A model generated the notes under the pieces. The model had not been told where the DNA came from. It made no database searches and saw only the letters and a list, made by a program, of their open reading frames with translations. A stretch of 64,000 nucleotides of DNA from Urinicoccus massiliensis (lineage in GTDB: Bacteria > Bacillota > Clostridia > Tissierellales > Peptoniphilaceae): NCBI RefSeq assembly GCF_900120405.1, contig NZ_LT635492.1, forward strand, positions 714,093 to 778,092, given 5' to 3'. The translations under genes and the position numbers were made by a program. Positions 1 to 64,000 of the stretch are shown here, in pieces (position 1 is the stretch's first letter; every line of letters starts with the position of its first letter).

Positions 1-38
1 AAAAGACCTCTTGGAATTTTTTTATAAAGGGTCCCAAT

Positions 39-103
39 AAAAATACCAGAGAAAATATAAATTCTCTCTGGTATTTGATCCAACTTTATGGGGTCACCAC
101 AAT
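39..103 (-). repeat. IS right-end remnant acting as terminator (copy A)
   Basis: A 65-bp sequence matching positions 1247-1311 at 64 of 65 bases. It contains a long hairpin (arms near 41-55 and 62-76, one wobble, loop of about 6) and then the 18-bp motif TCCAACTTTATGGGGTCA at 79-96, identical to the right terminal repeat of the IS3-family element at 7679-7696. Read on the minus strand, the hairpin ends in a T run, so it should terminate the lipoprotein gene that stops at 121. No left end or transposase lies nearby. Confidence 0.8.
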
Positions 104-120
104 TCGAAGTCCTCTTTTTC

Positions 121-876
121 TTATTCTCTATATTCTGTCCCATCCACTTTGTAGCCAATGGAGGATTGGCTACAGATAAAGTCTTTTTCCTCTTGGCTAT
201 AGTAGCTAAGTCCCTTAAAGAGTTCTTTTTCTTTGTCCTTTAAAATTTTTTCTCTTAGCTCTGTCAGTTCTTTTCCTTGTTTTCCTTGTAAGTCATCCAT
301 CTTTTCTAATTCATCTGTTAGTCGCCAAGAAAGAACCTCTGATTCTTCTATGGTAAATTCTGGGATTTTACTTTGAATTTTTTCAAAGGGGAAGTCTGCA
401 TAGACATGAAAGCCCTCTTCTTCTTTTTGGTCTTGGTCTGCCTTTTGTTCTTGGGCTCTTTGTAAATCTTCTTTACTGACTTCCAGTTTATGGTGGCCCT
501 TTTCGGTATAGGAAACATTATCCATCACATAGCCCAAGTAAGATTCCTTGGCAATAGCATCCATCTCTTCTTGACTAAAGTTATAGCCCTTAAAAATTTC
601 CTCTTGCTTTTCCTTAAAGAGTTCTTCTCTTATCTTGGTTAACTCTTTGCCCTCTTTGCTTTCTAGGTCTTTTACTTTAGAGGCTTCTTCTGTCAACCGA
701 CTCGAAATTAGGGCAGCATCTTGTGGTGTAAAATCAGGAATCGACTGTTTAATATAGTCTTGGTTTACTCCCGCAGAAACATAGGGCCCCGCTTCCTCTG
801 ATTTTTTATCTCCTCCCTTACAGGAAACAAGACCAAGCATTAAAAGAAAACAGAGAATCCATGAATATTTTTTCAT
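121..876 (-). CDS. lipoprotein with two tandem ~85-residue repeats, function unknown
   Basis: Predicted exported lipoprotein of 251 residues. The ATG at 876 is chosen because AAAGGAAAG lies 6 bases upstream and a lipoprotein signal follows (hydrophobic core, then LVSC lipobox near residue 19); an in-frame ATG 30 bases further upstream would bury that signal. The mature part is two diverged copies of one module, roughly residues 40-125 and 165-250. Each has an IPxFT start, a charged helical stretch containing GKELT and REx(L/I), a FKG-YSQEE segment and a final SxxGYxxD motif. No catalytic motif is visible and I do not recognise the family. It is a single-gene unit ending in the IS-derived terminator at 39-103. 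A promoter at 1190-1217 would give it a leader of about 300 nt. Confidence 0.75.
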   Translation of the reverse strand: MKKYSWILCFLLMLGLVSCKGGDKKSEEAGPYVSAGVNQDYIKQSIPDFTPQDAALISSRLTEEASKVKDLESKEGKELTKIREELFKEKQEEIFKGYNFSQEEMDAIAKESYLGYVMDNVSYTEKGHHKLEVSKEDLQRAQEQKADQDQKEEEGFHVYADFPFEKIQSKIPEFTIEESEVLSWRLTDELEKMDDLQGKQGKELTELREKILKDKEKELFKGLSYYSQEEKDFICSQSSIGYKVDGTEYRE

Positions 877-1246
877 ATCAATCTTTCCTTTCAACTTCCA
901 CTCCATTTCATCTTTAGAATATAAATGATTTTTACAACAAGATCTCCTAAAGATATGCTATTACTTCTGTAAAAAGCCTTACTCCTAGCTAATGAATTTT
1001 TTGCTCTTATTCTCTTTTTGGCTAGTAATTTTCTCATTCAATATCAAAAGATATTCAATAAAATCAACCACCTCTCCTTTTCTAGCTATTGAAATATTAA
1101 AAAGAGAAAAGCAAAACTCCTATTAAGAAGGATTTTAACTTTATGAAACCTTCTCTAGCTTTTGATGCAAATGACATCTTTCTAGTTTTATTATAACCCC
1201 TTCCATATTAAAATCAACAATCAATCTTTTCTTGAAAAGGCCAGAA
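877..1246. other. AT-rich non-coding stretch upstream of the lipoprotein gene
   Basis: About 370 bases with no convincing gene. On the minus strand it holds the promoter at 1190-1217 and would be the long 5' leader of the lipoprotein mRNA. A 28-codon GTG-initiated frame and a 17-codon plus-strand frame occur here, but neither has well-placed translation signals or recognisable similarity. Confidence 0.5.
1190..1217 (-). promoter_or_regulatory. putative sigma-A promoter
   Basis: On the minus strand: -35 TTGATT (1212-1217), 16-bp spacer, -10 TATAAT (1190-1195). It faces the lipoprotein gene. Confidence 0.55.
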
Positions 1247-1311
1247 AAAAATACCAGAGAAAATATAAATTCTCTCTGGTATTTGATCCAACTTTATGGG
1301 GTCGCCACAAT
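1247..1311 (-). repeat. IS right-end remnant acting as terminator (copy B)
   Basis: Second copy of the 65-bp element at 39-103, differing at one base (G at 1304). It has the same hairpin followed by the IS right-end motif at 1287-1304. It lies 14 bases past the stop of the L,D-transpeptidase gene and, on that strand, is followed by a T run, so it probably terminates that gene. Confidence 0.8.
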
Positions 1312-1325
1312 CAGGGATCTTTTCT

Positions 1326-2693
1326 TTAGGACTTGTAAACCACCACTGGGGTTCCATAGTCGATGTTTTCATACACTTTTGGCATATTCTTGGGGGGCGT
1401 ATTGACACAGCCATGACTTCCCCCGACTTGGTAAATTTTACCCCCATAATTGGACCGCCAGGAGCTGTCGTGGATGCCCACACCTACCCAGGTGTAGGGG
1501 ATCCAATAGTGGACATAGCTCTTGTAATTGTCCCCTGTTAAATAGCGGTCTCTTTCCTTGGACCAAACCCGACCAACCCCGGTTGGAGTGGCATTTCCCT
1601 TGCTGGGATTCCCCGTAACAATGGGGGTATCCACCATGAGTTGGGCGTTTTTATAGACCCACATGTGTTGCCGGGTCAGGTCAATTTCCACATAGTTGGA
1701 CCCAATGTCGTTTTGGGTCCGGCTCATGGCCTCTTGGCTATAGACGGGTTTTAGGGTCTTGGATTGGCCTTCATTTAAAAGCTTCAGCAGTTCTTCCCCT
1801 GTCTTGGCCTGGTTTGTCCGCCAACCGTAGATACCCCCTTGGACGGTAACCGTTTGACCTCCTGTTGCGTAGAAGGTCCGGGTCCCCCGGTAGGTGTCGT
1901 ATTTTTTGGCCAAGTCAGCTACATAGGCCTTGACTTTTTCTGGGTCTGGATTTAAGTTTCCTTGGCCATCATCTGTATAGAGGGCCAGGAGCTTTTCTCC
2001 ATTTAATTCTTCCTTCCGGTCCTCAAAGTCATAGACCACATTGATGGAAGAAATCTTGGCCAGGGAGGCCAATTGGTTTTTTAAATAGGGAGAGTCCTTG
2101 GTGACCTTGGGGTCGTGGTAGACATTTTCCTTGTTTAAGTCCAACTTGGTCTTTTCATTTTTCAGGGCCCTTAAGACCTCATGTTTTAATTTTTCCGGAG
2201 CCACCTTAGTACCTTGGACTTCGGGTTCAATGACAAAGCCCTTGCCCTGCTTGTAGGTGACATAGGCATCCTTGGGGTCTGTGGCTGTGGGGTCTGTCAT
2301 AAAGGGTGATGAAGCAATTCTTTGGTCTAGGACCTGGGCATTGTAAATGAGCTTGGACTCTAGCTTGTAGTCCTTGTGGGAAAAGAAGAGAATTGGCCAG
2401 GCCCAGGGGTTTTGTCCCAGGTCCACCTTGCCCCTTAATTCTTCATAGTAGCCAATATCTTGGGCCTTAAAGACATCTTTTAGGTCATGCCGGCCTTGGA
2501 CGGTGACTTGGAGCTTTTTCATCTTTTCTTCGTATTGGTCTTTTATTTGGTCTTTTTTGACAAAGGAAAAATCTTTATTGTTGATATAGGTATTGGCCAG
2601 GGTGTATTGGTTAAAGACCCAAACCCCTGCAAAATAAAGGCCTGCAAAAATTACCAGCAGGACGATAAAAAATATCTTAAAAAACTTTCTCAC
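1326..2693 (-). CDS. L,D-transpeptidase (YkuD) with peptidoglycan-binding domain
   Basis: Membrane-anchored wall enzyme, 455 aa. Residues 5-28 form an N-terminal membrane anchor. The middle part resembles the PG_binding_4 module found before YkuD domains, and the C-terminal YkuD domain holds H408 (GIHDSS) and the SHGC motif with H427 and the nucleophile C429. The family makes 3-3 peptidoglycan cross-links or attaches proteins to the wall from tetrapeptide donors, outside the membrane. The start is GTG preceded by GGGGGACC. A promoter with extended -10 lies at 2726-2754. It is divergent from rodA, so two wall-synthesis genes share one control region, and it ends at the IS-derived terminator 1247-1311. 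Confidence 0.92.
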   Translation of the reverse strand: MRKFFKIFFIVLLVIFAGLYFAGVWVFNQYTLANTYINNKDFSFVKKDQIKDQYEEKMKKLQVTVQGRHDLKDVFKAQDIGYYEELRGKVDLGQNPWAWPILFFSHKDYKLESKLIYNAQVLDQRIASSPFMTDPTATDPKDAYVTYKQGKGFVIEPEVQGTKVAPEKLKHEVLRALKNEKTKLDLNKENVYHDPKVTKDSPYLKNQLASLAKISSINVVYDFEDRKEELNGEKLLALYTDDGQGNLNPDPEKVKAYVADLAKKYDTYRGTRTFYATGGQTVTVQGGIYGWRTNQAKTGEELLKLLNEGQSKTLKPVYSQEAMSRTQNDIGSNYVEIDLTRQHMWVYKNAQLMVDTPIVTGNPSKGNATPTGVGRVWSKERDRYLTGDNYKSYVHYWIPYTWVGVGIHDSSWRSNYGGKIYQVGGSHGCVNTPPKNMPKVYENIDYGTPVVVYKS

Positions 2694-2725
2694 TTCTGGT
2701 CCCCCTTTTTCTCGTTACCTTTTGT

Positions 2726-2754
2726 AGTATACCATAGTTTTCTACTTTACCCAA
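2726..2754 (-). promoter_or_regulatory. promoter of the L,D-transpeptidase gene
   Basis: -35 TTGGGT (2749-2754), 17-bp spacer, extended -10 TGG-TATACT (-10 at 2726-2731), read on the minus strand. Confidence 0.65.
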
Positions 2755-2807
2755 GGTCTTAGCAGGGGAATTCCTCTGAATTTTCATGGTCTTTTTGCCA
2801 GAAAAAC

Positions 2808-2816
2808 TGGTATAAT
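2808..2816 (+). promoter_or_regulatory. extended -10 promoter of rodA
   Basis: TGGTATAAT on the plus strand with no good -35. It lies about 48 bases before the rodA start. Confidence 0.6.
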
Positions 2817-2863
2817 TGTATTTTAGGATAGAAAAGTTTTGAATGATTTTAGAAAGGACCCCT

Positions 2864-3976
2864 ATGAAAAATAAGAAGGGCCGGTTTTTACTCTTTCCCG
2901 GCCATAAAATAGATTATCTTTTGCTGGCAACCATCCTGGGCCTCTGCATTTTTGGCCTGGTGGTCTTATCCTCTGCCACCCTAAATATTGACCCTGTGTC
3001 CTATGTGAGAAAGCAGGCCCTGGCCAGTGTTTTGGGTTTTGTCTGCCTCTTTATCCTCATGCGGATTGACTTTCGCATCTTTAAAAAATACTACCTGCTG
3101 ATCTATATCTTGGGAAATATCCTCCTCTTAGCCACCCTGGTCTTTGGCCACGGGGATACATCCTGGGGGAGCCGGTCTTGGTTGAAGCTTGGTCCCATTA
3201 ACTTTCAGCCTGCGGAATTTATCAAGCTTGGCCTGGTTTACTCCCTCAGTGTCTTTTTAGAAAAAAAAGACGACATCAACCAGCCCTTGCAACTCATCAG
3301 CGTCCTGGCCTTTGCCATGGTCCCCATTGGCTTGATTTTACTCCAACCGGACTTTGGAACGGCCATGGTCTTTATCTTTATCATCGCCTCTATGCTTTTT
3401 TTTGCCAATGTATCCTGGAAGTACATCCTGGGAGCCCTCTTGGCTGGGATCTTAATCCTCCCCATTTCCTATCCCTTTTTAGATGACTTTCAAAAGGACC
3501 GGATCTTGAATTTTTTAAATCCTTCTGCCAACACCCAGGGGTCGGGCTACCAGGCCAACGAGGCCCAAATCGCCATTGGGTCGGGAAAATTTATGGGCAA
3601 GGGCCTCTACCAAGGGTCCCAAACCCAGTATAATTTTATCCCCACCAAGCAAACCGACTCCATCTTCCCGGTTTTAGTAGAAGAATTGGGTTTTATTGGC
3701 GGTGCCGGCCTTTTAATCCTCTACGCCATCATGCTCTACCGGCTCATGGACATTGCCCGAACCAGCCGGGACCTCTGCGGTCGCTATTTAACCATTGGCT
3801 ATACGGCCATGTTTTTCATCCATATTTGGGAAAATGTAGGCATGAACATGGGGCTTATGCCCATTACGGGAATCCCCCTGCCCTTCCTCTCCTATGGGGG
3901 GACCTTCCAGCTGGTCAACCTCATTGCCCTAGGCCTGGTCCTTAGTGTCCACTACCACAAGAGGGAGGCCCATTAA
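2864..3976 (+). CDS. rodA: RodA/FtsW/SpoVE family peptidoglycan polymerase
   Basis: SEDS glycosyltransferase, 370 aa, with about ten membrane helices; it polymerises lipid II into glycan strands together with a class B PBP. The family's conserved region is clear: a SxGYQ-xxA(Q/L) loop, an IPTKQTDSIFPVLVEELG segment whose Asp matches the catalytic Asp of RodA, and a C-terminal GxxLPFxSYGG motif. The start at 2864 has AGAAAGGA 5 bases upstream; a longer frame from 2843 has no ribosome site. RodA rather than FtsW is inferred from the YkuD neighbour and the lack of a division cluster. A PBP2 gene lies at the far end of the window. It ends in a bidirectional terminator. Confidence 0.85.
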   Translation: MKNKKGRFLLFPGHKIDYLLLATILGLCIFGLVVLSSATLNIDPVSYVRKQALASVLGFVCLFILMRIDFRIFKKYYLLIYILGNILLLATLVFGHGDTSWGSRSWLKLGPINFQPAEFIKLGLVYSLSVFLEKKDDINQPLQLISVLAFAMVPIGLILLQPDFGTAMVFIFIIASMLFFANVSWKYILGALLAGILILPISYPFLDDFQKDRILNFLNPSANTQGSGYQANEAQIAIGSGKFMGKGLYQGSQTQYNFIPTKQTDSIFPVLVEELGFIGGAGLLILYAIMLYRLMDIARTSRDLCGRYLTIGYTAMFFIHIWENVGMNMGLMPITGIPLPFLSYGGTFQLVNLIALGLVLSVHYHKREAH

Positions 3977-3988
3977 AATCCTTTAAAG

Positions 3989-4038
3989 AAAAAAATCCTT
4001 GGCCCAAGACTTTACCGTCTGGGGACCAAGGATTTTTT
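3989..4038. terminator. bidirectional terminator between rodA and psuG
   Basis: Outer stem AAAAAATCCTTGG (3989-4002) with CCAAGGATTTTTT (4026-4038), plus an inner GAC/GTC stem, with A/T runs on both sides. Confidence 0.85.
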
Positions 4039-4045
4039 ATTGGTC

Positions 4046-4981
4046 TTATTTATTTAATTTTGCCATTTGGCAGGCCACTTGGGCACCAATTTTTGCATTG
4101 TTTTCTACCAGGGCAATGTTGGCCTTGAGGCTGTTGCCACCAGTTACTTCCACAACCTTGGACAAGAGGAAGGGGGTTGCTTCTTTTCCGTGGATGCCTT
4201 TTTCCTTGGCTTCAACTAGGGCTTCTTCAATGGCCTTGTTGATGACTTTTTCATCCATGGCATCTTTTGCCGGAATGGGGTTGGTTAAAAGGACCCCGCC
4301 ATCCAGGCCCAGGTTCCATTTTGCATGGACCAGGGAAGCCACTTCTTGGGGGCTTTCCATGGCATAGTCTACCTTGAAGCCTGAGCGTTCGGTAAAGAAG
4401 GCTGGCATGTCTTTTGTTTGGTAGCCCAAAACTGGAACTCCGAAAGTTTCCAGGTATTCCAGGGTCAATCCAATATCCAGGATGGACTTGCAACCTGCAC
4501 AGACAACCACGATATCTGTTGTGGCTAATTCTTGAAGGTCTCTGGAAATATCAAATGTTTCTTGGGCTCCCCTATGGACCCCGCCGATTCCTCCAGTTAC
4601 TAAAAGTTTAATCCCTGCCAGCTTGGCTGTCAGGATGGAGGTTGCTACAGTTGTGGCTCCGTTTAAGCCCTTGGCCACCATCATGGGGTAGTCCCGAGTA
4701 GAACACTTGATGATAGTCTTGTCTGTGGCCATGAATTCCAATTCTTCTTCTGTCAGGCCCACCTTGATCCGACCATTGATAATGGCTGTAGTGGCTGGAA
4801 CGGCTCCATTTTCCCGGACAATTTCTTCACAGCGCTTGGCTGTTTCTAAATTTTGGGGATAGGGCATGCCGTGGCTGATAATGGTGGATTCCAAGGCCAC
4901 AACAGCTTGGCCTTTTTCCAAGGCTTCTTTCACTTCTGGGCTGATGTCCATATGGACTTGTAAAAATTCTTTATTTAACAT
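4046..4981 (-). CDS. psuG: pseudouridine-5'-phosphate glycosidase
   Basis: Cytoplasmic lyase that splits pseudouridine 5'-phosphate into uracil and ribose 5-phosphate. At 311 aa it has the family's usual length. The N-terminal VVALESTIISHGMPYPxN signature, the AIINGxIKVGL segment and the TGGIGGVHRGA and LTNPIPxxDAM motifs are all present. A strong GAGGAGG site precedes the ATG. Its start overlaps the end of psuK by 7 bases, so the two are translationally coupled and carry out consecutive steps: kinase first, then glycosidase. It ends in the shared terminator 3989-4038. Confidence 0.95.
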   Translation of the reverse strand: MLNKEFLQVHMDISPEVKEALEKGQAVVALESTIISHGMPYPQNLETAKRCEEIVRENGAVPATTAIINGRIKVGLTEEELEFMATDKTIIKCSTRDYPMMVAKGLNGATTVATSILTAKLAGIKLLVTGGIGGVHRGAQETFDISRDLQELATTDIVVVCAGCKSILDIGLTLEYLETFGVPVLGYQTKDMPAFFTERSGFKVDYAMESPQEVASLVHAKWNLGLDGGVLLTNPIPAKDAMDEKVINKAIEEALVEAKEKGIHGKEATPFLLSKVVEVTGGNSLKANIALVENNAKIGAQVACQMAKLNK

Positions 4982-6069
4982 TCAAATACCTCCTCGATTT
5001 CTCTTTTGATTTTTTCCGTTGACATTTCTTCTGTATTGGTTTTTTCTGACTTTAAGGCCAGACGACTGGCTCCCATGGCAAAGTAAAGACTTTCCTTAAG
5101 AGACTTGTCTTGACCCAGGCCATGGGCCAGGCCTGCTGTAAAGGCATCTCCTGCCCCTGTAGCATTTTTTACCTCCAGGTCCTTGCCCTTTAAGTGGATG
5201 ACTTGGTCCTTGTGGAAGGCCCAGGCTCCTTCCTTGCCGGCAGTAATGACCAGGTAGTCCAGGCCCCGGTCCAAAAGGGTCCGAGCCAGTTTTGGATAGT
5301 CTTTAGCCGATTGGACTTCCAAACCGGCCAAGGCTGCTGCCTCGTATTGGTTGACCTTTAAGAGGTAGACCTTGTCCAAATAATCCTGGATCTTCATAAC
5401 CTTGATGCCGCTAACCCCGTCAATAATATATTTTTGGGGGACCTTTTTTAGCAAATAGGCCAAGCTTGCCTGGGGCAAGTTGGTGTCCAAGACCACATAG
5501 CTGGCATTTTCGATAAACTTCCTATGCTGGGTCAATTTTCGAACAGTGAGTTCCTCTACCAGGGCCATGTCGTTAATGGCTGTCAGCATGTCCTTGTTTT
5601 CATCCAAGATTTCCAAGTAGACGGGACTCTTCCGTCCCGGCATGATATAGGATTTTTCATAGGACAGCTGGCCTCCCAAGTGGCCTTGGTCCATGATGAC
5701 CCGGCCCCAATGGTCGTCTCCCAACATGCAAATCATGTAGACCTGGTTGGATAGTCGGGCCAGGTTTTCAGCAATGTTGCGTCCGACTCCTCCGGGAGAA
5801 GACTGGATGAAGCCCAGGTTGGAATCCTTCATCTTTAAAACCGACTGGGGAATCCCCCTTAGGTCTATGTTGGCTCCTCCAATAACTACAATGTAGGGAT
5901 CTTGGCGGAACAAGTAACCCCGTCCCAGGATATAGCCTTTTTTCATTAAATTGTTGATATGGGCAGCGACGGATGAACGTTCAATATTTAATCGCTGGGC
6001 AATTTCTTTTTGACTCATTCTGGGATTTTTTTTAATTAATTCCATGACTTCTTCTTCTCTTGGTGTCAT
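4975..6069 (-). CDS. psuK: pseudouridine kinase (PfkB family) with N-terminal winged-helix domain
   Basis: Residues 1-60 form a winged-helix DNA-binding domain (repeated-helix pattern MSQKEIAQRLNIERSSVAAHI, wing near KKGYILGRG). Residues 65-360 are a PfkB sugar kinase with the Gly-rich GGANIDL start and the ATGAGDAFTAG motif bearing the catalytic Asp. It phosphorylates pseudouridine for PsuG. The fusion suggests the kinase also represses or activates its own operon according to substrate; this is inference, though HTH-PfkB fusions are common in Firmicutes. RBS AAGGAGG lies 6 bases before the ATG. A near-consensus promoter at 6098-6126 is overlapped by an imperfect inverted repeat. An IS3 element sits just upstream, 24 bp beyond the -35. 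Confidence 0.9.
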   Translation of the reverse strand: MTPREEEVMELIKKNPRMSQKEIAQRLNIERSSVAAHINNLMKKGYILGRGYLFRQDPYIVVIGGANIDLRGIPQSVLKMKDSNLGFIQSSPGGVGRNIAENLARLSNQVYMICMLGDDHWGRVIMDQGHLGGQLSYEKSYIMPGRKSPVYLEILDENKDMLTAINDMALVEELTVRKLTQHRKFIENASYVVLDTNLPQASLAYLLKKVPQKYIIDGVSGIKVMKIQDYLDKVYLLKVNQYEAAALAGLEVQSAKDYPKLARTLLDRGLDYLVITAGKEGAWAFHKDQVIHLKGKDLEVKNATGAGDAFTAGLAHGLGQDKSLKESLYFAMGASRLALKSEKTNTEEMSTEKIKREIEEVFEC

Positions 6070-6097
6070 TTGTCGCCTCCTTATAACTTATGTTTAT

Positions 6098-6126
6098 ATT
6101 ATAATCTTTTGTTTAAACTAAGTCAA
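6098..6126 (-). promoter_or_regulatory. psuK-psuG promoter with overlapping inverted repeat
   Basis: -35 TTGACT (6121-6126), 17-bp spacer, -10 TATAAT (6098-6103). An imperfect dyad (ACTTATGTTTA near 6086-6096; TTTAAACTAAGT near 6112-6123) covers both boxes and is a candidate operator for the HTH domain of PsuK. Confidence 0.75.
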
Positions 6127-6150
6127 GAAAAATCCCCAACTTCTTGCACT

Positions 6151-6192
6151 GACCCCCAAAAGTTGGACCAAGAAATCCAACCTTTGGGGGTC
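6151..6192 (+). repeat. IS left-end hairpin covering the orfA ribosome site
   Basis: The left terminal repeat (6151-6167) is followed after 8 bases by its own inverted copy (6176-6192) with one mismatch. The second arm includes the GGGGG that would be the orfA Shine-Dalgarno site, ahead of the ATG at 6198. Any transcript entering from outside the IS would fold it away. Confidence 0.75.
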
Positions 6193-6197
6193 TTTTA

Positions 6198-6782
6198 ATG
6201 GCAAAATACAGTTACGAATTGAAGAAGAAAATCGTCGAGGAGTACTTGTGTGGTAAAACAAGTTATCAAGCCTTAGCAATGAAATACCAAATCGAGAAGT
6301 CCGTTCTCAGGCTATGGATTAGCAATTACAAAAATTATGGCGATGAAGGCTTAATGCGCTCTAGAAATAATCGTGCGTATAGTGTAGAGTTTAAGTTAGA
6401 AGCCATTACACGCTATGAAACGAGCGAATGCAGCTACCGACAACTTGCCCTCGAACTCGGTTTGACGAATCCGTCCATGATTGTCAATTGGCGAAGACAG
6501 TACCGAGAGAAGGGCATCGAGGGGCTGCTCCCGCACAAGCGAGGGAGACCTGTGACAAAGAAAAATGACCACAACCAACCACCAAAAACTGTAAAGAAAA
6601 GCGAATCCATCGACGCCTCCACACGCGAGGCATTGGAAAATCGCATCAAAGAATTAGAGGCAGAAAATCGGAAACTTACCATTCAAAAGATGTTCTGGGA
6701 ACAGCTCAGGAGTTTGGAGAAAGAAGAAGCAATGAACAAAAGGCGAAGATTGTCTCCAAACTCCGAGAACAATTCCAACTAA
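6198..6782 (+). CDS. IS150-like transposase OrfA (HTH domains)
   Basis: DNA-binding part of the IS3-family transposase, 194 aa. It has two helix-turn-helix modules (residues about 1-55 and 60-115: YSYELKKKIVEEYL, YSVEFKLEAITRYE) and a C-terminal leucine-rich coiled coil (ENRIKELEAENRKLTIQK) for multimerisation. It ends 41 bases before the first ATG of orfB, but the orfB frame is open well upstream of this stop. The full transposase is therefore expected as an OrfAB fusion by -1 frameshift. The exact slip site is not clear; A-rich stretches near 6719-6742 are candidates. Confidence 0.9.
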   Translation: MAKYSYELKKKIVEEYLCGKTSYQALAMKYQIEKSVLRLWISNYKNYGDEGLMRSRNNRAYSVEFKLEAITRYETSECSYRQLALELGLTNPSMIVNWRRQYREKGIEGLLPHKRGRPVTKKNDHNQPPKTVKKSESIDASTREALENRIKELEAENRKLTIQKMFWEQLRSLEKEEAMNKRRRLSPNSENNSN

Positions 6783-6823
6783 CAGAGATTCTTGCCGCCA
6801 TCCATTTCCCAAAGTCCACCTTT

Positions 6824-7624
6824 ATGTATTGGCAGAAAAAATGGTCCGAAGAAGACAAGAATCAATCCTTAAAAGACGAAATCCTTGCCATTCGGAGCCA
6901 ACACAAAGACTATGGTTATCGCCGCATTCATCTGGAATTAAAGAACCAGGGTCGGGTGGTGAACAAAAAGAAAGTACAACGACTAGTTCAAATCATGGGC
7001 CTTCAAGTCCACTCCTATGGCAGGAAATACAAAAAATACAACTCCTACAAAGGAGTCGTGGGCAAAATCAAGAAGAACCGAATCAACCGCCGGTTCAATA
7101 CCTGCATCCCCTTGCAAAAAATCACCACCGACACCACGGAATTCAAATACTATGAAGAAGATAAGACCGGGAAACTTCAAACAAAGAAACTCTATCTCGA
7201 TCCCTACATGGACATGTACAACCTGGAAATCATCAGTTACGTCCTATCCGATCAGCCCAATGGAGTCACCATGCTGCAAGGTTTAGAAGTAGCCATTGAG
7301 CGAACAAAGGCCTGTCCTTATCGACGGACCTTTCACTCCGATCGTGGTTGGGGATACCAAATGACCACATACCAAGCCATGTTAGAAAAACATCATATTT
7401 TCCAAAGTATGTCAAGAAAAGGCAACTGCTATGACAATGCACCTATGGAAAACTTCTTTAGCTTATTGAAAAGAGAAATCTACTATGGCCACAATTACCG
7501 TAGTCGTAAAGAACTGGTGCAGGCAATTGAGCAATATATCCGTTATTACAACGAAGATCGAATCAAAGAAAAGTTAGGAGGTCTAAGTCCAAAACAATAC
7601 CGTGAACGCATGCAATCCGCATAG
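6824..7624 (+). CDS. IS150-like transposase OrfB (DDE integrase core)
   Basis: Catalytic part of the transposase, 266 aa from the first ATG. The rve core shows the DDE triad D103 (TTDTTEF), D173 (HSDRGWGY) and E209 (APMENFF), with the D-E spacing of about 35 typical of IS3. The frame stays open upstream to about 6722 with family-like sequence (KIVSKLREQFQLTEILAAIHF), so the true product probably begins by -1 frameshift from orfA, not at this ATG. It looks intact and potentially active. Confidence 0.92.
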   Translation: MYWQKKWSEEDKNQSLKDEILAIRSQHKDYGYRRIHLELKNQGRVVNKKKVQRLVQIMGLQVHSYGRKYKKYNSYKGVVGKIKKNRINRRFNTCIPLQKITTDTTEFKYYEEDKTGKLQTKKLYLDPYMDMYNLEIISYVLSDQPNGVTMLQGLEVAIERTKACPYRRTFHSDRGWGYQMTTYQAMLEKHHIFQSMSRKGNCYDNAPMENFFSLLKREIYYGHNYRSRKELVQAIEQYIRYYNEDRIKEKLGGLSPKQYRERMQSA

Positions 7625-7646
7625 AACGAATATTATGTAAAAACAA

Positions 7647-7675
7647 AATCGAGCAAGCGAAATGCTTACTCGATT
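7647..7675 (-). terminator. IS right-end hairpin, terminator for incoming minus-strand transcription
   Basis: Arms AATCGAGCAAGC (7647-7658) and GCTTACTCGATT (7664-7675) with one mismatch. Read on the minus strand it is followed by TTTTGTTTTT, so it terminates transcripts from the DUF5693 gene before they cross the IS. The position relative to the terminal repeat is the same as in copies A and B near the window start. Confidence 0.7.
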
Positions 7676-7721
7676 AGGTCCAACTTTATGGGGTCACTCT
7701 ATCTTATTGGGGATTTAAACT

Positions 7722-9794
7722 TTATTGCTTATGAACTTGGTCGTAGTTGTGGTAGCGCCGGTAGAGAAGGTGGGCCAGGCAAAATAGGATCCCTCCCACT
7801 AAAAGGGCACCAAGATATTCAATGCCCACCCGGGCAAAGGACATCATAAGAGGGGTCCGGATATGGGAGAAAGTGTTGGTAATGTCTACCATGCCAATGG
7901 CTGCCAGCATAAAGCAGATAAAGGCGTAGACCTTGCCCAGGTTCTTGTGGGCCCCATAAACCAAGAGGACAATGGCCGGGAAGCCAATAAAGACTGCCTT
8001 GGTTCTAGGCCGGGCATAAAAGAGATTTTCAAAGAGGTTTCTCACAAGCAATTCCACACCGGGCACCTTGGAAGAGGTATTGCCCCCTCTTAAGAGAAAG
8101 ATGCCCAGGACAATAACTCCCATCCCTGCCAGGCAGGCCTGCCAAATTTTTACATCCGACAAGAGCAGGTCCCTGCACAGGGGGTAGCCCATTTTTTGAC
8201 CCTTTTCCAGGTAGATTTTTCTAGCAAAAATCAATAGGGCCAGGGCCAGGGGTAGGACTTGGGAAATTTTTACCCCCCGGAAGATGTTGATTTCCATCAT
8301 ATAGTCTGTTGAGGCTAAAAAGACCACTTCATTTAGGGCCCCAATCATGGAAATACCTACAGCCAGGGCCAGGGTCCAGGCCCCTTGGCCGTAAATTTTT
8401 GCCAATCCATCTTGAGGTCTTGCCTCCTTAATCCGATCATAGGTCCCGGCTAAAAAGGCCAGGGCCAGGGAGGGGAAGACGATGATGTTGGCCAGGTTAA
8501 AAATCAAGTCTCCAAAAGAAGTGGCCTTGTTGAGGCCAAAAATTCCAAAGGCCAGGCCGGATCCCAGGATGAAAATTCCTATTTTCAAGAATTTTTTCAA
8601 GCCAAAAATTTGGTCTAGGAGGAGGATCCCCCCAAGAACAGTTAAGATAGAGGGTAAAATCTTATAGACCTCTGCCACCTTGAAATTATCCATGCCTTGG
8701 ACTTGGCCCTTTTGGTAGTGCATATTTTCCAGGCGTTGGTTGAGAGACCCCAAGACATGGGCATAAACTTGGCTGTCAGGAAGGGTCAGGTTATTTTTCA
8801 TAAAGGGCTTGGTCATGACCATGGCCATATTTCTTTCAGAAATGGCCCGGTAGTAGACATTGGTCAGCTCTTCCCCATGGTGGTGGAAGGGGATTTCATA
8901 GTCATAGTGCTTTTGTAAAAAGTCCCAGGTAATGAGGCAGCGGGCCTTTTTTACATCGCTACGCTTGATAAAATCCTCTCCCCCCTTCAGGGGCATGTTT
9001 CCTCTTTGGGTAATGTCTTCCATCAAGACTAGGGCCAGGTTTTTTTCAGCCAAAAATTGGGCAAAGCGGTCTTGGAGGTCTTGGGGTTTGTCCAGGCCGG
9101 CCCCATAGAGGGTGTTGCCGGGAAAGAGGACAAAGTGTTGGCCACGGCTTAAATCTTCCAGGCTGGCCATAAAGCGGTCCATGGATTTTTCATCATCTTG
9201 GACTCCGGCAATAAAGGTTGGGGTCAAGTTGACATTTAAATTTGGAATGGCCTTGAGGCTTTCCACCAGGTCCTTTTGGTAACCAAGACCTACATATTCT
9301 AGGATGGAAGTCTTTTCTCCCCGGTCCGACATCTTGTCCTTGATCAGGTTTGTGGCTTCTTTCCGGACTAGGACCAGGTCCTTGGCCTTGCCTTGGATTT
9401 CAATTTCTCCTGGACCCAGGTCCTTAATTTCCCTTTCCTCTTTCAGGCACTTGAGGCCCTCCTTGATAAAGGCCAATTCTTCATTGGACCCCTTGACCCG
9501 GAGATTGATTCCATTCATAGACGTTTCTATGGTGGATTCGGGGTCCACCTTAAGGGAGTTAATGGTGGCTTCCCCTACCGTTACTGTTGTTGCTCCGGCC
9601 TGGGCCAACTCCTTGAAATAGTCTTGAACAGACTGGCCCTGGGCAAAGGCCTGGGACTTAAAATCCTCGTAGTTCACCAGGGTTTCATAGGCCCTATAGT
9701 TTTTTTCCACAGCCATCCTCTGGCCCAGGATGGGTAAAACAAAAGCCAACCATAGGCACAAGAGCAAGGCTCCGGCTATTTTTTCTTTTTTCAT
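7722..9794 (-). CDS. DUF5693 family multi-spanning membrane protein
   Basis: A 690-aa membrane protein. Residues 5-25 form a signal-anchor helix, about 30-390 an extracytoplasmic domain, and about 395-680 some eight or nine hydrophobic helices. The outer part contains VEYVGLGYQ-like and LVLMEDITQRG segments and resembles a TIM-barrel-like or glycosidase-like fold, but no catalytic residue can be assigned. The family is uncharacterised; in other Firmicutes it often sits beside csaB and wall-polymer genes, which fits the SLH proteins encoded later here. RBS AAGGAG lies 6 bases before the ATG, and an extended -10 (TGCTATAAT) at 9834-9842 is its likely promoter. It ends at the IS right end. Confidence 0.75.
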   Translation of the reverse strand: MKKEKIAGALLLCLWLAFVLPILGQRMAVEKNYRAYETLVNYEDFKSQAFAQGQSVQDYFKELAQAGATTVTVGEATINSLKVDPESTIETSMNGINLRVKGSNEELAFIKEGLKCLKEEREIKDLGPGEIEIQGKAKDLVLVRKEATNLIKDKMSDRGEKTSILEYVGLGYQKDLVESLKAIPNLNVNLTPTFIAGVQDDEKSMDRFMASLEDLSRGQHFVLFPGNTLYGAGLDKPQDLQDRFAQFLAEKNLALVLMEDITQRGNMPLKGGEDFIKRSDVKKARCLITWDFLQKHYDYEIPFHHHGEELTNVYYRAISERNMAMVMTKPFMKNNLTLPDSQVYAHVLGSLNQRLENMHYQKGQVQGMDNFKVAEVYKILPSILTVLGGILLLDQIFGLKKFLKIGIFILGSGLAFGIFGLNKATSFGDLIFNLANIIVFPSLALAFLAGTYDRIKEARPQDGLAKIYGQGAWTLALAVGISMIGALNEVVFLASTDYMMEINIFRGVKISQVLPLALALLIFARKIYLEKGQKMGYPLCRDLLLSDVKIWQACLAGMGVIVLGIFLLRGGNTSSKVPGVELLVRNLFENLFYARPRTKAVFIGFPAIVLLVYGAHKNLGKVYAFICFMLAAIGMVDITNTFSHIRTPLMMSFARVGIEYLGALLVGGILFCLAHLLYRRYHNYDQVHKQ

Positions 9795-9833
9795 GTCTTC
9801 TCCTTTTCACAAGTCACTTTAAACCTAAGTCCT

Positions 9834-9842
9834 ATTATAGCA
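9834..9842 (-). promoter_or_regulatory. extended -10 promoter of the DUF5693 gene
   Basis: TGCTATAAT on the minus strand, about 40 bases before the ATG. No good -35 is visible. Confidence 0.5.
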
Positions 9843-9892
9843 AAATCTCCAGGCTCTTGCTAAAAAACTTTCCCTTCCGGTCTTTTCCATAA

Positions 9893-9916
9893 AAAAACCC
9901 CGGTCCGGGGTTTTAT
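9893..9916 (-). terminator. terminator of tdk
   Basis: GC-rich hairpin AACCCCG-GTC-CGGGGTT overlapping the tdk stop codon and followed on the minus strand by seven T. Confidence 0.85.
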
Positions 9917-10485
9917 TCCTTGGTCTTCATTTTTTCATAGCAGGCCCTGCAAAGGGGTTCGTATTCGTCAATGGCCCCCAGGACTACCCGGCTGGTCTTG
10001 CTGCTTTTCCGGTGGCTGACCCAGGCATCGGACCCGCAACAGGTACAAACGGCATGGTGCTTGTAGACGTAGTCGGCCCGGGGCATGAGTTCCTTGATAA
10101 TTTCAAAGGGGACTTTTTGGTAGTCCATATCCAAGCCCGCTACAATAATGGTAATTCCCCGGTCCAGGATCTTGAATAAGACCTCCACCACCCTTTGGGG
10201 GTCCGGGTCTATAAATTGGATTTCGTCAATTCCCACGACATCCAGACCCTTTTCTTGGACCATGGCCTCTAGATCGTCAATGGTATCCAGGGGGTAAGCA
10301 TGGGTGGCCTCTTGGTCGTGGCTCATAATCTCATTTTCCCCACAACGACTGTCCATCCTGGGTTTAAAAGCACAGACCTTGTAACCCGCTATGGAAAACC
10401 GCTTTAAGTCTTTTTCTAAACTTGATGTCTTTCCGGAAAACATAGATCCCGTATGGACGATTAACCTTCCCTTGTACTGGTGCAT
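9913..10485 (-). CDS. tdk: thymidine kinase (type II)
   Basis: Salvage enzyme phosphorylating thymidine with ATP in the cytoplasm; 190 aa, normal for the bacterial tetrameric type. Walker A GSMFSGKT is at residues 13-20, the DEIQF segment carries the catalytic/Walker B acidic residues near 90, and the zinc site is built from two Cys pairs (CTCC near 150 and CRAC near 180). The ATG has GGGAGG 6 bases upstream. The only structure between it and the upstream CsoR-type gene is that gene's terminator, so it must rely on read-through or on a promoter inside the csoR-like gene. Confidence 0.95.
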   Translation of the reverse strand: MHQYKGRLIVHTGSMFSGKTSSLEKDLKRFSIAGYKVCAFKPRMDSRCGENEIMSHDQEATHAYPLDTIDDLEAMVQEKGLDVVGIDEIQFIDPDPQRVVEVLFKILDRGITIIVAGLDMDYQKVPFEIIKELMPRADYVYKHHAVCTCCGSDAWVSHRKSSKTSRVVLGAIDEYEPLCRACYEKMKTKE

Positions 10486-10506
10486 TCTAACCTCCCTGCA
10501 AGAAAA

Positions 10507-10527
10507 GACTTGCCCCTAAGGCAAGTC
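10507..10527 (-). terminator. terminator after the CsoR-type gene
   Basis: Perfect 8-bp stem GACTTGCC/GGCAAGTC with a 5-base loop, then TTTTC on the minus strand. Confidence 0.75.
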
Positions 10528-10803
10528 CTATTTCATATTTGCAAAACGTTCCACGGCCTTGGTGAATTTTTCCACCGTTAAATCCACATCTCCATGGGTC
10601 AAACCATCCTTGACGCAGTGTTTAATATGGCCTTCCAGGATGAGCTTCCCGGCCCCATGAAGGGCGGATTTAGCCGCATTAATTTGTGCCAAAATATCCT
10701 CACAAGGCACATCTTCATCCACCATCCGGTTGATGGCTTGCACTTGGCCTACAATCTTATTCAACCGCCGGTGTAAATTGTCCGAATCCATGCATTGCTT
10801 CAT
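10528..10803 (-). CDS. CsoR/RcnR-family metal- or persulfide-sensing repressor
   Basis: All-helical DUF156 repressor, 91 aa. The family's sensing triad is present as C34, H59 and C63 (VPCEDIL; EGHIKHC). This Cys-His-Cys pattern fits copper sensing (CsoR), but persulfide sensors (CstR) keep the two Cys as well, so the inducer is uncertain. No copper ATPase, chaperone or sulfurtransferase lies next to it; it stands alone between tRNA-Leu and tdk, so its target is elsewhere or is itself. The start has GGAGGG 6 bases upstream. Confidence 0.88.
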   Translation of the reverse strand: MKQCMDSDNLHRRLNKIVGQVQAINRMVDEDVPCEDILAQINAAKSALHGAGKLILEGHIKHCVKDGLTHGDVDLTVEKFTKAVERFANMK

Positions 10804-10863
10804 GACTTCCCTCCTAGCTCTTGTCTAATCTCCTCCAAGTCCTAATCAAGGACTATGGTAAAA

Positions 10864-10896
10864 AAGCTCTAAACACATGGCCTGCATTTAGAGCTT
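10864..10896 (-). terminator. terminator of tRNA-Leu
   Basis: Perfect arms AAGCTCTAAA (10864-10873) and TTTAGAGCTT (10887-10896), then a T run on the minus strand. Confidence 0.8.
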
Positions 10897-10901
10897 ATCT
10901 T

Positions 10902-10988
10902 TGGTGCCGGAGGCGGGATTTGAACCCGCACGGTGTTGCCACCGCTGGATTTTGAGTCCAGTACGTCTGCCAATTCCATCACTCCGGC
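10902..10988 (-). tRNA. tRNA-Leu (anticodon CAA)
   Basis: 87-nt class II tRNA. The acceptor stem GCCGGAG/CTCCGGC, D-arm with TGGCAGA, anticodon stem CTGGA/TCCAG around loop CTCAAAA (anticodon CAA), a variable arm GGTGGCAACACCG and the T-arm GGGTTCGAATCCC all fit tRNA-Leu. CCA is encoded. Its own promoter lies at 11001-11029. Confidence 0.97.
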
Positions 10989-11000
10989 AAGTACCATAGT

Positions 11001-11029
11001 AGTATATCATACCACCATGGTCTTTGCAA
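11001..11029 (-). promoter_or_regulatory. tRNA-Leu promoter
   Basis: -35 TTGCAA (11024-11029), 17-bp spacer, -10 TATACT (11001-11006), 13 bases ahead of the tRNA. Confidence 0.8.
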
Positions 11030-11065
11030 TATATTTATCTTTTCTGTGCCCTTAGAAAAAATGAA

Positions 11066-12046
11066 TTATAATTTGTTAATTTCCTTCACCTTGAAACAGG
11101 CTACATAGTGGTTTTCTTTAACCTCTTCCATAACAGGGTCCTTGCCCCGACATTGGTCGTCACTGTAGGGACACCTGTCTACAAACCGGCAGCCCGGCTT
11201 GGGATCAATGGGACTGGGAACATCCCCATCCAGCTTAATTCTTTCCCTAGACCGTTGAAGTTCGGGGTCTGCCACAGGAATGGCAGAAAGTAAGGCCTTG
11301 GTATAGGGGTGGAGGGGACCTTCATAGAGGTCTTCACTGCTGGCCAACTCCATCATTTGTCCCAGGTACATTACCCCTACCCGGTCGGAAATATAGCGAA
11401 CCATGGACAGGTCATGGGCAATGAATAAAAGAGTCAGGCCCAATTCCTTTTGCAGGTCCTTTAAGAGGTTGACAATTTGAGCCTGGATACTTACGTCCAG
11501 GGCGGAAATAGGTTCATCACAGATGATGAACTTGGGTCTCAAGGCAAGAGCCCGGGCAATCCCGATTCTTTGCCTTTGCCCACCGGAAAACTCATGAGGA
11601 AACCTTTGGGCGTGTTCTTCAGAAAGCCCAACCAGTTCCAAGAGGTCAACAATTCTTTGATAACGGTCCTTGCCCTTAAGGGTCCCATAGATATCCAGGG
11701 GTTCCCCAATAATGTCCTCTACAGTCATCCGAGGATCCAAAGAGGCATAGGGGTCTTGGAAAATCATCTGCATGTCCTTACGGACTTCATGGAGGTTCCT
11801 TCCCTTAAGCTCGTAGATGTTGACCCCGTTAAACTTAACCTCTCCCTCTGTAGGTTCATAGAGACGGAGGATGGTCCGGCCTGCTGTGGATTTCCCACAA
11901 CCAGACTCCCCTACCAAGCCGAAGGTTTCCCCTTCATAGATAAAGAAGTTAATTCCATCCACTGCCTTGAGGTTTCCCCCGCCAACATGGAAGTATTTTT
12001 TTAAGTTTGAAATTTCAACAATCTTGTTATCCTTCAACTTTAGCAC
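11066..12046 (-). CDS. oppF: oligopeptide ABC transporter ATPase OppF
   Basis: Second nucleotide-binding subunit of the Opp importer, 326 aa. Walker A GESGCGKST (about residues 45-53), signature FSGGQRQR, Walker B FIICDEP, and the C-terminal oligopeptide extension with its Cys cluster (CRFVDRCPY...C...C). The start overlaps the end of oppD by 20 bases. It is the last gene of oppABCDF; no clear terminator follows before the tRNA-Leu promoter. Supplying peptides as nutrient fits an amino-acid fermenting host. Confidence 0.93.
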   Translation of the reverse strand: MLKLKDNKIVEISNLKKYFHVGGGNLKAVDGINFFIYEGETFGLVGESGCGKSTAGRTILRLYEPTEGEVKFNGVNIYELKGRNLHEVRKDMQMIFQDPYASLDPRMTVEDIIGEPLDIYGTLKGKDRYQRIVDLLELVGLSEEHAQRFPHEFSGGQRQRIGIARALALRPKFIICDEPISALDVSIQAQIVNLLKDLQKELGLTLLFIAHDLSMVRYISDRVGVMYLGQMMELASSEDLYEGPLHPYTKALLSAIPVADPELQRSRERIKLDGDVPSPIDPKPGCRFVDRCPYSDDQCRGKDPVMEEVKENHYVACFKVKEINKL

Positions 12047-13052
12047 CTCCTTGTGGACAGTCCGGGTGGTTTAACCAACAGCGACTGCAGTGTTGTCCAT
12101 AGTGGTTTTCAAGTTCAGGCAGTTGGTCCCGACAAATGACCATAGCTTGGTCACAGCGGTCGTAAAAAGAACAGCCCTTGGGTGGTTTATAAAGATCCGG
12201 AGGAGTCCCTTCAATGGAATGAAGAACTTCCGATTTTTCCATGTTAATCTTAGGAACAGCCGCCAACAATTTTCTTGTATAGGGGTGCTTGGGGTCTTTA
12301 AAGATTTCTTCCACAGTTCCCTTTTCCAAAATTTGGCCTGCATACATAACGATGACCTCATCCGCCATGTCTGCCACAACCCCCAGGTCGTGGGTAATGA
12401 GGATGATGGAAGTCCCGAGTTCATCGTTTAATTTTTTCATCAGGTCCAAAATTTGGGCTTGGACCGTTACGTCCAAGGCCGTTGTCGGTTCATCGGCAAT
12501 TAAAAGTTCCGGTTTGGATGCCATGGCCAGGGCAATCATAACCCTTTGCCGCATCCCACCAGAGAATTCATGGGGATATTGTTGGATCCTCCGTTCCGGT
12601 TGGGGAACGGCAACAAGTTCCAACATTTCAATGGCCAACTTTTCTGCCTCCTTGGCAGAAATTTTCTTGTGGCGACGGACCCCTTCCACGATTTGCTTAC
12701 CCACCTTCATGGTTGGGTTTAAAGAAGTCATGGGGTCTTGGAAGACCATGGAAATCTTATTTCCACGAATATCCATCATTTGCTTGTTGCTATACTTTAA
12801 AAGGTCTTCCCCCTTAAAGAGGATTTCCCCAGCCTTGTATAGGACCGGAGGCTTGGGTAAAAGTTGGACAATGGAGTTGGCCGTAACACTTTTCCCGCAG
12901 CCAGACTCCCCTACAATGGCCAGCTTAGAGCCTTTTTTCAAGTTAAAAGAAATATCTCGAACAGCCTCAACTTCTCCGAAAAAAGTTTGGAAAGAGACAG
13001 CCAAGTTTTTAACTTCTAAAATATTTTCGAAATTTTCCTTGTTTTCTACCAT
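12027..13052 (-). CDS. oppD: oligopeptide ABC transporter ATPase OppD
   Basis: First nucleotide-binding subunit, 341 aa, with Walker A GESGCGKSV, signature FSGGMRQR, Walker B LLIADEPTTALD and H-loop ITHDLG, then the C-terminal Cys-rich oligopeptide extension (C-SFYDRC...C...C). It pairs with OppF under the two permeases. Its start lies 7 bases after the oppC stop. The family imports di- to oligopeptides and sometimes nickel, but the large peptide-type binding protein OppA points to peptides. Confidence 0.93.
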   Translation of the reverse strand: MVENKENFENILEVKNLAVSFQTFFGEVEAVRDISFNLKKGSKLAIVGESGCGKSVTANSIVQLLPKPPVLYKAGEILFKGEDLLKYSNKQMMDIRGNKISMVFQDPMTSLNPTMKVGKQIVEGVRRHKKISAKEAEKLAIEMLELVAVPQPERRIQQYPHEFSGGMRQRVMIALAMASKPELLIADEPTTALDVTVQAQILDLMKKLNDELGTSIILITHDLGVVADMADEVIVMYAGQILEKGTVEEIFKDPKHPYTRKLLAAVPKINMEKSEVLHSIEGTPPDLYKPPKGCSFYDRCDQAMVICRDQLPELENHYGQHCSRCWLNHPDCPQGGAKVEG

Positions 13053-13059
13053 GGCAATC

Positions 13060-13998
13060 CTACTTTCTCAATCTTGGGTCTAAAGCATCTTGTAGACCGT
13101 CACCGAAGACGTTAAAACTAAACATAATCAGTGAAATAAACAGGGCTGGCAACAACATTTGATAGAAGAGGCCAATCCCCATTACTTCCAAACCATCTGT
13201 AGCCAAAACCCCTAGGGATGGTTGGGGTGGTTGCAGACCCAGACCCATAAAGGACAGGGTTGCTTCGGCAAAGATAGCCCGGGGAACACTTAGGGTGATG
13301 TTAACCAGGATGGGGCCCAGGGTATTGGGGATGATGTGCTTGGTTAAAATATGCTTTTTACTTCCCCCCAAGGACTGGCTGGCCAGGCAGTATTCATTTT
13401 CCCTTAATTGGAGAACCTGACCCCGGACCATAATGGCCATGGGAACCCAACCTGTAATGGACATGGCTAAAACCAGGGTGTACAAACTAGCCCCTTGGTC
13501 TTTCCCCATGGTTACAGAAATCAAAATAACAATCAACATATAGGGGATGGCATAGGCAATTTCAGCAATCCGCATCATAAGCGTATCGACTTTTGAAGAA
13601 GCCATACCGGCAATCCCACCGTAGCTAACCCCAATGACAAAGTCCATGGCAGCTGCCAGGATCCCAATTAAGAGGGAGTAGCGAATCCCGAAGCAAATCC
13701 GGGTAAAGAGGTCCCGACCCAGGGTATCTGTCCCAAACCAATATTGGCCGTTAGGCTCAATATTCATGTGGGTCAGCTCTTGTTGGAAGTAGCTGTAGCC
13801 GGAAATTTGTGGCCCTAAAAAGGCCATAATCAACATCACAACAATTAAGAAGAAGCCAAACATGGCCAGCTTGTTTTGTAAAAGGCGGCGCAAGACATCC
13901 TTCCAAAAACCAATGGTTGGACGGGTAATCTTGTCGGCGTCATCTTTGCGATCTGCCGGAGCAAAAAGTTCTGCAGGTATTGGTTTATTCGTCATCAT
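13060..13998 (-). CDS. oppC: oligopeptide ABC transporter permease OppC
   Basis: Inner-membrane permease, 312 aa, with an N-terminal cytoplasmic arm, one helix (about 40-60), the OppC_N segment, and five further helices of the BPD_transp_1 fold. The GTDTLGRDLFTRI segment and the EAA loop (EATLSFMGLGLQPPQPSLG) are typical of OppC/DppC. The start overlaps oppB by 4 bases (ATGA). Confidence 0.93.
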   Translation of the reverse strand: MMTNKPIPAELFAPADRKDDADKITRPTIGFWKDVLRRLLQNKLAMFGFFLIVVMLIMAFLGPQISGYSYFQQELTHMNIEPNGQYWFGTDTLGRDLFTRICFGIRYSLLIGILAAAMDFVIGVSYGGIAGMASSKVDTLMMRIAEIAYAIPYMLIVILISVTMGKDQGASLYTLVLAMSITGWVPMAIMVRGQVLQLRENEYCLASQSLGGSKKHILTKHIIPNTLGPILVNITLSVPRAIFAEATLSFMGLGLQPPQPSLGVLATDGLEVMGIGLFYQMLLPALFISLIMFSFNVFGDGLQDALDPRLRK

Positions 13999-14924
13999 GA
14001 ACTTTTCCCTCCTAGCTTAATTCTCGGGTCTACCACAACATATAGAACATCCACAATTAACAGCATTAAGATTAAAATAGCTGAATAGAAGATTGTGGTC
14101 CCCATAATCAGGGTGTAGTCCCGGTTGATAATAGAGGTAACAAAGAAGTTACCAAGGCCGGGAATCCCAAAAATCTTTTCAATAACAAAAGATCCTGTCA
14201 AGAGGCCGGAAATAGTGGTCCCCATTTGAGAGACAATGGGTAAAATGGCATTACGAACAGCGTGTCCCATAATGACACGGAAGTTGTGCAGACCTTTTGA
14301 CTTGGCCGTTTTAATATAGTCTTGACCCAGAACCTCCAACATGGATGACCGCATCATCCGGGCGGAAGAAGCCATGGGCATAAAGGACAGGGCTATACTG
14401 GGTAGGATGGTATGGGCCCAGGTCCCCCAGCCTGCAATGGGCAAGAAAGAAACCTTAGACGCCACAAACTGGATAAAGAGGGTCCCTAAAACAAAAGAGG
14501 GTACACTAATCCCGATAATAGCCAAAATCATCATCAAATAGTCTGGAAACTTATTTTGGTAGAGGGCCGCAATAGAACCCAGGGCCGGTCCAATAATAAT
14601 GGAAATGACAAAGGCCTGAAGGCCCAATTGTCCCGATACCGGAGCCCCTCTGGCAATCATTTGATTTACATTTTCTGCCTTGGACTTCATGGATTCCCCA
14701 AAGTCTAATTTACAGACATTCTTTAAGTAAATTACATACTGTTCACTTAGGGGGCGATCAAGTCCGTACCGTGCACGCAAGTTGTTATAAACCGTTACAG
14801 GCATCCGACCGTCCTTGGCAAAGGGGTCGCCTGGAATGGTGTGCATCAGTAAAAAAGTAATGGTGATAATCACCCACAGTGTTACAAGAGAGATTAAAAA
14901 CCTCTTCAACACAAATTTCTTCAT
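13995..14924 (-). CDS. oppB: oligopeptide ABC transporter permease OppB
   Basis: 309-aa permease with six helices. The N-terminal FLxRFL-hydrophobic helix, the HTIPGDPF segment, the RYGLDRPLxxQY motif and the EAA loop (KIFGIPGLGNFF) are characteristic of OppB/DppB. It lies 100 bases after oppA across a stable stem-loop, so it may be expressed at a lower level than oppA. Confidence 0.93.
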   Translation of the reverse strand: MKKFVLKRFLISLVTLWVIITITFLLMHTIPGDPFAKDGRMPVTVYNNLRARYGLDRPLSEQYVIYLKNVCKLDFGESMKSKAENVNQMIARGAPVSGQLGLQAFVISIIIGPALGSIAALYQNKFPDYLMMILAIIGISVPSFVLGTLFIQFVASKVSFLPIAGWGTWAHTILPSIALSFMPMASSARMMRSSMLEVLGQDYIKTAKSKGLHNFRVIMGHAVRNAILPIVSQMGTTISGLLTGSFVIEKIFGIPGLGNFFVTSIINRDYTLIMGTTIFYSAILILMLLIVDVLYVVVDPRIKLGGKSS

Positions 14925-14967
14925 TATCTATCCTTTCTCTAAGGGCTTGTGTGTCAACTTTAAATGT

Positions 14968-15000
14968 AAAGTAGAGAATCGGTAAGCGATTCTCTACTTT
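14968..15000 (-). promoter_or_regulatory. intercistronic stem-loop between oppA and oppB
   Basis: Perfect 14-bp stem AAAGTAGAGAATCG/CGATTCTCTACTTT with a 5-base loop, without a U run after it. Such stems often protect the mRNA of the abundant binding protein and reduce read-through into the permease genes. Confidence 0.75.
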
Positions 15001-15023
15001 ATCTTTACAATGAAATTCGGATT

Positions 15024-16685
15024 TTATTTTGCGTCCGTTATTTCTGCATAAGTTAAGAATGGTTGATTCATCATGGTCGTGTAGATTCCCTTAACATTTG
15101 GTTTTGTTACATATGGTGCAGTATAGAAGTATACTGGAATAACCGGTTTGTCTCTCATTAAGATTTTTTCAGCTTCCTTCATGGAATCCATACGTTCCTT
15201 AGAATCAAGAGCTGTCTTTGCAGTCTTGATTAACTTGTCAAATTCAGGATCTCCCCATCTGGAGTTGTTTTGTGGGTTTCCTGTAGTGAATAAGTCAAGC
15301 ATAGTCATTGGGTCTGCATAGTCTCCAACCCAACCTGCACGAGCAATTGTGAAGTCTCCTTGACGACGACGGTCAATTAGAGTTTGGAATTCCATGTTTT
15401 CAAGTTTCATAGAAATACCAAGTTTGGAGTTCCACATTTCTTGAATTGCTTGGGCGATTTTCTTGTGGTTTTCATCGGTGTTGTAAACAATAACCAGACC
15501 ATTCAAGTCGTCCTTGGTCATATTTTCTTCTGCCAGACCTTCTTCAAGAAGTTTTACTGCTTCTTTGTCATCCATCTTAATTAGGTTGCCGTTGGCTTCA
15601 CGGAAGTCCTTGTCAGCATCATCTTTTAAACCATAGGGTACCATTCCTTCAGCAGGAACTTGGCCAGATTGGGTGATGTTTTCAACAATGGACTTACGGT
15701 CAATAGCTAGAGATAGAGCTTCACGAACCTTTGCATTGTTCAAGGGTTTTTTCTCTGTATTGATTTCATAGTAGTAGGTTGCCAATTGGTCTGCAATTGT
15801 TAATTCAGGATTCTTTTCTTGTTTTAACTTATGAACAATGGTAGTTGGCGGATTGTATAGGAAGTCATATTCGCCACCTTCATATCTTTGCCAAGCTGTG
15901 TTTTGGTCTTCAATGACATCAAAGTGGATTCCAGCTAACTTAACCTTGTCTGCATCGTAGTATTGGTCGTTTTTAACAAGTTCAATGGCTTCGTTATGTT
16001 TCCAATCAACACACTTGAAGGCACCATTGGATACCAATAAACCGTTCTTGGGATCTTTTGCCCAATCCGGATTTGCTTCAACTGTTTTCTTTTGTACTGG
16101 ATAGTAGGTGTAGAAAGCAGTTAGGCTTGGGAAGTATTCAGTTGGTGATTCAAGAGTTACTTCCAGGGTCTTGTCGTCAAGAGCCTTAACCCCAACTTGG
16201 TCAACAGTAGCTTTTCCATTGTTGTAGGCTTCCCCATTCTTTAAATAATAAAGTTGGTAGGAATATTCACTAGCTGTTTCTGGATTTAAAACCCTCTTCC
16301 AAGCAAATTCAAAGTCTTGGGCAGTTACAGGGTCTCCATCGGACCATTTTGCATCGTCCCGAAGGGTAAAGGTGTAAGTTAAACCGTCGTCAGAAACCTT
16401 CATTTCTTTGGCAACGCCTTGAACAATTTCACCTTTTTCGTTGTACTTCATAAGACCTTCATACATATGTTGCATTGGGAAGGAGTCGTGAGTACCTGTT
16501 GCTAAAGCCGGGTCTAGGGTTCCCGGTTCAGAAGAGTTGTTTGTACGTAAAATTTTTCCTTCTGCAGCCTTATCGCCTGCAGCTTCTCCACCTGCGTTGT
16601 TGGCTTTACCGCCGCCTCCGCAAGCTGTTACAAGCATTACTAGTGCCAATAACATGGTGACAATTCTCAAATTGCGTTTCTTCAT
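15024..16685 (-). CDS. oppA: oligopeptide-binding lipoprotein OppA
   Basis: Solute-binding protein family 5, 553 aa. The N-terminal signal peptide has an LVTAC lipobox (Cys about 22) followed by a Gly-rich linker. The family signature region EPGTLDPALATGTHD, the LRDDAKWSDGDPVTAQDF segment and the C-terminal RAGWVGDYADPMTMLD motif match OppA/DppA. It is anchored outside the membrane and delivers peptides to OppBC. It has its own promoter and an inverted repeat just downstream of the -10. The DNA is less GC-rich than its neighbours. Confidence 0.95.
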   Translation of the reverse strand: MKKRNLRIVTMLLALVMLVTACGGGGKANNAGGEAAGDKAAEGKILRTNNSSEPGTLDPALATGTHDSFPMQHMYEGLMKYNEKGEIVQGVAKEMKVSDDGLTYTFTLRDDAKWSDGDPVTAQDFEFAWKRVLNPETASEYSYQLYYLKNGEAYNNGKATVDQVGVKALDDKTLEVTLESPTEYFPSLTAFYTYYPVQKKTVEANPDWAKDPKNGLLVSNGAFKCVDWKHNEAIELVKNDQYYDADKVKLAGIHFDVIEDQNTAWQRYEGGEYDFLYNPPTTIVHKLKQEKNPELTIADQLATYYYEINTEKKPLNNAKVREALSLAIDRKSIVENITQSGQVPAEGMVPYGLKDDADKDFREANGNLIKMDDKEAVKLLEEGLAEENMTKDDLNGLVIVYNTDENHKKIAQAIQEMWNSKLGISMKLENMEFQTLIDRRRQGDFTIARAGWVGDYADPMTMLDLFTTGNPQNNSRWGDPEFDKLIKTAKTALDSKERMDSMKEAEKILMRDKPVIPVYFYTAPYVTKPNVKGIYTTMMNQPFLTYAEITDAK

Positions 16686-16711
16686 AGTTTTCCCCCTTTT
16701 TTCTTTAACAT

Positions 16712-16733
16712 ACTAAAAGATCTATCTTCTAGT
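16712..16733. promoter_or_regulatory. inverted repeat at the oppA transcription start
   Basis: ACTAAAAGAT (16712-16721) and ATCTTCTAGT (16724-16733), one mismatch. It lies just downstream of the -10 and is a candidate operator. Confidence 0.45.
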
Positions 16734-16746
16734 AGGTGTTTTTACT

Positions 16747-16775
16747 ATTATACCTAAATTCTAAAATTAAGTAAA
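16747..16775 (-). promoter_or_regulatory. oppA promoter
   Basis: -35 TTTACT (16770-16775), 17-bp spacer, -10 TATAAT (16747-16752) on the minus strand. Confidence 0.75.
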
Positions 16776-16828
16776 GACTTTTCAAGGATTTCTGGGATAC
16801 TTTTTTCTGTTATTCTGATAAAGCGTTG

Positions 16829-18310
16829 TCATCCTTGAAAAATCATCTTTTCCAGGGCATCAATGTCTAGGGCTTCCTCTAAACCATCCGCTAATTTGTC
16901 GAATTGTTCCTCCTTATAGGCGGCAAAATCGAAACTTTCTTTGCCGGGATCTAAATTTTTTTCCTTTAAAAGGGCTTCCACCAAGTTTTGAATAATTTCT
17001 CCTTGGTCTAAAAATCCATGGACATAGGTTCCTGCAACGGCCCCTTGGCAGGCCCCCTGACTTTCTGAAGAATTTGTATGGAGGCTTTGGCCCTCCCTTA
17101 AATCCGATTGGCCCATGTGGATTTCATAGCCCTTAAAGTCCAGTCCCGACCAGCAGGAGTAAAAACCTTCCAGGTCCTTGATCCTTCCATGGCATTGGAC
17201 GGTGGTTTTTTCCTTGGAAAAAACAGTGGTCATGGGCAAGAGGCCCAGGCCTCTTAATTGACCTCCAGATTCCACCCCATAGGGGTCTTCCATCCAATCT
17301 CCCAGCATTTGATAGCCTCCACAGATGCCAAAAATCGGCACCCCTGCTGTCTTTCTTTGGAGGATCTTGCTATCCAATCCCCTTTCCTTCATCCACTTGA
17401 AGTCATCCATGGTGGACTTGGATCCCGGAATGATAATCATGTCTGCCTCTTCCAATTCTTGGGGGCTGGTTACATAGGTCAGGTCCACATCTGGGTGGAG
17501 AGACAGGGCGTGAAAGTCTGTAGCATTGGATATTCTTGGAATCCGAACCACGGCAATTTGGACCCGGCCCCTTTTTCTAAAGCGGTTCATGTGGTCTGAA
17601 AGAGAATCTTCATCTTCAATATCAATGTCTAAATAGGGCAGGACTCCCAAAACCGGCACCTTGGTAATATCCTCCAACTGTCTCAGGCCCGGTTCTAAAA
17701 TCGATGGATCTCCCCGAAACTTATTGATGATAAAGCCCCGGGTCAGGTCTCTTTCCTCCTGGTCAAATAAGAGCATGGTCCCTGCCAGGGAGGCAAAGAC
17801 TCCCCCTCGGTCAATGTCCCCTACAATGACAAAGGGGGTTTGGGTCTTTTTGGCAAAACCCGTGTTGACCATGTCTTGGTCTTTTAAGTTGATTTCCGAC
17901 GGACTCCCGGCCCCCTCGCAAAGGATGAGGTCGTAGTCTTCTTTTAAGGATTCAAAGGCCTCTATAATTTTTGGAAAGAGCTTGTCCTTTTCCTTATAGT
18001 AGTCTCGAGCCGCCAGGGTCTTGTAGACCTTGCCCATGACAATGACCTGGCTCTTACGGTCGCTGGAGGGTTTTAAGAGGACGGGGTTCATCCGGACATC
18101 CGGCTCAATGCCTGCAGCTTCAGCCTGGACCACCTGGGCCCGGCCCATTTCAAATCCGTCCTTGGTTATAAAAGAATTTAGGGCCATGTTTTGGGCCTTA
18201 AAGGGGGCCACCCTGTAGCCCCTTCTCTTAAAAACCCTAGCCAGGCCGGCGGTTACAATACTCTTTCCTGCATTGGATGTGGTTCCTAAAATCATCAGTG
18301 CCTTGGTCAT
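16829..18310 (-). CDS. cobQ: cobyric acid synthase
   Basis: Glutamine- and ATP-dependent amidation of cobyrinic a,c-diamide at positions b, d, e and g; 493 aa. The N-terminal dethiobiotin-synthase-like ATPase has GTTSNAGKS (residues 8-16) and FKAQNMALNS; the C-terminal class I amidotransferase keeps its Cys (GICGGYQ) and its His (GTYVHG). It overlaps cobB by 4 bases. No other corrin genes are near, so this is either part of a dispersed pathway or a salvage route from cobyrinate-like intermediates. Confidence 0.95.
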   Translation of the reverse strand: MTKALMILGTTSNAGKSIVTAGLARVFKRRGYRVAPFKAQNMALNSFITKDGFEMGRAQVVQAEAAGIEPDVRMNPVLLKPSSDRKSQVIVMGKVYKTLAARDYYKEKDKLFPKIIEAFESLKEDYDLILCEGAGSPSEINLKDQDMVNTGFAKKTQTPFVIVGDIDRGGVFASLAGTMLLFDQEERDLTRGFIINKFRGDPSILEPGLRQLEDITKVPVLGVLPYLDIDIEDEDSLSDHMNRFRKRGRVQIAVVRIPRISNATDFHALSLHPDVDLTYVTSPQELEEADMIIIPGSKSTMDDFKWMKERGLDSKILQRKTAGVPIFGICGGYQMLGDWMEDPYGVESGGQLRGLGLLPMTTVFSKEKTTVQCHGRIKDLEGFYSCWSGLDFKGYEIHMGQSDLREGQSLHTNSSESQGACQGAVAGTYVHGFLDQGEIIQNLVEALLKEKNLDPGKESFDFAAYKEEQFDKLADGLEEALDIDALEKMIFQG

Positions 18311-19650
18311 TGCTTCATCTCCTTATATTTTTCCATGGCTTCCACAAAGCGGTGGGCCGCCTTGGGGTTGGCCATCAAGTGGATATGGGGGTAGCCTGCG
18401 CAGAGGTTGCCATCTTGGACCATGGCGGACCAGCCCCTTTGACTTTGGGGCTTTTTGCCCTGGAAGACTTCCCCAGGATTGGTGGATTTGGAATAGTGAA
18501 ATTCATGGGCCCGGATGTGGTCTCCCTTTTGGGCCAGGAGGTTGTCTTCCTGGGCCACCAGGTCAATATAACCAAAATTTTGTAGCTTGCCCGTCATTTG
18601 ACTGGTGCCCGGAATTAGGCCGGCCAGTTGGTAGGTCCGGTCTCCCTCTTGAAAACCCTCCAAGAGGGTCATGTAACCACCACACTCTGCAAAAATCGGC
18701 ATCCCCTTCTTGTGGCAGTCTCGAAGACTTTCTAAAAAGACTTGGTTTTTTTCCAAGTCCTCCATATAGAGTTCCGGATAACCTCCCCCTAGGTAGATTC
18801 CCTGGACATCTTGGGGGACGGCTTGGTTGGCCAGGGGAGAAAATTCTACAATATCCGCCCCCAGGTCTCTCAAGTAGTCTAGGGCGTCATTATAATAGAA
18901 GGAAAAGGCCCGGTCTCGAGCCAGGGCCAAGCGAACTTGGCCTATTTTTTTTACTTCCGGATAGGTGTCTGTTAAGTCTCCAGCCCCTTGACCCAGGGCC
19001 ATAAGACCTTCCAGGTCTATACTTTCCAAGGCCTGGTCCCCGTAAGTTCCCACCAGGTCTTGGAGGTTTTCAATTTCATCAGCTGTAATGAGGCCCAGGT
19101 GGCGACTTTCCAAGCCCTCTTCAAAAAGGGGCAGGTAGCCGTAAACCCGGATGCCTGTATTGTCTTCTACAATCTTCTTATAATAGGCCGCCATCATGGG
19201 AGACACTCCATTGAGTAAAACCCCCTGGATGTTGGCATCCTTGCGAAAATTTTGCACCCCTTGGACCAGGGCTGCCAGGGTGGCTGCCAGGCCCTTGGGC
19301 TTGACCACCAAAACCACAGGAGTCTTGGTCCTCCGGGCCAGGTCGTAGGATGAAGAGGAAAACCCGGTTGAAATTCCATCATAATAGCCCATGACCCCTT
19401 CAATAATGGACAGGTCTCCGGCATTTTTGGTCAAGAGGTGGATCAAAAGATCGTCTTCCATCATATAGGGGTCCAGGTTGCTGGAAGTCAAGCCCAAGAT
19501 CTTTTCATGGAACATGGGGTCAATGTAGTCCGGACCGGTTTTAAAGCTTCGAATATCCACCTGCATTTTTTTATAGGCTGCCAAAAGGGCCATGGTCATG
19601 GTGGTTTTTCCACTGTTTGAATTCATGGCCGCCAACATAAATCGACTCAT
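18307..19650 (-). CDS. cobB: cobyrinate a,c-diamide synthase
   Basis: CbiA/CobB family, 447 aa, amidating the a and c side chains of cobyrinate, the step before CobQ for this branch. P-loop NSNSGKTT is at residues 10-17; the C-terminal amidotransferase has Cys in AECGGYM and the RAHEFHYS segment with its His. RBS GAGG lies 5 bases before the ATG. It starts 2 bases after the GNAT gene stop and is coupled to cobQ. Confidence 0.93.
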   Translation of the reverse strand: MSRFMLAAMNSNSGKTTMTMALLAAYKKMQVDIRSFKTGPDYIDPMFHEKILGLTSSNLDPYMMEDDLLIHLLTKNAGDLSIIEGVMGYYDGISTGFSSSSYDLARRTKTPVVLVVKPKGLAATLAALVQGVQNFRKDANIQGVLLNGVSPMMAAYYKKIVEDNTGIRVYGYLPLFEEGLESRHLGLITADEIENLQDLVGTYGDQALESIDLEGLMALGQGAGDLTDTYPEVKKIGQVRLALARDRAFSFYYNDALDYLRDLGADIVEFSPLANQAVPQDVQGIYLGGGYPELYMEDLEKNQVFLESLRDCHKKGMPIFAECGGYMTLLEGFQEGDRTYQLAGLIPGTSQMTGKLQNFGYIDLVAQEDNLLAQKGDHIRAHEFHYSKSTNPGEVFQGKKPQSQRGWSAMVQDGNLCAGYPHIHLMANPKAAHRFVEAMEKYKEMKQ

Positions 19651-19652
19651 CT

Positions 19653-20147
19653 TTACCTCAATTCTTTTTCAAATCCGTCCCGGTCCGTTCCATCAGCTAC
19701 TTGGATGACGCCGGCATAGCGGTAGTTTCTTTTCTTCAATATCCTCTGCATGGCCTTGTTTTCCCTATGGGTATCAATCCGAACCAGGGACAACTTTTGG
19801 GCAAAATAGGATTCAATATCCTGGAAGATGCCATTGGAAAGTCCCCGGCCCTGGCCGGCATCTCCAATGGCCAGCCGGTGGATGGTGACATAGGACCCTT
19901 TAAAAGTCCAGGCCCCTTGAATTTTTTCATAATTTTTTTCTTGGCCCAGGACACAGGCCACCACGGCAATAACTTGGCCCCCATCCTCCCAGACATAGGC
20001 TTGGTCCTCTTCCAGGTCCTTCAAAAAATCAAGACCAGAAGGATAGGCCCCCTGCCACTGGTCCAGGCCTTCTGCCGCCATCCGGGCCTTGGCCTCTTGG
20101 TAAATTTTTTCTACAGCTTCCAAGTCTTGGATCTTTCCCTTACGCAT
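19653..20147 (-). CDS. GNAT-family N-acetyltransferase
   Basis: 164 aa. The acetyl-CoA site is recognisable in IHRLAIGDAGQGRGLSNGIF (pattern Q/RxxGxG/A), and the fold start KIQDLEAVEKIYQEAKARM is typical of the family. The substrate is unknown. The ATG at 20147 is preferred over a TTG 9 bases upstream because AGGAG lies 9 bases before the ATG and touches the TTG. It overlaps the sfsA stop by 8 bases. Confidence 0.85.
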   Translation of the reverse strand: MRKGKIQDLEAVEKIYQEAKARMAAEGLDQWQGAYPSGLDFLKDLEEDQAYVWEDGGQVIAVVACVLGQEKNYEKIQGAWTFKGSYVTIHRLAIGDAGQGRGLSNGIFQDIESYFAQKLSLVRIDTHRENKAMQRILKKRNYRYAGVIQVADGTDRDGFEKELR

Positions 20148-20832
20148 AAAAATCAACTCCTAGCTGGATGGGCACTTCCCTATTTAAATGGATTTCCCCA
20201 GGACCGACCTTGCAGTCATAGGCGTGGACCCCCAGGCCCTTATCCATGGCCTCTTCCAGGGTCTTGGCGAAAAAGGGATCCATGGCCTGGTTGGGACTAA
20301 AGAGGTCAACTCCTTCCATTTGGATGACAAAAATCAAGTGGGCCTTCTTGCCCAGGTCTAGGGCCCGGACCAATTCTTGGATGTGGCGAGCCCCTCTTTC
20401 TGTTACGGCATCGGGAAAGGCCGCCCGGTTTTTTCGCTCCAGGGTCACCCCCTTGACTTCAAAGTAACTGTCCTTGTCAGCAAAGTCTAAACGACTATGG
20501 CCGAAAGTCACCTCACTTTTTAGGCTGGCCGGGTCCATAAAGGGAATTTTCCCGGCCAGGCCTGCCTCCTTAACCAGCTTGTTGGGGGCTCCCGAATCCA
20601 GGTTAATGAGGCGACCAGCCTTGTTAATGGCAATAAGGCTGTACTTGGTTTTCCGCTTAGAGTTTTGACTTTCCAAGAGGTAACAAGTCTCCCCCTTAAG
20701 CAACAATTCCTGGCAGCGACCAGTGTTGGGTACATGGACCACCACCTCCTGGCCTCCTAAAAGGCAGCGGGCAATAAAGCGGTTGTCCCGGTGGATAAAG
20801 GAGGCTTCTAAGACATTTCCTTCATAAAACAT
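20140..20832 (-). CDS. sfsA: SfsA-family DNA/RNA-nuclease-like protein
   Basis: 230 aa, the normal length. The OB-like N-terminus (FIHRDNRFIARC, HVPNTGRCQELL) and the C-terminal nuclease-like core (RLDFADKDSYFEVKGVTLE, AxFPDAVTERGARHI) are clear. The protein was first linked to sugar fermentation in E. coli; its biochemical role is unsettled. The ATG at 20832 has GGAGG 8 bases upstream, whereas the frame opens with a TTG before that site. It overlaps the stop of the upstream TIM-barrel gene by 11 bases. Confidence 0.92.
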   Translation of the reverse strand: MFYEGNVLEASFIHRDNRFIARCLLGGQEVVVHVPNTGRCQELLLKGETCYLLESQNSKRKTKYSLIAINKAGRLINLDSGAPNKLVKEAGLAGKIPFMDPASLKSEVTFGHSRLDFADKDSYFEVKGVTLERKNRAAFPDAVTERGARHIQELVRALDLGKKAHLIFVIQMEGVDLFSPNQAMDPFFAKTLEEAMDKGLGVHAYDCKVGPGEIHLNREVPIQLGVDFYA

Positions 20833-21616
20833 AGTCCAGTCCTCCCTGGTCAATGGCCTCTTGGAAGAGGGCCACTTCTTTTAAGATATCCCGAGGAAAA
20901 TACTCCAGGCTCAAGGGTACATTGAGCCCGTGCCTTTGGAAGAGGGACAAAATTTCAATCCTCTCCTCAGGACCGGGTGGCATGTGCTGGTCTATCTCCC
21001 CATTGTTCCAATGGACATGACTGTAGCGGATCCGGTCTCCTAGGATGTCAAACCACTGGTCCAGGGAAAATTTTTTAGACAGTCGGGCGTGGCCCAGGTC
21101 CAGGTTGACCTGGACCCTGGGATGGTCAATGGCATCCACCAGGTCCCGGAGCCGTCTGGGATCGTCTTCGTAGACATTTTCTAAAAGCAGGTAGCCCTTA
21201 AAGGATGAAAATTCCTCCATCAGGGTATGAAAGACCCTCTTGTTTTCCTTCCGGTCCAGGTCCATCAAAAGAGAACTTTGGACAAAGGGGTTGATTTGGG
21301 AATGAAAAACCAAGTAGTCCGCCCCCAGCAAGACCGCCATATTTAGGCTCATCCGATACTTAAACATGGACGCCTCCTGGATGGCCCGGTCATAGGAATA
21401 GGGTTTTAAGTCAATAAAGGCCCCGTGGATGGCAAAGGGCCCCCTAATTTTTTCCCTCACCTGTAAATAATAATTGAGACTGTCGGCAAAGTTTTCTTGG
21501 AAGAGGTTGACTTCTGTAAAGTCTTGAATTTCCAAACCTATATTTTCTTTATTGCATACATCCGGAGAAAAAGTCTCCTTGGATTGGATGGCTTGTAAAA
21601 TGGTTAATTGCTTCAT
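20822..21616 (-). CDS. xylose-isomerase-like TIM-barrel protein
   Basis: 264-aa protein of the sugar phosphate isomerase/AP-endonuclease IV superfamily. Conserved metal-site patterns appear as FHSQIN, LLENVYED, VNLDLGHARL and SHVHWNNGEIDQHMPPG (His and Asp/Glu ligands), ending in LSLEYFPRD. The substrate cannot be told. RBS TGGAGG lies 4 bases before the ATG. It heads a run of overlapping genes (sfsA, GNAT, cobB, cobQ) with a promoter holding a perfect palindrome. Confidence 0.8.
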   Translation of the reverse strand: MKQLTILQAIQSKETFSPDVCNKENIGLEIQDFTEVNLFQENFADSLNYYLQVREKIRGPFAIHGAFIDLKPYSYDRAIQEASMFKYRMSLNMAVLLGADYLVFHSQINPFVQSSLLMDLDRKENKRVFHTLMEEFSSFKGYLLLENVYEDDPRRLRDLVDAIDHPRVQVNLDLGHARLSKKFSLDQWFDILGDRIRYSHVHWNNGEIDQHMPPGPEERIEILSLFQRHGLNVPLSLEYFPRDILKEVALFQEAIDQGGLDYVL

Positions 21617-21633
21617 AAATCCTCCATGGATTC

Positions 21634-21662
21634 ATTATATCACAGACCTTGGGGTCTGAAAA
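21634..21662 (-). promoter_or_regulatory. promoter of the TIM-barrel/sfsA/cob operon with internal palindrome
   Basis: Extended -10 (TGATATAAT; -10 at 21634-21639), weak -35 TTTTCA (21657-21662). The spacer holds a perfect palindrome CAGACC-TTGG-GGTCTG at 21643-21658, well placed for a repressor or a MerR-type activator. Confidence 0.55.
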
Positions 21663-21705
21663 TAATCATGTAGTTAAAACTCATTCCTGTTTATTTTTCT
21701 CCTGT

Positions 21706-21751
21706 AAATAATATGAGTATTTGTTTATATGTTGATATTATCATATTATTT
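21706..21751. repeat. long-armed inverted repeat upstream of znuA
   Basis: Perfect 11-bp arms AAATAATATGA (21706-21716) and TCATATTATTT (21741-21751), 24 bases apart. It lies in the AT-rich gap about 65 bases before the znuA -35. Possible regulatory site; it does not match the Bacillus Zur box closely. Confidence 0.45.
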
Positions 21752-21816
21752 AGAATTTATCTTAAAGATTTTTTTCTTATATTTTTAATTATTGCAATTC
21801 ATTCCTATATATTCTC

Positions 21817-21844
21817 TTGACTTTTCTTTCTTCAATGGTACAAT
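21817..21844 (+). promoter_or_regulatory. znuACB promoter
   Basis: -35 TTGACT (21817-21822), 16-bp spacer, -10 TACAAT (21839-21844). An alternative, TTGACC at 21853 with TATACT 18 bases on, lies just downstream. Confidence 0.65.
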
Positions 21845-21901
21845 AGGTTCGTTGACCAAATATATATACTATTAATATACTATTAAAGGAGATGTTTTTT
21901 T

Positions 21902-22978
21902 ATGTTAAAAAAATCCATCCGTTTTCTTCTAGTCTTAACGGTCTTTGCCCTGGCTGCCTGCCAAAAGGCTCCGGCCAATAATCCAGGAGAAATGGATACC
22001 ACCAGCAAGGAAGTTAAACAAGTTGTCTATACATCCTTTTTCCCCATTTACGATTTAACCCAAAGCCTGGCCGGCCCGGACTTTGACGTTCGGTCCTTTA
22101 TGCCCCTGGAAGCGGAAGCCCACGACTGGGAACCCTCTGCCAAGGACATTAAGGAATTGTCCCAAGCCGACCTTTTAGTTGTCAACGGGGCAGGAATGGA
22201 AGCTTGGCTACCCAAGGTTCAAGAAGCCCTGCCAGACTTGAAGGTTCTTGACCTGAGCCAAGGTTTGGATTTAATTAAGGCAAGTCACCACCATGACGAC
22301 GCTGACGAAGACCATGATCATGACCATGACGATGCTGAAGAAGCCCATGACCATGACCACGACGAGGCTGAAGAAGCCCACCACCACGACGAAGCAGAAG
22401 AAGACCACGACCATGAAGAAGACCACGAAGGCCACCACCATCACCATCATGGTCCCAACGACCCCCACAGCTTTTTATCTTTAAGCAACGCCATCCAATA
22501 TGTGGACAAGATTAACCAGGCCCTGGGAGAATTGAACCCCGACAAGAAGGCTGCTGTTAATGACCGGGCCCAAGCCCTTTCCAAGGACTTCAAGGACCTT
22601 CTTGACCAATACAAGGAAGTCTTTGCCCAAAAGAAAAACAAGACCTTTATCGTTCCCCACCAAGCCTTTGGCTACCTGGCCCGGGACTTTGGTCTGGAAC
22701 AATACCCCCTTCAAGGCCTTACCTCTGTTTCCGAACCAGACTTGAAAACCATCCAAGAAGCCATTGCAACCTGTAAGACACTTGGCATCAAAACAGTCTT
22801 CTACGAATTTGGCGGCCCCTCCAAGGGAGCAGAAGCCATTGCCAAAGAAGCCAAGATTGAAGCTGCCCCCCTGGCTACCATGGAAATGAAGGTGCCAGGA
22901 AAAGACGGCCAAGACCTCCACTACAAGGACTTAATGGAAATGAACCTGAAAAACATTGCTGAAAGCCTAGGCCAATGA
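21902..22978 (+). CDS. znuA: zinc-binding lipoprotein of an ABC importer, His-rich
   Basis: Cluster A-I metal-binding protein, 358 aa. Signal peptide with ALAAC lipobox (Cys 20). The metal ligands are expected at His in EAHDWEPSAKDI (near 77), in GPNDPHSFLSL (near 190), in VPHQAFGYLARDFG (near 255) and an acidic residue in FYEFGG. Between the first two lies a loop of about 60 residues built from His, Asp and Glu (residues about 123-185), typical of zinc rather than manganese proteins and thought to gather zinc. The neighbours znuC and znuB overlap. RBS AAGGAG precedes the ATG. Confidence 0.93.
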   Translation: MLKKSIRFLLVLTVFALAACQKAPANNPGEMDTTSKEVKQVVYTSFFPIYDLTQSLAGPDFDVRSFMPLEAEAHDWEPSAKDIKELSQADLLVVNGAGMEAWLPKVQEALPDLKVLDLSQGLDLIKASHHHDDADEDHDHDHDDAEEAHDHDHDEAEEAHHHDEAEEDHDHEEDHEGHHHHHHGPNDPHSFLSLSNAIQYVDKINQALGELNPDKKAAVNDRAQALSKDFKDLLDQYKEVFAQKKNKTFIVPHQAFGYLARDFGLEQYPLQGLTSVSEPDLKTIQEAIATCKTLGIKTVFYEFGGPSKGAEAIAKEAKIEAAPLATMEMKVPGKDGQDLHYKDLMEMNLKNIAESLGQ

Positions 22979-23637
22979 CAGCCCTCAGCATAAAAAACTT
23001 AACTTTTTCCTATGGGGACCAGGACCTTTTAAAAGACCTATCTATGGAGGTTCAAAAGGGAGACCTGGCTCTGCTCCTGGGAGAAAACGGGTCCGGGAAG
23101 TCCACCCTCTTAAAGTGCATCCTGGGCCTCTTGCCCTACCAGGGGCAAATAAAAATTTTTGACCGGGAAGTCACAAAAAATATGGACCTTTCCTCCATTT
23201 CCTATGTTCCCCAACAGGGAGATCAAATCAACCTCTCCTTCCCCATCAATGTTTTGGAGTATGTCCTCTTGGGCCTCTACCAATCCTTTAATTTTTTTAA
23301 GCAACCCAGCAGGACCAACAAGGCCCGGGCCATGGACCTTTTAGAGGATCTGGGCCTGGCCTCCCTGGCTAGCCAACCAGTCCAAACCCTATCCGGCGGC
23401 CAGAGGCAGAGGGTCTTTATTGCCCAGGCCCTGGTGAAAAATCCCCGACTTTTAATTTTAGACGAGCCTACAGTGGGGATTGATTCCCACCACTTGGCTT
23501 CCTTTAAGGAACTTTTGGCCCAGCTGCTAGGGGACCGGGACCTGACCATCCTAATGGTCACCCATGACCCGGACTTTAAAAACCTGCCGGATGCTCAAGT
23601 TTACATGCTAAGTAGGGGGGTCTTAAGCCATGGTTGA
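22975..23637 (+). CDS. znuC: zinc ABC transporter ATPase
   Basis: 220-aa nucleotide-binding subunit. Walker A GENGSGKST (about 37-45), Q-loop VPQQ, signature LSGGQRQR, Walker B LLILDEPTVGID, H-loop VTHD. It overlaps znuA by 4 and znuB by 8 bases, so all three subunits are translationally coupled. Confidence 0.93.
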   Translation: MTALSIKNLTFSYGDQDLLKDLSMEVQKGDLALLLGENGSGKSTLLKCILGLLPYQGQIKIFDREVTKNMDLSSISYVPQQGDQINLSFPINVLEYVLLGLYQSFNFFKQPSRTNKARAMDLLEDLGLASLASQPVQTLSGGQRQRVFIAQALVKNPRLLILDEPTVGIDSHHLASFKELLAQLLGDRDLTILMVTHDPDFKNLPDAQVYMLSRGVLSHG

Positions 23638-24445
23638 AATGCTACAATTTTCCTATATGCGCCAGGCCCTTTATGTGGGCATCCTCCTGTCCATTATGAT
23701 CCCCTCTCTGGGGGTGATTATGGTCCACCGGAAGACTTCCATGATTGGCGACGCCCTGTCCCATTCCTCCCTGGCCGGTGTGGCCCTGGGTTTGATTTTA
23801 AATATTGATCCGGTCATTGGGGCCCTTTGCCTTTGTGTCTTTGCTGGCCTGTCCATGAACGCCATCCGGAAAAGATTCCCCCAATTTGGCGACATGGCCA
23901 CAGCCATTGTCATGTCCACAGGCCTGGCCCTGGCTTCTGTCCTTTCAGACTTTGCTAAGGGTGGGTCTTCCTTTGACGCCTACCTCTTTGGGTCCATTAC
24001 TGTGGTTTCTTCCCTGGACACCCTCTTAATCAGCATCTGTTTTGTCCTGGTGGTTTTTTCTTGTATCTACTACTACCAGGCCCTTTTATCCCTGGCCATT
24101 GACCCTATCCTGGCCCGGATTAACGGAGTCAAGGAAGGACAAATTGACACCCTCTTTACCATCCTGTCGGCAGCCACCATTGCCATTTCCTGTAAGGTAG
24201 TGGGGGCCTTGATGATTTCTTCTCTCATTGTCCTGCCCACAGCTACGGCTCTTTTATTTGCCAAGTCCTACAAGCAGGTCTACCTGACCTCGGTCCTTTT
24301 AGGCTCCCTCTATATGTTGGTGGGGCTCTTGTCCTCCTATTTTTACGGGATTAAACCTGGAGGAAGTGTCGTCTTAATAGCCCTGGCGGCCTTCCTGGTC
24401 CTGGGACTTTTTGGAAAAATAAAAAAATGGATGCAAAAAAAATGA
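23630..24445 (+). CDS. znuB: zinc ABC transporter permease
   Basis: ABC-3 family membrane subunit, 271 aa, with seven to eight hydrophobic helices. The GDALSHSSLAGVALG segment and the late GALMISSLIVLPTATAL segment are family hallmarks. It is the last gene of the operon and ends in a strong bidirectional terminator. Confidence 0.93.
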   Translation: MVEMLQFSYMRQALYVGILLSIMIPSLGVIMVHRKTSMIGDALSHSSLAGVALGLILNIDPVIGALCLCVFAGLSMNAIRKRFPQFGDMATAIVMSTGLALASVLSDFAKGGSSFDAYLFGSITVVSSLDTLLISICFVLVVFSCIYYYQALLSLAIDPILARINGVKEGQIDTLFTILSAATIAISCKVVGALMISSLIVLPTATALLFAKSYKQVYLTSVLLGSLYMLVGLLSSYFYGIKPGGSVVLIALAAFLVLGLFGKIKKWMQKK

Positions 24446-24467
24446 CAGTCTCACGACTGTCATTTTT
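24438..24467. terminator. bidirectional terminator between znuB and the phosphoesterase gene
   Basis: AAAAATGACAGTC (24438-24450) and GACTGTCATTTTT (24455-24467), perfect, 4-base loop. Confidence 0.9.
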
Positions 24468-25275
24468 CTTTTTCCAGACTAACCACCACCAGGTCCGGAG
24501 GGTTGTTGATCCGGATGGGAAAGGATGAATTTCCCAAGCCCCGGCTGGTGATTTGTCTGGTTTCTTTTAATTTTTGCATCCCCTGGGCCCCCTGGGGAAA
24601 AAATTCTCCATAGGGGCTTAAAAGAGGTCCCAGGATGGGCAGACGGATTTGCCCTCCATGGAGGTGGCCCGCAAGGACCAGGTCCAGAGGGTAGGAGGCA
24701 AAGAGACTCAAAAAGTCTGGCCTGTGGACCAGAAGGACCTGGTAGGCCTGGGGGTCAAAAGAGGCCTGGTCCAAAAGCTTCCTGTAGTAGTCTTCCATAT
24801 CCTTTTTGGACAGGCCCCTTCCCTGGCTCCGGGGATCTTGGAAACCGTGAAGCTCTAACCCTTCTTCCAGGACCAGGGACTCATTGTCCAGGATGTGGAT
24901 GCCCAAGTCTCGGTAGGCCTGGTGGATTTTTTCCAGGTCTTTGATCCGGTGTTCATGGTTACCAGTTACATAATAGCAGGGGTAGTGGACCACCAGTCTT
25001 TTTAAGAAATTCAGAGTAACTTCTGGCTTGGTCTTCCGGCTGTCCACCAGGTCTCCTGTCAAAAAAATATAGTCTGGATCTTCCTGGCAGATGGCCCGGT
25101 AGACTTTTTCTTGAAAGCCCCTGTGGTCATGGTTGTGGAAGTCCGATATCTGGCAAATCTTAAGAGACCGGCTAATTTTTTTACTTTTTATTTGATAGCG
25201 GCTTAGGGCCAGGGACTGGTTCTCCCGATAGATGAGAAGCCCTGCCAGGACCAGGGCCAAAAGAATGAAATACAA
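24460..25275 (-). CDS. membrane-anchored metallophosphoesterase (YkuE/YaeI-like)
   Basis: Calcineurin-type phosphoesterase of about 271 aa with an N-terminal membrane helix. All dimetal motifs are visible: DFHNHD, GDLVDS, GNHEHR, VHRPD and AGHLHGGQ. The family includes lipid A precursor and UDP-sugar or wall-related hydrolases; the substrate here is unknown. The TTG at 25275 is chosen because GGAGG lies 5 bases upstream; a TTG 12 bases earlier overlaps that site. It is a single-gene unit. Confidence 0.85.
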   Translation of the reverse strand: MYFILLALVLAGLLIYRENQSLALSRYQIKSKKISRSLKICQISDFHNHDHRGFQEKVYRAICQEDPDYIFLTGDLVDSRKTKPEVTLNFLKRLVVHYPCYYVTGNHEHRIKDLEKIHQAYRDLGIHILDNESLVLEEGLELHGFQDPRSQGRGLSKKDMEDYYRKLLDQASFDPQAYQVLLVHRPDFLSLFASYPLDLVLAGHLHGGQIRLPILGPLLSPYGEFFPQGAQGMQKLKETRQITSRGLGNSSFPIRINNPPDLVVVSLEKEK

Positions 25276-25336
25276 GACGACCTCCAAAACTTTTACCAGA
25301 TCCTTGTCTGGTAATTTTTATCTTCATGTTGGATTG

Positions 25337-25366
25337 AAAAAAGTGGGACCTTGATCCCACTTTTTT
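25337..25366 (-). terminator. terminator after the M42 peptidase gene
   Basis: AAAAAAGTGGGA (25337-25348) and TCCCACTTTTTT (25355-25366), perfect stem overlapping the stop codon; it ends the pyr-carAB-M42 transcript. Confidence 0.9.
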
Positions 25367-26375
25367 AGCAACCTCCTTGGGCCCTTAAATAGGCTTCAAG
25401 GAGCCGGTAGGTATTTTCTAGTCCCCTTTTGTGGGTTCTTTCATAGCCATGGCTGGCAGAAACTCCGGGACCAATAAGGGCAAAACGGGCATCTAAACCG
25501 GAAGACCGGGCTGCCGATGCATCAGACCCGTAAAAGGGAAAGACATCTGTGGCAAAGTCCAGGCCCTCTTTCTTGGCCAGGTCAATGAGGTCCTTGGTCA
25601 AGTCATAGTCATAGGGCCCGCTGGAATCCTTGCGACAAATACTGACGTCGGTTTCCTTGGCCTCCAACTTTTCCCCAATGACTCCCATGTCTACAGCGAT
25701 AAAGTCCTCCACATCCAGGTCCAAGCCGCAAGCCCCGTGGCCCACTTCCTCATAGCAGGAAAAAACCATGGTTACAGGGGGATGATCAAAGTCCTCCCAA
25801 TGGTCTATTAGGGTCAATAGGATGGCGGCAGAGGCCTTGTCGTCCAGGTGGCGACTTTTAATGTAGCCATCTCCGGCCAGGCGAAACCTGGGGTCCAGGG
25901 AAATATAGTCCCCGTTGCAAATCCCCAGGTCTTGGACAGCCTTCTTGTCCTCAACAAGATAGTCCAAAACCACTTCCATGGATTGGGCATCCCTTTTTGC
26001 CGATTCAGCATCCTTACTGGCATGAACAGCGGGGTCCTTTAAGCGGACCGTTCCCTCATAGGTCTTGCCTTCCAGGGTATGGACCAGGACATTTTCCTGC
26101 TCCACATAGTTGAGAGGAAAGCCTCCCAAAGTGGTAACTTCCAAACGGCCATTGTCCTTGATTTTTTGCACCATCAAACCCAGGGTGTCAATGTGACAGG
26201 CCAGGGCAATCTTTTTTCCCTTCCCCGGCAGTTGCCCCAGGAGGGTCCCCTTCCGGGTCCTGGACCAGGCTACTTGGGGGTAGCGGTCTTGGATCCCCTG
26301 GAGGATTTCCCGGGTCATGCCTGTAGGGCTGGGGGTCTGGCAAAGCCATTGTAATTTTTCGAGAATTTTTTCCAT
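25365..26375 (-). CDS. M42-family aminopeptidase (FrvX/glutamyl aminopeptidase-like)
   Basis: Dimetal aminopeptidase/deblocking enzyme of 336 aa. Ligands and catalytic residues are seen in ACHIDTLG (His/Asp), SRHLDDKAS (Asp), CYEEVGHGA (Glu pair), AVDMGV (Asp) and SHGYERTHKRG (His). Family members form dodecameric shells that degrade oligopeptides. The ATG at 26375 has AAGGA just upstream and lies 7 bases past carB, unlike an earlier in-frame TTG inside carB. It is the last gene of the pyrimidine transcript; peptide use fits the Opp importer. Confidence 0.9.
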   Translation of the reverse strand: MEKILEKLQWLCQTPSPTGMTREILQGIQDRYPQVAWSRTRKGTLLGQLPGKGKKIALACHIDTLGLMVQKIKDNGRLEVTTLGGFPLNYVEQENVLVHTLEGKTYEGTVRLKDPAVHASKDAESAKRDAQSMEVVLDYLVEDKKAVQDLGICNGDYISLDPRFRLAGDGYIKSRHLDDKASAAILLTLIDHWEDFDHPPVTMVFSCYEEVGHGACGLDLDVEDFIAVDMGVIGEKLEAKETDVSICRKDSSGPYDYDLTKDLIDLAKKEGLDFATDVFPFYGSDASAARSSGLDARFALIGPGVSASHGYERTHKRGLENTYRLLEAYLRAQGGC

Positions 26376-26382
26376 ATCTTCC

Positions 26383-29300
26383 TTACTTTCTATATTGGTC
26401 AAATTGGTTTAATTCGTAGAGCTTGATGCCGTCTTTTAGGGTTTCTTCCTGCAAAATTTCAATCAGGCTCTTGGCCTTGTCTACATTGCTTAAGAGTTCC
26501 ACATCAGATTCAATGGCTGCCCTTCGGATCATAAAGCCATCTCTTTTGGCATCGCCCCCCTTGGTTGGGGTGTTGATGACAAGGTCAAATTTTCCTTCCT
26601 TGACTTCGTCCAAGATGGTGGGGTAGTCTTCCCCAATCTTACGAACATGCTCTGCCTTGATACCCAAGTCTTCCAGGAAGTTCTTGGTGTTTTCTGTTGC
26701 GGCAAAGCTGTAGCCCAGGTCCTTCATAATGAGGATAGAGTCCTTCAACTCTTCCTTGTCCTTGTCTCCCAGGGTTACCAAAACCCGTCTGGGGTGGCTG
26801 GTCAGGTCAATGCCCGATGCGATAAAGCCCTTGGCCAAGGCTTCCTTGCGGCTTAAGCCCACTCCCAGGTCTTCCCCGGTGGACCGCATTTCAGGCCCAA
26901 GACCTGCTTCTACTTGTTGTAACTTGTCTGTTGAAAAGACGGGGATCTTGGCACAGACCAAGTCGCCTTCTGGATAGAGGCCTGTTCCATAGCCCATATC
27001 CTTGAGCTTCTTGCCCAGGATCAATTCCGTAGCTACATCCACCATGGGGATGGTGGTTACCTTGGACAGGTAGGGAACCGTCCGAGAAGATCTTGGGTTG
27101 ACTTCGATGATATAGAGTTGGTGGTCTTTTAAGATGTATTGGATGTTGACCAGGCCCAGGACCCCTAGGCTCAAGGCAATTTTTTTGGTTACTTGGACAA
27201 TTTCTTCTTTTTTATCTTGGGGAATGTGGTCTGTGGGATAGATGGAGATGGAGTCTCCAGAGTGGATTCCGGCCCTTTCCAAGTGCTCCATAATTCCTGG
27301 AACCAAAATGTCCTCTCCGTCACAGAGAGCATCTACTTCGATTTCCATACCGTCAATGTATTGGTCAATGAGGATGGGATTTTTGGGATCTTTTTGGAAA
27401 CCCCGGTCGCAATAGTAGCGAAGTTGAGTTTCCCCGTAGCAAATTTCCATTCCTTGGCCCCCTAGGACATAGGAGGGTCGAACCAGGACAGGATAGCCCA
27501 GGTTCTTGGCTATGCCCACAGCTTCTTCTGTGGTCCAAACCCCGTGGCCCTTGGGACGTTGGATGCCCAATTCTTCCAGCAATTCATCAAAGCGCTCCCG
27601 GTCTTCTGCCCGGTCAATGGCGTCGGGGTCTGTCCCCCAAATGGGGATTTCAGAATTCTTAAAGAAGTCTGCCAGTTTAATGGCTGTTTGGCCACCAAAT
27701 TGCAGGATAACTCCATCGGGCTTTTCCCGGTCGATAACATTTAGGGTATCTTCAATGGTCAGGGGCTCAAAGTAGAGCTTGTCTGCCAGGTCAAAGTCCG
27801 TGGATACAGTTTCCGGATTGTTGTTCATCAAGATTGTTTCATAGCCCAGCTTGTTTAGGGTTTGAACACAGTGGACACAGCAGTAGTCAAATTCAATCCC
27901 TTGGCCAATCCGGATGGGACCAGACCCAATAACCAGGACCTTTTTGCCAGTTTTTTCCAGGGCCTTTTCTTCCGATTCCAGGTCATAGGTGGAGTAGAGA
28001 TAGGGTGAATCCACCTTTAGGGACCCGGCACAGGTGTCCACCCCCTTAAAAGAGGCGGTGATCTTGTAGAGTTTTCTTAATTCATAGATAAACTTGGGCG
28101 ATTCCCCAATAAAGTTCCCAATGGCCACATCGGAAAATCCACGTTTTTTCAAGTCTCTCAGGACATTTTCCGTCAAATCGTCCTTGGTCATTTCCTTGAG
28201 CTTGCTTTCCCTTTGAACAATGTCGGCAATTTCATAGAGGAAGAATTCGTCAATTCCCGTTTCCAGACCTAGTCGTTTAATGGAGTAGCCCCGTCTTAAG
28301 AGTTCAGCCAGGACAAAGAGTCTTTCATCAGAGGGAGATAGGACTTCCTTTTTCAATTCTTGGAGGGACTTTTCAGCTAGACCAGGATGCTCCAGACTGA
28401 ATTTCCCAATTTCCAAGGACCGGAGGCCCTTTAAAAGAGCACTTTGGAAGGAAGACCCAATGGCCATGACTTCCCCTGTGGCCATCATCTTGGTTCCCAG
28501 TTGCCGTTTGGCATTGTAGAACTTGTCAAAGGGCCATTTTGGAATCTTAACAACTACATAGTCAATAACCGGTTCAAAGGCTGCCGAAGTCTTTTTGGTA
28601 ATCCGATTTTCAATTTCGTCTAGGCGGTAGCCCAGGGCAATGTTGGTAGCCACCCGGGCAATGGGGTAGCCTGTGGCCTTGGAGGCCAGGGCCGAAGACC
28701 GGCTAACCCGGGGATTGATTTCAATAACGGCATACTTAGTAGATGTTGGGTGGAGGGCAAATTGTACATTGCAGCCTCCTTCAATGCCTACTGCATCGAT
28801 AATCTTAAAGGCAGACCTTTGTAGGATGCCATATTCTAGAGGACTCAGGGTTTGGGTAGGAGCTACCACAATAGAATCCCCAGTATGGACCCCAACAGGG
28901 TCGATATTTTCCATAGAGCAGACCACAATCTTGTTGCCGGCGTGGTCCCTTATAACTTCAAATTCAATTTCCTTCCAACCGGTAATACACTTTTCAATAA
29001 GGACTTGGTGGACCCGGGACCGGTGGAGACCACCTGTGGCGATTTCCGTCAATTCTTCCTTGTTCTTGGCAATTCCGCCCCCGGTGCCTCCCAGGGTAAA
29101 GGCCGGCCGGACTACTACAGGGTAGCCCAGGTAGTCGGCGTATTCCAGGGCTTCATCCAGACCTGTTACCGTCTTGGATGGAATCAGGGGTTCGTCAATT
29201 TCTTCCATGAGTTCTCGGAAGAGTTCCCGGTCTTCCCCCTTCTTGATGCCGGAAATGGGCGTTCCCAAAACTTTTACATTGTACTTGTCCAAGATTCCCT

Positions 29301-29613
29301 TTTCATAAAGGTCCATACCCAGGTTCAGGCCAGTTTGTCCCCCCATACCGGGAATCAGGTGGTCGGGTCTTTCTTTTTCAATAATCTTTTCCACCACATC
29401 CAGGGTCATGGGCTCAATGTAGATCTTATCAGCCATGCCCCGGTCGGTCATAATGGTGGCGGGGTTGGAGTTAATTAGGACAACTTCGATCCCGTTATCT
29501 TTCAGGGTTTGACAGGCTTGGTTTCCTGAATAGTCAAATTCAGCTCCTTGCCCAATGACAATGGGGCCTGACCCCAAAACCAATACTTTTTTTACGCCTT
29601 CAAATTTGCCCAT
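26383..29613 (-). CDS. carB: carbamoyl-phosphate synthase large subunit
   Basis: 1076 aa, full length. Two homologous ATP-grasp synthetase halves (each opening with a VLGSGPIxIGQGxEFDYxxxxxxxTL motif, residues about 12 and 560) phosphorylate bicarbonate and carbamate; the C-terminal MGS-like allosteric domain ends the chain. The ATG at 29613 has GGAGAG 7 bases upstream, 4 bases after carA. It appears fully intact, in contrast to its glutaminase partner CarA. It supplies carbamoyl phosphate for PyrB. Confidence 0.95.
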
Positions 29614-29617
29614 GTCT

Positions 29618-30655
29618 TCACTCTCCAATTCTTTCATCTAAAACAAAGTTACATTCGCCATGATAGGGGTCTTCTTCGGCTTGGAAGAGGAAGCCCCAGG
29701 CCCGGTAGTCCTTGGCCTTAAAAGCTGCCGTTGTTTGGTCCAGCAGGTTGATAAAGCTAGGCTCAATAGGCTTTTCATCAATTAAACCATACTGGTAGTT
29801 TTGGTGGCTGTGGTAGATTTTTTTGGTCTTTAAATCCATGATGGGTTGGGACCCCTTGTGGCCGGGAAGAAACTTGATTCCGCAGCCCAATGCTCTTGCC
29901 AGCATTTGTGCTCCCAGGCCAATGCCCATAAGGTCAATCTTGCCAAGAATTTGCTCAATGTCTGAAATAATATCTTGGACCATGGTGGGGTTTCCTGGAC
30001 CAGAAGATAGGATTAAGAGGTCGTGCTTGGCATCTAGAATTTTTTCAAAACTTGTTTGGGCCGGATACTGGGTAATGGAACAATCCCTGGCCTTGAGATA
30101 GTCAATCAAGCTCTTTCTTAAGCCAAAGTCCCAAACAGCTACGTCCTTGCCCTTGCCGGGATAGTAAATTTTTTCCTGGCAGGTTACATCAAAGACCCCA
30201 TGGCTTAAGTCCATATCATCCAGGAGGGTTTTTAACTCACTTTCCGTCTTGGGCTTGCGGGTAATAATCCCCCGGAAGGAATGGTGGTCTAAGAGGTAGC
30301 GGGAAAGGGCCCGGGTGTCAATGCCGCAAATTCCCGGAATTTTGTGGTAGTTTAAGTAGTTGTCAATGTTAATTTCATAGCGGAAGTTGTTGGGATGGTC
30401 AATTTTTTCCCGGCAAATGACCCCCTTGAGTTGGATGTCCGGGCTTTGTTCGTCCGTTAGGTTAAAACCATAGGTCCCAATTAAGGGGTAGGTAAAGACC
30501 AGGAGTTGGCCGTAATAGGCCGGGTCTGTAATTAACTCTTGCTGGCCCACCATGGCGGTATTGTAGGTGAGTTCCCCTACAACATCCTTGCCCTTGTAGC
30601 CAAAGGCTGTTCCCTCAAAAAGACTTCCATCTTCTAATTGTAAATATGTTTTCAT
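29618..30655 (-). CDS. carA: carbamoyl-phosphate synthase small subunit, glutaminase site lost
   Basis: 345 aa, usual length. The N-terminal CPSase_sm_chain domain is normal ([33 protein letters not shown]). The C-terminal class I glutamine amidotransferase domain is degenerate at every catalytic point: the nucleophile elbow, normally GICLGHQ, reads GIGLGAQ (Gly246 in place of Cys, Ala249 in place of His), and the HPE motif reads QAE (Gln325 for His). The codon at the nucleophile is GGC, one base from TGC. Everything else in the frame is open and conserved, so this is not a pseudogene. I infer it still binds CarB structurally but cannot hydrolyse glutamine, so the synthase would use free ammonia. 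RBS GAGGGG lies 4 bases before the ATG. Confidence 0.9.
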
Positions 30656-30663
30656 CTTTCCCC

Positions 30664-31563
30664 TCACTTTATACAAGCTATTATTTCCGATATATTTTCT
30701 AAGTGGTTTTCTTGACAATAATCTTCCAGGTCCTGGAGAATTTTAGGTACCAGGAAGGGATCATGGAAGTTCATGGTCCCAATTTGAACAGCAGATGCTC
30801 CCACCATGAGCATGGCCAGAACATCTTCCGCCGAGGCAATTCCTCCCAATCCCACAACGGGAATATCCACCGCCTTGGCCACCTGGTGGACCATCCTCAG
30901 GGCCAGTGGAAAAATACAGGGCCCCGACAGGCCAGCATAAACATTGTCAAAAACAGGCTTGCGATGGGCAATGTCCACTGCCATGCCCTGGACCGTGTTA
31001 ATGAGACTTACAGCAGCTGCCCCGGCCTCTTGGACACCCTGGGCCAGGTCTGCCACCGGGTCCCCGTTGGGAGATAACTTCACCATAACCGGGTGGCGGG
31101 ACAGGTCCACCACCTCCCGGGTAATGGAGGCTGCCGAGTCACACTTGAGACCAAAAAGCAGGCCCCCTTCCTTGACATTGGGACAGGAGATGTTCAATTC
31201 AATGAGGTCAATGTCCAGGTCGTTTAACCTTTCTGCCCCTCTTAAATAATCATCCCGACTGTTTCCACCCAGGTTGACAATGATCCCCGTATCCAGGCTC
31301 CGCATCTCTTGGTATTCTTCCTGGCAAAAATGTTCAATACCTGGGTTTTCCAGGCCAATGGAATTTAAAATCCCCGAAGGCGTTTCCCAAATCCGGATGC
31401 CGGAATTGCCAGCCTTGCCGGCATAGGTCAGCCCCTTGGAAGAAATGGCCCCCACTATGGAGGGGTCATAAAACCTCCGGTATTCTTCCCCGTAGCCATA
31501 GGTCCCTGAAGCCATAATCAGGGGATTTTTTAATTTTAGCTTGCCAATCCTCGTCTCAAGCAT
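30664..31563 (-). CDS. pyrD: dihydroorotate dehydrogenase class 1B, catalytic subunit
   Basis: 299-aa FMN TIM barrel oxidising dihydroorotate to orotate. The catalytic Cys is seen in ELNISCPNVKEGG, and the FMN-binding GLGGIASAEDVLAML segment is typical. Class 1B is shown by the adjacent electron-transfer subunit pyrK. The ATG at 31563 has GAGGAG 7 bases upstream and overlaps the pyrK stop by 8; the frame stays open much further upstream without family similarity. Confidence 0.95.
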   Translation of the reverse strand: MLETRIGKLKLKNPLIMASGTYGYGEEYRRFYDPSIVGAISSKGLTYAGKAGNSGIRIWETPSGILNSIGLENPGIEHFCQEEYQEMRSLDTGIIVNLGGNSRDDYLRGAERLNDLDIDLIELNISCPNVKEGGLLFGLKCDSAASITREVVDLSRHPVMVKLSPNGDPVADLAQGVQEAGAAAVSLINTVQGMAVDIAHRKPVFDNVYAGLSGPCIFPLALRMVHQVAKAVDIPVVGLGGIASAEDVLAMLMVGASAVQIGTMNFHDPFLVPKILQDLEDYCQENHLENISEIIACIK

Positions 31564-32248
31564 GGTCCAACTCCTCTTTTGCAAATACTGGTCCATCCAG
31601 GCAGACCTTCTTACGACCCTCCTTGCCCTGGCAGCTACAGGCCAGACAGGCTCCAAAACCGCAACCCATTCTCTCTTCCAGGGACAATTCCAGGTCCTTG
31701 TCCTCCTGGCGGCAGCGGTCCAAAACTGCATTCATCATGACCCGGGGGCCACAAGTGTAAAATTGGTCATAGGCCTGGAAGTCCACAGCCTCTGTAATGT
31801 AACCCCCCTCTTGGATTTTCAAATCCAGGGGATAGTCCTTTAAGTAGTCCCCAAAGCCCTGGGCATCCCTGGTACCGAAGTAGACCCTGGTAGTTCCCTT
31901 GAGAAAACGACTCAGGTAGATAAAGGGAGCCAGGCCAACCCCACCTGCAATACAGGCCACCTTCTTGTCCGGATAGGGAGTAAAGCCCCGGCCATAGGGC
32001 CCTAGGATCCTCAGGTCCTCTCCCGCCTCCAACTTGGAAAATTCTTCCGTTCCCCCACCTACGACTTCATAGAGGAGGCCCAGCTGGCCCTCATGGTAGT
32101 CGAAAACGCTAATGGGTCGGCCCAGGAGCTTGGCCCCGTCCTTGGGATAGACCATGTAAAACTGGCCGGGCTTGGGAACAGATTTCTCTTCCAACCAAAG
32201 GACATAGGTATGGGGATTGATTTGGTCTTGTCGAATAATTTTAGCCAC
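31556..32248 (-). CDS. pyrK: dihydroorotate dehydrogenase electron-transfer subunit
   Basis: 230 aa. FAD-binding region (GRPISVFD), NAD-binding region (ACIAGGVGLAPFIYL) and a C-terminal 2Fe-2S centre (CGFGACLACSC...C). It passes electrons from PyrD to NAD+. It overlaps pyrI by 8 and pyrD by 8 bases. Confidence 0.95.
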   Translation of the reverse strand: MAKIIRQDQINPHTYVLWLEEKSVPKPGQFYMVYPKDGAKLLGRPISVFDYHEGQLGLLYEVVGGGTEEFSKLEAGEDLRILGPYGRGFTPYPDKKVACIAGGVGLAPFIYLSRFLKGTTRVYFGTRDAQGFGDYLKDYPLDLKIQEGGYITEAVDFQAYDQFYTCGPRVMMNAVLDRCRQEDKDLELSLEERMGCGFGACLACSCQGKEGRKKVCLDGPVFAKEELDHA

Positions 32249-32669
32249 GATGCAACTCCATTACTTGGTCACAATAACAACAGCGGTAGCTTACTGGGTC
32301 CTCCCCTGCCAGGTCAAACATTTCTTCCAGGTCTTGGTGGTTGCTAACACAGGCCGGGTTCTTGCAGGTTAAAACCCCTCGGACATGTTTGGGCAGGCGG
32401 ATTTTTTCCTTGTTGACCACCTGGCCATTTTCAATGACATTCACCGTACCAGAAGGAGCCATAAGCCCCACCAGGTCCATGTTTAAGTCAAAGTCTGTTT
32501 CAATCTTAATCAGGTCCTTTTTTCCCATTTTACTACTGGGAATCCCCGTCATTAAAACCACAACCCCCTGGACATTTTCCAGTTCCAGGCCGTGGTAGAG
32601 CTTGATCCCCTCCCCGGCCTTGATGTGGTCAATAACAACTCCCTTGCGAATCTTCGATACATTAATCAT
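32241..32669 (-). CDS. pyrI: aspartate carbamoyltransferase regulatory subunit
   Basis: 142 aa. N-terminal nucleotide-binding domain and a C-terminal zinc domain with the four Cys (CKNPAC and CCYC types) that docks on PyrB. It implies an E. coli-like heteromeric, CTP/ATP-regulated enzyme. The ATG at 32669 is preferred to the TTG 6 bases upstream; it overlaps the pyrB stop by 8. Confidence 0.93.
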   Translation of the reverse strand: MINVSKIRKGVVIDHIKAGEGIKLYHGLELENVQGVVVLMTGIPSSKMGKKDLIKIETDFDLNMDLVGLMAPSGTVNVIENGQVVNKEKIRLPKHVRGVLTCKNPACVSNHQDLEEMFDLAGEDPVSYRCCYCDQVMELHRG

Positions 32670-33585
32670 TGGCAACCCCCAGCAAGATCATCATCAGCGC
32701 CATTCTTACATACATGCCCAGGTGGGCCTGGTTAAAGTATACCATTCTCGGGTCCGAATCCAGGGACTTTTCAATTTCCAGCACCCTGGGGAGGGGGTGC
32801 ATGACAATCATGTCCTCCTTGGCCAGGGCCATTTTTTCTTGGTCCAGGATATAGAAGTCCTTGAGGCGTTCATACTCTCGCTCAGAGACAAAGCGTTCCT
32901 TTTGGACCCGGGTCATGTAGAGGACATCCAGGTCCCCCATGACCTGGGACAAGTCTTCCACATAGGTCACATGACCCTTTTGGATTTTTTCCTTGACATA
33001 GGAAGGCAGGGCCAGGTCCTCAGGAGCGATGCAGACATAGTCACAACCCCCCAAAATTTCCAGGGCCTCAATGAGAGAGTGGATGGTCCGGCCAAACTTC
33101 AAGTCCCCGCAAAGGCCAATGGTCAACTTCCTATTTAACTTCCCATAGCGGTGGAGGGTGTAGAGGTCAGTCAGGGTTTGGGTGGGGTGCTGGTGGGACC
33201 CGTCACCGGCATTGATAATGGGCGTCTTTGTCAGGACTTGAGCTCCTAAAAAAGCGGCTCCTTCTAAAAAGTGCCGCATAACAATTAAATCCGCATAGCC
33301 TTCAATAATACGCAAGGTATCTGCAAGACTTTCGCCCTTTGCTGTTGATGTATTCCCTTGGTCTGAAAAACCAATAACCCGACCTCCCAGTCGGTTAAAA
33401 GCAGCCTCAAAAGATAGGCGGGTCCGGGTAGACGGCTCAAAAAAAAGACTAGCCAAGACCTTACCTTCACAGGAATGGGAAAACCCCTCCGGCTTTTGTA
33501 AAATAAGATCTGCTAGTCGAAATGCTTCTTGGTATTCAGTTGTAGACCAGTCCGACGGTCTAATAAAATTGGATTGACGAATCAT
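32662..33585 (-). CDS. pyrB: aspartate carbamoyltransferase catalytic subunit
   Basis: 307 aa, making carbamoyl aspartate. Carbamoyl-phosphate site STRTRLSFEAA (about 52-62), AGDGSHQHPTQTLTDL, and MTRVQKER are present. First gene of pyrBIKD-carAB-M42. RBS AGGAGG lies 5 bases before the ATG. The leader is only about 30 nt, so there is no room for a PyrR attenuator. Confidence 0.95.
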   Translation of the reverse strand: MIRQSNFIRPSDWSTTEYQEAFRLADLILQKPEGFSHSCEGKVLASLFFEPSTRTRLSFEAAFNRLGGRVIGFSDQGNTSTAKGESLADTLRIIEGYADLIVMRHFLEGAAFLGAQVLTKTPIINAGDGSHQHPTQTLTDLYTLHRYGKLNRKLTIGLCGDLKFGRTIHSLIEALEILGGCDYVCIAPEDLALPSYVKEKIQKGHVTYVEDLSQVMGDLDVLYMTRVQKERFVSEREYERLKDFYILDQEKMALAKEDMIVMHPLPRVLEIEKSLDSDPRMVYFNQAHLGMYVRMALMMILLGVAND

Positions 33586-33623
33586 TTTGTCCTCCTGTTT
33601 TATTCCTCAACTTTTTCTAAACT

Positions 33624-33652
33624 ATTTTAATCTATCCACACCCTAAAGTCAA
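33624..33652 (-). promoter_or_regulatory. pyr operon promoter
   Basis: -35 TTGACT (33647-33652), 17-bp spacer, -10 TAAAAT (33624-33629). Confidence 0.75.
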
Positions 33653-33694
33653 GATAAGATTTTTATTTTGAAAAAAGTTATTTTTTCTTATCTT
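33651..33694. promoter_or_regulatory. inverted repeat touching the pyr -35 box
   Basis: Perfect 9-bp arms AAGATAAGA (33651-33659) and TCTTATCTT (33686-33694), 26 bases apart. Possible regulator-binding dyad or DNA-structure element. Confidence 0.4.
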
Positions 33695-33728
33695 CCCCTT
33701 AAATTCTTTCCGTCTTCCCCCTACTTCC

Positions 33729-33757
33729 TTGCTATTTTCAGTAAATCATTGTATAAT
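33729..33757 (+). promoter_or_regulatory. 6S RNA promoter
   Basis: -35 TTGCTA (33729-33734), 17-bp spacer, -10 TATAAT (33752-33757). No protein frame follows. Confidence 0.75.
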
Positions 33758-33763
33758 ATTTGT

Positions 33764-33945
33764 AAAGAAGCTCTACGGTGTTCGATGGACTTCATCTTAA
33801 TTCAACCGACAAATCAGACACGGGAATCTGTGTTTAGCCGGTAAGGGCAAGCCCCCTTGAGGGGACGTTTAAACCGGTTAGTAAGATACCCACCTTAACA
33901 ACAGGGCGGGTCTGAATTAAATGAAGAAACGGCATTGTGGAGTCT
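33764..33945 (+). ncRNA. ssrS: 6S RNA
   Basis: A non-coding transcript of about 180 nt with its own promoter and terminator and the 6S RNA layout: a closing stem (33771-33780 with 33933-33942, 10 pairs counting G-U), a second stem (33790-33804 with 33913-33926, one bulge), a large central bubble, and an apical region rich in pairing. The TGTTCG on the 5' side and CGGCAT on the 3' side sit where they do in E. coli 6S RNA. 6S RNA binds housekeeping RNA polymerase by imitating an open promoter and represses transcription in stationary phase. End points are estimates. Confidence 0.8.
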
Positions 33946-33951
33946 ACATAG

Positions 33952-34005
33952 GTCGGGCAAATCCCGACAAAAAACCAGGATGGTTTTTGGCCTATCCTGG
34001 TTTTT
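33952..34005. terminator. 6S RNA terminator, shared with comEA
   Basis: A small hairpin GTCGGG/CCCGAC (33952-33968) followed by a strong stem AAAAACCAGGAT/ATCCTGGTTTTT (33970-34005) with T runs both ways. Confidence 0.85.
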
Positions 34006-34023
34006 TTCTTTCCTTCTTGGTCC

Positions 34024-34629
34024 TTAGAAAACGGACACATAGTCCTTCATTTCTTCAAACTTTTTGTCCCCAATCCCCGGTAAGTTTTTCAGGTCTTCAA
34101 TTTTTTGATAGGGGGATTCCTGTCTTTGGTCCAGGATCCTCTGGGCGGTTTTTTCTCCCACACCGGGAATTTTTTGCAGGTCTTCCAGGCTGGCGGTGTT
34201 GATATTGATCTTGTCCTGGTTTTGGGCGCTGGATTGGCCCTGGACCTGCTGGGTCTTTTCATTCTTACTGGGAACATGGATCCTGGCCTCGTCTTGGACC
34301 TTGGCAGCCAGGTTGAGTTGGTCGGGGTCGGCCTGGTCGGTAAAGCCTCCAGCTGTATTGACTACATCTATGACCCGGACGGCTTCTGAAAATTCATAGA
34401 GGCCTGGTTTTTTCACAGCTCCTGTAATGTGAACATAGGTCCCACCAGCTGTTTTTTCTATGGGCTGGTCCTGGCTGGTGTCCATTTCCAGGGCCTGGGC
34501 CGGGTCAAAGTCCTCTTGGTCCTTGGGGCCCTGGCGGGAATTTTTTGCATAAAAGGCCAAAAGAAAGAGAACCAGGGCCAAAAAAACCGCCAGTTTCTTT
34601 TCTCTTGGGCTAAAGGGCTTGTTCCACAT
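34024..34629 (-). CDS. comEA: ComEA family DNA-binding protein
   Basis: 201 aa: N-terminal membrane anchor (14-29), a SLBB domain (VHITGAVKKPGLYEF, residues about 65-125), a Gln/Ser linker and a C-terminal double helix-hairpin-helix (ININTASLEDLQKIPGVGEKTAQ...LKNLPGIGDKKFEEM). In transformable bacteria it captures DNA outside the membrane; no comEB/comEC follows here, so the role is inferred from family. Confidence 0.9.
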   Translation of the reverse strand: MWNKPFSPREKKLAVFLALVLFLLAFYAKNSRQGPKDQEDFDPAQALEMDTSQDQPIEKTAGGTYVHITGAVKKPGLYEFSEAVRVIDVVNTAGGFTDQADPDQLNLAAKVQDEARIHVPSKNEKTQQVQGQSSAQNQDKININTASLEDLQKIPGVGEKTAQRILDQRQESPYQKIEDLKNLPGIGDKKFEEMKDYVSVF

Positions 34630-34631
34630 AA

Positions 34632-35003
34632 CTAGTCCAGAGCAATGGCTTCAATTTCCAAACAGGCCCCCTTGGGCAGGCTTTTGACTTCCACGCAGGA
34701 CCGGGCCGGTTTGTGGTCTGTAAAATAGGCCCCGTAAGCTTCATTTACCAGGGAAAAGTCCTCCATATTGCTGATGAAGATGGTGGTTTTTACCACCCGG
34801 TCCAGGCCGGACCCAGCTTCTTCTAGGATGGCCTTGATGTTTTCCAGGCTTTGCTTGGTGGCCTCCCGGATGTCTTTTTTCAGTTCTCCCGTCTCAGGGT
34901 CCAGGGGGAGTTGGCCGGAAACAAAAATCAAATTTCCCCCAAGGATGCCTTGGCTATAGGGGCCAATGGCTCCTGGGGCTTTTTTTGTCTCAATCTTCTT
35001 CAT
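34632..35003 (-). CDS. ridA: RidA family enamine/imine deaminase
   Basis: 123 aa. Family signature at the C-terminus (RSCVEVKSLPKGACLEIEAIA, with the Arg that holds the substrate carboxylate) and the IGPYSQ start. It clears reactive enamines from PLP enzymes. The ATG at 35003 has GGAGG 6 bases upstream, although the frame is open further into rsfS. It overlaps rsfS by 14 bases. Confidence 0.93.
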   Translation of the reverse strand: MKKIETKKAPGAIGPYSQGILGGNLIFVSGQLPLDPETGELKKDIREATKQSLENIKAILEEAGSGLDRVVKTTIFISNMEDFSLVNEAYGAYFTDHKPARSCVEVKSLPKGACLEIEAIALD

Positions 35004-35340
35004 GGTCTTCCTCCCGGTCTTTTTTCCAGAGTCTTTCCAGACCATAATAGTCTCTTTCTTCCCGGTGAAAGATATGGACAATGACATCGCCAAAGTCCAG
35101 GACGATCCACCGGGCTTCTCTTTGCCCTTGGCGGTGGCTGGGTTCAATGCCCAGGTCCTCCATCTTCTCAATAACGGCGTCGGCAATGGCATCCACTTGG
35201 GCTGTGGAATTTCCACTGGCCAAGACAAAGTATTCTGTCAAAGATGTCATCTTTCCAACAGGTAAAACATCAATATCGCTTGCCTTTTTATCTTGGCAAG
35301 CCTGGGTGATTGCTTGAATTTGTTCTTGTAAGTTTGCCAT
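34990..35340 (-). CDS. rsfS: ribosomal silencing factor RsfS
   Basis: 116 aa. The core DIDVLPVGKMTSLTEYFVLASGNSTAQVDAIAD with the later WIVLDFGDVIVHIFHxEERxYYGLERLW is unmistakable. It binds L14 and blocks subunit joining when nutrients are short. It usually follows yqeK; here the LCP gene stands between them with a terminator. Confidence 0.95.
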   Translation of the reverse strand: MANLQEQIQAITQACQDKKASDIDVLPVGKMTSLTEYFVLASGNSTAQVDAIADAVIEKMEDLGIEPSHRQGQREARWIVLDFGDVIVHIFHREERDYYGLERLWKKDREEDHEED

Positions 35341-35357
35341 AGTTACCTCCTGCTTTT

Positions 35358-35363
35358 ATTATA
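35358..35363 (-). promoter_or_regulatory. -10 box ahead of rsfS
   Basis: TATAAT on the minus strand, 18 bases before the ATG, with a poor -35 (TTTATA) 17 bases upstream. Confidence 0.4.
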
Positions 35364-35392
35364 CTAAAGTTTTTCTTTTTTATAAAGGAAAA

Positions 35393-35410
35393 GACACCCT
35401 CCAGGGTGCC
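35393..35410 (-). terminator. terminator after the LCP gene
   Basis: Short GC-rich hairpin CACCC-TGGA-GGGTG, then TTTTCC on the minus strand. Confidence 0.65.
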
Positions 35411-36303
35411 TATAAGATTCCTTGTGCGGCCAAAAGATTTCTGGCCTGGTCTTCATCTAGGATAAAGTAGGATAGGTGGTCAATCATCTTGGGACTACCG
35501 GGCAGGGTAGCGGATTGGAGACCATCTTCTCCCATTTGGGCCAGGATGGGGCTCATTTGAATCAGGGCCGATAAGGGAATGGTGGAATCGGCATTGTCTT
35601 GGTATTTTGCCAAGAAAACCGGGGCCTTGACCCATTGTTCTGGTTTTTTCAATTCCCTTAAAAAGGCGCCGATAAATTGTTGTTGGGCTTGGACCCGACC
35701 CAGGTCGGCATTCTTGTAGCCCTTGCGGAAGCGTAAAAACTTCACTGCGTCCTCCCCGTTTAGGGTTTGGAGGCCGGGTTTAAAGTGGATAATCAAGGAA
35801 TTTCCCACTGTGGTGTCTTCATAGTTCATCTCCATGGGAATATCCACTTGGACTCCCCCCATGGTATCCACCATGTCCTTGACAAATTCATAGTCAATCA
35901 GCATATAGTAGGGAATTTGGGTCCCTAAAAGTTGGTTGACAGTCTTAAGGGACAGGTCCGGTCCCCCATAGGCAAAGGCATGGTTGATTTTTTCCTTGTG
36001 CTTTCTCCCCTCAATCTTGGTCCGGGTATCCCGGGGGATGGAGATCAGGGAGATGGACTTGTTGGTCTTGTTTAGGTGGACCAGCATCATGACGTCTGAC
36101 CGGGGTTTGCCCTGGCTCTTGTCCTTGGAATCAACCCCAATGAGTAAAAAGTCCAAACTATCTCTCTTGTTGCTGGTTAAGTCTGCCACCAGGTCCAAGG
36201 GGTCTTGGTGGTGGACCGAGGCCCCGACATAAAAGACCCCCACCAGGGAGGCCAGGACCAGGACCACCAGGGTCAGGAGAAAGGCCTTAATAAATTTTCC
36301 CAT
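35410..36303 (-). CDS. LytR-CpsA-Psr (LCP) family wall-polymer ligase
   Basis: 297 aa with one N-terminal membrane helix (7-29) and the LCP domain outside: LLIGVDSKD, PRSDVMMLVHLN, SLISIPRDTRTKI (conserved Arg/Asp), INHAFAYGG and FLRFRKGYKNADLGRVQAQQ. The family moves anionic glycopolymers from lipid carriers to peptidoglycan, so it suggests secondary wall polymers, the partners of SLH proteins. It overlaps yqeK by 17 bases. Confidence 0.93.
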   Translation of the reverse strand: MGKFIKAFLLTLVVLVLASLVGVFYVGASVHHQDPLDLVADLTSNKRDSLDFLLIGVDSKDKSQGKPRSDVMMLVHLNKTNKSISLISIPRDTRTKIEGRKHKEKINHAFAYGGPDLSLKTVNQLLGTQIPYYMLIDYEFVKDMVDTMGGVQVDIPMEMNYEDTTVGNSLIIHFKPGLQTLNGEDAVKFLRFRKGYKNADLGRVQAQQQFIGAFLRELKKPEQWVKAPVFLAKYQDNADSTIPLSALIQMSPILAQMGEDGLQSATLPGSPKMIDHLSYFILDEDQARNLLAAQGIL

Positions 36304-36868
36304 GGTTCACCTTCTTTAAAAAATCATTTCTCGCCTCTAGGCTCTTTATGGTTATATAGCTGTTTTTTTCAATTAAGTATTGGATGGTGCGGTTTAATGC
36401 TTGGTACATAGCTTGGTCTAAGTCTTCCTTTATTTCTTTTCGAACCTGGTCTACACCGTCAAAGTCCCGCATGGGTTCGGCATAGTCGGCCAGGTAGATA
36501 ATCTTTTCCAAATCAGTCATGCCGGCCCTTCCTGTGGTGTGGTAGGCTATAGCATTTAAAATATCTCGGTCCCGGACCCCGTACATTTTTTCCGCCGCCA
36601 GGGCCCCTAGGAGGCCATGGACCACTTGAGGGGCCTGGTCAAATTCTTCTGTCCATTCCAGTCCCAGGTCCCGGGCTGCTTTTTTTAAGAGGTCCAGGTC
36701 TCGGATCTTCATACAGTCGTGGTAAAAACCAGCCAGGTAGGCCTTTTCCGGATCCAGGCCATAGTGGACGGCCAGGTCCTTGGCATAGTCCGCCACCCGA
36801 AGGACATGGTCCATGCGTTTTTGGCCAATCCGGCTTTGAATTTCTTCTTTATCCCTTGTAATATCCAT
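36287..36868 (-). CDS. yqeK: YqeK-type HD-domain hydrolase
   Basis: 193 aa. HD motif residues in RMDHVLRVADYA, YHDCMK, HGLLGA and IAYHTTG, and IIYLADYAEP. Family members hydrolyse Ap4A symmetrically. The ATG at 36868 lies within the nadD end (20-base overlap) with AGAGGA upstream; the longer open frame upstream is the nadD shadow. Confidence 0.92.
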   Translation of the reverse strand: MDITRDKEEIQSRIGQKRMDHVLRVADYAKDLAVHYGLDPEKAYLAGFYHDCMKIRDLDLLKKAARDLGLEWTEEFDQAPQVVHGLLGALAAEKMYGVRDRDILNAIAYHTTGRAGMTDLEKIIYLADYAEPMRDFDGVDQVRKEIKEDLDQAMYQALNRTIQYLIEKNSYITIKSLEARNDFLKKVNHGKIY

Positions 36869-37463
36869 TTTCTTGAATCCTCTGTCTAATTTCTTCCTTG
36901 ACCAGGTAGCGGATGGACTTGCCCTCCTGGATCCTCCTGCGGATGTCCGTGGAAGAAATCTCGTAAAGGGGCGTTTCCACCACCACAATTTCCGCCTGGA
37001 ATTGCTCTTTCAAGGTGTTGATTTCCCAAACCATTTTTTCCTTGTTCATGCTGTCAAAACCCGGCCGAATGGCCAGGGCAAATTCTAGCTCCTTGGCCAA
37101 TTCGTCAAAACGCTCCCAGCCCCTTAGGTCGGGTAAAATATCTAAACCAATTAGGAAGTAAAATTCATCCTGGGGGTAGGCTTCCTTTAGGGCCTGGACA
37201 GTATCCACAGAATAGCTGATGCCCCTTCTTCGAATTTCCATGTCCGATACAGAAAAGTGGGGGTTGTCCCTGGTGGCCATCTTGACCATGTCCAACCGGT
37301 CCCGGGCATCCAAAAGCCCCTTTTGCTTGTGGGGCGGGTTCCCCGTAGGGATAAAGATAATTTCATCCAGGTCCAATTCCACCCGGACATACTCACTCAT
37401 CATGAGGTGGCCCATGTGGATGGGGTTAAAGGACCCGCCCATGATCCCATAGCGTTTGGTCAT
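36849..37463 (-). CDS. nadD: nicotinate-nucleotide adenylyltransferase
   Basis: 204 aa. Nucleotidyltransferase motif GGSFNPIHMGHL (9-20) and C-terminal ISSTDIRRRI are diagnostic. It forms deamido-NAD. It overlaps yhbY by 4 bases. Confidence 0.96.
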   Translation of the reverse strand: MTKRYGIMGGSFNPIHMGHLMMSEYVRVELDLDEIIFIPTGNPPHKQKGLLDARDRLDMVKMATRDNPHFSVSDMEIRRRGISYSVDTVQALKEAYPQDEFYFLIGLDILPDLRGWERFDELAKELEFALAIRPGFDSMNKEKMVWEINTLKEQFQAEIVVVETPLYEISSTDIRRRIQEGKSIRYLVKEEIRQRIQENGYYKG

Positions 37464-37747
37464 GGCAGGACAATGGTGGGTTTTTCCGAAGAGGGCCGGT
37501 AGATAACCAACTTGTTGCCCAGTTGGCTGACAAATTCCGCCCCGGTTTGGGCTAAAATTTCCTCTTGGATTTCCCGGGCTTGGACCGGGGCATTTTTCAA
37601 GACATTGATTTTTACCAATTCTTCATTTTCCAAAAGGACCTCTAATTGGCTGTAAAATTCCGGACTCAAGCCTCCCTTGCCCACCTGCATCTTGGCTTTT
37701 AAACCGTTGGCCAGGCCCTTTAAATACGATCTCTGTTTTCCTTTCAT
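37460..37747 (-). CDS. yhbY: YhbY/CRS1-CRM RNA-binding protein
   Basis: 95 aa, a single CRM domain (LKGLANGLKAKMQVGKGGLS, LVKINVLKN, GxKLVIYR). It acts in ribosome large-subunit assembly, consistent with Obg just upstream. Confidence 0.93.
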   Translation of the reverse strand: MKGKQRSYLKGLANGLKAKMQVGKGGLSPEFYSQLEVLLENEELVKINVLKNAPVQAREIQEEILAQTGAEFVSQLGNKLVIYRPSSEKPTIVLP

Positions 37748-37755
37748 GGGTCCTC

Positions 37756-39021
37756 CTATTCAAAAAATTCAAATTCGTAGTCGTTGATAAAGACGGATTC
37801 TCCCTCTTGGATCCCCAGGTCTCTCAGCTTGTCTACCACTCCGTTCTTCCGGAGGTTTTCTTGGAAATACCGCAAGGATTCCCGATCATCAAAGTAGGTG
37901 GACCTTAAGAGCTTGTCGATATAGGGCCCTTGAACTAGAAAACGTCCATTTTCCTTCTTGACTTCAATTCCCGGAGCCTTTTCCTTTTCTTCTTCCACAT
38001 ATTCTTGGTCAAAGGTCAGGCTTTCATAGGGCAGGTCCTTTAGGGCCTCTTGGATCCCATAAAGGAGCTGGGTCAAATCCTTGGTGGTGGCTGCCGACCC
38101 GGCAAAGACTTTCAGGTCCGGGTACTTGGCCTTAAAGCGGTCTAAATTTTCCTGGCTCCCTGGCAGGTCCATCTTGTTGGCAAAAACCAATTGGGGCCTT
38201 TGGGCCAATTTTTCATGGTAGTTGGCCAACTCTTCATTGATTTTTACATAGTCGTCCAGGGGGTCTCGGCCCTCTTGGCCACTCATGTCTAAAACATGGA
38301 CCAAGATCCGGGTCCGTTCAATATGACGTAAAAAGTCATGGCCCAGGCCCACGCCCTGGCTGGCTCCCTCAATTAAACCGGGAATGTCTGCCACGACAAA
38401 AGACTGGCCTTGGCCCATGGCCACCACGCCCAGGTTAGGTTGGAGGGTGGTAAAGTGGTAGTTGGCAATTTTGGGTCGGGCTGCAGAAACCACAGATAGG
38501 AGGGTGGACTTGCCCACATTGGGAAAACCAATCAAGCCCACATCGGCTAGGACTTTCAGCTCCAGGCAAATTTCCCTTTCCTCCCCCATAGATCCAGCTT
38601 GGGCAAAGGAAGGCGCCTGTCTGGTAGATGTGGTAAACTTGGCATTGCCCCTGCCTCCCCGGCCTCCTTGGGCAATGGTGTAGGCCTTGCCGGCCTCATT
38701 TAAGTCGGCAATGACATGACCGGTTTTTTCATCCTTAATCAAGGTTCCCACGGGAACCTTTAAAATAATGTCTTCCCCATCTTTTCCAAACTGCTTTTTA
38801 CTCCGGCCATTTTCACCATTCTTGGCCCGGTATTCTTTTTGATAGCGAAAGTCCATAAGGGTGTGTAGTCCCGTGTCGGTTTCTAAAATTACACTTCCCC
38901 CGTTTCCTCCGTCGCCACCAGCAGGTCCTCCCGCCGGTTCATATTTTTCTCTACGCCAGGCCACGGCTCCGTCTCCGCCCTTGCCGGCAATCACCTTAAT
39001 ATGTGCAACATCGATAAACAA
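37756..39021 (-). CDS. obg: Obg family GTPase
   Basis: 421 aa. Gly-rich Obg fold (1-157), G domain with P-loop GFPNVGKST, G3 DIPGLIEGA and G4 NKMD, and a C-terminal OCT domain (about 340-421). It supports 50S assembly and stringent control. The TTG at 39021 gives MFIDVAHI, matching the family start, and has GAGGTGG upstream; a GTG 9 bases earlier is the alternative. Extended -10 TGTTATAAT at 39050-39058 is the likely promoter of obg-yhbY-nadD-yqeK-lcp. Confidence 0.94.
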   Translation of the reverse strand: MFIDVAHIKVIAGKGGDGAVAWRREKYEPAGGPAGGDGGNGGSVILETDTGLHTLMDFRYQKEYRAKNGENGRSKKQFGKDGEDIILKVPVGTLIKDEKTGHVIADLNEAGKAYTIAQGGRGGRGNAKFTTSTRQAPSFAQAGSMGEEREICLELKVLADVGLIGFPNVGKSTLLSVVSAARPKIANYHFTTLQPNLGVVAMGQGQSFVVADIPGLIEGASQGVGLGHDFLRHIERTRILVHVLDMSGQEGRDPLDDYVKINEELANYHEKLAQRPQLVFANKMDLPGSQENLDRFKAKYPDLKVFAGSAATTKDLTQLLYGIQEALKDLPYESLTFDQEYVEEEKEKAPGIEVKKENGRFLVQGPYIDKLLRSTYFDDRESLRYFQENLRKNGVVDKLRDLGIQEGESVFINDYEFEFFE

Positions 39022-39049
39022 GATTTCCACCTCTCTTTCTATTTCCTCA

Positions 39050-39058
39050 ATTATAACA
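39050..39058 (-). promoter_or_regulatory. extended -10 promoter ahead of obg
   Basis: TGTTATAAT on the minus strand, about 30 bases before the start; no recognisable -35. Confidence 0.45.
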
Positions 39059-39244
39059 TAGGTCCCTTAAAGAATGCTTATCTTGCGTCTAAGTTTTGTC
39101 TAAGAATTTTGCAAGAAAAAAGGCCAGGTCTAGGCAGACTCTCCTGTCCACCCTCTGGCTCAAAGTAAATAATCCCTTATAGGCTCATTTTATTTTATAG
39201 AAATTTCTTGAAAATTTCAAGCTTTTTCTTCTAATGCTAAAAGA

Positions 39245-39270
39245 AAAGGACCGGCAAGGGCCAGTCCTTT
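39245..39270 (-). terminator. terminator of brnQ
   Basis: AAAGGAC-GGC / GCC-GTCCTTT with one mismatched base on each side, then TTTCTT on the minus strand. Confidence 0.7.
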
Positions 39271-39276
39271 CAAGTC

Positions 39277-40620
39277 TTAAATTTCTTGACCCACTTGGTC
39301 CTTTTGTTGGGATTTTTCATAAACCCTTCCTAAAAGACTTGCCAGGGTCACAGCAAGAAGGCTGGGAAGAACCCAGGAAAGTCCTTGCTCATAAAGGGGA
39401 AGAGACTTTACCAGGTCGGTTAAAAATGGCAGGGCCAGCTTAAATGTCTTATCCAGCATTTCCACTAGGGGAAGGGCCAGGGAGAAGAAGGCTCCAAAAC
39501 CGTAAGCTAGCTTGCTGTAGCCAAACCATCCTTGGGTCATCCCCATGACGATTAAAACCAAGGCCACAGGATAGATCATGGTCAAGAGGGGGACAGAAAA
39601 GGCCAGGAGGGTATTTAAACCAAAGTTGGCCATGACAAAGGAGAAGAAGGTCCAGATACAAACCCAGGCATGATAGGAAAGTTTTCTCTTAAAGAGAACA
39701 TGGAAGTATTCTCCCCCACTGGTAATAAGGCCAACACAGGTGGTTAAACAAGCCAGGGTAAAGATGGCTGCCAAGAGGTAGAGGCCGGTTTTTCCAAAAA
39801 GGACTTGGACAGTTTGACTTAAAACTTGGGCCCCATTTTCCACTCCTGGGAAGAGGCCAGAAGTAGCCATACCTACATAACTTAACATGGCGTAGACTAG
39901 CAAGAGAAGGGCTCCAGCCACTAGACCGGCCTTGACGGTATAACGAGTTCTTTCTGCCTTGTCTGTAACGCCAAAGCGCTTGATGGCCAAGGCGACAACA
40001 TAACCGAAGTTCAAGGCAGCTACGGCATCCATGGTGTCATAACCTGACAAGAAGCCCTTGGTCAAGGGAGATGTTTGATAGTCCCCTAGGGCCGGAGCCA
40101 CTTGGGGGTTTAGGAAAATAATGCGGACAAAAAGGAGCAGGATCATGACCAAGAGGGCCGGAGTCAAATACTTCCCAACCCTCCTAACCAGCTTGGTGGG
40201 CTTGAGGCAGATCCAAAGAGCCAGGCCGAAAAAGCAAAAAGTATAAACCAGGCGGGCCAGGCTTAAACTGGTGGTTTCAGGAAGCAAGGGGGCAATGGCC
40301 AATTCAAAAGGCACACTGCCGGCCCGGGGAATCCCAAGGCCAGGCCCTATGGATAAATAGATGGCCGTGGTAAAGAAAATGGAGAAAAGAGCCCCCACCC
40401 GGTTGGACAGGTTGGACAAGCCATCGGTCTTACCTACTAAAATGGCTCCTAATACCGGGAACAAAACAGCCGTTACGGCAAAACTGGCCAGGGCCACCCA
40501 GGTTTGGTTCCCTGCCTGGTTACCCAAGAGGGGTGGAAAAATTAAATTTCCTGCCCCGAAAAACAATCCGAACAACATGATACTGACTTGGCTAAATTCA
40601 CTTCTGCTTAATTTTTTCAT
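39277..40620 (-). CDS. brnQ: branched-chain amino acid transporter BrnQ
   Basis: LIV-II cation-coupled carrier, 447 aa with about twelve helices. Family motifs: FGLFFGAGNLIFPPLLG near the start, PGLGIPRAGSVPFE, and FLSGYDTMDAVAALNFG. The ATG at 40620 has GGAGG 4 bases upstream; the open frame beyond it is the leader. It is controlled by a T-box leader, so uptake rises when the cognate tRNA is uncharged. Confidence 0.94.
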   Translation of the reverse strand: MKKLSRSEFSQVSIMLFGLFFGAGNLIFPPLLGNQAGNQTWVALASFAVTAVLFPVLGAILVGKTDGLSNLSNRVGALFSIFFTTAIYLSIGPGLGIPRAGSVPFELAIAPLLPETTSLSLARLVYTFCFFGLALWICLKPTKLVRRVGKYLTPALLVMILLLFVRIIFLNPQVAPALGDYQTSPLTKGFLSGYDTMDAVAALNFGYVVALAIKRFGVTDKAERTRYTVKAGLVAGALLLLVYAMLSYVGMATSGLFPGVENGAQVLSQTVQVLFGKTGLYLLAAIFTLACLTTCVGLITSGGEYFHVLFKRKLSYHAWVCIWTFFSFVMANFGLNTLLAFSVPLLTMIYPVALVLIVMGMTQGWFGYSKLAYGFGAFFSLALPLVEMLDKTFKLALPFLTDLVKSLPLYEQGLSWVLPSLLAVTLASLLGRVYEKSQQKDQVGQEI

Positions 40621-40662
40621 AAATCCTCCTATTTTTTTCAAACAATTAAATTTTATCCCATA

Positions 40663-40945
40663 AAAAAACGTCCTCAGTCTAAAATTAGACCAAGGACGAA
40701 AAATATTCCGCGTTACCACCTTTATTCCTATCGATAAAACGATAGACTCTCAAGCATCCATCAATGCCGGGTATTGATAACGCCTACCAAGGCGACAAGT
40801 CTTACTCTGGTTCAGACCTGCAATAAGAAAAATGATTTTCACCCAACTTCCACTATAAGCTTCCACCAACCGCTTACTCTCTGTAAATATCCATGAGGCT
40901 AGTCTTTTTTTCCAAATTTTTACTATAAAATTTAACTGTGATATT
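40663..40945 (-). promoter_or_regulatory. T-box riboswitch, probably isoleucine
   Basis: Leader of about 280 nt on the minus strand. The T-box sequence GGTGGTAACGCGG is at 40708-40720, Stem I has the AGAGAGTAAGCGG and GGTGGAAG landmarks, and a terminator CGTCCTCAGTCT/AGACCAAGGACG with T7 is at 40663-40698. Pairing GACTAGC with GCAGGTC at the base of Stem I puts ATT (40822-40824, Ile) in the specifier position. Isoleucine fits BrnQ, but the specifier is read by eye. Confidence 0.88.
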
Positions 40946-40951
40946 GAAATT

Positions 40952-40980
40952 ATTCTACCCCAGCTTTAGACCCCTGTCAA
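40952..40980 (-). promoter_or_regulatory. brnQ/T-box promoter
   Basis: -35 TTGACA (40975-40980), 17-bp spacer, -10 TAGAAT (40952-40957). Confidence 0.8.
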
Positions 40981-41144
40981 GAGAAATTTTTCTCTCTTTT
41001 TAAAAAAATTTTCCGACTTATCCGGGGCCCCTTCCCTCTTCCCAAGGCCGGAATTTTCTTTTTCTCCTTTTCTTCCTCCTTTTTCTCCTGGCTTATGGTA
41101 TGATATATTTGAACATTATTAAAAAAATAAAGGAGAATGCAGTT

Positions 41145-42854
41145 ATGAAAAAACAGCTGAAGAAATTCTATGGTCTTTTGGCCATGACTCTTGTTTTTAT
41201 CCTGGTCTTGTCCCCCCTTGTCCAAGGGGCCGACTATGCCGACATCCAGGGCCACTGGGCCCAAGGCTACCTTTTAAAGGGCCTGGAAAAAGGTTGGATC
41301 AAGGGCTATGAAGATGGGACTCTCAAGCCGGACCAAGATATTAGCCGGGCAGAATTCATCGCCCTGGTCCAAAGAATCCTGTCCCTAGATTCCTTCAACT
41401 TAGCAAAAACTACTTCCTACCAAGACCTGGACAGCCAGGCCTGGGCCAAGGATGCCATTGACCAAGCCTATGCCGCCGGTCTTTTATCCTTTACTTTTCC
41501 GGGAGCCAATTTAAATCCCGGCCAGGCCATCCAAAGGCAAGAAGCCGCCAGCCTCCTCCACCAGGCCCTGGCCGTCAAGGCCCTAATGGACAAGGGAGAA
41601 AAACTAGACCAGGCAAGTCTCAATGAACTTACGGCCATCCTGGCCAGTCAAGGAAAAAGTAAAACAGACCCCACCATCCTTAGTTTTAGGGACCGGGACA
41701 AAATTACTCCCCGCTTTATTTTTTCCATTGAAAACCTAACTGGGTCCAAGGTTATCTCCGGCCAAGGAGATAATAGCTTCAACCCCCAAGGCCCCCTAAG
41801 CCGGGCCCAAGCCATGACCCTCCTGGTTCGGGGCCTTAAGGAAGAACCCATCCAGGGTCAAAAAACCCCCGTCAAAACTCCCTCCCCCAATCCGGTAAGT
41901 CTTGGTGAAATCCAAGTGGTCCAAGAAAATGGAGCCTTCTACCTCCAAGACTCCTCTACTGGCCAAAAAATCACCTGGCCCCAAAGCCAAAAGGGACTGG
42001 TGGAAAAGGGCGACCAAGTCTACCTTTTGAATCCCGACGGGTCCCTCAAGGCCGACTTCTATAGCAAGGACGGAAAAACCTACTATGTAGACAAGGAAAA
42101 AGGCCGGGTCCGAGGCTGGAAAAAAATCAACGGTAGCCTCTACTACTTCTCCCCGGCCAACTACCGCATGTACCGCAAGGGCATGTTCTCCACCGGCGAA
42201 GGCGTCTACTGGTTTGGCCCCGACGGAAAATTAAAAACCGGCAACCGCCCCGGTGGTATCAAGGGACGGGTCATCTACTGGGCTGGTCCCACAGATAAGG
42301 AAGTGGAAAACAACTGGCTCCAAGGTCCCGACCAAGACCTCCGCTTCCGGGGGCAAGAAATTGCCAACTATGCCGCCGCCTTTGAGGGAATCCCCTTTAA
42401 ATGGTACGGCTTTGACCTTTCCCAAAACGGTGGCGTCTACTGCGTAGGCAATGCCTATGCAGCCCACAAGGCCTTTGGCATTACCATCCCCGGACCCAAG
42501 GATGCCAACCTCCGCCTCCACAAGGGCTACGAACTCACCCGGGTCCAATACCAAGCCGCAGAAAAATTCGGTGGCATCCGCTATCCGGCAGACTTTTCCA
42601 AGGCCTGGCCCGGAGACTTGATCTTTAACTACAGCCCCAACTTCTACCTGGGCTACAACCACGTAGGCATCTACATGGGCATGAACAATAACCGTCCCAT
42701 CTATGTCCACGCCACCTTGAAAGACGGCCTCATGATCAGCGACACCAGAGAAATGAACTGGAACATTGGACGACGCTTTAACAAGGAATTTATCCGTTAC
42801 AACACCCGGCAAAACAAGGGCAACGGTCAAATCCCTGACGTCCCCACCCGATAA
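41145..42854 (+). CDS. SLH-anchored NlpC/P60-type wall hydrolase
   Basis: 569-aa secreted protein. Signal peptide (1-28, cleavage near QGA), three SLH repeats (about 30-240; DIQGHWAQGYL, ISRAEFIAL), a proline-rich linker, tyrosine/tryptophan/glycine repeats like choline/glucan-binding modules (about 260-390: GWKKINGSLYYFSP, GVYWFGPDGKLKTG), and a C-terminal NlpC/P60-like domain with probable C433 (GGVYCVGNAY), H506 (NHVGIYMG) and H522 (YVHA). It probably cuts peptidoglycan stems while held on the secondary polymer. AAGGAG lies 9 bases before the ATG; an extended -10 TGG-TATGAT is at 41096-41104. Confidence 0.88.
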   Translation: MKKQLKKFYGLLAMTLVFILVLSPLVQGADYADIQGHWAQGYLLKGLEKGWIKGYEDGTLKPDQDISRAEFIALVQRILSLDSFNLAKTTSYQDLDSQAWAKDAIDQAYAAGLLSFTFPGANLNPGQAIQRQEAASLLHQALAVKALMDKGEKLDQASLNELTAILASQGKSKTDPTILSFRDRDKITPRFIFSIENLTGSKVISGQGDNSFNPQGPLSRAQAMTLLVRGLKEEPIQGQKTPVKTPSPNPVSLGEIQVVQENGAFYLQDSSTGQKITWPQSQKGLVEKGDQVYLLNPDGSLKADFYSKDGKTYYVDKEKGRVRGWKKINGSLYYFSPANYRMYRKGMFSTGEGVYWFGPDGKLKTGNRPGGIKGRVIYWAGPTDKEVENNWLQGPDQDLRFRGQEIANYAAAFEGIPFKWYGFDLSQNGGVYCVGNAYAAHKAFGITIPGPKDANLRLHKGYELTRVQYQAAEKFGGIRYPADFSKAWPGDLIFNYSPNFYLGYNHVGIYMGMNNNRPIYVHATLKDGLMISDTREMNWNIGRRFNKEFIRYNTRQNKGNGQIPDVPTR

Positions 42855-42860
42855 ACTTAA

Positions 42861-42893
42861 AACAGGGAGAGCCTACTTCTCCCTGTTTTTTTA
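42861..42893 (+). terminator. terminator of the SLH-NlpC/P60 gene
   Basis: AACAGGGAGA (42861-42870) and TCTCCCTGTT (42878-42887), then seven T. Confidence 0.9.
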
Positions 42894-42913
42894 TTGGCTA
42901 GCCCTCTTCCCTA

Positions 42914-42942
42914 TTGAAAAAATCCCCTCCTTCTACTATGAT
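42914..42942 (+). promoter_or_regulatory. promoter of the PAP2 gene
   Basis: -35 TTGAAA (42914-42919), 17-bp spacer, -10 TATGAT (42937-42942). Confidence 0.7.
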
Positions 42943-42984
42943 TTAAGTAAGTAAGAAGAAATAAAAAACAGATTGGAGGATCCC

Positions 42985-43494
42985 ATGGACCGAAAATTTT
43001 TACACTGGCTTACCGGCCTTAGGAGCAAACCCATGAACCGGATTATGATCTTTATCACCCACCTGGGAACCGGAGGCATGGTCTGGCTCCTCTTTAGCCT
43101 GGTCTTTTTTATCCAGGGGCAAAAAAACCTAAGCTACCGAGTCCTCCTGGCCCTGGTGGTCAATGGACTCATCTGTAACCTCACCCTGAAGCCCCTCTTG
43201 AAACGGAGCCGGCCCTCTTGGATTGACAAGATCGACCTCTTAATTAAAAACCCCACAGACTTTTCCTTCCCCTCCGGCCACGCCAGCTCCTCCTTTGCAG
43301 CTGCCATCACCATATTCTTTCAAAACCAAGGCCTGGGGACCCTTTGCCTGGTCCTGGCAGGCCTCATTGCCTTTTCCCGTCTCTACCACTTTGTCCACTA
43401 CCCCTCCGATGTGGTCCTTGGCTCCCTTTTAGGCATTGCCATGGCCCATCTCAGCCGGTTTATCTTTAACAACTACCTTCTTTTCCTAATTTGA
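42985..43494 (+). CDS. PAP2-family membrane phosphatase
   Basis: 169 aa with about five helices. The three phosphatase motifs are visible: KPLLKRSRPSW, PSGHASSSF and SRLYHFVHYPSDV. Such proteins remove a phosphate from undecaprenyl or other lipid diphosphates, which would recycle the wall carrier. The ATG at 42985 has GGAGG 5 bases upstream; a TTG 12 bases earlier precedes the site. Confidence 0.9.
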   Translation: MDRKFLHWLTGLRSKPMNRIMIFITHLGTGGMVWLLFSLVFFIQGQKNLSYRVLLALVVNGLICNLTLKPLLKRSRPSWIDKIDLLIKNPTDFSFPSGHASSSFAAAITIFFQNQGLGTLCLVLAGLIAFSRLYHFVHYPSDVVLGSLLGIAMAHLSRFIFNNYLLFLI

Positions 43495-43765
43495 TAAAAT
43501 TTTTTAATAAAAACCTAAAAAAATTCCCGGCAATCCTGCTGGGAATTTTTCTGCCTGGACCTGGAAAAGTCCTTACTTATTTATTTTTTCTCTTTCGATC
43601 TTCCAAATCCGCCATGAATCCACTTGCTAGGCCGGCCCCTTTTGGTAAAAAAGCTAATTCCATGGATTCGATTTTATATTGTCCCAATATCTATTGACAG
43701 TCCTCTCTTTCATGGGCTAAAGTAGACTATAAGGGAAGATTATGTAAAATACAAAGGAGAATTCT
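43495..43765. other. intergenic: PAP2 terminator and CAP-gene promoter
   Basis: Terminator AAATTCCC/GGGAATTT at about 43520-43548 with a T run. Promoter TTGACA (43694-43699), 18-bp spacer, TAAAGT (43718-43723). A 68-codon open frame crossing the terminator has no coding look. Confidence 0.6.
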
Positions 43766-44965
43766 ATGAAAAAATGCTACAAAGTACTCGCAAGCCTGGC
43801 TCTGGCAAGCGTCTTTTTCCTGCCAGCCACCAGCTACGCCGCAGGCCGGGACCAAAAAATTGCCGACTTGAAAAGCGAGGGCCTGGTCACTGGCTACCCC
43901 GACGGCAGCCTGGGCCTGGATAAGCCCATCAGTCGTGCAGAAGTCTCTGTCCTTTTAACCCACATGACCGGCAACCGGGTCAAGGGACCTGGAAAGCAAA
44001 TTTTTAAGGATGTCCCCTCCAGCCACTGGGCCAGCGGCTATGTCCAAACTGCCAACCGCCTGAAAAACCCCCAAGGCGTTCGGACCATTGTAGGCTATCC
44101 CGATGGTAGCTTTCGCCCGGAAAATCCCGTCAGCAATGCCGAGATCATCAAGATGATGACAGTGTCGGCCAAGAAAAACCTCACACCAGCAGATGTAAAG
44201 ACCGCCTCCTGGCCCAGCTCCTGGATTGATTGGGCCAAGGACCTGGGCATCATCGGGCCAGGAAGTGACGTCGGTAACTTGGATCCCCAGGCCCCAGCTA
44301 GCCGAGGCGATGTTTTCGTCATGATTTACAATGCCGGCCAAAGTGTCAAACCTCGTGGAGAAAATAAGCCATCTCCCCAGGAAAACAAACCATCGACTCC
44401 TGTAAGGCCTGCCGTAAGTGGAGGCTTTGAATTTGCCGCCTTTAACAGTGGAAAAAGCTTTAACCACGAAAAATTCAAGCAAGAATTTTTAGCCTTAATC
44501 AATGCAGACCGTGCCAAACAAGGCCTGGTCCCCTTACAATGGGACGACGACTTGAGCCAAGGTGCCATCGTCCGGGTTGAAGAACTTTTAAAAAATGGGT
44601 CCATCGATGTCAATGGCCAAGACCACGTTCGGTTGGACGGACGTCCCTGGGATACAGCCTTTGACTATATCCGTCCCCAATTGTCCACTACCATTTTCGG
44701 CGAAAATTTAGCCGAAATCATCCATATGTCCAATGAAAGAATCGGCAAAAAAAGCCGCCTCTATATGACAGATGAAGCAGTCCTGGCCAAGAATCTTTAT
44801 CAGATGTGGTGGAATTCCCCCGGCCACCGGGCCAATATGATGGAACCCAAGTACCGCTATCTGAACCTCCAAGTCCGGGTGGGCAACTACGCCCAACTGG
44901 GAAAACCGGGCAAAAATACCGTCTATTTTGTCGGAACCACTCATTTTAGAGGAGACTACCAATAA
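43766..44965 (+). CDS. SLH-anchored CAP/SCP-domain protein
   Basis: 399-aa secreted protein. Signal peptide (1-25, SYA-A), three SLH repeats (about 28-200; VGYPDGSFRPENPVSNAEI), a Pro/Lys linker, and a CAP domain (about 245-395) with LINADRAKQGLVPLQWDDDLSQGA, FGENLAEI and WWNSPGHRANMM containing the family's His and Glu. The bacterial CAP function is unclear (lipid binding or peptidase-like). AAAGGAG lies 7 bases before the ATG. A terminator at 44969-44997 follows. Confidence 0.9.
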   Translation: MKKCYKVLASLALASVFFLPATSYAAGRDQKIADLKSEGLVTGYPDGSLGLDKPISRAEVSVLLTHMTGNRVKGPGKQIFKDVPSSHWASGYVQTANRLKNPQGVRTIVGYPDGSFRPENPVSNAEIIKMMTVSAKKNLTPADVKTASWPSSWIDWAKDLGIIGPGSDVGNLDPQAPASRGDVFVMIYNAGQSVKPRGENKPSPQENKPSTPVRPAVSGGFEFAAFNSGKSFNHEKFKQEFLALINADRAKQGLVPLQWDDDLSQGAIVRVEELLKNGSIDVNGQDHVRLDGRPWDTAFDYIRPQLSTTIFGENLAEIIHMSNERIGKKSRLYMTDEAVLAKNLYQMWWNSPGHRANMMEPKYRYLNLQVRVGNYAQLGKPGKNTVYFVGTTHFRGDYQ

Positions 44966-44968
44966 AGG

Positions 44969-44997
44969 GACTCCACTTAAAAAGTCTTGGTGGAGTC
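44969..44997 (+). terminator. terminator of the CAP gene
   Basis: GACTCCAC/GTGGAGTC, perfect 8-bp stem, 13-base loop, then AGTTTT. Confidence 0.75.
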
Positions 44998-45023
44998 AGT
45001 TTTATAAGTCTTTTTAAGGAAAA

Positions 45024-45038
45024 TGCCCATTAAAAAGG
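45024..45038. repeat. island-flanking direct repeat, left copy
   Basis: TGCCCATTAAAAAGG, exact match to 57081-57095. Both copies are preceded by TTTTAAG plus an A run and followed by G(G)ACC. It lies between the GC-richer CAP gene and the AT-rich island. Confidence 0.6.
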
Positions 45039-45050
45039 ACCCCAAGAAAA

Positions 45051-45080
45051 AAGGCTATGAGTTTTAATGCTCATAGCCTT
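45051..45080 (-). terminator. terminator of module 1 permease
   Basis: AAGGCTATGAG/CTCATAGCCTT, perfect, then TTTTTTC on the minus strand. Near-identical to 51827-51856. Confidence 0.88.
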
Positions 45081-45084
45081 TTTC

Positions 45085-47580
45085 TTATATACTCTTGAAA
45101 GTATTATCTGAGTTTTCGTTTATTGTTTTAAAACCACTTTTTATTGCAAATAAAACTCCTGCAGTCATAAATACAAATACTACTATTAGAGGGATATAAT
45201 TCATATTTGTTATCAGACCTTTTATCGCAAATTCTAATTCATAGTTACTTCTATAGGCTCTCAATGCAATTCCAATAATGAACATAAAGATATAGGCTAA
45301 GAAAATATTTTTAAACAATATTTTCCCCTCTCCGACGACCATCTTTTCCATTTGTTTTTCTGTCATACCTGCTGTTGATAGAAGTTTAAAGTCATTGAAT
45401 CTTGCCCTAAGGTTTCCTTTGAAACTATTGTAGGCATTGGAAAGAGCAATTGTTATAAGAATGATTTGGATAGCTAGATTTAGGAGTCTTTCATTCCTTG
45501 TTTGTTCTTTATCCATGGCTGCTCTAATAATTTCTGTAGAAGTGCCATGATCTGATTTTGGAACATAGGTCGAAATCACTTTTTCTGCATCTTCAAATAC
45601 TTTTTCCTTGTTTTTATCAGCCTTTATTTTTACAAAATAATAGTAAACAGGATTTGATTCATCTATTCCATACTCGTCAATAAATTTTCTCATATTACTT
45701 GCGCTAGTAAATATAGGTATTTCGTTGTCATTATAGGCTTCTAAATCATAAGGTATTTCTTCTATACTTCTATCTATATTTAAATTTATGGGTTGTCCCT
45801 GTGCATTATATTTTAAGGTAAGATTTCCTGTATCCTTATCAGAAATTTTTATATACTCACTAAAAGCATACGGAGTTTCATTATCTTTTCTTATCTTATT
45901 AAGTAATAAATAAGATGCATGAGAGATGTTATTTTCTTTTAAAAGCTTTTCAAAATCTTCATCTGTTAAGGCGTATATGCTTGCATATAGTCTATCTTTT
46001 GCTATTTTTCCATTATCAAGAGAATTTTTTAAATCCTTAGACATAAAATCTTTATTATCGTCAAGGTAAAATTTGGTGTCATTTCTTTGATATAGGTGAA
46101 ACTCTTTTATACCTTCGACTTTTTCTAAGCCATCTAATAAGTTTTCATCTAAACTCTTATCAGTGTAAATACTTGAATTAAAATTGTAAGGACTTTTATA
46201 AGAGTTATATTTTTCATTCAAAGCTCTATAGGACTGGCTAACTAAAACTGCTGTCAAGGCAAAGGCAGACAGAGCCATTGAAATTACAATAATTCGATAG
46301 GTTGAACGATAAGACCTGTAATAATCTTTTGCTAAAGTCTTTTCAATAGGTCCATTTATTTTTGACTTACCCAATTTAATGCTTTTTTCTGTAATCCCAT
46401 TTAAGCCTTCTATTATTTTTATTTTTGCACTTTTCCTAGCAGGAATTATCGCAGATAAATAAACTGTTAGGATCGACAATAATATAATCATTATTATAGA
46501 AATAGGGTTTGGATAGACAAAATAAAAACCTGGCGATTTTAAAGTTTCTCCCAATATCTCAGACATATTTTTATAGGATATTGAATTATTAAGCCACATC
46601 AAGTATAAGAGAAGATTTGCAAATGCCAAAGATAGAATTGTTCCCAAGGCTATTGGTAAGGTTGAAAGTTTAAAAGCTTTCTTTCGAATCATTTTTTTGA
46701 CCTGCTTATCTGTCATACCTGTGCTTTTTAAAAGAGCAATTTCCTTTAAATCCCTATTGTTCCACACATTAAAAGAACCATAAATGATAAAAGCAAAAAG
46801 TAGGCAAAGAAAGAAGCCTGCTCCATATTTTTCTATAGCTAAGTTTACAACACTCTTTGGTGGGATGATTCCTTTTGGATAGACCATCTTATATTCTAAG
46901 ATATCTTTATTATAAAAAACTCTCCCAATATCTAAGGCATGGTTCTCGTCAATATTCATTTCAGACAAAACTTCCCTAGTTTTTGTATAAGTATCCCTTA
47001 TATTTTTATACCAAATTTGGGCTTCTATTTCATCATTTTTTTCAAATAAACCTTTCTTATCATCACTTTCAGTCAAACCTATAAGCATAGAATCTTCAAA
47101 TGATTTAGAATAATCATCATAAATTCCAACTACTTTATAAGTTTTATCACGAACAGTTATTTCAGAACCCAAACCATACTCTTTACTTTTTATTAAAAAT
47201 TTCTCTGGAACTAAAATCTCGTTTGAATTATTAGGTTTTCTTCCCTCTTTAATATCAAAACCTATAAGACCAGTAGGATCTCCAAATTCATAGATAGTTG
47301 CATTTAAATCTGTCTCTATGATTTTATTAAAAGAAATCTTTTCTATACCCTCATCATTTATTAATTTATCATAAAGTTTCTCGTCAATTTCACTAATTGA
47401 CACATGGTAGTCTCCAACATTTTTTTTAACATAGTTATACTGTTCGATTCTCATAGCGTTGAAGATAAAAATTACAGTTCCTAGCAGCATAACTGCTAAA
47501 AGTATTGATATCTTAATGGCAAAACTGTCTTTTTTATTATTTTTTACAGCTCCATCAGCTAGGTCATTAATAATTTTCAT
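45085..47580 (-). CDS. large FtsX-type ABC permease, module 1 (BceB-like)
   Basis: 831-aa permease. One N-terminal helix (about 25-45), a first outer domain, an FtsX block of three helices (about 260-285, 320-345, 365-390), a central helix (about 435-455), a second larger outer domain and a last FtsX block (about 700-820). This is the duplicated FtsX plan. Together with the ATPase and the short-loop histidine kinase it resembles Bce-type peptide-antibiotic detoxification. The ATG at 47580 has AGGAG 9 bases upstream; one 9 bases earlier touches the site. Strongly AT-rich codon use. Confidence 0.85.
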   Translation of the reverse strand: MKIINDLADGAVKNNKKDSFAIKISILLAVMLLGTVIFIFNAMRIEQYNYVKKNVGDYHVSISEIDEKLYDKLINDEGIEKISFNKIIETDLNATIYEFGDPTGLIGFDIKEGRKPNNSNEILVPEKFLIKSKEYGLGSEITVRDKTYKVVGIYDDYSKSFEDSMLIGLTESDDKKGLFEKNDEIEAQIWYKNIRDTYTKTREVLSEMNIDENHALDIGRVFYNKDILEYKMVYPKGIIPPKSVVNLAIEKYGAGFFLCLLFAFIIYGSFNVWNNRDLKEIALLKSTGMTDKQVKKMIRKKAFKLSTLPIALGTILSLAFANLLLYLMWLNNSISYKNMSEILGETLKSPGFYFVYPNPISIIMIILLSILTVYLSAIIPARKSAKIKIIEGLNGITEKSIKLGKSKINGPIEKTLAKDYYRSYRSTYRIIVISMALSAFALTAVLVSQSYRALNEKYNSYKSPYNFNSSIYTDKSLDENLLDGLEKVEGIKEFHLYQRNDTKFYLDDNKDFMSKDLKNSLDNGKIAKDRLYASIYALTDEDFEKLLKENNISHASYLLLNKIRKDNETPYAFSEYIKISDKDTGNLTLKYNAQGQPINLNIDRSIEEIPYDLEAYNDNEIPIFTSASNMRKFIDEYGIDESNPVYYYFVKIKADKNKEKVFEDAEKVISTYVPKSDHGTSTEIIRAAMDKEQTRNERLLNLAIQIILITIALSNAYNSFKGNLRARFNDFKLLSTAGMTEKQMEKMVVGEGKILFKNIFLAYIFMFIIGIALRAYRSNYELEFAIKGLITNMNYIPLIVVFVFMTAGVLFAIKSGFKTINENSDNTFKSI

Positions 47581-48256
47581 AAGTTCCATCTCCTAAGAAA
47601 TTTAACCTACCATCTACCATTCTATAGACCTTGTCACAAGAATTTGCTACTTTTTCATCATGAGTAATGATCATAATTGTAGAATTTAATCTCTTATTTA
47701 CAAGTCTGAAAAGTCCTGTGATTTCTTCTGAGTTTTTCCTATCAAGATTTCCTGTAGGCTCATCTGCAAGGATAATGGCAGGTCTTGTAATCAAACTTCT
47801 AGCAATGGCAACTCTTTGTTGCTCGCCACCAGATAACTGTTTTGGATACCTATCAAGCTTTCCTGCTATTCCTAGTATCGATAAAATTTCCTTTAAATAT
47901 TCTTCATCTGCCTTTTTATTGTCTAACAAAAGAGGAAGTAGGATGTTTTTTCTCACATTAATATTTGGAATGAGGTTAAAAAATTGGTAGACAACGCCAA
48001 TATTTCTTCTGCGAAATACTGTCATTTGGTCTTTATTAAATTTAGTAATATTTTTATCTTGAATAAATATATCACCACTTGTTGGTGTATCTACTCCTGC
48101 AAGTAAATGAAGTAAGGTAGATTTGCCAGAGCCACTGTCTCCAATAATGGCAACTAGGTCTCCTTTTTCTAGTTCAAAGTTTACATTTGAAAGGGCATTT
48201 ACTTCTACTCCGCCCTTATATGTTTTTGTTAAATCAACTGTTTTTACTATATTCAT
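47567..48256 (-). CDS. ABC transporter ATPase, module 1 (BceA/MacB-like)
   Basis: 229 aa. Walker A GDSGSGKST, Q-loop, signature LSGGEQQR, Walker [14 protein letters not shown]-loop ITHDE: the LolD/MacB/BceA subclass. It overlaps the permease by 14 bases. Upstream is a direct-repeat operator (48296-48313). Confidence 0.93.
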   Translation of the reverse strand: MNIVKTVDLTKTYKGGVEVNALSNVNFELEKGDLVAIIGDSGSGKSTLLHLLAGVDTPTSGDIFIQDKNITKFNKDQMTVFRRRNIGVVYQFFNLIPNINVRKNILLPLLLDNKKADEEYLKEILSILGIAGKLDRYPKQLSGGEQQRVAIARSLITRPAIILADEPTGNLDRKNSEEITGLFRLVNKRLNSTIMIITHDEKVANSCDKVYRMVDGRLNFLGDGTYENY

Positions 48257-48295
48257 ATTGTATCCTCCTTAACTTGTCTATAGTTTATTAGACTT

Positions 48296-48313
48296 AAGTG
48301 ACTGAAAAGTGAC
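48296..48313 (-). promoter_or_regulatory. putative response-regulator operator of module 1
   Basis: Two copies of GTCACTT on the minus strand (48307-48313 and 48296-48302), starts 11 bp apart, a helical-turn spacing usual for OmpR-type regulators. A TATAGA-like -10 follows. Confidence 0.6.
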
Positions 48314-48320
48314 TAGAAAA

Positions 48321-48351
48321 AAGACCATGTCTTATTTTTAGACACAGTCTT
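48321..48351 (-). terminator. terminator of the module 1 two-component operon
   Basis: AAGACCATGTCT/AGACACAGTCTT, then TTTTTTC on the minus strand. Confidence 0.75.
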
Positions 48352-48356
48352 ATAAT

Positions 48357-49328
48357 TTAATTATAAAATCTTAGTTCAAAGGCATTTGATTTCTTACCCT
48401 TATGATATAAAAGTTCTCCATTTTGTCTTTCCATTACTGATTTTGCCATTGGAAGTCCAATACCATAGCCTTTTGAATTTGGATCTATCTTATAAAAACG
48501 CCTAAAAACTTTTTCTAACATTTCTCTATCTAAACCTTTAGAAAAATCTTCGACAAAAATGCTCTTATATAAGTTCGTTTCTTTTAAGTGAATTTCAATA
48601 TGTCTATCTTCTGTTGCTTCGATTCCATTTTTCATCACATTAAATAATGCTTCATAAGTCCATTTCTTATCGCATATAAGATTAAAATCATCTCCATAAA
48701 GAGGAATTTCAATATTATCATTGATAAAATAATCTTTTAGCTTTTGCATGATATCTTCAATTAATTCTTGGGCAGATATCCTGTCTTTTGCCATTTCTAT
48801 TGTTCCAGAATCAAGGGCTGCAAGTTTTAATAAAATATCAGACAAATTATGGAGCCTAAGTAAATTATCTCTAAGTCTTTCTATATATTCTTTGGAAAAG
48901 TTGTCATCTTCGTCTTCTAATAAATCTAGCAGTAATAAAGATCCAGTTAATGGTGTTTTAATTTGATGAGCAATATCTTCCGTATATTCTCTTAAAATTT
49001 CCTTGTTTTTCTCGGCATTCTCAGCAATCCTCTTGTTTTCTAAAATAATTTTAATAATCTCATCTCTTAATTTTCCAAATTCATCGTCTATTATTTCATA
49101 ATTATCTGAGTTTATATCAAGTGAATGGAGGAGCTTAAATACATTATTAATTTTATCCTCAAGAACCTTTTCTTTTTTCTTTTCAATTTTTGAAATAACT
49201 ACAAACAGAATTATATTTATAAGTAAAAAACCTATAAGCGTTAGAATATCAAATCTTGGATTAAGATAAACTAGAAACAAAGACATTAATAGATTTAAAA
49301 TTAAGACAAGTAAAGTTTTTTTATTCAT
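48357..49328 (-). CDS. intramembrane-sensing histidine kinase, module 1
   Basis: 323 aa. Two N-terminal helices (5-22, 30-47) joined by only a few residues, the BceS-type arrangement in which the kinase senses through its transporter. Phospho-acceptor H121 (EDIAHQIKTP), N box EALFNVMKNGIEAT, G box SKGYGIGLPMAKS. It overlaps its regulator by 8 bases. Confidence 0.92.
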   Translation of the reverse strand: MNKKTLLVLILNLLMSLFLVYLNPRFDILTLIGFLLINIILFVVISKIEKKKEKVLEDKINNVFKLLHSLDINSDNYEIIDDEFGKLRDEIIKIILENKRIAENAEKNKEILREYTEDIAHQIKTPLTGSLLLLDLLEDEDDNFSKEYIERLRDNLLRLHNLSDILLKLAALDSGTIEMAKDRISAQELIEDIMQKLKDYFINDNIEIPLYGDDFNLICDKKWTYEALFNVMKNGIEATEDRHIEIHLKETNLYKSIFVEDFSKGLDREMLEKVFRRFYKIDPNSKGYGIGLPMAKSVMERQNGELLYHKGKKSNAFELRFYN

Positions 49329-49983
49329 TGTCCCACCTATATCCTATTCCTCTAAGAGTTTTTATATGGTTACCGTAATCTCCAAGCTTAGATCTCAGTC
49401 TCTTTATGGTTACAGTTAGGGTATTGTCATTCACTTCATAAAAATCATAACCCCAAACATAATCTAAAATTCGCTCTCTTAGTAGATTTATATTTTGATT
49501 TTCTAAAAGCATTTCCAATATAGCAAACTCTTTTAAGTTAAGGTCTAGATCTATTCCATCTATCGAAGCTTGTTTTGAAATGAGATCTAAAGATAAATTT
49601 TCAAAAGTCAGTTCATCAACCTTTTTTATTCTTCTGCTAAATACATTGTCTATTCTCGCCTTTAAAACAGGGAGAGAAAAAGGTTTTGTAATATAGTCAT
49701 CTGCTCCTTGAGAAAGACCTTTTATTACATACTCATCTTCGTCTTTTACAGTAAGCATTATTACAGGAAGGTCAGAAAATTCCCTCAGCCACTTTAAAAA
49801 ATTAAAGCCTGATCCATCTGGGAGATTGGCATCAAGGAGAATTAAGTCAAAGTCATTAAAATTAAGATTTTCTGTCTGAAAAAGATTGTTATAAATAATG
49901 GTTTCAATATTATGCTTGTTTAAGTAAGTTTTAACAGCAAAGGCAATTGTGCTGTCATCTTCAATCATTAGTATCTTTTTCAA
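49321..49983 (-). CDS. OmpR-family response regulator, module 1
   Basis: 220 aa. Receiver with acidic pocket (EDD, 8-10), phospho-acceptor D51 (LLDANLPDG), and a C-terminal winged helix ending RGIGYRW. The TTG start at 49983 gives the expected KKILMIEDD beginning and has GGGAGAG 7 bases upstream; the open frame beyond it is non-homologous. Confidence 0.92.
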   Translation of the reverse strand: MKKILMIEDDSTIAFAVKTYLNKHNIETIIYNNLFQTENLNFNDFDLILLDANLPDGSGFNFLKWLREFSDLPVIMLTVKDEDEYVIKGLSQGADDYITKPFSLPVLKARIDNVFSRRIKKVDELTFENLSLDLISKQASIDGIDLDLNLKEFAILEMLLENQNINLLRERILDYVWGYDFYEVNDNTLTVTIKRLRSKLGDYGNHIKTLRGIGYRWDNE

Positions 49984-50040
49984 TGAAATGCTCTCCCTTA
50001 TATAAAGCTTTAAATACATTATACCATTATCACTTATATT

Positions 50041-50070
50041 AAAAAACAGACCCTTTACGGATCTGCTTGC
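50041..50070 (-). terminator. terminator after rumA fragment 1
   Basis: Hairpin around CAGATCC/GGGTCTG with loop GTAAA (one mismatch), then TTTTTT on the minus strand. Confidence 0.65.
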
Positions 50071-50080
50071 TTTTAAATAT

Positions 50081-50149
50081 TTATTTTATTTTCTCAAGAA
50101 GAGAAACTGATTCTACATGGCTTGAGTGGCAGAATGAATAAAATTTCAT
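50081..50149 (-). pseudogene. 3' fragment resembling a 23S rRNA uracil-5 methyltransferase (rumA/rlmCD), copy 1
   Basis: The minus strand encodes a C-terminal tail with CHSSHVESVSLLEKIK and a stop. Just upstream, in the same frame beyond the ATG at 50149, VDLFPYT is readable. The VD(M/L)FPxT and SHVExVxLL motifs are the end of RumA/RlmD-type methyltransferases; here about 14 residues separate them and the rest of the gene is absent. Bases 50115-50165 match 51635-51685 exactly. The 3' end of rumA is a known integration site of conjugative elements. Confidence 0.65.
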
Positions 50150-50355
50150 ATTTCTAAAAAGCCTTGTATATGGGAATAAATCCACAAAATCAAGTCATTC
50201 ACTTATAATATATCCAAAATTGCTATCGATTTTTCTCTAATCATAGTATAATCTTTAAATATGATCCTTATTAATTGAATTATAAAAAACCTTATCTAAT
50301 GATATAATCAATTCTTAGGTGCAAAACCATATAGTATTTACTTGAAAACTGAAAT
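50150..50355. other. AT-rich non-coding stretch
   Basis: Holds the upstream part of rumA fragment 1 (to about 50200) and otherwise no recognisable gene or RNA. Confidence 0.4.
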
Positions 50356-50697
50356 TTAATTCAAGTTTAAATAATCATCATAAAAATTAACAAACTTTTT
50401 GACCAGTTTTATATCCAGTCTGTTAGACCATTTTTTCCTATCAAGATTAGCATCAATGAAGTCTGCCTTATCCTTTACAAAACTGTCTTTATTTTCCTTC
50501 GCTTTGTAATCATAATCCAGGGATGAAGTCCATTTATCAAATGCAGTATTGAACTCTTTTTGGTAGGTGTTGTTGTCATCAACAAAAAAACTATGTCCTT
50601 TGTCTTTAAAGCGAAGAAAGGTAAATCTCGGATTTTCCTTATATTTATCATTATATGTAAATACTGAAAAATACCAAACAATACCGACTATTAGCAT
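50356..50697 (-). CDS. small membrane-anchored protein, possibly frameshifted at its start
   Basis: 113 aa from the first ATG: a hydrophobic anchor, then a lysine/aspartate-rich outer part (FVDDNNTYQKEFNTAFDKW). Family unknown. The ATG lies inside the hydrophobic segment without a ribosome site. The frame is open back to about 50740, and deleting one base in the seven-T tract at 50727-50733 would join it to an ATG at 50743, giving a normal basic-hydrophobic start (MKNQKIVKNIVIICLM). It may be a pseudogene, a phase-variable gene or a sequencing slip. Confidence 0.5.
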   Translation of the reverse strand: MLIVGIVWYFSVFTYNDKYKENPRFTFLRFKDKGHSFFVDDNNTYQKEFNTAFDKWTSSLDYDYKAKENKDSFVKDKADFIDANLDRKKWSNRLDIKLVKKFVNFYDDYLNLN

Positions 50698-50781
50698 AAG
50701 ACAGATTATTACAATATTTTTTACTATTTTTTTGATTTTTCATAGTGAATTAATTTTACAACCTATCATAAAAATAAAATA

Positions 50782-51420
50782 TCACCATTTATGAATTTCA
50801 CCATTTATGTTAATTGCGAAAAAGATGTTATAGATGTAAATCTGAATAGTTAGCATAATTAGTATAATAATTACCCATAGAATTATGGGTTCATAATAGC
50901 TATATTTAAACTTTGCTTTGGATTTTTTAATTAGTGAATTAGAAATAAATCTATTAAATAATTTGTATACACCGTATCCTAAACCTAATCCAACTGTATT
51001 TGTAATTAAATCATTTACATCTGTCGTTCCAAAACCAAACATTTGAATAACTTCTATGGACAATGAAAATAAAAATCCAATGAGTAAAACTTTAGACAAA
51101 CAATTATATTTCTTATAAAGTAGAGGTAGGAAAAATCCTAATGGAAGAAACAAAATTATATTTAAAATTGTATCTTTTGGGCCTCTAATCATATCTATAA
51201 ATGGTATGAACGAAAATGTTGGAGAATAATTAGGTTTCAAGCAAATACCAGTTGTAGTTAAAACTCCAACAAGATAAAATGAAAATACAAAAGTCAAAAT
51301 TATACGTTCTTTATGTTGATTATTTCCATATATTTTTAAGACTATAAAATATAATGTTAATATTAAAACAGTAGGTATATAGCCACTTATTGCGTGACTA
51401 AAAACAAAATCCCAATCCAT
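50782..51420 (-). CDS. VanZ-family membrane protein
   Basis: 212 aa with about five helices. The VanZ core is clear: SFIPFIDMI, NIILFLPLGFFLPLLY, SLSIEVIQMFGFGTTDVNDLITNTVGLGLGY. VanZ proteins give low-level teicoplanin or lipoglycopeptide tolerance by an unsettled mechanism. It sits between the two rumA-like fragments, so it may be the cargo of one integration event. Confidence 0.88.
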   Translation of the reverse strand: MDWDFVFSHAISGYIPTVLILTLYFIVLKIYGNNQHKERIILTFVFSFYLVGVLTTTGICLKPNYSPTFSFIPFIDMIRGPKDTILNIILFLPLGFFLPLLYKKYNCLSKVLLIGFLFSLSIEVIQMFGFGTTDVNDLITNTVGLGLGYGVYKLFNRFISNSLIKKSKAKFKYSYYEPIILWVIIILIMLTIQIYIYNIFFAININGEIHKW

Positions 51421-51557
51421 TCAGATATCCTCCTCTATTTTATGAAAACATTATATCACTATCAATTAGTCAAGTCCAAAATATTGTGCTAGTAAATTTT
51501 ACGCAATATTATGGATCTGACTTAAACTAAGATATCCAAAAATATAATTAATAATAA

Positions 51558-51601
51558 AAATAAGACTTTAGGAGTCATGTCAAGCTCTTAAAGTCTTATT
51601 T
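51558..51601 (-). terminator. terminator after rumA fragment 2
   Basis: AAATAAGACTTTA/TAAAGTCTTATTT, then TTTTATTATT on the minus strand, just past the fragment's stop. Confidence 0.75.
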
Positions 51602-51606
51602 AAATA

Positions 51607-51669
51607 TTATTTTTTAAGATGAGTGATTACTTCCACATGGCTTGAGTGGCAGAATGAATAAAATTTCAT
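51607..51669 (-). pseudogene. 3' fragment resembling rumA/rlmCD, copy 2
   Basis: Same minus-strand frame as copy 1 (CHSSHVE) but a different ending, VITHLKK, then stop. The upstream readable sequence keeps FPHI in place of FPYT. The copies are identical for 51 bases, then diverge just after the HVE codons, as expected when different elements recombine at one core site. Confidence 0.6.
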
Positions 51670-51883
51670 ATTTCTAAAAAGCCTTATATGTGGGAATATA
51701 TTAATCAATACGTATCTTATAATTATAAGATCATTTTAGAACTAAGAAAAAAACAGCCCTCAAAAGGCTCATTGAATTAGGGATTTTAGAAAAACTGATT
51801 TAGAGAGTCTTTAGGTGGCAAGATAAAAGGCTATGAGTTTTAATACTCACAGCCTTTTTTATTTCTGGTTAACATAAAAAATG
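51670..51883. other. AT-rich non-coding stretch between rumA fragment 2 and module 2
   Basis: Contains a weak hairpin AGCC/GGCT with T run near 51765-51785 (minus strand) and the module 2 terminator at 51827-51856. No gene seen. Confidence 0.4.
51827..51856 (-). terminator. terminator of module 2 permease
   Basis: AAGGCTGTGAG/CTCATAGCCTT as RNA on the minus strand; the single difference from the module 1 terminator keeps a G-U pair in that direction only, followed by TTTT. Confidence 0.8.
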
Positions 51884-54364
51884 TTATTCTAAACTTCTTA
51901 TTCTATCTACAAGACTATTTTGGCTATGCTTTTCATAAAACCTACCTGTAAATATTATCCCAATGATTATATTTACAAAGTTGACAAGAATAAGTGGCAT
52001 GATTACAAATTTATAGGAAGTCCACTTAGTTTGTTCCATAAAACCTATCAAGATGTATTTATCTACAAGAAGCATAATGATGAAAGAAAATACTAAGCCA
52101 CATAAAGAATAGATCAAATTCTTTTTCACCAAATATTTTTTAATATTTTTCTTTGTCATTCCAATTGCTTCAAGAATTGATAAGTTAACCATATTTCTCA
52201 AAATTTCAGTAGCAATAACATTTATAAAATTCAGTACAGAAATTAAAAACAATACTATAGATAAACTATACCCCACAAATTCTATAAGATTTTTGAAATC
52301 TTTAAAAGACTTTATTTGAAGATCTCTTGAATCGTAGGAAAATCCTGGTTCATTTTCAAAAGATTTTAATAACTTATCAAAATTTTCCTTTTCGCTATCT
52401 TCTACATCAAATCCATAGGACATTATACTATTATCGCCTGTGAGTTCTTTGTACAAATTAGGATTTAAATAAAAATATTCTAAATCTAACTCAGGGCTAG
52501 ACTCATCAAATTGATTTTCCTGGATAATAGGATAATATCTCAATCCATCGGAAAAATTATAATTAATCTTTCCCATAATTTGGACTTCTTTGATACTATT
52601 ATTTACTTTGATCTTTATTTTATCTCCAGCTTTAAATGAAGATTTCTTATCACTATCTTCACCTACAATGGCATACGATCCGTTATTCCATTTATCTTTA
52701 TCAAACTCTCCATCTATAAATTTTTGTTTATTTATTAGAAACTCATCCATACCGAATAGAATTGGTGCGACTTTATGATCTTCTATTTTTATACTTGCAA
52801 AGGAGTACTCATAACCATAGGAATATAAAGCTCCTCCAGCTTTAAATCCCTTTTGATTTTCTATTTCATCAATGAAATTATCCTTGATACCGTCCTCACT
52901 TCCTGAGTACATATACCTAAAATATTTTGGGCTTGCTATATTATAATCCGTTGCAATTACATCAGAAATCCCCTTTTCTAGATCAATATTGCCTGTATAA
53001 GTTAAGACACTATTCAAAATAACTGCAGAAAGGCTAATAGATAGAACTATGGATATAAATCTAAATTTATTGGAAAATACTTGTCTTCTTGACAGCTTTT
53101 CTAGAGAAATATTCACGCTTTTATATTTCTTTTTTATCGTGGTTTCATTGTATCTGCTGGCATCTATTGGAGAAACTTTTGCTGCGAACCTAGCTGGTCT
53201 CATCACTGATAGAAATACTGTAAGCAAAGTGAAGGCTGTCGAAAATAAGATAATTAAGACCATTACCGTTAGTGATAATTTTACATCCGTTAACATCTCA
53301 TTACTTGCAAATATTTTGTTTAAAATGATTTTTCCGATAGAAATTCCAACTATATCTCCAATTATTATTGAAGGAAGTGCGACTGCTAAAGACTCAAGAT
53401 GAATAAGCCTTTTGATTTGTGGCTTTGTCATTCCAATTGTTTTTAAAAGTCCTAGAAGTTTAATATCTTCATTTACGGATATCTTAAAAATATTATTTAT
53501 TATTAAGTATCCCGCTACAATTACTAAAATCAAAAAAGCTAAGAAGGGTAGAAATGTTTTAAAATCAAAACTAGAATCACCAGATAAAAGATATGCAAAG
53601 TTAACACCAATTCTTATTTCTTTGTCGGATAGATTTCCAGGGTCATCTACCACTTTATAACCATTTCTCTCTGCAATTTTTAAAAGTTTATCCCTTATCA
53701 TAAAGGAATTCTTTAGCATTACTTCCAAATCTTTATTATTTTCTGGAAGGGATAATTTATCTACATAAGCTTTTGATAAATAAATTTGTCCTACACCAAC
53801 GTTGGAGTCAATAGGATTTTGAAAAGTCCCCGATATAATAAATTTCTCACTTCTTTTTTTGATAATTTCTCCTGTGTAAGGTTTTTCTATAGTGAAAGGA
53901 ATCTCTATCTCTTCTCCAATTTCTCCTTTATAACCTAACTTTTTTGCAGTTGCTAAATCTATAAATACGTCGTTTTCTTTTTCAGGAAATTTCCCTTTAA
54001 CTTTTTCTATTAGCGACCATTCAAATCCATTGTTATCCATATAGGATAGTTCTGCACTTATTTTTTCATCATCAAGAATACCAACTTTCTCTCTTATTGA
54101 AAATTCCTTTATGTCTTTATCCTTGGATAAAATACTTATGTCTTTGTCAGAAAGTTCTTTAAATGATCCGTGGCTGATCGACCCCACAGTTTTCATCGTT
54201 TGGGTTTCCATGCTCTTTCCTAAACCTAAGGCTACGGAAAATAGACTTGTAAATAGTATAGAAGTCAAAGCAATTGCTAATAAGAGAATGTTTCTCCTGC
54301 TTTTATTAGCATTTAAAATATTTTTTGCAAGCCTCCTTATATAAGCTTTATTTTTGACTTTCAT
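51884..54364 (-). CDS. large FtsX-type ABC permease, module 2 (BceB-like)
   Basis: 826-aa permease with the same plan as module 1: N-terminal helix (about 28-48), outer domain, FtsX block (about 275-390), central helix (about 435-455), outer domain, final FtsX block (about 700-815). Sequence identity to the module 1 permease looks low, so the modules are not a recent duplication. The ATG at 54364 has GGTGG 6 bases upstream; it overlaps the ATPase by 17 bases. Confidence 0.85.
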   Translation of the reverse strand: MKVKNKAYIRRLAKNILNANKSRRNILLLAIALTSILFTSLFSVALGLGKSMETQTMKTVGSISHGSFKELSDKDISILSKDKDIKEFSIREKVGILDDEKISAELSYMDNNGFEWSLIEKVKGKFPEKENDVFIDLATAKKLGYKGEIGEEIEIPFTIEKPYTGEIIKKRSEKFIISGTFQNPIDSNVGVGQIYLSKAYVDKLSLPENNKDLEVMLKNSFMIRDKLLKIAERNGYKVVDDPGNLSDKEIRIGVNFAYLLSGDSSFDFKTFLPFLAFLILVIVAGYLIINNIFKISVNEDIKLLGLLKTIGMTKPQIKRLIHLESLAVALPSIIIGDIVGISIGKIILNKIFASNEMLTDVKLSLTVMVLIILFSTAFTLLTVFLSVMRPARFAAKVSPIDASRYNETTIKKKYKSVNISLEKLSRRQVFSNKFRFISIVLSISLSAVILNSVLTYTGNIDLEKGISDVIATDYNIASPKYFRYMYSGSEDGIKDNFIDEIENQKGFKAGGALYSYGYEYSFASIKIEDHKVAPILFGMDEFLINKQKFIDGEFDKDKWNNGSYAIVGEDSDKKSSFKAGDKIKIKVNNSIKEVQIMGKINYNFSDGLRYYPIIQENQFDESSPELDLEYFYLNPNLYKELTGDNSIMSYGFDVEDSEKENFDKLLKSFENEPGFSYDSRDLQIKSFKDFKNLIEFVGYSLSIVLFLISVLNFINVIATEILRNMVNLSILEAIGMTKKNIKKYLVKKNLIYSLCGLVFSFIIMLLVDKYILIGFMEQTKWTSYKFVIMPLILVNFVNIIIGIIFTGRFYEKHSQNSLVDRIRSLE

Positions 54365-55025
54365 TATTTCCCACCAGCTTTCCATCTTCTATCCTTAGAG
54401 TTTTTTCTGCAGCTTGAGCTACAGCATCATCGTGAGTAATCATAAGAATAGTGTTTCCAAGCTCTTTATTAATTTTTTTTAATAAGTAAACAACCTGGGA
54501 AGATGATTTTGAATCTAAATTTCCTGTAGGTTCGTCAGCTAGAATTAAAGATGGTTTGGTAACCAAGGCTCTTGCTATGGCAACTCTTTGTTGCTGTCCA
54601 CCTGATAATTCATTAGGCATTTTATATTTTTGATCACTTATTTCTAGAATGTCTATTACGGAATCAACATATTTCTTATCTACTTTGTCCCCATCAAGAC
54701 CAAAGGGAATAATTATATTCTCATATACATTTAGCATGGGCAAAAGATTATATGCTTGAAAGACAAAACCGATATTTCTTCTCCTAAAAATGGTTCTCTC
54801 ATCATCTTTCAATGCATAAATGTCGGTATCATCAATTAAAACTTTTCCGCTTGTAGGATAATCAAGTCCTCCTAGTAAATGTAAAAGAGTTGATTTACCA
54901 GATCCGCTTGCTCCAATTATAGAAATAAATTCTCCTTTTTCCACATCGAAAGATACTCCGTCAAGAGCTCTTACTTCCACGTCATTTGTTTTATAATATC
55001 TTTTTAAATTTTCTACTTTTAACAT
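54348..55025 (-). CDS. ABC transporter ATPase, module 2 (BceA/MacB-like)
   Basis: 225 aa. Walker [10 protein letters not shown], signature LSGGQQQR, Walker [14 protein letters not shown]-loop ITHDD. The ATG at 55025 has GAGGTG 6 bases upstream. A direct-repeat operator lies at 55063-55080. Confidence 0.93.
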
Positions 55026-55062
55026 ATCTATCACCTCTTTACATTTAATATAACATTCATAT

Positions 55063-55080
55063 CTTACAAAGTACTTACAA
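55063..55080 (-). promoter_or_regulatory. putative response-regulator operator of module 2
   Basis: TTGTAAG twice on the minus strand (55074-55080 and 55063-55069), starts 11 bp apart, followed by a TATATT -10-like box. Same architecture as the module 1 site, different sequence. Confidence 0.6.
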
Positions 55081-55106
55081 GACTTTTTACAGTTTTGTAA
55101 GAAAAA

Positions 55107-55129
55107 AGACTTCTCACAAGGGGAAGTCT
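55107..55129 (-). terminator. terminator of the module 2 two-component operon
   Basis: AGACTTC/GAAGTCT around the kinase stop codon, then TTTTTTC on the minus strand. Confidence 0.7.
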
Positions 55130-55986
55130 ACTGAAAATTTTATTCTATTTTCATCCAAAGATGCTCTTATATTTCCGCCATGTTTTTCTATAATTTCTCT
55201 GGCTATAAAAAGACCTAAACCCAAACCGTCCTTTGAAACTGAATTTTTTCCTCTATAAAATCTTTCAAATATTTTTGGCAAAGTTTCTTCTGATAAGTCT
55301 TTGCACTCATTTTCTATGTCTAGATTATAGTTTAGGTAAGATTTATAAACTGAAATATTAATAGCAGAACCCTTTTGCGAGTATTTTATAGCATTATCTA
55401 CTAGATTGTGGATGGCTTCTTTAAGCCATCTTTCGTCCAAAGCGAAAAATAAGTCTTCATCTTTTAAATTTATGCTTATTTCTTTTTCATCTAATGTAAC
55501 TTTAAATTCTTTCAAAACATCTTCTACTATGTCTTTTAAATTTGCTTGATGTTTTTGTAAGGAAATAATATCGGATTCTAGCCTAGAAGATTTTACTAGG
55601 TTTTGTATTAAAAATTCTAGCTTATTAAGTTCATACTTTATAATTTCAAGATACTCATCTTTCGGATCATCTTCTAATAGACTGATGTATAAAGAAAGGT
55701 TGGTAATGGGTGTCTTGGTTTGATGGGATATATCTGCTATTAAATCTTTTGTTTTACTTTCTTCTGTATTTATTTTCGCTTCTTTTACTTGGCTGGCATA
55801 CAAAAACTTAATAAGCTTTGATTTTATTTTAGATAATTCCTTTTCATCAAATTCTGTAATTTCTAAATTTCCATCCAAAGCCTTATCAATATAGTCTGAG
55901 AGTTCACGCATTTCACTTCTCAAGACAACATATTTATATAAAATAATTCCAATTATAAGAACAAGAATAACTATTAAAAATTCCAT
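55114..55986 (-). CDS. histidine kinase with a single membrane helix, module 2
   Basis: 290 aa. One clear N-terminal helix (3-22) and no sensor domain, so signal input probably comes from the partner transporter. Phospho-acceptor H88 (ADISHQTKTP), N box EAIHNLVDNAIKYS, G boxes DGLGLGLFIAREI. It overlaps the regulator by 13 bases. Confidence 0.9.
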   Translation of the reverse strand: MEFLIVILVLIIGIILYKYVVLRSEMRELSDYIDKALDGNLEITEFDEKELSKIKSKLIKFLYASQVKEAKINTEESKTKDLIADISHQTKTPITNLSLYISLLEDDPKDEYLEIIKYELNKLEFLIQNLVKSSRLESDIISLQKHQANLKDIVEDVLKEFKVTLDEKEISINLKDEDLFFALDERWLKEAIHNLVDNAIKYSQKGSAINISVYKSYLNYNLDIENECKDLSEETLPKIFERFYRGKNSVSKDGLGLGLFIAREIIEKHGGNIRASLDENRIKFSVDFPL

Positions 55987-56627
55987 TTATATCCAACTCC
56001 AAAGACTGTTTCTATTGGGTCATAGGGTTTTAATTTATTTCTTATCCTAGAAATGTTGACGCTCAGTGTATTTTGATCAATAAATTCATCATCTATTCCC
56101 CAAACAAACTCAAAAAGTAATTCCTTAGTAATGACTTGAGACTTGTTTTTTATCAGGTAGTATAAAATTTTTGTCTCTGTCCTTGTGAGATCTATGTTTT
56201 TATTGTCTACATAGAAAGTATTTTCATTGAAATTAAAGTCTAGACCATCTTTCTTGTAAATATTTAAATCACTAGACACTATTTTTTCAAAAGCTCTTTT
56301 TATCTTTGCTTCTAATATTCCCAAAGAAAAAGGTTTTGTTAGATAGTCGTCTGCCCCTAAATTTATGGCTGAAATGATATATGCTTCAAGATCTATGGCT
56401 GATAGAACTATAATAGGAATTGATGAACTTTCTCTGGTATACTTTATTATTTCAAGCCCATCTCCATCTGGTAAATTCATATCAAGGAGAATTAAATCAA
56501 CACTAAAAATAAAATTTTTGGCTTTGCTAACAGTGCTTACAGAGAAAACCTCAAAATCTTTATTTAAGGCTATGGAAAGTCCTTTATTTAAATTTTTATC
56601 ATCTTCAATTATTAATATCTTTTTCAT
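55974..56627 (-). CDS. OmpR-family response regulator, module 2
   Basis: 217 aa. Acidic pocket EDD (8-10), phospho-acceptor D49 (LLDMNLPDG), C-terminal winged helix ending GVGYKWNF. The ATG at 56627 begins the usual MKKILIIEDD; a TTG 18 bases upstream is less likely. A possible promoter GTGACA, 18-bp spacer, TATTAT lies about 35-65 bases upstream. Confidence 0.92.
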   Translation of the reverse strand: MKKILIIEDDKNLNKGLSIALNKDFEVFSVSTVSKAKNFIFSVDLILLDMNLPDGDGLEIIKYTRESSSIPIIVLSAIDLEAYIISAINLGADDYLTKPFSLGILEAKIKRAFEKIVSSDLNIYKKDGLDFNFNENTFYVDNKNIDLTRTETKILYYLIKNKSQVITKELLFEFVWGIDDEFIDQNTLSVNISRIRNKLKPYDPIETVFGVGYKWNF

Positions 56628-56692
56628 AGTTTCTGACACCATCAATTAAAGTCCGTAATTACAAATATAATACAGAATTCTTATATAAACTG

Positions 56693-56896
56693 TCACTTAT
56701 TTCTATACTCCAATATTTCTGATATATCACACTTAAAATATTTACAAATTCTACCAAGTATCTCCATACTCACATTCTCATCTCGCCCCATTTTAGCTAT
56801 GGTTCGTGGACTTGTATTTATGGTTTTTTGTAGGTCTAGTTTATTCATCTTTTCATCGATTAATTTTTTCCATAACCTATCATAGGAAAATCCCAT
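56693..56896 (-). CDS. small XRE-family HTH regulator
   Basis: 67 aa, a single Cro/C1-type HTH (KLDLQKTINTSPRTIAKMGRDENVSMEILGRICKYFKCDISEIL) of the kind found on plasmids and integrative elements. It is upstream of module 2 and within the AT-rich DNA. It may be the last trace of an element's regulatory region. Confidence 0.85.
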   Translation of the reverse strand: MGFSYDRLWKKLIDEKMNKLDLQKTINTSPRTIAKMGRDENVSMEILGRICKYFKCDISEILEYRNK

Positions 56897-57080
56897 AACC
56901 CACCTCTTGAGTTTATTCCACTTTGTATAGTTTTTCTATAATAGTATATCATATCCTATAGCCTAATCTTTATCTATTTCTTAAGACAGTCTTATTTCTG
57001 TCTTTTTTAAGCAAAAAATTGACATTAAAAAATCGGCACAAGGGTTAATAGCTCCATGCCGATCAAATTTTAAGAAAAAT

Positions 57081-57095
57081 TGCCCATTAAAAAGG
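57081..57095. repeat. island-flanking direct repeat, right copy
   Basis: TGCCCATTAAAAAGG, exact match to 45024-45038. Its end overlaps the left arm of the rpmA terminator. Confidence 0.6.
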
Positions 57096-57118
57096 GACCC
57101 TTTAAAGGGTCCCTTTTT
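57089..57118 (-). terminator. terminator of rplU-prp-rpmA
   Basis: AAAAAGGGACCC/GGGTCCCTTTTT, perfect 12-bp stem, 6-base loop, symmetric. Confidence 0.9.
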
Positions 57119-57120
57119 CT

Positions 57121-57411
57121 TTATGCTAATTCTTCCGCTTCTACACTGACAACTTTTTTCATGCCACGGCCTTTTCTTTCGAATTTAACAATGCCGTTTG
57201 CTGTTGCAAAAAGTGTATCGTCGGAACCACGGCCTACATTTTCGCCGGGATGAATTTTTGTTCCTCTTTGACGTACTAGAATATTTCCAGCGAGAACATA
57301 TTGTCCGTCACCTTTTTTAAGTCCTAGACGTTTTGATTCAGAATCACGACCGTTCTTTGACGATCCCATTCCTTTTTTAGAGGAGAACAATTGTAGATTT
57401 AATCTTAACAT
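57121..57411 (-). CDS. rpmA: 50S ribosomal protein L27, pro-form
   Basis: 96 aa. L27 core [20 protein letters not shown] and [23 protein letters not shown]. The first nine residues (MLRLNLQLF) are the Firmicute-type pro-peptide that Prp must remove so that the N-terminus can reach the peptidyl-transferase centre. It overlaps prp by 7 bases. Confidence 0.97.
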
Positions 57412-57740
57412 TTTTTACCTCCTGTAATTTTCAAATAGGGCTGGGCTGTTTTTTCAATCATTTCTAAGCCACAGACCATTGTTTGAAAAATGATTTGAAT
57501 GGTTTTATCCTCTGCAGTAGCTGGGTCTATCTCAACGCTTAAAAAGCCATCTTCCATCTGGTAGGGGATGTCTTTTTCTGCTAGGCCCGCCACTTGATGT
57601 AAACTTTCCACACAGGTTTGGGTCAAGATGCTGACTGCGGCGCAAACCAGGTCGTATTCGCCTTGGTTGTTGCCGGCATGGCCCTTGGCCTTAAAGCCTG
57701 TCAGGATACCCTCTACATCATAAACATCAATTTGGATCAT
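57405..57740 (-). CDS. prp: ribosomal-processing cysteine protease Prp
   Basis: 111 aa. Catalytic His in [11 protein letters not shown] and Cys in [11 protein letters not shown]. It cleaves the L27 pro-peptide. Its place between rplU and rpmA is the conserved Firmicute order. Confidence 0.95.
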
Positions 57741-58045
57741 TACGCAATGGTTCCAATTTCAATAAATGTATATGGTTGACGATGTCCTCTTTTATTCCGG
57801 TAGTTTTTCTTTGCCTTGAACTTGTAGACAATGACTTTTTTTGCCTTGTTTTGTTCAAGAACCTTGGCTTCAACTTTTGCTCCTTCCACGTATGGACGAC
57901 CAACTTTTACTTCGTCGCCACCTAGGAAAAGAACCTTGTCAAAAGTTACGGTATCGCCTACTTGGGCATCAAGTTTTTCGACACGAAGTTTGTCTCCTTC
58001 TTGCACCTTGTATTGCTTACCGCCGGTTTCAATTACTGCGTACAT
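57740..58045 (-). CDS. rplU: 50S ribosomal protein L21
   Basis: 101 aa. [17 protein letters not shown] at the start and [20 protein letters not shown] near the end are diagnostic. First gene of rplU-prp-rpmA. Confidence 0.97.
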
Positions 58046-58120
58046 TGTAGCACCCCCTTATTTTCTAAGACTCGCCTAGCCAGGTAATAAATTTTAAAGA
58101 CCTGTTTCGTGCGGTTACAT
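58046..58120 (-). promoter_or_regulatory. probable L21 leader
   Basis: Leader of about 75 nt between promoter and rplU, with ACCGCACGAAACAGGTC and a TACCTGGCTAGGCG segment (CAGGT can pair with ACCTG). Position and motifs suggest the L21 autoregulatory leader of Firmicutes. Confidence 0.5.
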
Positions 58121-58126
58121 CTAAGT

Positions 58127-58155
58127 ATTTTAGCATGAACTTTGCTAAATTGCAA
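58127..58155 (-). promoter_or_regulatory. rplU promoter
   Basis: -35 TTGCAA (58150-58155), 17-bp spacer, -10 TAAAAT (58127-58132). Confidence 0.75.
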
Positions 58156-58163
58156 TATCTTTC

Positions 58164-59195
58164 TCACTTTTCTTTTCTCTTGCGAACCAATTCATAGAGG
58201 CCCATGGGGGAAAAACCGTAGAGGATTGCCTGGGGGTCTTCTTGAAAGGCCTCTTCCAGGATTTTTTCCAGGTCTTTTTTCTTGTCCTGGTCACAGGTAA
58301 TGAAGTCAATGACTAGCATCCCTCTAAGGTCCCGTCTAAGAATTTGCTGGCTGGCTTTTTTGGCTGCCAGGATGTTGATTTCTTCCGGGGTCAGACCCTG
58401 GTCTGGACCCTGGGAGCTATCTACATCGATGCTGGTTAGGGCTGCGGTTTTTTCAATCCGGATGAGGCTCCCTCCCTCCAAGGGGACTTGGACCTTGTTG
58501 AGTTCTTCTAGGTCTTTTCGGTAGTCTTCCATGTGGTAGAGGGAGTCTTCCACATGGGTCCAGCCCCTTTCCCGGGCCAGGTCGGGGTCGTTGGTATAGA
58601 CCCTTTGTCCTTTCGGGACCTGGTTTTTGTGGTAGAGGCACTTGGCCTTGGGGGAAAGTTTTTCTTCCTGGAGAAATTTTTGCCAGACCTGGTAGAGGTC
58701 CTTGGCTTCTTCCAGGTCTCTTTTTGGGTCCTGGGCCCCGGTTCGGATGAGCCAGCCTCCCGGAGGCAGGTCATTTTTTGCCTTTTGCCAAATTTTTTTC
58801 AGGGTCTTTTTATTTTTTAGGGAATAGTAGAGTTTCTTGCCCTGGGGAAAGTAGACCAACCGGTCTCCTGGAATGGAGAGGTCGGTTTTCAGGCCGGGAT
58901 ATTTTTTACTATAGGCATCCTTGGCCACTTGAACCAGGACCAGGTCCCCCTTGGCCAGGTCCAGGTCTTCTTGTAAAAAACCCCTTTGCCCCTGGCCCAG
59001 GTCCAAAAAATAGGCCTTAAGTTGGGGAACCCGGTGGTCCACCCGGCCCAGGTAGATGTTCCCCACTAGGGATTCTTTATAGGGTCGGACCCGGTGGATT
59101 TGTCCTTCCTTAAATTCCACCAAGACCGGGTCTTTGAACTTGTCAATAAAGATAAAGTCCTTATCTTCCGTGAAAGACTTGTCCGTTTTCATCAT
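58164..59195 (-). CDS. rng: short RNase E/G family ribonuclease lacking the zinc link
   Basis: 343 aa, against about 490 for RNase G. The S1 part is present (VGNIYLGRVDHRVPQLKAYFLDLG) and the DNase I-like catalytic part keeps both metal Asp (LTSIDVDSS and VIDFITCD). The chain stops right after SPMGLYELVRKR, exactly where the zinc-link CPxC and the dimer domain normally begin. The endonuclease may work as a monomer or have lost tetramer control. It overlaps the upstream TIGR03936 gene by 35 bases. Confidence 0.88.
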   Translation of the reverse strand: MMKTDKSFTEDKDFIFIDKFKDPVLVEFKEGQIHRVRPYKESLVGNIYLGRVDHRVPQLKAYFLDLGQGQRGFLQEDLDLAKGDLVLVQVAKDAYSKKYPGLKTDLSIPGDRLVYFPQGKKLYYSLKNKKTLKKIWQKAKNDLPPGGWLIRTGAQDPKRDLEEAKDLYQVWQKFLQEEKLSPKAKCLYHKNQVPKGQRVYTNDPDLARERGWTHVEDSLYHMEDYRKDLEELNKVQVPLEGGSLIRIEKTAALTSIDVDSSQGPDQGLTPEEINILAAKKASQQILRRDLRGMLVIDFITCDQDKKKDLEKILEEAFQEDPQAILYGFSPMGLYELVRKRKEK

Positions 59196-59820
59196 AATTG
59201 GTCACCCTTTTTACGCCAATTTCATCCATGTCCCAGGGAAGGTCCAAGGCTTCTTTCATGGCCTTTAGAAAAAGGTCAGGTCTTAGGGTTGCCCCCTCCT
59301 TGCTGGAAAATCTTCCATAGAGGATGGGACCCTCCTGCCAAATTTCTTCCACCAGGTCATAGGCATCTTCTTCCACCAAAATTTTCTTCCGGCCCTTCTT
59401 CCGCCGTCTTTGGATCATGAGCTTGTCCAGGTCCTTAAAGGCCTGGGCCAGGTCCAGCTTGTCATCTCCTAAGTCAAAGGCATAGAGACAGGCCTGGATC
59501 CTCTGTTGGATGGCTGTCTTATCAAAGTCGGCAAAGACTTCTTTAATAGCCACCCCCTGAGGCAATTCTCGGTTGAGCCGGTTTTTCATTTCCTCCAAGG
59601 GATAGCCGTCTTCAACCTGGATATCCATAAATTCACTTTGACTTTCCACCCCCAGGGACAGGGGGTTGCCCAGGGTGAACTTGGGATGGGGGTTGAAGCC
59701 CTCGGAATAGATTACGGGAATCTTGGCCCGTTCAATGGCCCGTTCAAAAAGCCGGACCAGGTCCAGGTGGCTAATGTAACGAATCATTCCCAGTTTTGTA
59801 TATTCAGCGCGTACCTGCAT
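59161..59820 (-). CDS. radical SAM-linked protein (TIGR03936/DUF2344)
   Basis: 219 aa. Start MQVRAEYTKLGMIRYISHLDLVRLFERAI, then YSEGFNPHPKFTLGNPLSLGVES, the family hallmark. It partners the radical SAM protein upstream, with which it overlaps by 17 bases; in other genomes the two may be fused. Function unknown. The ATG at 59820 has GGGAGG 6 bases upstream. Confidence 0.9.
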   Translation of the reverse strand: MQVRAEYTKLGMIRYISHLDLVRLFERAIERAKIPVIYSEGFNPHPKFTLGNPLSLGVESQSEFMDIQVEDGYPLEEMKNRLNRELPQGVAIKEVFADFDKTAIQQRIQACLYAFDLGDDKLDLAQAFKDLDKLMIQRRRKKGRKKILVEEDAYDLVEEIWQEGPILYGRFSSKEGATLRPDLFLKAMKEALDLPWDMDEIGVKRVTNYDENGQVFHGR

Positions 59821-61651
59821 GAAAATCCTCCCACATGGAACAATTTTTAATTCCACATCCATGGCAGCCCTTGCGGCAGTCCAGGGTGGTTTGGCCCTCA
59901 AGGGCCCTTTGGTATTCCTTCTTTAAATAGGCCTTGGACACCCCAATATCAATAAAGTCCCAGGGCAGGACCTCGTCCAGAGGTCTTTCCCTATAGGCAT
60001 AAAAGTCCGGAGAAATTCCCGTATCTTCCATGGCCTGGATCCAAAGGTCTTCCTTGAAACCATCGGTCCAGCCGTCAAACTTGGCCCCCAATTCAAAAAG
60101 TCGATAGAGGAGTTTCCCCGTCCGACGGTCTCCCCGGGCCAAGACAGCCTCACAAACAGAGGTGGCCGGGTCGTGGTAGCGGAAGCGAATTTTGGGGTCC
60201 TTGACCCTTTCCTTGATAAAGTAGGCCTTTTGCAAAAAGTCTTCCTTGGTGTTTTGGCCAAACCACTGGAAGGGGGTAAAGGCCTTGGGGACAAAGCATG
60301 AGGCCGAGGCCGTCACGGTAAAGTTCCCCTTGATTTCTTCCTTGGGCCGGTTGAAAAAGGCATCCTTAACCATTTCTGCCAGCTGGAGGATTCCCAAAAG
60401 GTCCTCCTCTTCTTCTGTGGGTAGGCCAATCATAAAGTAGAGTTTAATCTTGGACCAGCCCTCCTTAAAGACGTCTTGGCAGACAGCTAAGAGGTCTTCT
60501 TGGCTAACATTCTTGTTGATAACATCCCTAAGTCTTTGACTCCCTGCCTCTGGTGCAAAGGTCAGGCCGGTTTTTTTCACCTTTTCAATTTCCTTTAAGA
60601 CATCGATAAAAAAGGTGTCCAGTCGGAGGGAGGGCAGGCTCATGGCCACCCTTTGGTCCTTGAATTCTTCCATAAGGTCCTGGATCAGAGGCAGGAGGTT
60701 GCGGTAATCACAAGAGCTCAAAGAGGACAGGGAAATTTCCCGGTAGCCTGTTTGGTCAATAAGCCTCCGGGCTTGGTCCAGGAGGTTTTCCTTGGACTTT
60801 TCCCGGATGGGCCGGTAGATCATCCCGGCCTGGCAAAAACGACAGCCATGGGTACAGCCCCGAAACATCTCCAGGACCACCCGGTCGTGGACAGTTTCAA
60901 TAAAGGGAACAATCTGCCTCCTGTTTTGGGCCATTTGGTCCACCTGGTCCACCTTGCGTTTTTCAATGACTTCTGGAAGGTCAGCCAGGACTTCCCTGTG
61001 GGAAATGGTCCCGTCTTCCTTGTAGACTTCCCGGTAAAATTTTGGAACGTAAATCCCCTTCATCTTGCCGGCAGCTAAAAGAAAGTCGTCCTTGGTCCCA
61101 CCCTGGTCCTTGATTTTTTGGTAGAGGCGGATGAGTTCCAGGTTGACTTCTTCTCCCTCTCCCAGGATAAAGAGGTCAATAAAGTCCGCCAATGGTTCTG
61201 GTGTATAGGCCACAGGACCTCCGGCTATGACCAGGGGCCCTTCCTTGCGGTCCTTGGCATAGACTTCCAATCCCGCCAGGTCCAGCATGTTTAAAATATT
61301 AGTAAAGGACAATTCATATTGGAGGGTAAAGCCCAAAAAGTCAAAGTCCTTGATGGGGGTCTTGGTCTCCAAACTGTAGAGGGGGATTCCCAAGGTCCGC
61401 ATCTGTTCTTCCATGTCAAACCAGGGGGCAAAAACCCGTTCACAGGCTATGTCTTCCTGGTCGTTTAAAATTCCGTAGAGGATTTGCAGGCCCAGGTGGC
61501 TCATGCCGATTTCATAAAGGTCGGGAAAGGCAAAGGCAAAACGAACCTTGACCTGGTCCGGGTCCTTGACCACGGCCCCCAGTTCCCCACCAATGTAGCG
61601 GGCGGGCTTTTCCACCTTTTTCAAGGCTGCATCTAATTTTCTTAAGTCCAT
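59804..61651 (-). CDS. B12-binding-domain-like radical SAM protein (TIGR03960)
   Basis: 615 aa. The N-terminal part resembles the B12-binding radical SAM layout (residues about 20-200, GMSHLGLQILYGILN, IAGGPVAYTPEPLADFIDLFILGEGE). The 4Fe-4S motif is CTHGCRFC, followed by the barrel. A second Cys cluster (DCRKGCHGCGIKNC) at the C-terminus may hold another cluster. Tightly linked to TIGR03936 and RNase G; a role in tRNA or rRNA modification is a guess. Confidence 0.9.
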   Translation of the reverse strand: MDLRKLDAALKKVEKPARYIGGELGAVVKDPDQVKVRFAFAFPDLYEIGMSHLGLQILYGILNDQEDIACERVFAPWFDMEEQMRTLGIPLYSLETKTPIKDFDFLGFTLQYELSFTNILNMLDLAGLEVYAKDRKEGPLVIAGGPVAYTPEPLADFIDLFILGEGEEVNLELIRLYQKIKDQGGTKDDFLLAAGKMKGIYVPKFYREVYKEDGTISHREVLADLPEVIEKRKVDQVDQMAQNRRQIVPFIETVHDRVVLEMFRGCTHGCRFCQAGMIYRPIREKSKENLLDQARRLIDQTGYREISLSSLSSCDYRNLLPLIQDLMEEFKDQRVAMSLPSLRLDTFFIDVLKEIEKVKKTGLTFAPEAGSQRLRDVINKNVSQEDLLAVCQDVFKEGWSKIKLYFMIGLPTEEEEDLLGILQLAEMVKDAFFNRPKEEIKGNFTVTASASCFVPKAFTPFQWFGQNTKEDFLQKAYFIKERVKDPKIRFRYHDPATSVCEAVLARGDRRTGKLLYRLFELGAKFDGWTDGFKEDLWIQAMEDTGISPDFYAYRERPLDEVLPWDFIDIGVSKAYLKKEYQRALEGQTTLDCRKGCHGCGIKNCSMWEDFHAGTR

Positions 61652-61652
61652 A

Positions 61653-62339
61653 CTACCCCCTTAAAAGTCGATTCCAGAAAGTTTTTTTCCGGACTCCCAG
61701 GTCCATACAAGCCGGGTCGGTATAAATTCTCGCAAAATCTTGGGGGTAGAAAAAAGCCTGGCCCTCTTCTGGGCCATCCAGCCTGGGAAGACTTTTGACT
61801 GGGTCAAAGGAAAGTCCCACCTGGTCTATTGCTTCTAGGAGCTTCTTGGGGTCTTCCACACCAGTAAAGACAAAAGTCGCCCCTTGGCCCCAAAGACGGT
61901 TGTTTAATTTTGCCTGGTCCATGGCATAAAGTCCCGCCCGGTCCCCAGAGGAGACAAAGTAGACTTCCTCCACTTGGATAAGGCTCTCTAAGTCCTTCCA
62001 GCTGGAACCCAGGTCCAGGAAGATATGGTCATAGGTCTCTTCCAATTGGTCCAGGACTTTTTTCAAGCCCTCCAGGTCCAGGTCCTCCCTCTTTTTTAAA
62101 AGGGGGCCTTCCAGGATATGGACTCCTTCTCCTTCAAGGATACAATCCTCCAAGAGGGCACCACGGTTACAGGCGTCATAGAGGTCGTAGATGGGAGAGG
62201 GTAAGTCCAGGCTAATTGAGGCATCCTTGCGGCCAAAATTCAAGCTGACATAGATGGATTTTGGGGTGGTTTTTGCTAACACTAGAGCAAAAGAGGTGGT
62301 TCCCACACCTCCTTTTGCTCCTAAAATGATTGTTTTCAT
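61653..62339 (-). CDS. MinD/CpaE-like deviant Walker ATPase with altered P-loop
   Basis: 228 aa. The P-loop reads AKGGVGTTS: the signature Lys is kept, but the usual GK(T/S) Lys is Thr, as in CpaE/TadZ-like proteins. A Walker B-like FLDLG segment follows. There is no obvious C-terminal amphipathic helix of MinD type. It lies between PBP2 and the radical SAM gene, where minCD often sits beside mreBCD-mrdA, so it may be a diverged MinD. No minC or minE is present. Confidence 0.75.
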   Translation of the reverse strand: MKTIILGAKGGVGTTSFALVLAKTTPKSIYVSLNFGRKDASISLDLPSPIYDLYDACNRGALLEDCILEGEGVHILEGPLLKKREDLDLEGLKKVLDQLEETYDHIFLDLGSSWKDLESLIQVEEVYFVSSGDRAGLYAMDQAKLNNRLWGQGATFVFTGVEDPKKLLEAIDQVGLSFDPVKSLPRLDGPEEGQAFFYPQDFARIYTDPACMDLGVRKKTFWNRLLRG

Positions 62340-62350
62340 TTGCTTCCTTT

Positions 62351-64000
62351 CTAAGGGGTTAGTTGGTTTTCAATGGGGAGGGTTTCTGTAACAACCTGCT
62401 TGTTCAGGCCGAAGTATTCTGCCATGACCCCTCTTAAAATGGGGCCACAGTTCATACCAGACCCTCCTTGGAAGAGGACAGCCGCCACGGCAATTTCCGG
62501 ATCCTTGTAGGGGGCAAAACCTATTTGCCAGGAAAAAGAATCGTAGCTTTCTCCCGTATAGGGGTTGACCCCGGCCCTTTCAGCCGTTCCGGTCTTAATG
62601 GCCACTTCCACAGGGAAGTTTTTATAACAGCGGTCATTCCCATTAGCCAGGGCGGCCAATTGCATCCCCTTGGTTACTTCGGCAATGCTTCCCGGCCGGT
62701 TTAATTTAATTTGTTCTCCCTTGGCCTTGGGCTTATAAAGGGAGGAGGCATTGTTTTCGTCCTTGACCTCTTGGACCAGACTCAAGGGGTAGAGTTTCCC
62801 CCCATTGGCCAGGGCCATGGCATAACGGGTCATTTGGGCCAGGGTGTAGGAATTAGCTCCTTGGCCAATGGTGATGTTCATGGTATCGGCCATGTTCCAG
62901 TTGGCCTGGTTGTAGTAGTCAGACACCATGCAGTCCACCAGGGGTCTTTTTTTCTCTTTCAAATAGTGGTTGGGGTCAATGTTGAAGCCTTCTAAGAGGG
63001 TCACCACTTCTTGGCGACTGGGGGCCTGGTTTTTATCCATAAGGTCTGTCAAGGCCTTAATGGCTTCGGCCTGCTTTTCTTCTGTTAAAACCTCGTTACT
63101 AGCTTCCTTTAAGGACTGGTCTAGGAGGTTTCTAAGAAGTTGCTTCATGGTTGCTTTTTTCTGCTTGGGATCCGGCAGGGTCCCCTTGGCTTCGGCAGGC
63201 ATGGTGATTTCCATCCCGGTCTTTTTCCCCAGACCGAATTTTTCAGCCATGTCCTTGATTTCTGTTTCGTTGATTTGCAGGGGAAGTTTTTCGCCCCTTC
63301 TTTGGTCCTCTCCCAGGCCCAGGGAGAAAAAGTAGTAGTTACAGGAATCCCGAATGGCATCCTTCAAAGTTTCATCCCCGTGGGTCTGCCTGGATTGGTT
63401 CCAAAGCCAGCAGCCGAAAATAGATCCTCCTACATCCACATAGCCCCCGTCTGGGATGGCCATGTTGGGGTCCAGGCCCTTTTCCATTGCCGCCAGGGCC
63501 GTAACCATTTTAAAAATGGACCCGGGTTGGACAGCGGTTTGGAAGGGGATGTTGTAGAGGGGTCTGGCAGCCAGGGGATTTTTTTCTTCCAGGGGAATCA
63601 AAGACTCCCAGTCTACACTGGAAATCCCTGTAGCAAAGAGGTTGGGGTCATAGGATGGGAAGTTGGCCATACAGAGGACCTTGCCTGTTTTTACATCTAC
63701 GGCCATGACGGCTCCTGAAGTGGCATGGATATAGGGTCTGCCCTTTTCCCTGGAAGCCAGGAAGGGGAAGTTGCCCCATTGGCTTTCATAAACCCCACCC
63801 TCTTGGATGAGGTGGAGGGATTGGGCCAGGACTTCCTCGGCCTTTTTTTGCAGGTTCAAGTCTATGGACAGGTAGACATTTTTCCCGGCAACAGGTGGTC
63901 TTTCGTCTAAGACGGCCGTGGTATTTCCCTTGGCGTCTACTTGGACCCTTTGCCGGCCATTTTTCCCATGGAGATAGGATTCAAAACTTTCTTCGATACC
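62351..64000 (-). CDS. mrdA: penicillin-binding protein 2 (class B), 5' end beyond the window
   Basis: Partial; the frame runs open to the window edge (550 codons seen). Visible family landmarks: GIEESFESYLHGKNG, the transpeptidase SxxK in PGSIFKMVTA, an SxN in DSCNYYF, and KTGTAER. It cross-links glycan made by RodA during elongation. The N-terminal anchor and part of the dimerisation region are missing only because the window ends. An insertion of about 90 residues (Lys/Glu-rich, about 63240-62900) lies between SxN and KTG. Confidence 0.92.
   Translation of the reverse strand, partial: GIEESFESYLHGKNGRQRVQVDAKGNTTAVLDERPPVAGKNVYLSIDLNLQKKAEEVLAQSLHLIQEGGVYESQWGNFPFLASREKGRPYIHATSGAVMAVDVKTGKVLCMANFPSYDPNLFATGISSVDWESLIPLEEKNPLAARPLYNIPFQTAVQPGSIFKMVTALAAMEKGLDPNMAIPDGGYVDVGGSIFGCWLWNQSRQTHGDETLKDAIRDSCNYYFFSLGLGEDQRRGEKLPLQINETEIKDMAEKFGLGKKTGMEITMPAEAKGTLPDPKQKKATMKQLLRNLLDQSLKEASNEVLTEEKQAEAIKALTDLMDKNQAPSRQEVVTLLEGFNIDPNHYLKEKKRPLVDCMVSDYYNQANWNMADTMNITIGQGANSYTLAQMTRYAMALANGGKLYPLSLVQEVKDENNASSLYKPKAKGEQIKLNRPGSIAEVTKGMQLAALANGNDRCYKNFPVEVAIKTGTAERAGVNPYTGESYDSFSWQIGFAPYKDPEIAVAAVLFQGGSGMNCGPILRGVMAEYFGLNKQVVTETLPIENQLTP

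Follow-up and report, generated by a model that had tools for sequence, protein, structure and literature searches.

A probable ammonia-fed carbamoyl-phosphate synthase with a degenerate glutaminase subunit in the pyrimidine operon of Urinicoccus massiliensis and its relatives

Described carbamoyl-phosphate synthases and the carAB locus

Glutamine is named as the donor of all bacterial carbamoyl-phosphate synthases (CPSs) in the pertinent passages of both a review (PMC6245113) and a structure paper (PMC4655335). As sections of the review (PMC6245113) describe for Escherichia coli, C269 and H353 of the small subunit, CarA, are essential for glutamine hydrolysis, the small subunit contacts the carboxyphosphate and oligomerisation domains, and the reaction with NH3 requires very high, likely physiologically irrelevant concentrations. 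The closest described system is vertebrate CPS1, which takes ammonia from outside and keeps an inactive glutaminase-like domain whose nucleophile Cys is replaced, by Ser294 in the human enzyme, according to passages of the structure paper (PMC4655335). A sequence-only reading of the DNA analysed here had drawn a parallel to mammalian CPS I, and the comparison is apt in that the same domain is kept with the same Cys replaced. Nevertheless, CPS1 is a single fused chain, mitochondrial, dependent on N-acetylglutamate and devoted to ureagenesis, whereas the locus described below encodes two subunits from two ORFs in a pyrimidine operon, has Gly in place of Cys together with loss of the catalytic His, and has a separate bacterial origin. 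Among bacteria, parts of a paper (PMC3017870) suggest free ammonia use by carAB of Blochmannia vafer when glutamine is scarce, an idea based on the loss of glutamine synthetase, unlike the dead CarA considered here. The engineered E. coli CarA variant C269S (PDB 1c30) likewise lacks the nucleophile in an otherwise folded small subunit, but is a laboratory mutant, whereas the state in question is natural, inherited and recurrent. For CarB without CarA, a parallel is offered by the small CPS of Methanobrevibacter smithii, described in passages of PMC6022934 as a dimer of synthetase domains, although this is a ~41-kDa synthetase dimer and not a full CarB.

Ammonia-dependent CPS is therefore already known in the form of CPS1, and ammonia use has been suggested for CarAB of B. 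vafer. What appears to be new is the natural and repeated occurrence in bacteria of a two-subunit CPS whose glutaminase is dead, alongside relatives with CarB only; among the titles and abstract openings listed for the open-licence literature, outside which most subscription journals lie, none concerned a dead bacterial CarA or a CarB-only genome. We consider it highly probable (roughly 0.86) that carAB of the window, that is, the whole 64,000-nucleotide stretch analysed, encodes a CPS that does not hydrolyse glutamine and that would combine bicarbonate, ATP and free NH3 into carbamoyl phosphate for pyrimidines, with the dead CarA retained as the partner of CarB.

The genes are arranged in the order pyrB-pyrI-pyrK-pyrD-carA-carB (Table 1), the operon context that the sequence-only reading had assigned to carA. 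For pyrD, the best family match starts at residue 57, so that translation probably begins inside the listed frame. The carB ORF, as listed, shares 20 nt with the end of carA. As previously read, carA is full length and in frame: its translation comprises 345 aa with zero internal stops and begins with an ATG at 30655 that is preceded by GAGGGG.

Table 1. Coordinates of the features discussed, as positions in the window
Feature	Position	Strand	Remark
carA	29618..30655	-	full-length CPS small subunit; class-I glutaminase domain predicted to be inactive
Gly246 codon, GGC	29918..29920	-	replaces the nucleophile Cys (E. coli C269)
Gln325 codon, CAA	29681..29683	-	replaces the catalytic His (E. coli H353)
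carB	26383..29637	-	full-length CPS large subunit; checked active-site and ammonia-gate residues present
pyrD (dihydroorotate dehydrogenase)	30664..31731	-	family match
pyrK (electron transfer subunit)	31556..32248	-	best match 208.6 bits, below the cut-off of 219
pyrI (aspartate carbamoyltransferase regulatory subunit)	32241..32675	-	best match 159.4 bits, below the cut-off of 171
pyrB (aspartate carbamoyltransferase)	32662..33585	-	sole PF02729 match of the whole genome, presumptively assigned here
6S RNA (RF00013)	33767..33947	+	88.1 bits
T-box leader (RF00230)	40689..40923	-	119.8 bits
Metal-binding lipoprotein-like ORF	21902..22978	+	long His/Asp/Glu-rich stretch

The translation carries the motifs GIGLGAQ (residues 244-250) and FQAE (324-327). 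When aligned to CarA of E. coli K-12 (locus L107), it has Gly246 at C269 and Gln325 at H353, so that the catalytic Cys and His of a glutamine-hydrolysing CarA are both absent, and Ala and Gln at S47 and G313, respectively; the equivalents of G241, G243, Q273 and E355 (Glu327) are retained, the last of these being a point against the ammonia reading. The sequence-only reading had counted Ala249 as a third lost catalytic residue. However, several relatives in which Cys and HPE are intact carry Val, Ile, Leu or Tyr in place of the corresponding His of GICLGHQ (E. coli H272), and hence this position is not catalytic; the informative losses in the alignment are those of Cys and His. Both small-subunit domains (PF00988 and PF00117) are matched, and the protein scores above the cut-off of the NCBIfam model NF009475, but at 258.4 bits it stays below the cut-off of 307.35 for TIGR01368, the glutamine-hydrolysing small subunit. 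As in CPS1 (parts of PMC4655335), the glutaminase-like domain lacks the catalytic Cys, and is presumably inactive. A congeneric genome (G129) encodes a CarA with 69% identity to that of the window and identical GIGLGAQ and FQAE motifs. An assembly or sequencing error was excluded by recurrence of the dead CarA in 18 genomes.

Retention of both subunits

Several lines of evidence indicate that the dead subunit is maintained. We estimated dN/dS by counting, and the values indicate that the dead glutaminase domain is under purifying selection. Between the window and G129, dN/dS is 0.219 for the N-domain, 0.082 for CarB and 0.157 for the glutaminase (GATase) part, the last value being unreliable because the corresponding dS of 1.86 is saturating. 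In five overlapping pairs of genus g2, the GATase part gave 0.066-0.104, against 0.052-0.226 in three intact pairs; for the pair G145-G146 this part was saturated and yielded no value. The structure that best matches an AlphaFold model of the window CarA (pLDDT 79, 14 sequences) is that of E. coli CarA, at TM 0.87 over the query; human CPS1 comes next (~0.83). The window enzyme thus resembles E. coli CarAB in two-subunit architecture, predicted fold and CarB catalytic residues, and differs from it in lacking C269 and H353.

These data bear on the alternative that carA is a decaying pseudogene without a role, with CarB alone being the enzyme. Such a scenario would accord with the 16 relatives that have CarB but no CarA (see below) and with the relaxed conservation of the GATase part, for which mean identity is 0.498 in the clade of the window vs. 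0.562 among intact sequences, whereas the N-domain shows no such drop (0.579 vs. 0.567). Nevertheless, CarA is full length in all 18 family members that have it, the GATase part evolves within the range of the three intact pairs, the modelled fold is that of CarA, and carA immediately precedes carB, in the same orientation, in 20/20 fetched dead-CarA loci as well as in the window. We consider this alternative unlikely, and rejected a pseudogene as such on the grounds of selection and conservation. Rather, under the preferred reading, the dead CarA would serve as a folded partner of CarB: a scaffold, a lid or entry route for NH3, or a means of allosteric coupling. Of these roles, coupling of the CarB halves and NH3 intake are guesses.

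The large subunit appears intact. The window CarB matches NF003671 with 1452.5 bits and contains both ATP-grasp halves with their catalytic residues. Of 27 active-site positions, 20 are invariant in 21 intact rows, and all 20 are kept in the window CarB and, wherever covered, in the rows of other dead-CarA and of CarB-only genomes. The ammonia gate (C232, A251 and A314) is likewise kept in every dead-CarA and CarB-only CarB, A251 being Cys in 26 of 78 intact rows.

Sources of carbamoyl phosphate in the genome and the family

The genome of the window (G000) is 98.98% complete. A second, intact carA, the discovery of which would have spoken against the sequence-only reading, was not found: PF00988 has one match and TIGR01368 detects no other full-length CarA. 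Five proteins match PF00117, one of them below the cut-off, and the four that are not CarA keep Cys at the place of the nucleophile (GLCYGMQ, GICLGMQ, AICKGMQ and GICGGYQ); by reading, two of the four would be GuaA and PyrG. A general loss of glutamine use in this organism was ruled out by the Cys retained in these four proteins. In addition, a 749-aa frame matches PF00120 with 75.1 bits, which suggests a large glutamine synthetase.

The presence of other amidotransferases that look glutamine-competent is relevant to a second alternative, namely, that the dead CarA still relays glutamine nitrogen, through a docking glutaminase or an unusual hydrolytic residue. In favour of this alternative, the window clade retains parts of the SGPG and GLGAQ pocket stretches. 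However, none of the four other PF00117 matches is located in the pyr operon, Cys and His are lost together, and the CarB-only relatives manage without CarA altogether. Furthermore, G359 and P360 of CarA, invariant in 21/21 intact rows, are Tyr and His in the window, although G359 is kept in 12 of the 14 members of the window clade (P360 in 1). We regard a relay of this kind as very improbable.

A third alternative holds that CarAB no longer makes carbamoyl phosphate, which another enzyme supplies instead. Much of the family does have carbamate kinase (ArcC) and a second carbamoyltransferase, which could provide such a supply. In the genome of the window, however, no ArcC-like match is better than 1.6e-5 and PF02729 has one match, by assignment pyrB, so that ornithine carbamoyltransferase seems to be absent. 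CarAB is thus the only visible source of carbamoyl phosphate, and pyrimidines its only visible use. Given, in addition, that the checked catalytic positions of CarB are kept and that carAB remains in the pyr operon, we attach hardly any probability to this third alternative, and the synthesis of carbamoyl phosphate from free NH3 by CarAB remains the preferred reading.

To place the locus in context, we surveyed 130 genomes of the family. Full-length CarA is encoded in 18 of them, and the equivalent of C269 is Gly in 18/18, compared to Cys in 21/21 intact-type comparators; the check for a lineage-wide loss that the sequence-only reading had named thus comes out in its favour. The equivalent of H353 is lost in 17 of the 18 (Asp in 11, Gln in 4, Tyr in 1 and Lys in 1) and kept in G059. 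Nor did any of the other 17 family genomes encoding a dead CarA yield a second, intact carA. Full-length CarB, for which up to five candidates were scored per genome, is present in 34 family genomes, 18 with and 16 without CarA; in G007, CarB is split into two pieces across two contigs. The CarB-only genomes belong to genus g37 (14 genomes) and genus g3 (2 genomes). Protein search, TIGR01368 and PF00988 at E ≤1 recovered CarA in 0/16 of these (both positive controls were found), and none of the 16 stretches around carB (14 of 15 kb, one of 11 kb and one of 3.3 kb) contains pyrB, pyrI, pyrK, pyrD or carA. The CarB copies of g3 (L101, L102) branch inside the g37 clade (loci L089-L104), which hints at transfer between genera.

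The distribution of carbamate kinase in the family is nearly complementary to that of CarB. ArcC, called at E < 1e-60, a threshold chosen after the table had been inspected, is present in 2/34 CarB genomes (G022 and G089) vs. 92/96 genomes without CarB (Fisher 1.2e-23, a value inflated by shared ancestry, the genomes being related and the test overstating their independence). The two genomes with both enzymes, like the four with neither (given below), count against the ammonia reading. A single carbamoyltransferase is found in 31/34 CarB genomes vs. 6/96 others, two of the 96 having none. With carbamate kinase rare among CarB genomes, CarB looks like their sole source of carbamoyl phosphate. 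In our reading, carbamoyl phosphate in the family would come by one of two routes: ArcC or an ornithine carbamoyltransferase on the one hand, and a CarB that cannot be fed by glutamine on the other. Four genomes (G030, G056, G073 and G099) have neither CarB nor ArcC; among them G056 (family f1), rated 100% complete, lacks matches to carbamoyltransferase, CarB and carbamate kinase, and is likely a pyrimidine auxotroph.

Recurrent glutaminase loss, changes in CarB and proposed ammonia intake

We extended the survey to 249 genomes of the order, including the 130 of the family. Fragments (G136 and contig 120 of G142) being left out, 39 of the 42 further CarA proteins have Cys and HPE; the three exceptions are G244 (GIGLGNE), G145 (GIALGHQ) and G146 (GISLGHQ), the last being a natural Cys-to-Ser change at the C269 position. 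In a named collection, 437 relatives were ordered by similarity to the window and 80 loci were kept, which were tallied together with the window, E. coli and a reference (83 rows); 64 of the 80 are intact. Of the remaining 16, twelve are kin of the window, including Aedoeadaptatus ivorii, A. coxii, A. coli, A. urinae and A. pacaensis (the genus belonging to Peptoniphilaceae, Tissierellales) and Miniphocaeibacter massiliensis, and most of the 12 duplicate family genomes already counted and are no fresh evidence. The other four lie outside the order and come from metagenome-assembled genomes labelled Fusobacteriaceae (L158), Bacteroidales (L173) and Oscillospiraceae (L175, L179), these labels and single sequences being less certain. 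The two from Oscillospiraceae display a different style of loss, with Glu or Asp in place of Cys (GIELGHQ with HPE kept; GVDLGNQ with LPE). Outside the family, a dead CarA thus occurs in 7 genomes, in each of which the search detected one CarA and no second copy.

The CarA tree (42 rows) requires 4 changes between the dead and intact states, 3 of which are forced by starred branches. Grouping the 21 dead CarA found in the order into one clade, as a single ancestral loss would require, was rejected (p-AU 0.00015), whereas one origin within the family is not rejected by CarA (p-AU 0.118). CarB does reject the union of the window clade with a second clade (G057, G059, G061 and G068; 5.5e-13) and that of all family CarB as one group (1.2e-6), but not that of the window clade with the CarB-only clade (0.131), the CarB tree being the product of a quick search, with groups named after the tree had been seen, and both trees having long branches. 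In the CarB tree, the CarB-only sequences form one clade that adjoins intact-type CarB; because its union with the window clade is not rejected, the CarB-only state may have arisen from a dead-CarA one or independently. Gene order also separates the two dead-CarA clades: the order pyrB-K-D-carA-carB is found in 13 of 14 window-clade loci, the window included, with carAB after pyrKD, whereas in the second clade carAB precedes pyrKD in 4/4. In G089, no pyr gene lies near carAB. Collectively, these patterns point to repeated loss of the CarA glutaminase within the order and outside it. The lineage-wide loss that the sequence-only reading had asked for is found in the family, but the loss has arisen more than once, also beyond the family, with three dead CarA elsewhere in the order and four outside it.

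In CarB, we considered 328 sites with conservation of 95% or more across 78 intact-type sequences, taking residues 1-553 as the CarA-facing (N) half; five sites (36, 258, 262, 321 and 505) were dropped as conserved-site changes, the initial 21-sequence set having been too generous compared to the 78. Across eight lineages (G244, with a partial CarB, was left out), 58 changes fall in the N half and 14 in the C half, compared to 106 and 125 when intact sequences are taken one by one, E. coli excluded (Fisher 1.2e-7); with E. coli and a separate reckoning, the null is 140 to 146. A null drawn from 57 intact clades of at least two rows gives 28 to 28 (p 0.0003), and the excess persists without the window and CarB-only clades (35 to 13, p 0.0005). 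Taken singly, it is significant in the window clade (0.023) and the CarB-only clade (0.0012), and not in the six other lineages. The recurrent changes affect Y261 in 5/9 lineages, L352 in 6/8 covered (mostly conservative) and M528 in 4, with three of the 78 intact CarB also differing at Y261 and likewise three at L352. The window CarB retains Y261, one of the two sites that change most recurrently, which counts against the ammonia reading, and carries D258P, Q262G and R265Q, sites 258 and 262 varying among intact rows as well. R265 of CarB forms part of the ammonia tunnel wall where CarB meets CarA.

The ammonia dependence that the sequence-only reading had proposed is therefore supported, beyond the lost residues, by the CarB-only relatives, the near-exclusion of carbamate kinase and the repeated changes on the CarA-facing side of CarB. 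According to the title of a 1987 paper by Rubino, cited in PMC3017870, E. coli CarB alone makes carbamoyl phosphate from NH3 in vivo. In the window enzyme, NH3 would be the donor and would most likely enter at or near the CarA-CarB interface, passing thereafter through the kept CarB gate to the carboxyphosphate site; an ammonia-rich cytoplasm may have been the reason for the switch. For CPS1, passages of the structure paper (PMC4655335) propose an intake path that runs parallel to the moiety interface and bypasses the dead glutaminase site, and consider that a similar ammonia path may exist in E. coli CPS.

A broader proposition, which we hold to be somewhat favoured by the evidence, is that bacteria repeatedly switched from glutamine to free ammonia: the CarA glutaminase died, the CarB face was remodelled in parallel, at identical places, across separate lineages, ammonia intake or allosteric control passed to the dead subunit, and one lineage came to have CarB alone. 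If so, these bacteria would constitute a natural series from glutamine-fed through dead-subunit to subunit-free CPS that mirrors the evolution of the urea-cycle enzyme, with the genomes serving as independent replicates of the step that produced it. The gradation among them, from loss of Cys with HPE intact, through loss of the triad, to absence of the subunit, would allow the roles of the glutaminase subunit other than ammonia supply to be probed. At the level of sequence, these genomes contradict the glutamine-only view of bacterial CPSs, and annotations or metabolic models in which glutamine is entered as the substrate for these genes would probably be wrong.

Other features of the window were recorded as well. 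The 6S RNA gene adjoins the upstream end of the pyr operon and is encoded on the other strand, and a T-box leader lies further along. The metal-binding lipoprotein-like ORF is followed by ABC transporter-like ORFs, and together they look like a zinc uptake system.
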